This document shows, piece by piece, positions 1 to 20,867 of a stretch of 20,867 bases of DNA. Position 1 is the first letter of the stretch. Every line of letters starts with the position of its first letter. The notes under the pieces are model-generated. The model ran no database searches. It was not told where the DNA came from and saw only the letters and a program-made list of their open reading frames with translations. Position numbers and translations under genes: made by a program. The DNA comes from a virus: positions 1 to 20,867 of IMG/VR virus record IMGVR_UViG_3300044623_000161. One strand, written 5' to 3'.

Positions 1-266
1 GTGACAGACGATGTCGATGCGGTTGTGCTTGTCCCCGTAAGGACTCCGCTGAAAGCCCCAGTAGTTGAAGAGATACCGGCGGAGAATGTGTTGAGTCCCG
101 TAAAGGTGTTTGTGCTAAGAGTTGCACCAACAGCTGCTTCCCCAACTGAACTAACTTTTTCATTGGCCGCGATGACAACTGAGGTCTTCGCTAAAGAAGC
201 CGACAAGCCCTGGAGTCTCCTATTCAACAACCTGGCTTGCTGCTGTAGCTGCCTATTTGATGCCAT
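1..266 (-). CDS. Fibre-like virion protein, N-terminal part (runs off window)
   Basis: An open frame begins with ATG at 266 (overlapping the upstream TAA as TAATG) and stays open for 88 codons to base 1, so the gene continues outside the window. The first ~25 residues are rich in Gln, Leu and Arg (MASNRQLQQQARLLNRRLQG), suggesting an amphipathic or coiled-coil attachment segment. From about residue 48 the sequence becomes the low-complexity Thr/Ser/Gly style of trimeric phage fibres, with NTFTGLNTFSAG and GAFSGVLTG, much like the TNTFTGANTFQGNV stretch of the gp17-like fibre in this window. I infer a third adsorption or fibre component. The stop-to-start overlap and same direction tie it to the 266-568 gene. 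No recognisable ribosome site beyond a weak GGGTG. Only the N-terminus is visible, so the exact role is unknown. Confidence 0.75.
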   Translation of the reverse strand, partial: MASNRQLQQQARLLNRRLQGLSASLAKTSVVIAANEKVSSVGEAAVGATLSTNTFTGLNTFSAGISSTTGAFSGVLTGTSTTASTSSV

Positions 267-568
267 TAGGCGAACACCCGGTATGGAATGGAGGGCTCAG
301 GGGTAAAGGTAGGGAGCCCCTCGATCACCTCAGGGGTCAACTCGATCATCGCTCGGATGTTGGTGTGCCAACGGGTGTCACCGGGACTGATGATGTTGCC
401 ATCGATGTCGGTCTTAGGTGGGATAGCACCGATGTGGTCAATGGAGATGCCTTCAGTAGGGACCACCGTGACCTCACCTTCGTGATCCGTGGTCTCCTGG
501 GCAAGGCCAGCAGCGATGAGGATGTCTTCCATAGCGGACTCTGTGGGGGTGCGGAGCATATAGTCCAT
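266..568 (-). CDS. Small conserved-looking phage protein of unknown function, 100 aa
   Basis: It starts 6 bases after the stop of the lectin-like fibre and its own TAA overlaps the next ATG, so it sits in the accessory fibre operon. The protein is acidic and soluble with no membrane segment. It reads MDYMLRTPTESAM at the N-terminus, then a central ISIDHIGAIPPKTDIDGN stretch, RWHTNIRAMIELTPE, and a proline-rich end finishing PYRVFA. This layout (an IDxIG segment, a WHxNIR segment, a Pro-rich tail) reminds me of small proteins encoded next to tail or fibre genes in other tailed phages, but I cannot name a family with certainty. A second in-frame ATG lies three codons on (MLRT); neither has a good Shine-Dalgarno. 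Possible roles are a fibre accessory, a chaperone or a minor virion protein; all are inference. Confidence 0.7.
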   Translation of the reverse strand: MDYMLRTPTESAMEDILIAAGLAQETTDHEGEVTVVPTEGISIDHIGAIPPKTDIDGNIISPGDTRWHTNIRAMIELTPEVIEGLPTFTPEPSIPYRVFA

Positions 569-573
569 GGTGT

Positions 574-2844
574 TTAGGGGGTCGTTAGGGTTTGGAGTTG
601 GGCGTTGGAAAGGCGCGTTGGGAAGTACTTGATTGACTTGATCAATCCATTTAGCACAAGACTACTAGTTCCGTTATCCGCGTAAAGTTTGAGCGTATTC
701 AATCCAACCGGAACTGCTCCTGAACCATCTGTTCGCATAGTTCCACCGTTGCTACACATGGCAAAGTCGTTCAGCGAATAGGCAGTACCAATACGCACAT
801 TCCCAGAGGTGACTGTTGGATACATTTCAGCACTGTTCACCCCGCCGCTGTAGTAATCAACATATCCCTTCCTGATACCAATGCGGTTAGTTGCAGAACT
901 ACCTGTACCGACACTCAATTCAATACCTGAATTATCAGTAGCCGATCCGTTGTAGGTCAAATTGCTTATGGCCGTACCTTCGGACTGGTTGAACCAACTA
1001 CTGATATCGCTCATGTAGCAAGTGTCTAAAGTCCGCGTGACCCCACTCGCACCCGTAGGGATGTAGGAGGATGCGCCGGAGCCGAGTTCTAGTTGTGCGC
1101 CGTAAACAAGAATGTCAGGCGTTAATGATGTACTGTTGTTTCCAAGCATAAAGAATCCAACCAAAGCGGAACCAGATGTTCTCGTCGTTTGGAATCTTTG
1201 CCATGTTGGCGTGACGGTGAAATTTACCCATGTATCGTTTTGATACAACGATAATGTATGGTTGCCTGATGTGTTCGACTTCATCCACAAAGACATTGTG
1301 TACGGGCTTGTCTGACTTGTGATGTAGTAAAGTCGCGGAGAACCGCCACCGTCTGCAACCGCAAATTGAAGACGAGTGCAGGTCGAGTCATTTGCTGGGT
1401 TTGTTGCTGTATATGGGTTGGTAACTGTTACAGTTCCTCCAGCAGCATTTCCACCTGTAAACCAATTTCCACCCTGAAGCGTGTTTGAGAACGGCAAGTA
1501 GTTCACCGTCTGCCCCTCAATTAATAAACCACGCGGTTCAGTTGTATTGACTGTAGCTAGGGATGTAGTTGTCGGGATGTAAGCAGTAGCAGGATCCCCG
1601 GTGTTTACATATTCAACTTGCGCTCCACAAATTGATATGTCAAGTCCTGCAACAAGTCCTTCTAATGCAAATTTGGTTATTGATATCAGGGAACTAAAAC
1701 TAAATCGCTGCCATACTGGAGTTGCAGTCCAAGCAGTACCACCGCCTGTTACATCTTCGATTAAAACCGACTGATTAGCAGTTGTGTTCGATTTAATATA
1801 TAACGAGAATCTAAGGGCTTTGCCAGATACGGCTGAAAGACTTAGTGGTTGTGTTATTCCAGAGGCAGAAACGCTTGATTGCAATCTTGTAGCAGTACCA
1901 CTAAACCCATCAGGTACTCCAGCAGCTGTGTAATTGGATGTGAGCGTTGCTGCTGTGCCATACTTTTGCGCCCAAGGTGATGTCGAAAAGTTATTCGATT
2001 GCAGTACTAAGTTAGTACGGCTTGTGAGAAGTGCATTGTCGAACCGAGGGGCGTAGTAGGCCGCTGTGGTCGTGGGGTAGTAGGTTTGAGCGGTAGAGCC
2101 GGGGTTGATTTGGAAACCCCAAACCAAGATTCCACTAGTGCCATCGCCAGAAAAAGCAGTGAAGTTAGAATTTGGATGCACTCTAATTATGAACGTATTA
2201 GACGTTGACGCAGTTTGTTGTACAAAAGTAAAACTTATTTTTCTCCAACCTATTGCATCCGGTGTACCAATGACAAGATTGCTTCCCCCCGAAAAACTAA
2301 TGCTTTGATTGGTACTTAAATTAAAAGTTAAGGCATAAGGGCTAGCGGCAGCGTTGTCAAACAGATAAAAGAAATTGTAACCATTTGGCTTAACATAAAA
2401 AGAAATAGTGTATGGAAGTCCACTTGATAATACAAGACTCTGAATTATTCGATGATCTTGAGTATTAGTTGTATCTGGAATAACAGTTGTAATATCTGTT
2501 GTACTTCCACTTGGGGCAGGGATTTCACTTGGTGGAGCAGATGGCGTTATTAGGCTTTGTTTTGTCCACGATGTTCCAGATAAATCATTGGATGACTTAA
2601 ATATGTTCGCCCCTGCGTACTCCACATACCCACTTGAGTTCACAAAGGTCGCAGTACTGGCTCTGCTGAAGGTAAGCCTTGAGTCCAGCACACCCGTAGT
2701 AAAATCAAGGTTGAGCGTGGAGCCATCCCCTTGGTAGTTCGATGGCATCATTGTCGCCCGCCCACCCTTTCGCATACCCATCCCGCTGAATGGGATGAAG
2801 TTAGTGGGTGAACTCGTGGATGAGTAGGTATTGCTATATGTCAT
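574..2844 (-). CDS. Accessory tail fibre/receptor-binding protein with repeated lectin-like modules
   Basis: This 756-residue protein starts in an ATGA overlap with the large terminase stop, with GGAAAG seven bases upstream. Residues 1-75 form a distinct N-terminal segment (FSGMGMRKGGRATMMPSN, then LTFSRASTATFVNSSG) likely to attach to the particle. Three similar beta-rich modules follow at about 79-260, 277-425 and 447-597. Each has an N-terminal NxxxxSNxxxxxxW, a central YxxSxxxKxN, a TPxWQRF-type strand and a closing xxxGxQxExGxxxxxYIPT. Residues 609-756 look like a concanavalin/LamG-type beta-sandwich ending KSIKYFPTRLSNAQLQTL. Such modules in phage fibres are thought to bind surface sugars. 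T7 has no fibre after gene 19, so this is an extra adsorption protein. The module DNA is AT-richer than neighbouring genes. Receptor binding is inferred from fold style and position. Confidence 0.8.
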   Translation of the reverse strand: MTYSNTYSSTSSPTNFIPFSGMGMRKGGRATMMPSNYQGDGSTLNLDFTTGVLDSRLTFSRASTATFVNSSGYVEYAGANIFKSSNDLSGTSWTKQSLITPSAPPSEIPAPSGSTTDITTVIPDTTNTQDHRIIQSLVLSSGLPYTISFYVKPNGYNFFYLFDNAAASPYALTFNLSTNQSISFSGGSNLVIGTPDAIGWRKISFTFVQQTASTSNTFIIRVHPNSNFTAFSGDGTSGILVWGFQINPGSTAQTYYPTTTAAYYAPRFDNALLTSRTNLVLQSNNFSTSPWAQKYGTAATLTSNYTAAGVPDGFSGTATRLQSSVSASGITQPLSLSAVSGKALRFSLYIKSNTTANQSVLIEDVTGGGTAWTATPVWQRFSFSSLISITKFALEGLVAGLDISICGAQVEYVNTGDPATAYIPTTTSLATVNTTEPRGLLIEGQTVNYLPFSNTLQGGNWFTGGNAAGGTVTVTNPYTATNPANDSTCTRLQFAVADGGGSPRLYYITSQTSPYTMSLWMKSNTSGNHTLSLYQNDTWVNFTVTPTWQRFQTTRTSGSALVGFFMLGNNSTSLTPDILVYGAQLELGSGASSYIPTGASGVTRTLDTCYMSDISSWFNQSEGTAISNLTYNGSATDNSGIELSVGTGSSATNRIGIRKGYVDYYSGGVNSAEMYPTVTSGNVRIGTAYSLNDFAMCSNGGTMRTDGSGAVPVGLNTLKLYADNGTSSLVLNGLIKSIKYFPTRLSNAQLQTLTTP
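1054..2610 (-). repeat. Three diverged tandem beta-modules within the accessory fibre
   Basis: Three protein-level repeats of about 150-180 residues span roughly 2065-2610, 1570-2016 and 1054-1506. Shared landmarks are a conserved Trp near each start (SGTSW, STSPW, GGNW), a SxYxKxN-like strand (ISFYVKPN, FSLYIKSNT, MSLWMKSNT), a (W)QRF strand (GWRKISF, TPVWQRF, TPTWQRF) and a YIPTT-type end (YYPTT, YIPTT, YIPTG). They are too diverged to be a recent DNA duplication. They probably represent copies of one carbohydrate-binding-like jelly roll. Confidence 0.7.
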
Positions 2845-4523
2845 TGATTCTTTCCAAGCCAGTTGAGGCCTGAGGTTCCTTGGGTTCCGAAGGTTTTCGT
2901 ATATGCCCGCTCGACCCGTTCGAGTTCGACATCAATATCTCTTTGTTTCCTAGCGATGATCATCTTGTCCACATCAACTGCCACTGCTTTCGCCCAATAG
3001 CCCACGGCCATGGAGAGCGCATCGAGTCTGTCATCATGCCTGAGGCTCCCACGATCCCTTGTGATCCGGGTGAGTTGATAGAAGAGCTGATAGGACAACT
3101 GCTTCTCCGGCGGTAGCCCCTTGGTGGACTCATAGTCAGCCTTGATGACTGCCGGTTGCACGACGAGTCGATGCTGGTTGAGGATGGGTTCAAGGGTATC
3201 GATGATCCGCCGTTCCTTCTGAATGGAATGGCGTACCTCTTCGATGCTGCATGGCCATGAGTCCCGTAGGTACGGGGTCAGGAGCTGCGTGAACATTCCA
3301 TCCCCGAAGTTTGATTCGACGATGCACTTGTTGACCTTCTGATCCCTGGCAACCTTGGCGAGTGCTCTGAGGTTCTCAGGTGTGTAGCCACCACGGAGAC
3401 CACCGGCGGCGGTGAGGTGCATCCATCCATTGCTCATCTTCACGACGGCATACGCCGTTTCATCCTCACCTCGACCTGAGGGGTCAATGGCAAGTACGGA
3501 TCCTGCGAAGGGTATGAACTTGTCTGAGATGGATATGGGGTTGTGGTAGCGGTCACCACGGAAGCCAACGGCAGGTAGGTCTTCCTCGATCTTCTCCTTG
3601 GATCCTGACCACACCAAACGCTCCGGTGCTTGCTCCCAATCGCCACCATAGGCAATGAGGTCATGGAGTTTGAGGGGGTATCTGTCCTGATCAGCCAGAC
3701 TCGTATTGAGCATGAACTGAAGTTGGAACCCGCTTCGCCCATAGGACAGTGCTCGTTCCTGTAGATCCTCTTTGGAGAACCGCTTGGGGTCTGTAGGAGT
3801 CCCAACGATCTCTTGAGTCCACTCCTCTTGGATCGTGGGTGCCAAGCGACCACCGTAGGCGGTCATCTCGGTCTCTGAGGGGTACAGGGCTGGCCATATG
3901 CGGCACTCATAGCCTCGCTCTTGGAGGATGTTGTAGATGGACTCTTCGCTCTGAGGAGTCCCTAGGAAGATGACGCGCCCCCCAGGCTTGATGATTGCAT
4001 CGACTTCCTTGATGCGCTCCTGTAGTTGCTCCCTCATGGTGGAGGTGAGGCTGTTGTTGGCTACCTCCACATCGTCAAGGATCACTACATCAGCACGGGA
4101 GCCGGTTAACTGCCCGGTGATACCGAGGCTCTTGACACTTGGTGCATGGCTCGGTGGCGCAGGACCCACATCAAAGGCTATCGCTGAGTTCCTTTGGGTA
4201 TCCCTAGGCATCAAGTGCTGGTACATAGGCACTACCTGCATCAACTTCCGGCAGAACGAGGCGAACTCATCAGCCCGGTTCTTGGATGCAGAGACAACGA
4301 GGAACTGCTTCGTAGGATCCAACATCAATTCATGCATAACGAATGCTGAAGTGATCCAAGACTTCCCTACCCCACGGAAAGCAAGGGTGACAGATCGCCT
4401 TGGACCCCCTTGGAGCCATGATGCCATCTCATATTGCACCTTGGTGGGCGCAGGGAGCCCAAGTTCAGCCCAGACAAGGTGGAGTCCATTACGGAAGTCC
4501 TTGAGCCGGGGATCTATCTCCAT
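2841..4523 (-). CDS. terL: Terminase large subunit (T7 gp19-like)
   Basis: This is the ATP-driven DNA packaging motor and nuclease that cuts concatemers and threads DNA through the portal into the prohead. It has 560 residues against 586 in T7 gp19. The ATPase half shows a Walker A FRGVGKSW at about 49-56, a Walker B VVILDD at 146-151, and the coupling motif FLGTPQ at 186-191. The nuclease half shows an RNase H-like acidic set: AIDPSG with D347, IVESNFG with E403, and HDDRLDAL with D497/D498 and D501. All motifs are intact, so the protein should be active. The start ATG lies two bases after the small terminase stop. The gene's TGA overlaps the next ATG, coupling it to the accessory fibre. In T7 this gene sits near the right genome end; here at least three more genes follow. 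Confidence 0.97.
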   Translation of the reverse strand: MEIDPRLKDFRNGLHLVWAELGLPAPTKVQYEMASWLQGGPRRSVTLAFRGVGKSWITSAFVMHELMLDPTKQFLVVSASKNRADEFASFCRKLMQVVPMYQHLMPRDTQRNSAIAFDVGPAPPSHAPSVKSLGITGQLTGSRADVVILDDVEVANNSLTSTMREQLQERIKEVDAIIKPGGRVIFLGTPQSEESIYNILQERGYECRIWPALYPSETEMTAYGGRLAPTIQEEWTQEIVGTPTDPKRFSKEDLQERALSYGRSGFQLQFMLNTSLADQDRYPLKLHDLIAYGGDWEQAPERLVWSGSKEKIEEDLPAVGFRGDRYHNPISISDKFIPFAGSVLAIDPSGRGEDETAYAVVKMSNGWMHLTAAGGLRGGYTPENLRALAKVARDQKVNKCIVESNFGDGMFTQLLTPYLRDSWPCSIEEVRHSIQKERRIIDTLEPILNQHRLVVQPAVIKADYESTKGLPPEKQLSYQLFYQLTRITRDRGSLRHDDRLDALSMAVGYWAKAVAVDVDKMIIARKQRDIDVELERVERAYTKTFGTQGTSGLNWLGKNQ

Positions 4524-4525
4524 AC

Positions 4526-4753
4526 TTAGGTGCCGGTACGCAGATCTTCCTGATTATCAAAGGGCAGAGTCTGTGCAAGACGGAGAATTGGGGTACCCGC
4601 GAGAGCCACTTGATCCACCTGGTTGTCCTTGAGCATCTGACGGGCAACATTGAGGTCAGCGGGTGTCGCTTCCCCTGAGGCAACCCGGCGCAGCAGCTCA
4701 TTGCAGAGACTCGCATGGAGGCTCTTGAGGGTTTCCTTGGTGGGATCAGCCAT
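4526..4753 (-). CDS. terS: Terminase small subunit (T7 gp18-like)
   Basis: It recognises concatemeric DNA and recruits the large terminase for packaging. I chose the ATG at 4753 (MADPTKETLKSL), giving 75 residues, close to the 89 of T7 gp18; the ATG overlaps the upstream stop by 8 bases (ATGGCTGA). A longer frame exists back to 4870, but it would lie deep inside the upstream gene and its extra residues look unlike this family. The protein is helical, with GEATPADLNVARQMLKDN in the middle, a signature I know from small terminases of T7-like and cyanophage podoviruses, and a TLPFDNQED acidic tail that would face the large subunit. It lies directly before the large terminase with a two-base gap. 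No clear Shine-Dalgarno is present, so translation is probably coupled to the upstream gene. Confidence 0.92.
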   Translation of the reverse strand: MADPTKETLKSLHASLCNELLRRVASGEATPADLNVARQMLKDNQVDQVALAGTPILRLAQTLPFDNQEDLRTGT

Positions 4754-5138
4754 TGAGGAGTACTGCTCGTAGGAAAGTGGTTGAACCACCGACAGAGGCG
4801 AGGGCACCTGAAGTAACGATACGCATACGAGGCATCGTCTGAATGACCTGTGTGTAGTTCCTTGCTCCATTGGCGGTGCCTACATCAAAGTGACCAACAG
4901 GCATCTTCAATGAGCCAACAGGGACGCTGAGAAGAGTGAACCACTCCACATCATCAACGGTTCCTTGAACCTCAATCGTCGCTGTACCAACCGTTGTCGC
5001 TGTAGTGGTGGAACTAACGAGACTAAGTAGAAGCAATCCAACCGTTGATGAAATTGGGTTGTATGGATGCGTTGGACCGGTGATGCTGCTGTTAGTAGCA
5101 AAGTTGCTAGTTTTAGGCAGGAGATACTTGATTTGCAT
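4746..5138 (-). CDS. Unknown beta-rich virion-like protein, 130 aa
   Basis: I do not recognise a named family. The N-terminal ~35 residues are polar (Asn, Ser, Thr, Pro), then a run of short strands follows: STVGLLLLSLVSSTTTATTVGT is too polar on its right side to be a convincing membrane helix. Next come TIEVQGTVDDVEWFTLLSVP, VGHFDVGTA and MPRMRIVTSGAL. The pattern of an EVQGxxDxxxWFxL strand pair followed by a RMRIVTSG strand resembles small beta-sandwich decoration or head/tail accessory proteins seen in many phages. It sits between the putative holin-like gene (two-base gap) and the small terminase (8-base overlap), where T7 has no equivalent. Structural role is inference; lack of catalytic motifs and of a signal peptide argues against an enzyme or a lysis gene. 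Confidence 0.75.
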   Translation of the reverse strand: MQIKYLLPKTSNFATNSSITGPTHPYNPISSTVGLLLLSLVSSTTTATTVGTATIEVQGTVDDVEWFTLLSVPVGSLKMPVGHFDVGTANGARNYTQVIQTMPRMRIVTSGALASVGGSTTFLRAVLLNG

Positions 5139-5140
5139 AT

Positions 5141-5362
5141 TTATTTACTCGCTAGGGTGTACTGAAAGAGGGCTGAAACGATGGCAGCAATGACTCCTGC
5201 TGCACCAATGATGTATGAGCGTGACTGCTCTAGATGACGAACGCGATGATCTAACTCCTTGATTTCCCCTTGGGCAGCCTGACGCTGCTGTAGAAGCAGG
5301 TCGAGCTTTCCCTCAAGGCGGCCAATGGCAAGCATGACTTCATGGTCGAGTTGGGTATTCAT
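5141..5362 (-). CDS. Small coiled-coil membrane protein, probable holin-like lysis protein
   Basis: The 73-residue protein has a charged heptad-like helix at about residues 8-48 (AIGRLEGKLDLLLQQR, then EIKELDHRVRHLEQSR) and a single membrane helix at about 50-70 (YIIGAAGVIAAIVSALFQY) ending in LASK. This architecture matches the XhlA/haemolysin-type small phage membrane proteins, which often act with or as holins. Its place right after the tail fibre is where T7 encodes its holin gp17.5, which supports a lysis role by position. AAGG lies seven bases before the ATG. No endolysin or Rz-type gene is adjacent. It could instead be an inner-membrane anchor or inhibitor; lysis function is inference from fold and synteny. 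Confidence 0.75.
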   Translation of the reverse strand: MNTQLDHEVMLAIGRLEGKLDLLLQQRQAAQGEIKELDHRVRHLEQSRSYIIGAAGVIAAIVSALFQYTLASK

Positions 5363-5370
5363 GGGATGCC

Positions 5371-8300
5371 TTAGGAAATGCGGACGAGCGTGTAATGACC
5401 AGTAGGTGAATAGTTGGTGCCATTAGCGGTACTAGTACCTCTTGGTGGGCCAGCTGATTCAGTAAGGGTGTAGATGTAGCCACTAGTAGCACCCACGGCA
5501 CGCATTTTCCAAGTTCCACCATATCCTGCTTTAATGCGAAGTTGAGGATTTGAGCCCCCACCGACGCTAACGAGAAGATCAGATGTAGGGAAACACCACT
5601 GAGAATCGGGAGCTGTGACATTTGTTTGCCAGCCCATAAATTGAACAGATCCAATTCCGGTCAGCGATGGCGTATAGGGATTTGCCGCTGATTGTTCCCA
5701 AGTTGCATTACCGCTTCCATCACAGGTCAACACCTGCCCTGCCACTGGAGTACCCGAAGTAATCTTCAGTGGTCCATTGATAGTGATCTGATTGGTACTC
5801 GAAGTGGCACCCAAGGTCACCGGGGCAACCGTGGACATCGTTGCGTTCACCGTAAGAGCATCAGCCGCTGCATCACCCACCGTTACATTCCCTTGGAATG
5901 TGTTGGCACCCGTAAAGGTGTTAGTTCCACTAGCGGATACCGTGGGGATCGCTGTGTTCTTGAGTTGACCCGCATCGAAACCAAGGCCGGTACCCAAGGA
6001 GATCTCAGTGACATTTGCGGGACCACTAACCGCAGGGTTTCCCAGTAGACGGTAACCCAACTGTACCTGCTGCATCTTTCCATAGGTGACCTTGTTGTTA
6101 CCAATGGTTGGGGATGGGTAGGAGCTGGTAAGGTCACCTCCTGCAACTCCTAATGGAGAAGCACCGAGCACCTTCAGGGGTGAAGCGGCAGTACCGAGTC
6201 CCTCGAGGCAAGACACACCTAAGTTGTCTATCTGCGTTGTCGTGATAGTGACTGAACTCAGTTTGTTGGCAGCTACACCAGCAGCAGCAACAGCAGTGTT
6301 GTAGGCGTTGGTAGACGCAGTAACCGCATCAGTGACTTGGCCGGTAAGGGTTGTAAGGGCACCTGTAGTGGCAGCACCAATGTTTTCTGGAGTGATGACT
6401 ACGGAACCTGTTTGATTGTTCACCGTTGTAATGACAGGTACCGTCCATACCCCTTGGTTACTCCCATTGCAAGTCAACACCTTGCCATTCGCACCACCCT
6501 GGGGGATGACTAGGGTTCCGCTGACAGTGATGATGTCCGCTGGATCGTTACCAAGGTTTACATTGGCTTGGAATATCTGATTGGCACTGAAGGTCTTTAC
6601 ACCACTGATTGTTTGTGTTGTACCTTTAGTGACACCACCTAAATTACCCGTAGGGCTTGCCTCGCCATCGATACTGACCTTAACGGCACCCGTAAGGCCG
6701 TTGACGGTTGTTACAGGAGCATTGGATGGTGCCGCCCAGGCAACAGTACCAATAGCACCATCTATTGCGGTGCAAGCCATGACACTACCAACGCTAGGGG
6801 TACCTGATCCACTGAACTTTAGTGTTCCTGTGATGGAGATTCCCGTACCAGCATTTTGTCCGATGGTCAGACCACCTGGACTGGAGAAACCTAGACCTGT
6901 TGTCAAGAGTCCTGAGAAGTATGCGTCACCATCAGCCTCGATGAATGAAGTGACACCACCTCCAGGTGCAACACCTTCCCAAACATGATCGTTGTCGTTG
7001 ACCCGTTGTACCTTGACTAGACCCGCTGGCTCAATAGATACGCCGTTAGACCCGTCGGTTCCTACAGCAGTTCCCGATGATGTGACCGTAGGAGCTACTG
7101 TGAACTTCTTCGCAGCAGCTATTGTCTGCGTGGTATTGGTATCTACAGCATTTGTAACTTGGGCTGCTGTGTAATCAGCCGTAGCAGGGGTGACATCACC
7201 AGCACGACCATTGAAGAGGTTGACTCCAACAGCACCATTCAAGGTGGCTGACACTACACCAGTTGATGCGTTGATAGACAGACCACTGCCTATCTTGATA
7301 CCGCCGAGGATGTCAGCAGTCGCTATAGGCAGCGTTGCATTCTGGTTGACACTGACAACACCCGCAGTAACCGATAGACCGCTACCGACCTGCATGATGC
7401 CCTGCTGATTCACCGTAGCAACAGGGATAGTGTTGGCTGTGTATGCACCGAGACCCGCAGCAGTAATTGTCACGGCACCCGTAGCACCGTTTACATTAGA
7501 CACACCCGCCGCTGTGGCGTTCTGCCAGATGACTTGGGTTCCATCACCGGAAGCCATCAGTACTTGACCATTGGTTCCACCAGGGATCCTTAAAGCACCC
7601 CCAACATAGATGATGTCATTGGACGCTGTACCGAGAGTCACGCTGTTCGTGAATACCTTAGCACCATTAATGTCTTGGTTTGTATCAATACTGACTGCTC
7701 CTACATCAGAAGCCGAGAGCGATACGGTAGGTCCTGCTTGGTTGTTGACCGATGTAACACCAGTAGCAGTCGGTGAAACCCATGCTGCTGATCCATCAAC
7801 ATCAAGACAAGTCAGCACCTTCCCGGCGGCCTGATTACCAATGACGAGGTTCAGGTCACTCGTAACAGTCAGGGTATCTGCGGCTGCGTTATCACCAAGC
7901 CCTACGCTCCCTGTGAAGTTCACGGGTCCCGCTACAGTCTGTGTTGCTCCCGTAGCACCCACGGCGATAGCACCAATGGATGCCGGTGTGATGACTACTG
8001 TTCCCGTAGATGGCGAAGCCGCCTCGGATCCCAGCTTGATGCCGTTGACAATCGATGACCACGCCACCGATCCATCATTCGTTGACGAAACAAGTGCTTT
8101 ACCACTGACAGCAGATCCGGTGACCTTCAGTGGAGCGTTGATCTCCACAGCACCCGTAAATGTCTTCTGCCCATCAATGGTCTGAATGCTATCGGTGAGG
8201 ACTACTGTTGCAGGGAGAGAACCAGCGTTAATGGTTGTTTCTTCCCAATGGACATCACCGGATGTACCGTTTGCTCCAAGGACATACTGCTTACCGTCTG

Positions 8301-8811
8301 GAGTCTTGTTAGCAATGATGTCGAGACCCTGTAGAAACTTAAAGGATCCTTCGGCACCAATAGTCGTAGTTCCCGTGAATGTCTTGGATCCCGTAATGGT
8401 CTCAGCGAAATTGATGCTGACCCCTGCTCCACCCTGGTCGAGGAACTGATCCGAGGATTCCTGAGATACATACAGGGAGTTCAGCTGCGACATATCCAGG
8501 TCTGATGCAGTCAGTACATCACCATCGGTAAAGTTGATCACACGGTCAGCCTCACGCGCCGGTGTGAATCGACGGAGCATCACATTGCCTGGTGTTTGAC
8601 CATCTGGCGGAATATCGAAGTGGACATAGGTTGCACCGTTGATGGTCACGAAAGACCAGCCACTCGATATCTGTGTCTGATTCACATACACCCGTACATG
8701 ACTTGGGTCGAGCGGTGCTCCCCCGTAGAAGGTCACCAAGAAGTCATTGGTGCTGCCATTGCCTGAGTAGAAAGTACGGGCGTAGTAGTTCAGTTCATAG
8801 AATGCTGGCAT
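5371..8811 (-). CDS. Tail fibre protein (T7 gp17-like N-terminus, long modular shaft)
   Basis: This 1146-residue fibre is about twice the length of T7 gp17 (553). The N-terminal ~125 residues are the T7 fibre attachment domain: FxVTF, a VMLRRFTP strand, then DRVINFTDGDVLTASDLD, closely paralleling RLVDFTDGSILRAYDLN in T7. It anchors the trimer at the tail nozzle. Residues ~130-1040 are a shaft of repeated modules, including a GGDLTSSYPSPTIGNNKVTY segment typical of phage fibres at 891-910. Residues ~1045-1146 are a distinct Trp/Gly-rich tip (GIGSVQFMGWQTN, GYGGTWKMRAVG, GHYTLVRIS) that probably binds the receptor. The start overlaps the gp16-like stop as TGATG, with GAGGAAA just upstream. I see no C-terminal autoproteolytic chaperone signature. 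Confidence 0.94.
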   Translation of the reverse strand: MPAFYELNYYARTFYSGNGSTNDFLVTFYGGAPLDPSHVRVYVNQTQISSGWSFVTINGATYVHFDIPPDGQTPGNVMLRRFTPAREADRVINFTDGDVLTASDLDMSQLNSLYVSQESSDQFLDQGGAGVSINFAETITGSKTFTGTTTIGAEGSFKFLQGLDIIANKTPDGKQYVLGANGTSGDVHWEETTINAGSLPATVVLTDSIQTIDGQKTFTGAVEINAPLKVTGSAVSGKALVSSTNDGSVAWSSIVNGIKLGSEAASPSTGTVVITPASIGAIAVGATGATQTVAGPVNFTGSVGLGDNAAADTLTVTSDLNLVIGNQAAGKVLTCLDVDGSAAWVSPTATGVTSVNNQAGPTVSLSASDVGAVSIDTNQDINGAKVFTNSVTLGTASNDIIYVGGALRIPGGTNGQVLMASGDGTQVIWQNATAAGVSNVNGATGAVTITAAGLGAYTANTIPVATVNQQGIMQVGSGLSVTAGVVSVNQNATLPIATADILGGIKIGSGLSINASTGVVSATLNGAVGVNLFNGRAGDVTPATADYTAAQVTNAVDTNTTQTIAAAKKFTVAPTVTSSGTAVGTDGSNGVSIEPAGLVKVQRVNDNDHVWEGVAPGGGVTSFIEADGDAYFSGLLTTGLGFSSPGGLTIGQNAGTGISITGTLKFSGSGTPSVGSVMACTAIDGAIGTVAWAAPSNAPVTTVNGLTGAVKVSIDGEASPTGNLGGVTKGTTQTISGVKTFSANQIFQANVNLGNDPADIITVSGTLVIPQGGANGKVLTCNGSNQGVWTVPVITTVNNQTGSVVITPENIGAATTGALTTLTGQVTDAVTASTNAYNTAVAAAGVAANKLSSVTITTTQIDNLGVSCLEGLGTAASPLKVLGASPLGVAGGDLTSSYPSPTIGNNKVTYGKMQQVQLGYRLLGNPAVSGPANVTEISLGTGLGFDAGQLKNTAIPTVSASGTNTFTGANTFQGNVTVGDAAADALTVNATMSTVAPVTLGATSSTNQITINGPLKITSGTPVAGQVLTCDGSGNATWEQSAANPYTPSLTGIGSVQFMGWQTNVTAPDSQWCFPTSDLLVSVGGGSNPQLRIKAGYGGTWKMRAVGATSGYIYTLTESAGPPRGTSTANGTNYSPTGHYTLVRIS
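5692..8424 (-). repeat. Repeated shaft modules in the gp17-like fibre
   Basis: A module of roughly 80-95 residues recurs along the shaft with the order: TQTIxGxKTFTGxVxLG, DxITVxGxLxIP, G(K/Q)VLTCxGxGxxxW, then VTxVNxxTGxVxITxxxIGA. The terminal Trp of the third element occurs at about residues 189, 251, 344, 429, 692, 789 and 1038, giving at least seven copies. The fourth element is clear at 351-372, 436-456, 699-713 and 795-813. The stretch 457-670 is less regular. Copies are diverged at the DNA level, so this is an old expansion rather than a recent tandem array. Confidence 0.8.
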
Positions 8812-11800
8812 CAGTTTCCTCGGTAAAGATTGGCTTTAACATCACGGGCATGAGCCATGGCTTGGGCTAGTTCAGGCGACTCTTTGATTAACTTCTCTAG
8901 GGCAACGCGACGGTAGTCAGATACCTGCCCTCGGATGAGCGATGTGCGGGGACTTGTGATCCCATCGGTTCCCATTTCAGGGAGACCCTTGAAGAACGGT
9001 GATGAGATCACGGAGCGCAGTTGGTCACGCACAGTCTTCCCACCGATCTTCACTTGACCCGTGAGTTCCCCATAGCGGTCATAGGCAGACTGACCGTTCT
9101 TCAACTTGATCTGCTTGAGATCGATGTTGCCTGGGAGGGTTCGACGGGCACCACCGACTGAGATCAATGAATCCGATAGAGCACGGTTCACAGGATCCTT
9201 GGTTGCCCTGGTGGCATTCACGGGGAGAAGAAGAGACCAAGGGCTCTCTGCACCTTGCAGTGGTTCACCAAGAGCATTACGAGTCTTATCCACTGAGACA
9301 CCCGTAAGGGGCAAACGAGCCAAGATGGCATCGACTGCGTTACGGGTTTCATAGATGGTGCTATCAGTAAAGGCTGCCTCAGTCTGTGCCAAGGCGTTCG
9401 GTACAACTGCTCCTGCAAACTGACGCATCATCTTGTTTGCAGCAGCCTCATCACCCATGGCCGCCGACATAGCCGTAGTCAATCCACGCAGGTATGACTT
9501 GGAAGTCACATTGTTCGCAATGGACATCATGGCAGCCTTAGAGATACCCATGATGATCCCGTTGTCCTCAGGGGTTGGGTCATAGGTGCTGCGGCTGATG
9601 TCCACAGTGTCCGCAACGATGCCAAGGAAGGTGGCTACTGGGTCATTGCGTCCAAAGGAGACATACACGCCTCCCACCTTGATGGCATACGGTTGCCAAC
9701 CGGATGCCAGGAGTTGCTTTCGGATGTCGGGATCTACAGGACCCTTGCCCGTGATCATGCCACTCGCTGCTAGACCGATGCCTGTGGTGTACAGGACAGT
9801 TCCGGTAGCCAATCGCCCTGCTGCCTGAGCCACTGCCTTCTGATCACCAGCCTTGGCTGCTTGCACCCAAGCGAGACCCTGACCAATGGGGTTACGGTCT
9901 GTAACGAAGGCGAGTAGGTTCGTAGGGGTCTTGATGAACGGAACAATCAGTTGCAGTTCAGGTACATGACCGACTGCTGTTGAGAACGCCTTGCCGATGT
10001 TGCCTACGAGTCGTGAGCCAAAGGGTGCTGCTTCATCAGCAATATCGGTGTAGTCACGCTTCCAAGTCTGCTCCTTGACTCGACGCTCGATTTCCCCTGA
10101 GACACGCTGAAGGATTCGATAGTCCTCACCGGCGGCCTGTTGCATATTGCCACCAAAGGGAGCCAAGTCGCTATCGACAGTGGCATCCCAATTCTGATCG
10201 ATATATCGTTGGACTTCAGGGATGAATAGAGGATGAGCCTTTGCCCGGGCACCCGAGGCCTCCAAGGCAGACAGGACGGACTTGCGTTCAGCCTCATTAG
10301 GGATAGCCTTGATGGCTTCTCGATCAACCTTACCGGCTTTCATTGAGGCGTTGTAGAGGCGGCTGACCTCAGTGACTACTGCTGGATCAGTTACAGGTTT
10401 CCCTAGGCGATCAGCAACCACGGTACCGAGGGTTTCCCGGAAAGCACCGGGCAGGTACTTATCCCGAGCCTGACGGAACCCACGCTCTTCAACAGTCTTG
10501 CGGGTGTACATCTGACCATCGATGAAGAGGAGATCACGGAGCCTCGCTACCTCTGCTGATACGGCAGCATCAGTAAGAGGCTTGCCCATGCGTGGCGCAA
10601 TATCAGCACGGATAACCGTATCTGCCTCAGACCGGGCAACGATGGTCATAGCGACCTCATCGCTCGCCCCGAGGACTCGCATGGGAGCGTTGACCACTTG
10701 TCCAAAGAAGTCCATTGCAGCACCGGCGGGTGTGCGCTGGACTGCGCCGGTGACATCATCAACCTTGTTAAGCCAAGTAACACCCTTAGATCCAATGCGT
10801 CGCCCAGGTACGAACTCATCACCGTATTGTTGGTTTCCTCTACCGAGAACGAAGGAGTCCCCTTCTTCTGACAGGGAGATCTTCATCGCCTGATAGGCAT
10901 CCGTAGTCTGTGACCAGTACCGCGTGAGTACCGATAGTTCATTCGCTGCGCCCGCTGCATCACCTGACAATGCTTTGCCAGCAGCCCGCTCAAGAGGCAT
11001 TGCCAACATCTGCAAGCCGTTCCATGCATTGACTGCAAGGGTCTTTGGTCCCGACAGGATCGAGTTACGGAACATCTCAACCGTCACACGCATTCCGCTT
11101 CGATAGGAACCTTCTGTGAGTAGTTGGGCAGCGCGGCGGCCTGTCTTGGGATCTAGTAGAAGTAACTGGAGAGTATCCCCCATCATTTCCATACGCACCC
11201 GCTGTTCCGCTGGTGTGAGTGCAAGGAACTGCTTACCTATCGTTTCCGTATCACTAAAGGCTTGAGACATTTGAAGGCTCTTGCCTATGTTTGATTTGAT
11301 CCCCTCGGATGCTCTGAATATCTCAGTAAATGCCCTCAGCGCAGCATCAGAATCTGCTCCTGGCGCACGGATGGCTTGTAGGGCGTTGTAGCGTGATGCT
11401 GCTGTGAGACCTTCGAGGAAGGGCATCATGTCAACCAGCTGTTTAGATGTAACTAACCCACGCTGCATTAACTGAATCCCCTCCGCAGCATTGATCGCAC
11501 CTGTCTCCACAGCAGCCTTAACCGAGGCTATGCCGGTCATACGGTTGATTTCGTTTGTGGCAGGAGTTCCTTTGGCAAACTTATCGGGATTCGCCTCGTA
11601 CTGACGGAGGGCGACGATTGCCTCTTCAAGCATATTGGGAGTAGGTGGTACCCCGGATCTCCCTGGGATCTTCCCAAGAAGTGGTTTCAGATTGATGAGA
11701 CCCTTCTTCTCTAATTCATCGATACGGGCAGCAAGGGCAGCTACATCGGCTCCGCTAGTGTGCAGATCGTGAAGTTCCTTCATCGAAGGTGGGTCATTAA

Positions 11801-13556
11801 CAACAGTCCGCATCCCGTCCACACTCGGAGGCGCAAATGCTGTAGTACCAGCAGCACTCTGCCCATACATACGCTGCTCTGCACGGCGACCTGCACCGAA
11901 GTAGAACTCAGAATCCTTAGCAAGCGCGTAGCGACCGTTGAGCCAATCCTTAGTCAGCTTGTCGTACTTGGCACCACCGAACACCGCCTTGACTTCAGTA
12001 AGAGTGTTCTTGGTGAAGTAGCGGAGGAAGCCAAGTACTGACTTGGTATCTGCTTCAAGAGCGAGGCGCGAGAATGTTGCATCAGTCAATGTCTCTGCAA
12101 CCCACTCATCCATATTGATGAGGCGATACCACTCAGAGACAGGAATCTTCTTATCGAGAACAGCCTTCTTAAATGTCTTGGAGACAGCACCATCTACGGT
12201 TGCCTCGCGGGGACTGATGCCATGCTTATCAAAGAACGCAACATGAGCCTTCTCATAGTCACGCTTCATTGAAGCCAACATGGAATCATCGAGGTACCCA
12301 GTGAGTGAGTGCCACACTTCATGGACGAAGGTTCTCTTGGCATCACCTGTAGTGGTAGCGCGGCGGGCGATGTTGATGACATCCTGCGTGAAGGAGAATG
12401 ATCCATTCTGATTAGGACCTAACTTCCTGAAGCGGATGCCCATGCTCTCAAAGTTGTCTACGCCCATCCGGCGGACAAGAGAGGTCATCATGGTGGCCTC
12501 TTCTTGAGTGATAGAGCCACCCTGTCCTGCCTCACGGTTAATCCGATCCATCATGGCTTCTGCACCACGCTTGACCGGGTACGCAGGATCAGATGTAGAT
12601 GGCTTCTTAGGAGCCGCATCAGCCGCCATGTCATCAACAGCAGAACCTGGTGGGACCTCATCAGCCGAATCAGTCAACGCATCAATGAGCGATGGTTTCG
12701 GGGCAACCTTGGCAGCCACAGCGTCACCCACAGGGGCAACCTCAGGCTGTGCCATCATGGAATCATCTTCAGCCCGACTAGCAGCATCCGCAGCATCCTG
12801 TAGATCCTTACCGGCGACCTGCATGGCACCCTGCACAGCCTCCTCTTCAGACTTACCAGCAGCCCGAAGACGCTTCATCTCCTTGACAGCCTTCATGGAT
12901 CCCTTGATTCCCGCGATGACTCCCTCAAAGGCACCACCAATGATGCCACCCTCAAGGGCGTTCTTTAGGCGACCTTCGAGTTCCGAGTCATTCATGTCGG
13001 TTGCCATGAACTGCGTGAAGGCGTTATTCAGTGCAGGGTTGTCCGCTTGCACCAAGAGGTCAGATAGGCGACCTGCATTGCCCTCGAAGGCAGCGAAGTC
13101 CGTAACGGCACCCTTGACAAAGGTTCCCCGGATAGCAGCCGCAGTACCACCCCCTGCTCCACCCAACCAACCGGCGGTGGCACCTACAGCACCAGGGATC
13201 TTTGAGGCTGCCCCAAGGACACCCCCGGCCGCGAGGAACCCGGTGGCTACCTGCGAGATACCTGACACAATGGAACCAGACCATGATGTGCTGGTGCCCA
13301 GTGGATTCGTGTGCCAATCTGGGAGGAGATCCATGGTTGCCCAATCGGCAAGGTTGTAGACACCCTTGGCAGCATCGATGGCACCACGGGGGACAGCCTT
13401 GATGGTGTCGTAGGTATCCCAGATGGGCTTCGATGGTTCTGCTGCGGGATCAGTAGGTTCCCCGAGATCCGTGGGCATCTGAGGAGATACCTGACCGTTG
13501 ACGATGGCACTAAGCTCATCCTCGTTGAAGTATCTACTATTTGGTGTTGTTGGCAT
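8811..13556 (-). CDS. Internal virion/ejection protein (T7 gp16-like) with metallopeptidase motif
   Basis: The largest protein here (1581 residues; T7 gp16 has 1318) sits between gp15-like and the fibre, the T7 gene 16 place. In T7 this core protein is ejected and forms the channel across the envelope for DNA entry. Residues ~90-145 are Gly/Ala-rich and hydrophobic, followed by NAGRLSDLL. A Pro/Ala/Asp-rich linker covers ~265-325. At ~335-530 lies a zincin-like segment: HEVWH at 412-416 and EWVAE at 484-488. The C-terminal third has VPFIKTPTN at about 1205 and the hydrophobic TGTVLYTTGIGLAASGM with GWQPYAIKVGGVYVSFGR, features I know from large phage ejection proteins. I see nothing resembling the T7 N-terminal transglycosylase. 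Proteolytic activity is an inference from motif only. Confidence 0.9.
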   Translation of the reverse strand: MPTTPNSRYFNEDELSAIVNGQVSPQMPTDLGEPTDPAAEPSKPIWDTYDTIKAVPRGAIDAAKGVYNLADWATMDLLPDWHTNPLGTSTSWSGSIVSGISQVATGFLAAGGVLGAASKIPGAVGATAGWLGGAGGGTAAAIRGTFVKGAVTDFAAFEGNAGRLSDLLVQADNPALNNAFTQFMATDMNDSELEGRLKNALEGGIIGGAFEGVIAGIKGSMKAVKEMKRLRAAGKSEEEAVQGAMQVAGKDLQDAADAASRAEDDSMMAQPEVAPVGDAVAAKVAPKPSLIDALTDSADEVPPGSAVDDMAADAAPKKPSTSDPAYPVKRGAEAMMDRINREAGQGGSITQEEATMMTSLVRRMGVDNFESMGIRFRKLGPNQNGSFSFTQDVINIARRATTTGDAKRTFVHEVWHSLTGYLDDSMLASMKRDYEKAHVAFFDKHGISPREATVDGAVSKTFKKAVLDKKIPVSEWYRLINMDEWVAETLTDATFSRLALEADTKSVLGFLRYFTKNTLTEVKAVFGGAKYDKLTKDWLNGRYALAKDSEFYFGAGRRAEQRMYGQSAAGTTAFAPPSVDGMRTVVNDPPSMKELHDLHTSGADVAALAARIDELEKKGLINLKPLLGKIPGRSGVPPTPNMLEEAIVALRQYEANPDKFAKGTPATNEINRMTGIASVKAAVETGAINAAEGIQLMQRGLVTSKQLVDMMPFLEGLTAASRYNALQAIRAPGADSDAALRAFTEIFRASEGIKSNIGKSLQMSQAFSDTETIGKQFLALTPAEQRVRMEMMGDTLQLLLLDPKTGRRAAQLLTEGSYRSGMRVTVEMFRNSILSGPKTLAVNAWNGLQMLAMPLERAAGKALSGDAAGAANELSVLTRYWSQTTDAYQAMKISLSEEGDSFVLGRGNQQYGDEFVPGRRIGSKGVTWLNKVDDVTGAVQRTPAGAAMDFFGQVVNAPMRVLGASDEVAMTIVARSEADTVIRADIAPRMGKPLTDAAVSAEVARLRDLLFIDGQMYTRKTVEERGFRQARDKYLPGAFRETLGTVVADRLGKPVTDPAVVTEVSRLYNASMKAGKVDREAIKAIPNEAERKSVLSALEASGARAKAHPLFIPEVQRYIDQNWDATVDSDLAPFGGNMQQAAGEDYRILQRVSGEIERRVKEQTWKRDYTDIADEAAPFGSRLVGNIGKAFSTAVGHVPELQLIVPFIKTPTNLLAFVTDRNPIGQGLAWVQAAKAGDQKAVAQAAGRLATGTVLYTTGIGLAASGMITGKGPVDPDIRKQLLASGWQPYAIKVGGVYVSFGRNDPVATFLGIVADTVDISRSTYDPTPEDNGIIMGISKAAMMSIANNVTSKSYLRGLTTAMSAAMGDEAAANKMMRQFAGAVVPNALAQTEAAFTDSTIYETRNAVDAILARLPLTGVSVDKTRNALGEPLQGAESPWSLLLPVNATRATKDPVNRALSDSLISVGGARRTLPGNIDLKQIKLKNGQSAYDRYGELTGQVKIGGKTVRDQLRSVISSPFFKGLPEMGTDGITSPRTSLIRGQVSDYRRVALEKLIKESPELAQAMAHARDVKANLYRGN

Positions 13557-13559
13557 TGA

Positions 13560-15956
13560 TTATTTCGTGAGACTCGGGTTCTTGATGAGGAGCTGCCTCT
13601 TGTACCGAATGAGTTCTGCTTGACGCGCTACGAAGGCTTCTCTGACTTGAGCAGAGAGACCAAGTGCATCCATGACCTTGTTGGTTGTGAGTGGGCTCAT
13701 CAGTTCAAGTTCGTTCTTGAACATAGGCACTGTGAATGCATAGTCAACGGCGGCTTCCTTGTTGGGAAGTACCACGCCGAATACCGGGACACCATCGGAT
13801 GTTTGGTTTGCAATGACTTCTTGCGCTGACAGACCAGCAGTCATAGATCGCTTGACACGGCCATACTGCTGAAGGACTAAGTCAGGTGTGTATTCACGGT
13901 TGGTGTTGAAAAGGACACCTCGGCGCACCACGCCAACCTTGCCTTCCTTCTGTGCGGTAGACCACATATCACCCAGACGCTGTAGGAGTTTGTCTGTGTT
14001 GTAGACAGCACCGAGGTTCATATCCAAAGCAACTTGGTTGATTTGTGCAATCTCGCTCTGGAGGGATGTAACGAAGCCCTCGCTCTGCGCTTCAATTGAT
14101 ATACCCGCTCCCTTTGCTACAGCGAACGCATTGGTAACGGACATCTTCTGTTCCATAGCAACTTCTTCAATGAAGGCTTGGCGAGGTTCAATGACCTTAG
14201 GCTTACCAACGACGATCCCTGCTTCCGTAGCAGACTTCACACCACGCATAGCCTGGTTCTGCTCCTTGACCCTACCGTCGTAGTAGCCATCAAGAATCCC
14301 CACGACTGCTCGGTTGGCAACCTCAACACCCGAGGCAGCCTTGAGATCCCGGTAGGTCATCCCTGAGGTTGCATCGAGTACATCACCACGCACGAATGCT
14401 TTAACGCGTTCGTTAGCACCCGCTCTCCACTCAGTCTCTAGATCATTTGCTTCATCCATCTTGGACGGAGGCAGCATGGGTTGCCCACTGGCATTCCTGC
14501 CGGTAGCCATGTCAGCATCGACATAACTCTGAAGGATCTTTGCGGTGATCCCCTTGCCATTCTGTTGGACATAGGCCGTAGTAGCACCACGCACCACACC
14601 AATATTCTCTTGCCAGTGCCTATCAAGCATCATCTGGCTTTGGATAGGTAGTTTGGTCATGCGGTCACGGAGTAGTCCGCGATCAGGGATTGATCCATCG
14701 TCAATTGCATCCATGATGTCCCGAGTTTCTGCATCAGAAGCAGCGTTTCTCTGCACACCAACGGCAGCAAACAGCGGGCTCAACTTAAGTTGGATTGCTG
14801 AACGCAACCCATCACGGACATCAGGCTTCATATCCGGATTCTTAGTTACATATTCATCGAGGAGCTTCTCTGTGATCTGCTGCGCCTGTTCAGCATTGCC
14901 AGCCATAATGGCTGCACTGACCTTCTCATTCCAACCGAGGGCATAGAGCCCACGGACACCCTGTTGGATGTTCTGGTCAAAGACCCGTTCATTCCGGGTT
15001 GCCTCAGCAGCAATCTCGTTGAGCCGCTGATCCTTGATGGTCAATAGGTTTGAATAGAAGGCAGGGTTCTGATTGATCTGAGCCTTACCAAAGGACAACT
15101 TGCCCATGGCTGACATCATGGTCTCCACTTCAGCCTCATCCTTGGTCTGCGAGATCGCGGTCTCAAAGCCACCCAGGAGAACCTTACGAGCAATCAGCGG
15201 ATCCGTAGTGGTCAAGTGGATACTGTCCACCATCTGCTGCATGGCTACACCCACGGAACCCTTAGAGTCCCATTCATAGCCACTGGCACCAGCAGTCCGT
15301 AGAGCCTCAGCGATACCGTTCTGAGTCTGCTCAACAGCAACGAACTCCTGACGCTTCAGCATCTCCGCTTGGAACTTACTGCTGAACTCAGCGTTGGCTT
15401 CTTGGGCAACCGAGGCAAACCCAGCAGCACCATAGATGTCTGATGTGAAGGCATCCATGCCCACCTTCTCGGCGGCCTGTTTGGCGATCTCAGAGAATGG
15501 CACAGGGTTCGCAGGGTCTGTGGCAGATGCTGAGAGTGACGCTAAAGCGTTCCTGTACTGGAGGCCACCGGATCGCCCAAAGTTCTTACGGGCTTCCATG
15601 AGGAAGAATGGGTTCGCTGAATCAGGTGCATTGTTCTTGACAACGGCTTCCTTGAAGGCGCGGTTGAGGGCGAACTGACGCTCCTCGGGGGTAGCGTTGG
15701 GATCTACATTGAGATCAACCTGGGAGAAGTCAACAGAGGCTCCTTGGATCGCAAGGTTCCGCTTGTCCTCCTCAGCAGCCCGCGCAAGCATTCCTTGGAG
15801 TGATGGGGAGAACCCGGAGAGAGCCTCACCCAATTGCTGTAAGGAGTTACCACGAAGTTGTTGACCTGGTGCCGGGGTGACATTGAGGTTCACCGGCGAG
15901 GCTGAAGGTTGAATGGCGACCTGCGTGAGGTCACGGGGTGTAAGGGATGTTGCCAT
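13560..15956 (-). CDS. Internal virion protein (T7 gp15-like)
   Basis: This protein is placed by synteny and composition: 798 residues (T7 gp15 has 747), between the gp14-like and gp16-like genes. It is a soluble, mostly helical protein with many Gln, Ala and Asp residues, no signal peptide and no membrane helix. In T7, gp15 stacks with gp14 and gp16 in the internal core and forms the periplasmic part of the ejection tunnel. The N-terminus has a Pro-rich segment (VNLNVTPAPGQQLRGN) followed by helices (LQQLGEALSGFSPSLQGML). I chose ATG at 15956, which overlaps the gp14-like stop as TAATG; a GTG five codons earlier (15971) is also possible. The C-terminus is basic and helical. Sequence motifs diagnostic of gp15 are not obvious to me, so the assignment leans on gene order. 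Confidence 0.85.
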   Translation of the reverse strand: MATSLTPRDLTQVAIQPSASPVNLNVTPAPGQQLRGNSLQQLGEALSGFSPSLQGMLARAAEEDKRNLAIQGASVDFSQVDLNVDPNATPEERQFALNRAFKEAVVKNNAPDSANPFFLMEARKNFGRSGGLQYRNALASLSASATDPANPVPFSEIAKQAAEKVGMDAFTSDIYGAAGFASVAQEANAEFSSKFQAEMLKRQEFVAVEQTQNGIAEALRTAGASGYEWDSKGSVGVAMQQMVDSIHLTTTDPLIARKVLLGGFETAISQTKDEAEVETMMSAMGKLSFGKAQINQNPAFYSNLLTIKDQRLNEIAAEATRNERVFDQNIQQGVRGLYALGWNEKVSAAIMAGNAEQAQQITEKLLDEYVTKNPDMKPDVRDGLRSAIQLKLSPLFAAVGVQRNAASDAETRDIMDAIDDGSIPDRGLLRDRMTKLPIQSQMMLDRHWQENIGVVRGATTAYVQQNGKGITAKILQSYVDADMATGRNASGQPMLPPSKMDEANDLETEWRAGANERVKAFVRGDVLDATSGMTYRDLKAASGVEVANRAVVGILDGYYDGRVKEQNQAMRGVKSATEAGIVVGKPKVIEPRQAFIEEVAMEQKMSVTNAFAVAKGAGISIEAQSEGFVTSLQSEIAQINQVALDMNLGAVYNTDKLLQRLGDMWSTAQKEGKVGVVRRGVLFNTNREYTPDLVLQQYGRVKRSMTAGLSAQEVIANQTSDGVPVFGVVLPNKEAAVDYAFTVPMFKNELELMSPLTTNKVMDALGLSAQVREAFVARQAELIRYKRQLLIKNPSLTK

Positions 15957-16666
15957 TATCGGTTGTACCACCCACGGCTAGTCATGCGTACTGAGGTTGG
16001 GATAGATCCCATGAAAGCTTCGCGACGAGCGAGTGTTGAGTAGTTGGCTGAAGGTGCTGACTCACTGCCCCAGCCCATTCGATCTGGATTGCCATACTGA
16101 TTTACTGCGCCGATCACACTTCCACCTACCTGAAGAGCAGGAACAAACGGACTCGGTGCGGTAGTCGTTGGGTAGGAACGGATCATGACTCCATCGGCTT
16201 GCCCCTGCATACCGAGTTGTTCAATCATCAGTTGGCGACTACGGAAGTCGTAGTTGAGGTTGACATTGGCGATGGATTCATTCTGTTGACGGGTGAACTC
16301 GTTCATTAACATATTGACGGAGTTGCCCTGGATACCTGCTTCACCCGTAGTGGTACGAATGGAACCAAAGGCAGTCTCTGCTTCCTGACGGATCTGCTGA
16401 ACCTGTTGAGCCTTACTGATCTGCTCCTCACGCTGACGGACACCTACCTGCTGATATTGGAGTTGCAGGTTCTCTTGGGCAAGACGCTGCCCTTCTTCGT
16501 ACTGGTACTTCTGTGAGTCAGCCGCTTGCTTCTGACCGGCATAGGACACACCGGCACTCGCTGCTGTTGCTGCCACCGATAGCACTGCCATGGTTCCAGC
16601 AGCAGCAGCTGCTGCCTCTGATGCTCCAAGAGCAATACCAATGGGTGCTAGGAATGGAATACACAT
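15956..16666 (-). CDS. Internal virion protein (T7 gp14-like)
   Basis: The 236-residue protein (T7 gp14 has 196) occupies the gene 14 place. Residues ~5-45 are a hydrophobic Ala/Gly-rich stretch (LAPIGIALGASEAAAAAAG, then TMAVLSVAATAASAGVSYAG), followed by a long Gln/Glu-rich helix of about 80 residues (QKQAADSQKYQYEEGQRLAQ and on) that could form a coiled coil. GSIRTTTGEAGIQGNSV at about 100-116 and NESIANVNLNYDFRSRQL after it match the pattern I know from internal core proteins of T7-like and cyanophage podoviruses. In T7 gp14 is ejected first and forms a pore in the outer membrane, consistent with the hydrophobic N-terminus. The C-terminus is polar and ends RGWYNR. It follows the gp13-like gene after a three-base gap. 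Confidence 0.88.
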   Translation of the reverse strand: MCIPFLAPIGIALGASEAAAAAAGTMAVLSVAATAASAGVSYAGQKQAADSQKYQYEEGQRLAQENLQLQYQQVGVRQREEQISKAQQVQQIRQEAETAFGSIRTTTGEAGIQGNSVNMLMNEFTRQQNESIANVNLNYDFRSRQLMIEQLGMQGQADGVMIRSYPTTTAPSPFVPALQVGGSVIGAVNQYGNPDRMGWGSESAPSANYSTLARREAFMGSIPTSVRMTSRGWYNR

Positions 16667-16669
16667 GAG

Positions 16670-17122
16670 TTAGATAGCCTTTCGGTAGTAACCGATTCGT
16701 TGATTGTTGTGAGTAGCGATATTGGTGAGAGTGAATCCCACCCACACCAGCCAAGCTGTATGTTTCGTGTTTCGCATATCAACCCAGTTTCCTACTCCGG
16801 AAACATCAGGCAACTTGGAAACAGGAGTAATGATGTGGTTCACCCACAGCCGACTCTGCCGCAGGAATGCCATAGGAAACGTGAAGAGCTCTTCAGTCCC
16901 TAGAAGCCAGACGGTGCCGGTGGGCGTGATCCCGAACATGGCCGTGGGGTTCCCTGTTTCCCCGATGACGGTGAGGCACTGCAACGAATGCGCCAGACCC
17001 TCCCGCAGAGAACACAGCGGATCAACCCCCCACAAGTCGCACTCTTGTCTGTCAGCCTCACGCAGAGCTCCTGCGATCCGAGCACAATCGGCTTCTTTCG
17101 AGGGACGCACATGGGGGGTCAT
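16670..17122 (-). CDS. gp13-like protein with acetyltransferase-like (GNAT) fold
   Basis: The 150-residue protein starts in an ATGA overlap with the end of the gp12-like gene and lies before the gp14-like gene, the place of T7 gene 13 (138 aa), which is needed for correct particle assembly. It begins VRPSKEADCARIAGALREAD, the usual first strand and helix of GNAT-like proteins, continues with LTVIGETGNPTAMFGITP (strand pair), VWLLGTEELF, and ends NWVDMRNTKHTAWLVWVGF, which parallels the YVWVGNTSHIRFLKTIGA segment of T7 gp13. The acetyl-CoA loop (Q/RxxGxG/A) is not visible, so it is probably a structural or assembly factor that kept the fold, not an active acetyltransferase. Family placement combines motif and synteny. 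Confidence 0.87.
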   Translation of the reverse strand: MTPHVRPSKEADCARIAGALREADRQECDLWGVDPLCSLREGLAHSLQCLTVIGETGNPTAMFGITPTGTVWLLGTEELFTFPMAFLRQSRLWVNHIITPVSKLPDVSGVGNWVDMRNTKHTAWLVWVGFTLTNIATHNNQRIGYYRKAI

Positions 17123-19473
17123 ATAGTCCTGTTACGGGTTGAGTAGTTTGCCTCAAAGGAGGCACTTTGGATCCGACATGGAAGATGAGATGTGCTGACT
17201 ACAGATACCTTGGCATCAGCAGCACGGCAGTGAACAGGGAACCTAAACGAGTCTGTGACTAGATTCGGAGTATTGGCAAGCAGACTGCCACCGAGTACTG
17301 ACCCATCGAATGTGTAGGAGAATGGGGTTCGATACTTAGGGGTGACTTCAACCTTGAAGTTCCCTGTTTCCTCGAACGATAGAACTCCATAGGTGAGTTG
17401 CAAGCGGCCATCAATGATGGGCTTATCCTGGTTCCGTGCATACTGCTTCGAGAATGTCCAACGCATTTCGTATGGAACACCCACCCACGCAATGGTTCCA
17501 ACGAGATTCGCAAGGACAACTACCTCAGTGCTCGTGACCTGAATAGGCTGATACTTGATTCCGTTGGCTACCACTACGGGGCTATAGGCACTCAGGTTTA
17601 AGTTAGTTGAGTAGAGGAACTTAGTGGTTCCATAGACTGTTCCCACAACTCCTGTGGCAACTGCGCGACGGTCAAGGTGAACACCCCAAGTTAACCCTGG
17701 GTCTGTGAAGCGTCCTTCAAACTCCACCTTCTCCAAGAAGGTTTCGGTTCCACGGGTAACCACCATGTACAGGATGTGGTCGTACCAGTGCATACCGGCA
17801 ACCACTGCATCAGCACCGAGATCCCATTTGCTCCAGGCTGATTGGATCTTCTCGCTACCGTTTACGAACCACTTATGGTTGTACAGGCCGGTAGATGTAC
17901 GGAGGAATGCCGTACTGTCATGGGTGCTCACAGCGATCTGTTGAGGTACCCCTGCGATGTAAGCAGGGATGTTGGCAGTGATATCGAGTCCGTCATACTT
18001 CTCATCGACTGATATACGGACATACTCACGGACACCCACATTCTGCCCCTTGCTCTGGATAAACAAGAGTGATCTACCCGTAGGTTGTGGCTTACAGACT
18101 GAGGAGAAGTTCTCGAAGTCTGTGGTCTGAACGATCTCCACAGTCTCAGGGGTCAGGTTGGTATCCGCCCCGGAACCTAAGGAGAACTGAGTGGTATCCG
18201 TGAAGAGGATCAAGCGTTCATCCCAACCGACTGCTGCTCGTAGCGAAGATACCTGAGAGTGTGCTACCGATACATCGATGGGATCTGAATCAATGATCTG
18301 CGTTGATGTTGTACGCCAGAAGCCGAAATAGTTCCCCGCCTCACTCATAACCACCTTGTTGTCCGCGAGGAAACCAAGGCGATTCCTGTAGAGGAACATA
18401 TCGTTGATCTTGCGTCCAACGAATGACGGAGGGGCTGCTGTTACAGCATCACCTACCAGGCGGAGATCCCATGTGGGTTTGTAGCATCCAAAGTTGCCAT
18501 CTGGCCTTCTTACAAGGACATAAGGCAGCGTGGCATCTGAGAGTGTCGTAGTAACACCGAAGCCAACAGACTCTTCCCAGCGGCCTGAGCCGGTGATCCC
18601 ATCGTTAGCGATGAAGATCCCGTAGTAGTCGCTAGTAGATGGATCTTCAATGTCAGCACCAATGGCTATCTTGAAGTCGTGAGGAGCCGCTAGGGGTAGA
18701 TCGGATATACGGGCTACCTTGCCCTTGGCAGCGGACATCAGGGTTCCACCGGCAGAATCAGATGTCTTGACGGTAAATGTCTTGGCAATACCAGATTGAC
18801 TCTGAACCAGGACGATGGTGGATCCTGTGACAGTTGCTGTTACATAGTGAGTACCAGTTCCTCCGTTAATCAGGGTGTATAAGGCAGTAGCAATTGCTTC
18901 TGTATCAACGGTAGAAGCATTAGCAGTTGTCGTATGGGTGTATGGATAATCAGTAGTCAAATACCGAATCGTTACCGTGTACTTAGTTGAGTAGGAAGCC
19001 TGGATGATGGCTACAAGAGCCTTCTGTTCCGCCACCGCAGTTGCTGTAGCTTCCATCGTTACAGCCGTAGTGGTGTTCAGCAGGAAGGTGTAGTCAGCAA
19101 CCGTGAGTGCCCGTAGGTTCGCAGGGGTGCTGAGGTAACCAGAAACAGGGAGCGTGAAGGCGGTGAAGTTGGTGGTATCCGTATAGACAGGCTTCTCTAC
19201 ACCAGCAAGCGTAAATACCTTCAAAGTAGTTGAGGTTCCGCGCACTACATACCGCTCAACCGAGTCACGATTGATGAAGTGGATGAACGGGTCTGGTGCT
19301 TGTGTATCCGACAACCGTGCCACATGGTTCGTTGGTGGCCGCTTAGTCAGCCCCTCGGTCAACGAAGGGTAAGCGTTGGTCTGCTCCTCAAGCTGTGAGG
19401 GCAACCGCATCTGAGGGGGCTGCTGAGAGACCCCCTGAATCAGGTTGGGGATCTGGAGCGAGATTAAGCTCAC
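17119..19473 (-). CDS. Tail tube/nozzle protein B (T7 gp12-like)
   Basis: This protein forms the hexameric nozzle at the tail end that closes the DNA channel and holds the fibres. With the start chosen here it has 784 residues (T7 gp12 has 794). The N-terminus SLISLQIPNLIQGVSQQPP, then LTEGLTKRPPTNHV and FIHFINRDSVERYVV, matches T7 gp12 (ALISQSIKNLKGGISQQPD, TEGLQKRPP, YIHLINRDE) almost position by position. I prefer GTG at 19473 over the GTG at 19479: the 19473 codon forms a GTGA overlap with the gp11 stop, has GGAGG five bases upstream, and gives the family's usual N-terminal length. The rest is a beta-rich protein with no enzyme motif. Its own stop overlaps the gp13-like start. Confidence 0.96.
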   Translation of the reverse strand: MSLISLQIPNLIQGVSQQPPQMRLPSQLEEQTNAYPSLTEGLTKRPPTNHVARLSDTQAPDPFIHFINRDSVERYVVRGTSTTLKVFTLAGVEKPVYTDTTNFTAFTLPVSGYLSTPANLRALTVADYTFLLNTTTAVTMEATATAVAEQKALVAIIQASYSTKYTVTIRYLTTDYPYTHTTTANASTVDTEAIATALYTLINGGTGTHYVTATVTGSTIVLVQSQSGIAKTFTVKTSDSAGGTLMSAAKGKVARISDLPLAAPHDFKIAIGADIEDPSTSDYYGIFIANDGITGSGRWEESVGFGVTTTLSDATLPYVLVRRPDGNFGCYKPTWDLRLVGDAVTAAPPSFVGRKINDMFLYRNRLGFLADNKVVMSEAGNYFGFWRTTSTQIIDSDPIDVSVAHSQVSSLRAAVGWDERLILFTDTTQFSLGSGADTNLTPETVEIVQTTDFENFSSVCKPQPTGRSLLFIQSKGQNVGVREYVRISVDEKYDGLDITANIPAYIAGVPQQIAVSTHDSTAFLRTSTGLYNHKWFVNGSEKIQSAWSKWDLGADAVVAGMHWYDHILYMVVTRGTETFLEKVEFEGRFTDPGLTWGVHLDRRAVATGVVGTVYGTTKFLYSTNLNLSAYSPVVVANGIKYQPIQVTSTEVVVLANLVGTIAWVGVPYEMRWTFSKQYARNQDKPIIDGRLQLTYGVLSFEETGNFKVEVTPKYRTPFSYTFDGSVLGGSLLANTPNLVTDSFRFPVHCRAADAKVSVVSTSHLPCRIQSASFEANYSTRNRTI

Positions 19474-20042
19474 GCCCACCTCCGGAGGTTCGATGAGATA
19501 TCTGCATTGTTGAAGATGTTGAGGTCTGCTTGCTCAGATTCAAACTCACGAAGAGTCATCCAAGCCTGAACCTCATCACGCTCCGTGAAGGCAACACCCT
19601 TCTCACTCCCAACCAACCGGGCTACCAAGGTGCGCCCTGCTCTGATCATTGCGTACCTGCGGGCTGACTCAGGCATATCGTCCCATTCCAAGAGGATGAT
19701 TACATCCAGTTCATCCATGTCTGTCGTGAAGACATCCGTGGAGTCCTCCCGGTTGTAGAGGAAACTCCCTCTCTTAGCGACATCCTTAGTCGCATGGTCA
19801 ACACGAACCCAAGCAGCGGGTACTGCAATCTTGCCATTGACATTCTTAGTCAGGGTCTGCTTGGTTAACTTGTTCCAAGACCACTCGCGGCTGCAAAGGT
19901 CTCGGCAGACTTCATCGAGGATGTTGATGGACATACTCACATCAGCCGTAGCAGTTGCTTCAAGCGAAGACACCGGGGATTCCCCGATGCAGGACAGCAT
20001 CGTGTTGATCGCAGAGATCTTCGTTGTTTCAGTGAGTGCCAT
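19470..20042 (-). CDS. Tail tube/adaptor protein A (T7 gp11-like)
   Basis: The 190-residue protein (T7 gp11 has 196) forms the ring connecting the portal to the nozzle. The N-terminus SAINTMLSCIGESPVSSLE is the classic opening of this family, followed by the helical segment INILDEVCRDLCSREWSWN and a beta region with IAVPAAWVRVDHA. The C-terminal helices contain PESARRYAMIRAGRTLVARL, also typical. It is the first gene after the terminator that follows the capsid gene, exactly as in T7, and overlaps gp12-like by four bases. GAGAA stands before the ATG as a modest ribosome site. Confidence 0.96.
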   Translation of the reverse strand: MALTETTKISAINTMLSCIGESPVSSLEATATADVSMSINILDEVCRDLCSREWSWNKLTKQTLTKNVNGKIAVPAAWVRVDHATKDVAKRGSFLYNREDSTDVFTTDMDELDVIILLEWDDMPESARRYAMIRAGRTLVARLVGSEKGVAFTERDEVQAWMTLREFESEQADLNIFNNADISSNLRRWA

Positions 20043-20129
20043 GGGGTTCTCGATGGTTGCTTAGGGGATCAAACAGAATCCCCCTGCACCTATTTCTAGA
20101 TGCAGGGGGGATAAGGGGGTTAAACGGGA
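20043..20129 (-). other. Intergenic gap between capsid and gp11-like genes
   Basis: This 87-base stretch is the only real non-coding gap in the window. It contains the hairpin terminator annotated separately and the leader of the gp11-like gene. I do not see a convincing phage or host promoter in it. Confidence 0.85.
20068..20110 (-). terminator. Hairpin terminator after the capsid gene (T7 T-phi position)
   Basis: Read on the minus strand, the arm at 20101-20109 (CCCCCTGCA) pairs perfectly with the arm at 20080-20088 (TGCAGGGGG), nine pairs around a 12-base loop. The sequence after the stem is ATTCTGTTTG, a moderately T-rich tail. It lies 20 bases past the capsid stop. T7 has its main late terminator (T-phi) between genes 10 and 11, so the position agrees. 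Partial read-through would explain high capsid and lower tail expression. The tail is not a clean T-run, so the terminator may serve the phage RNA polymerase. Confidence 0.8.
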
Positions 20130-20867
20130 TTAGCCAATAGCAAGACCAATGGCGCACTCAGGACGCAGAACGCCGAAGCCAGCCATCATCTTCGAGACAA
20201 CCAGGGTGCCCTGGTACTCGATCTTGCGCTCCATCTCAGTCGTGACATCGAACTTCTTGACGCAACCAATGGCATCAGCGTGTCCACAGATACCCCAGGC
20301 CTTGATCATGCTTTTACCAGCAGCGTCAGCCGTAGCTGAGTAACCAACACCACCGGTAGCAAACACATCACTGACGGCGTTCGCGTTGGCGAACAAGGCG
20401 ATATTGGCATCACCCGTAGCCAAGTCAACAAAGCGAGGGAACAGGTTCGACTTCATCAACTTGAAGCCAGCAACCTCGACGGTAGCAGCGGTACCCTTGG
20501 AGACATCACCAACCTTACTACCGAAGTCCGAGCTAAAGCGGAATGCGTTACTAGTCACTGATGGTGCTGAGAGCAGCAACTGATATTGCTCTGGGCGGAC
20601 AACGCAGAAACGACCGTCAACTGGAACATCCTTGTTATCCAAGGCAACCTGTGCTTCATAGAGCGAATCAAGGATTTGAGTGCTCGTTGGGGCAGTGGTG
20701 CCCTTAGTGATGGTCTCACCAACCAATGGCGTACCGTTAGCAGAAACACCGCTGATAGGCGAAGTGGTGGTGTTCACTGCTGCCCAGAAGGTGGACATTG
20801 CAAAGCGGTCATAGGCATACGCAAGCGCACGACCAAGTTCCGTTGCAATCGGTGAACGCACATCCCA
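20130..20867 (-). CDS. Major capsid protein (T7 gp10-like), C-terminal part
   Basis: The frame is open to the window edge, and the family is normally about 340-375 residues; about 245 codons are present, so roughly the first 100 or more residues are missing. The visible part begins WDVRSPIATELGRALAYAYD, parallel to the T7 capsid NVRTEYTSQLGESLAMAADG, continues with ALDNKDVPVDGRFCVVRPEQ (T7: ALTKNYVPAADRVFYCDPDS), VEVAGFKLMKSNLFPR and ends MAGFGVLRPECAIGLAIG (T7: AMGHGGLRPEAAGAVVFK). This is the HK97-fold shell protein. An apparent start GTG at 20861 is internal and should not be used. A terminator follows. Confidence 0.95.
   Translation of the reverse strand, partial: WDVRSPIATELGRALAYAYDRFAMSTFWAAVNTTTSPISGVSANGTPLVGETITKGTTAPTSTQILDSLYEAQVALDNKDVPVDGRFCVVRPEQYQLLLSAPSVTSNAFRFSSDFGSKVGDVSKGTAATVEVAGFKLMKSNLFPRFVDLATGDANIALFANANAVSDVFATGGVGYSATADAAGKSMIKAWGICGHADAIGCVKKFDVTTEMERKIEYQGTLVVSKMMAGFGVLRPECAIGLAIG

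What the first reader, a model, noticed from the sequence alone, without database searches (positions are those of the whole stretch)
12090..12325. Metallopeptidase signature inside the gp16-like ejection protein
The protein reads FVHEVWHSL at 411-419 (HExxH at 12309-12323) after a strand-like VINIARRATTTGDAKRTF, and 68 residues later MDEWVAE (E484, E488; codons at 12105-12107 and 12093-12095). HExxH plus a downstream ExxAE is the arrangement of gluzincin-type peptidases; in anthrax lethal factor the third zinc ligand is the first Glu of EFFAE, so E484 is the likely equivalent. T7 gp16 carries a lytic transglycosylase near its N-terminus, and I see no such motif here. The phage may use a protease, delivered with the particle, to open the cell envelope, process virion proteins or attack host proteins on entry.
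Basis: partly seen in the sequence, partly recalled or inferred. Interest (0 to 1): 0.75.

Follow-up and report, generated by a model that had tools for sequence, protein, structure and literature searches.

The report
Swappable protease domain in phage injector
A T7-like virus of bacteria appears to carry a zinc protease of the lethal-factor/Pro-Pro-endopeptidase type inside the giant protein it injects with its DNA, and some close relatives swap or lack this segment as a unit, which suggests an accessory weapon rather than a fixed structural part.

Summary
The motif is real and is part of a protein domain. Residues 326-552 of the 1,581-aa gp16-like ejection protein form a predicted zincin. 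In a 44-row alignment with relatives down to 16% identity, only six columns never vary: H412, E413, W415, H416, Y477 and E484. Five are the catalytic set of lethal factor and Pro-Pro endopeptidases; Tyr lies 7 residues before the Glu in 44 of 44 rows, while the H416-E484 spacing runs from 53 to 117. E488 is not invariant, so the "ExxAE" half of the claim fails. AlphaFold gives a confident zincin-like model (pLDDT 87.9). Profile comparison links it to zincin regions in cultured T7-like internal virion proteins (including P. putida KT2440 phages) and, more weakly, in the ejected N4 RNA polymerase. It is thus a new subfamily of the "MPTase" domain of phage polyvalent proteins (2017). New here: it behaves as an exchangeable cassette. 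One pair of near-identical phages differs to 29-64% identity across residues ~241-600, and three near relatives lack it cleanly. I favour a co-injected accessory protease, most likely with a host target; self-processing is the main rival. Zinc binding, activity and substrate are untested.

The parts
8811..13556 (-). gp16-like ejection protein (internal virion protein D), 1,581 aa
   Evidence: ORF; PHROG phrog_6651 internal virion protein E 8.7e-42; 61 of 50,697 phage records match, most of the rows listed over the C-terminal ~400 aa only
11901..12593 (-). zincin (MPTase-type) metallopeptidase domain as modelled, aa 322-552
   Evidence: alignment A6, AlphaFold2 pLDDT 87.9 pTM 0.86, fold searches, profile-profile matches
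12309..12323 (-). HEVWH, aa 412-416: H412 and H416 zinc ligands, E413 general base (inferred)
   Evidence: invariant 34/34 non-redundant copies, 44/44 rows
12126..12128 (-). Y477, counterpart of the catalytic Tyr of lethal factor (Y728) and PPEP-3 (Y190)
   Evidence: invariant 34/34, 7 residues before E484 in 44/44 rows; same spacing in the two known enzymes
12105..12107 (-). E484, third zinc ligand (inferred), near the start of the next long helix
   Evidence: invariant 34/34, 44/44; helix 161-184 of the model, E484 = model residue 163
11757..12836 (-). approximate exchangeable block, aa ~241-600 (boundaries read from L007 numbering, which agrees with the window at both ends)
   Evidence: L007 vs L041: 97-100% identical before, 72-100% after, 29-64% inside, in 60-residue windows; DNA; window vs L024/L020 diverge over a similar, longer block
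11832..12620 (-). segment absent in domain-less alleles, aa 313-575
   Evidence: alignment with L020 and L024; L019 start printed, segments compared
13560..15971 (-). gp15-position internal virion protein (by gene order only)
   Evidence: ORF; no convincing family match
15956..16666 (-). gp14-like internal virion protein
   Evidence: Pfam T7_gp14 E 1.9e-22, phrog_805

Best explanation
Residues ~326-552 of this T7-like phage's gp16-like ejection protein are a catalytically competent gluzincin peptidase. H412, H416 and E484 bind zinc, E413 activates the water and Y477 stabilises the transition state, as in lethal factor and Pro-Pro endopeptidases. It is a new subfamily of the zincin 'MPTase' domains of phage polyvalent proteins. 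The protein is packaged in the head and ejected with the DNA (established for T7 gp16, inferred here), so the protease reaches the new host in the first moments of infection. It sits in an exchangeable cassette that phages replace with divergent alleles or lose, so I infer an accessory, probably host-directed activity (cleaving a host protein, perhaps of defence, envelope or regulation) rather than a fixed step of virion assembly. Shown: conserved domain, fold prediction, invariant catalytic set, remote homology, one clear allele exchange and three domain-less alleles. Inferred: zinc, proteolysis, delivery, host target.
For: Six invariant columns in 44 rows are H412 E413 W415 H416 Y477 E484, five of which equal the published catalytic sets of lethal factor and PPEP-3, with the Tyr-Glu spacing of 7 in 44/44 while H416-E484 runs 53-117. 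Retrieval bias checked: 16 non-redundant copies that carry only the E484 search motif all keep HExWH, 6 that carry only the HExWH search motif all keep E484. Model pLDDT 87.9, with Y477 and E484 on successive helices as in PPEP-3; best matches are zincins and phage giant proteins. Profile-profile: cultured T7-like internal virion protein set prob 90.3, P 1.5e-6, score 50.9 against a maximum of 19.3 in 100 column shuffles; N4 vRNAP domain prob 79.5, P 1.5e-5, score 45.2 against 25.9. Cassette: L007/L041; domain-less L019, L020, L024, and no copy elsewhere in the 41.2-kb and 16.7-kb records of L024 and L020, which may be fragments. Relatives join the domain to an ADP-ribosyltransferase (L047) or to helicase and other metallopeptidase motifs (L073).
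Against: No zinc, activity, cleavage or ejection data. The first AlphaFold job on a shallower alignment was poor (pLDDT 54.6). No Foldseek hit in PDB passes E 0.001 (best 9.9e-3), and Z 7.6 lies in the range that unrelated models can reach (notes). No Pfam or NCBIfam peptidase family is matched. Cassette exchange shows recombination, not a host target; only one pair shows a strong swap (3 of 43 pairs with similar C-terminal parts pass the loose filter). The tree allows loss plus regain or several losses, and the presence/absence labels are not clustered beyond shuffles (62-67 of 500 as low).
Confidence: 0.5

Rival explanations
1. Self-processing: the domain cuts its own gp16 (or gp14/gp15) in the capsid or after ejection, releasing parts of the giant protein, as Iyer et al. 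proposed for polyvalent proteins.
For: Proposed for MPTase domains generally (passages); relatives combine it with other enzymes in one chain (L047; L073).
Against: Natural gp16 alleles with 94-100% identity in the N-terminal 240 residues (L020, L024) and 94-95% in the C-terminal part (L019, L020, L024) lack the domain, so cutting by it cannot be needed in those phages; the 2017 paper states that the N4 polymerase is packaged unprocessed; no other enzyme was recognised in the window protein that would need release.
Confidence: 0.27
2. Envelope entry enzyme: the protease acts in the periplasm on peptidoglycan peptides or envelope proteins and helps the ejectosome cross, partly replacing the T7 transglycosylase.
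For: No transglycosylase recognised by Pfam in the gp13-gp16 position proteins; gp16 N-terminal parts are periplasmic in T7 (passages of PMC8954989); PPEPs act outside the cell (passages).
Against: Counterparts seem to coexist with muralytic regions: L047 has a 53-residue endolysin PHROG match, Burkholderia phage Paku's protein is annotated lytic transglycosylase with a Pfam note, and many cultured records are annotated 'with endolysin domain'. That last annotation is weak evidence: Pfam found nothing in the Kompost-1 protein. Domain-less L020 and L024 have no insertion in place of the missing segment.
Confidence: 0.15
3. Inactive zincin-like scaffold: the fold is kept for gp16 structure or packaging, without catalysis.
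For: No activity was shown for an N4-type phage MPTase in the passages read; the 2017 paper says the N4 region with the MPTase is needed for encapsidation.
Against: Five catalytic residues are invariant while the rest diverges to 16% identity, which fits catalysis; domain-less alleles exist.
Confidence: 0.07
4. Chance HExxH in a helical ejection protein.
For: T7 gp16 has such a chance motif, HERLH at 559.
Against: Conservation, fold and profile evidence.
Confidence: 0.01

Closest known systems
MPTase (zincin-like metallopeptidase) domain of phage polyvalent proteins, incl. N4 virion RNA polymerase C1 domain (Iyer et al. 2017, PMC5512222; N4 structure preprint PMC12633501; PDB 9pnr and others)
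   Same: HExxH helix, Glu on a later helix, variable insert between them, position inside a giant virion protein; profile-profile P 1.5e-5
   Different: The nine N4-type sequences lack the invariant Tyr 7 residues before the Glu; the carrier is a T7-gp16-like ejection protein, not an RNA polymerase; no Pfam, PHROG or NCBIfam family recognises this branch
Metallopeptidase region of internal virion protein D in cultured T7-like phages (Bordetella BB8, P. putida vB_PpuP phages, Achromobacter, Burkholderia Paku); recognised here, annotated as internal virion protein, endolysin, transglycosylase or hypothetical
   Same: Same protein class, HExxH and Tyr-x6-Glu in register
   Different: Too far for tblastn: the 40 records found with BB8 are not found with the window domain; no Trp in HExxH
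Pro-Pro endopeptidases (PPEP-1/2/3)
   Same: H-E-H-Tyr-Glu set with Tyr 7 before Glu on successive helices in PPEP-3; structural match Z 6.5, rmsd 4.0, 144 residues
   Different: Secreted bacterial enzymes; no sequence match found; longer insert here; specificity unknown
Lethal factor catalytic domain
   Same: H-E-H-Tyr-Glu set with the same Tyr-Glu spacing; Z 7.6, rmsd 4.0, 143 residues
   Different: No sequence match found; different delivery, host kingdom and surrounding domains

Membership tests
Gluzincin-type zincin metallopeptidases | HExxH on a helix behind a small beta sheet | tested here: met
   Strands 52-56, 64-67, 72-76 then helix 85-100 carrying HEVWH
Gluzincin-type zincin metallopeptidases | Conserved downstream Glu ligand on another helix | tested here: met
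   E484 invariant 34/34, on helix 161-184; conservation and helix tested, distance to zinc not
Gluzincin-type zincin metallopeptidases | Zinc binding and proteolysis | not testable with these tools
   needs protein
Lethal factor / Pro-Pro endopeptidase type | Catalytic Tyr 7 residues before the Glu ligand | tested here: met
   Y477-E484, 44/44 rows against LF Y728/E735 and PPEP-3 Y190/E197
Lethal factor / Pro-Pro endopeptidase type | Match to a curated peptidase family profile | tested here: not met
   No Pfam or NCBIfam peptidase family at its cut-off; so 'works like', not 'is a member'
Lethal factor / Pro-Pro endopeptidase type | Fold similarity clearly above unrelated proteins | tested here: inconclusive
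   Best Z 7.6, in the range unrelated models can reach
MPTase domain of phage polyvalent proteins | Homology to the founding N4 vRNAP domain | tested here: met
   hhalign prob 79.5, P 1.5e-5; score 45.2 vs max 25.9 in 100 shuffles
MPTase domain of phage polyvalent proteins | Lies in a large protein encoded among virion genes | tested here: met
   1,581-aa protein between gp15-position and tail fibre genes
MPTase domain of phage polyvalent proteins | Several unrelated enzymatic domains in one chain | tested here: not met
   Window protein: only this enzyme recognised. Met in relatives L047 and L073. So the domain belongs to the kind; the window protein is not itself a clear polyvalent protein
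T7 gp16-like internal virion protein D | C-terminal region homologous to internal virion protein D and T7-like gene order | tested here: met
   phrog_6651 E 8.7e-42, tblastn to records annotated internal virion protein D, T7-type terminase and tail fibre
T7 gp16-like internal virion protein D | N-terminal transglycosylase domain as in T7 | tested here: not met
   No Pfam transglycosylase at E <= 1 (no positive control run); the review says this domain is not present in all gp16-like proteins

The most novel reading that the evidence does not exclude
T7-like phages carry an interchangeable protease warhead in the ejection protein that forms their DNA tunnel. It is injected ahead of any phage gene expression, cleaves a host (possibly defence) protein, and is replaced or dropped as hosts change; bacterial enzymes such as Pro-Pro endopeptidases and lethal factor would share its catalytic plan because the fold circulates in phage injected proteins.
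Probability: 0.35. Interest if true: 0.8.

Novelty: new variant of a known kind. Interest (0 to 1): 0.58.

Why it matters
Ejection proteins are usually discussed as tunnel parts, with a cell-wall enzyme at most. If some carry swappable proteases, the first minutes of infection include proteolysis by a pre-made enzyme, and the target could be found. The finding also makes a 2017 prediction directly testable in a laboratory system, because cultured phages of Pseudomonas putida KT2440 carry a related region in the same protein.

Tried and rejected
First AlphaFold job on 24 rows gave pLDDT 54.6 and was not used. The E488/'ExxAE' idea was dropped (28 of 34). I considered that T7 gp16 itself holds a cryptic copy because of HERLH at 559; hmmsearch with three profiles at E up to 10 and hhalign against its residues 441-760 find nothing. 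Pfam, PHROGs and NCBIfam give no family for the domain. Two scans of bacterial and archaeal genome contigs confirmed no relative. tblastn of five domain copies (window, L011, L145, L136, L126) against 50,697 phage records and of the window domain against 72,556 plasmid records gave none. PDB sequence searches gave nothing convincing (none; one hit at E 1.4; twelve, best E 0.21, IrrE 0.31). The N4 structure did not appear among the 50 fold rows shown; absence there excludes nothing. Paper searches with 'internal virion protein' plus HExxH, or plus podovirus and metallopeptidase, gave 0; a wider one (20 of 103 papers listed, titles and abstract starts seen) showed only the N4 preprint as relevant to a protease in an ejected phage protein. 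The library is open-licence only, so a description elsewhere is possible. The names minigluzincin and general base for the phage residues are recalled, not from a call.

Row bookkeeping: one search returned 59 loci; I examined 50 of them plus L043 and left out nine (L111, L113, L008, L114, L116, L118, L120, L122, L124) as repeats of listed ones by their scores and coordinates. All 51 examined had an HExxH in the matched region. The 34 non-redundant copies come from these 51 plus the window at a 92% identity cut. The 44 rows of A6 add ten near-repeats, one of them a second piece of L138, so 44 is not a count of independent sequences. The first profile test used 24 rows (A3) and was weaker (P 1.7e-4; six shuffles 12.0-14.5, reversed 20.1). 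In the cassette tree two fragments (L021, L022) start after the segment and were not labelled.
Full report
OBSERVATION. The minus-strand ORF 8811-13556 encodes 1,581 aa with HEVWH at 412-416 and DEWVAE at 483-488 at the stated coordinates. Its composition predicts 0.0033 HExxH by chance. The gene lies in a T7-like late block read on the minus strand: a capsid-position ORF at the window edge (not searched), tail proteins (phrog_446, phrog_457), a phrog_308 internal virion protein, gp14-like, gp15-position, this protein, a T7-type tail fibre and a T7-type terminase. The protein matches phrog_6651 'internal virion protein' (E 8.7e-42) and 61 of 50,697 phage records, most listed rows over the C-terminal 400 residues only. 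The window is a 20,867-base virus record.

THE DOMAIN FAMILY. Scans of IMG/VR found the domain in giant proteins, from near-identical copies to about 16% identity. Of eleven carriers scanned with PHROGs, six match the internal virion protein family phrog_6651 (window, L047, L107, L127, L140, L145), one matches phrog_342, 'internal virion protein with endolysin domain' (L011), and four match neither (L075, L080, L126, L136). Of 34 non-redundant copies, 34 keep H412, E413, W415, H416, Y477 and E484; D483 is kept in 30 and E488 in 28. Because the last scan used two short motifs, I separated copies by the motif they carry: 16 with only the DEW/Y motif all have HExWH, and 6 with only the strict HExWH motif all have E484. 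In the 44-row alignment A6 those six columns are the only invariant ones; Y477 and E484 are 7 apart in 44 of 44 rows, while H416 to E484 spans 53-117 residues. The 44 rows include ten near-repeats.

CATALYTIC PLAN. Lethal factor's catalytic residues are H686, E687, H690, Y728 and E735 (figure legend of PMC10614799; text passage of PMC3496994). Pro-Pro endopeptidase 3 has H153, E154, H157, Y190 on helix 6 and E197 on helix 7 (passages of PMC12828418). In both, Tyr precedes the Glu ligand by 7. The window protein has H412, E413, H416, Y477, E484.

FOLD. With 44 rows AlphaFold2 gives pLDDT 87.9 and pTM 0.86: helices, three strands, the HExxH helix, a long helix, a variable insert, a short helix with Y477 and a long helix with E484; Tyr and Glu sit on successive helices as in PPEP-3. 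An earlier job with 24 rows failed (pLDDT 54.6). Foldseek's best PDB matches are jannalysin and selecase (E 9.9e-3, probability 1.00), then PprI/IrrE and M1 peptidases; none passes E 0.001. VIA-align's highest rows include lethal factor (Z 7.6, rmsd 4.0, 143 residues), PPEP-3 (6.5), selecase (6.3), a putative metal-dependent hydrolase (6.2) and IrrE (6.1); its note warns that Z under 8 can be reached by unrelated folds, so I rely on the agreement of the top rows and on the residues, not on Z. In the viral library two matches pass 0.001, both uncharacterised proteins of uncultured phages (E 4.2e-5, TM 0.64 over the query; E 8.5e-5, TM 0.45), followed by 'large polyvalent protein' entries, a crAss-like 'zincin protease' (E 6.1e-3) and, at E 0.05, internal protein D of Bordetella phage BB8. 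I could not measure ligand distances.

HOMOLOGY. BB8's internal protein D (1,551 aa) has HEISH at 577 in a similar setting, and an HMM of A6 finds it (E 2.3e-5 in a three-sequence target) while T7 gp16 is not found. tblastn with its region finds 40 of 50,697 phage records, 25 of them on P. putida KT2440/Paw85, in genes annotated internal virion protein (with or without 'endolysin domain'), transglycosylase or hypothetical. The nine members aligned keep HExxH and Tyr-x6-Glu. hhalign of A6 against this set gives probability 90.3, P 1.5e-6, score 50.9, with HExxH, Tyr and Glu in register; 100 column-shuffled versions reach at most 19.3. Against nine N4-vRNAP C1 domains (A4) it gives probability 79.5, P 1.5e-5, score 45.2 against at most 25.9; the printed alignment covers only the Glu helix. 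With the earlier 24-row alignment a wide alignment placed HExxH in register too, and the N-terminal halves alone gave P 1.4e-5. The N4-type sequences lack the Tyr.

KNOWN KIND. Iyer et al. 2017 (PMC5512222; passages read) named polyvalent proteins, injected multidomain proteins of phages and conjugative elements. They found zincin-like MPTase domains to be their commonest domain, including in N4 vRNAP, noted the kinship with lethal factor and variable inserts, and proposed self-processing or action after injection. The main text has no occurrence of 'gp16' or 'internal virion protein'. A 2025 preprint on the N4 polymerase structure (PMC12633501; passages) mentions the HExxH without an activity in what I read.

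CASSETTE. In 60-residue windows L007 and L041 are 97-100% identical over aa 1-240 and 72-100% identical after aa 600, but 29-64% identical in aa 241-600. At DNA level 97.3% identity over 4.0 kb stops at L007:3995 and 93.7% resumes at 4978, with one 230-base piece at 74% between. Both alleles keep the catalytic set (as L109 and L119). Of 76 comparable pairs, 43 are over 90% identical in the C-terminal part and 3 of those have a domain under 85% identical; only this pair is dramatic (51%), the others are 82-83%; none of the 76 shows the reverse pattern as I defined it. Separately, three near relatives (L019, L020, L024) lack aa 313-575, while their C-terminal part is 94-95% identical to the window and, in L020 and L024, the N-terminal 240 residues 94-100%. 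The 41.2-kb and 16.7-kb records of L024 and L020 hold no copy elsewhere, though they may be fragments. Around the gap, aa 245-325 and 553-830 are only 50-65% identical in these three, so the change looks like a block replacement rather than a simple deletion. A tree of the C-terminal part needs two changes; domain-bearing proteins form the outgroups (midpoint root); shuffled labels reach as few changes in 62-67 of 500. This fits loss and regain by recombination or repeated loss.

FUNCTION. The invariant set speaks for an active peptidase. Tolerated loss and allele replacement speak against a fixed essential step and for an accessory target that differs between hosts or phages; this step is inference. 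In relatives the domain travels with an ADP-ribosyltransferase and a short endolysin match (L047) or with helicase parts and further HExxH motifs (L073), companions typical of injected effectors. T7 gp16 is ejected and spans periplasm, membrane and cytoplasm (review PMC8954989, passages); on which side this domain ends up is unknown, and a simple hydropathy scan shows a single weak hydrophobic stretch at aa 96-114. I put the zincin fold with a complete catalytic set at about 0.93, an active peptidase at about 0.8 and the accessory host-directed role at about 0.5.

Noticed in passing
L164:10453-15108; PP496469.1 and 38 other records: Cultured T7-like phages (25 on P. putida KT2440) have a zincin region, not annotated as such in the rows shown, in internal virion protein D (40 of 50,697 records).
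   Followed up: yes
L047:3853-11664: 2,604-aa internal virion protein with ADP-ribosyltransferase (ART-PolyVal), a second HExxH (HELAH, aa 343), the window-type zincin and a 53-residue endolysin match.
   Followed up: partly
L073:2-12964: Protein of at least 4,321 aa with helicase parts, a weak DUF6782 metallopeptidase match below its cut-off, LPD23 and three HExxH motifs.
   Followed up: partly
window aa 184-408 of gp16 (12333-13007): Match to the PHROG of N4 virion RNA polymerase (phrog_2206, E 1.1e-5) at profile 376-595 of 3406, which by position is not its zincin part; unexplained.
   Followed up: no
window 5390-7784: Tail-fibre region is patchily matched to L017 (pieces at 80-92%, none at 5390-5625) though the genes around it are 96-99% identical; L024 is also broken there but has one piece at 93.7%. 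Looks like a host-range module.
   Followed up: no
L173 (T7 gp16, aa 559): T7 gp16 has HERLH with no zincin context found: a chance HExxH.
   Followed up: yes
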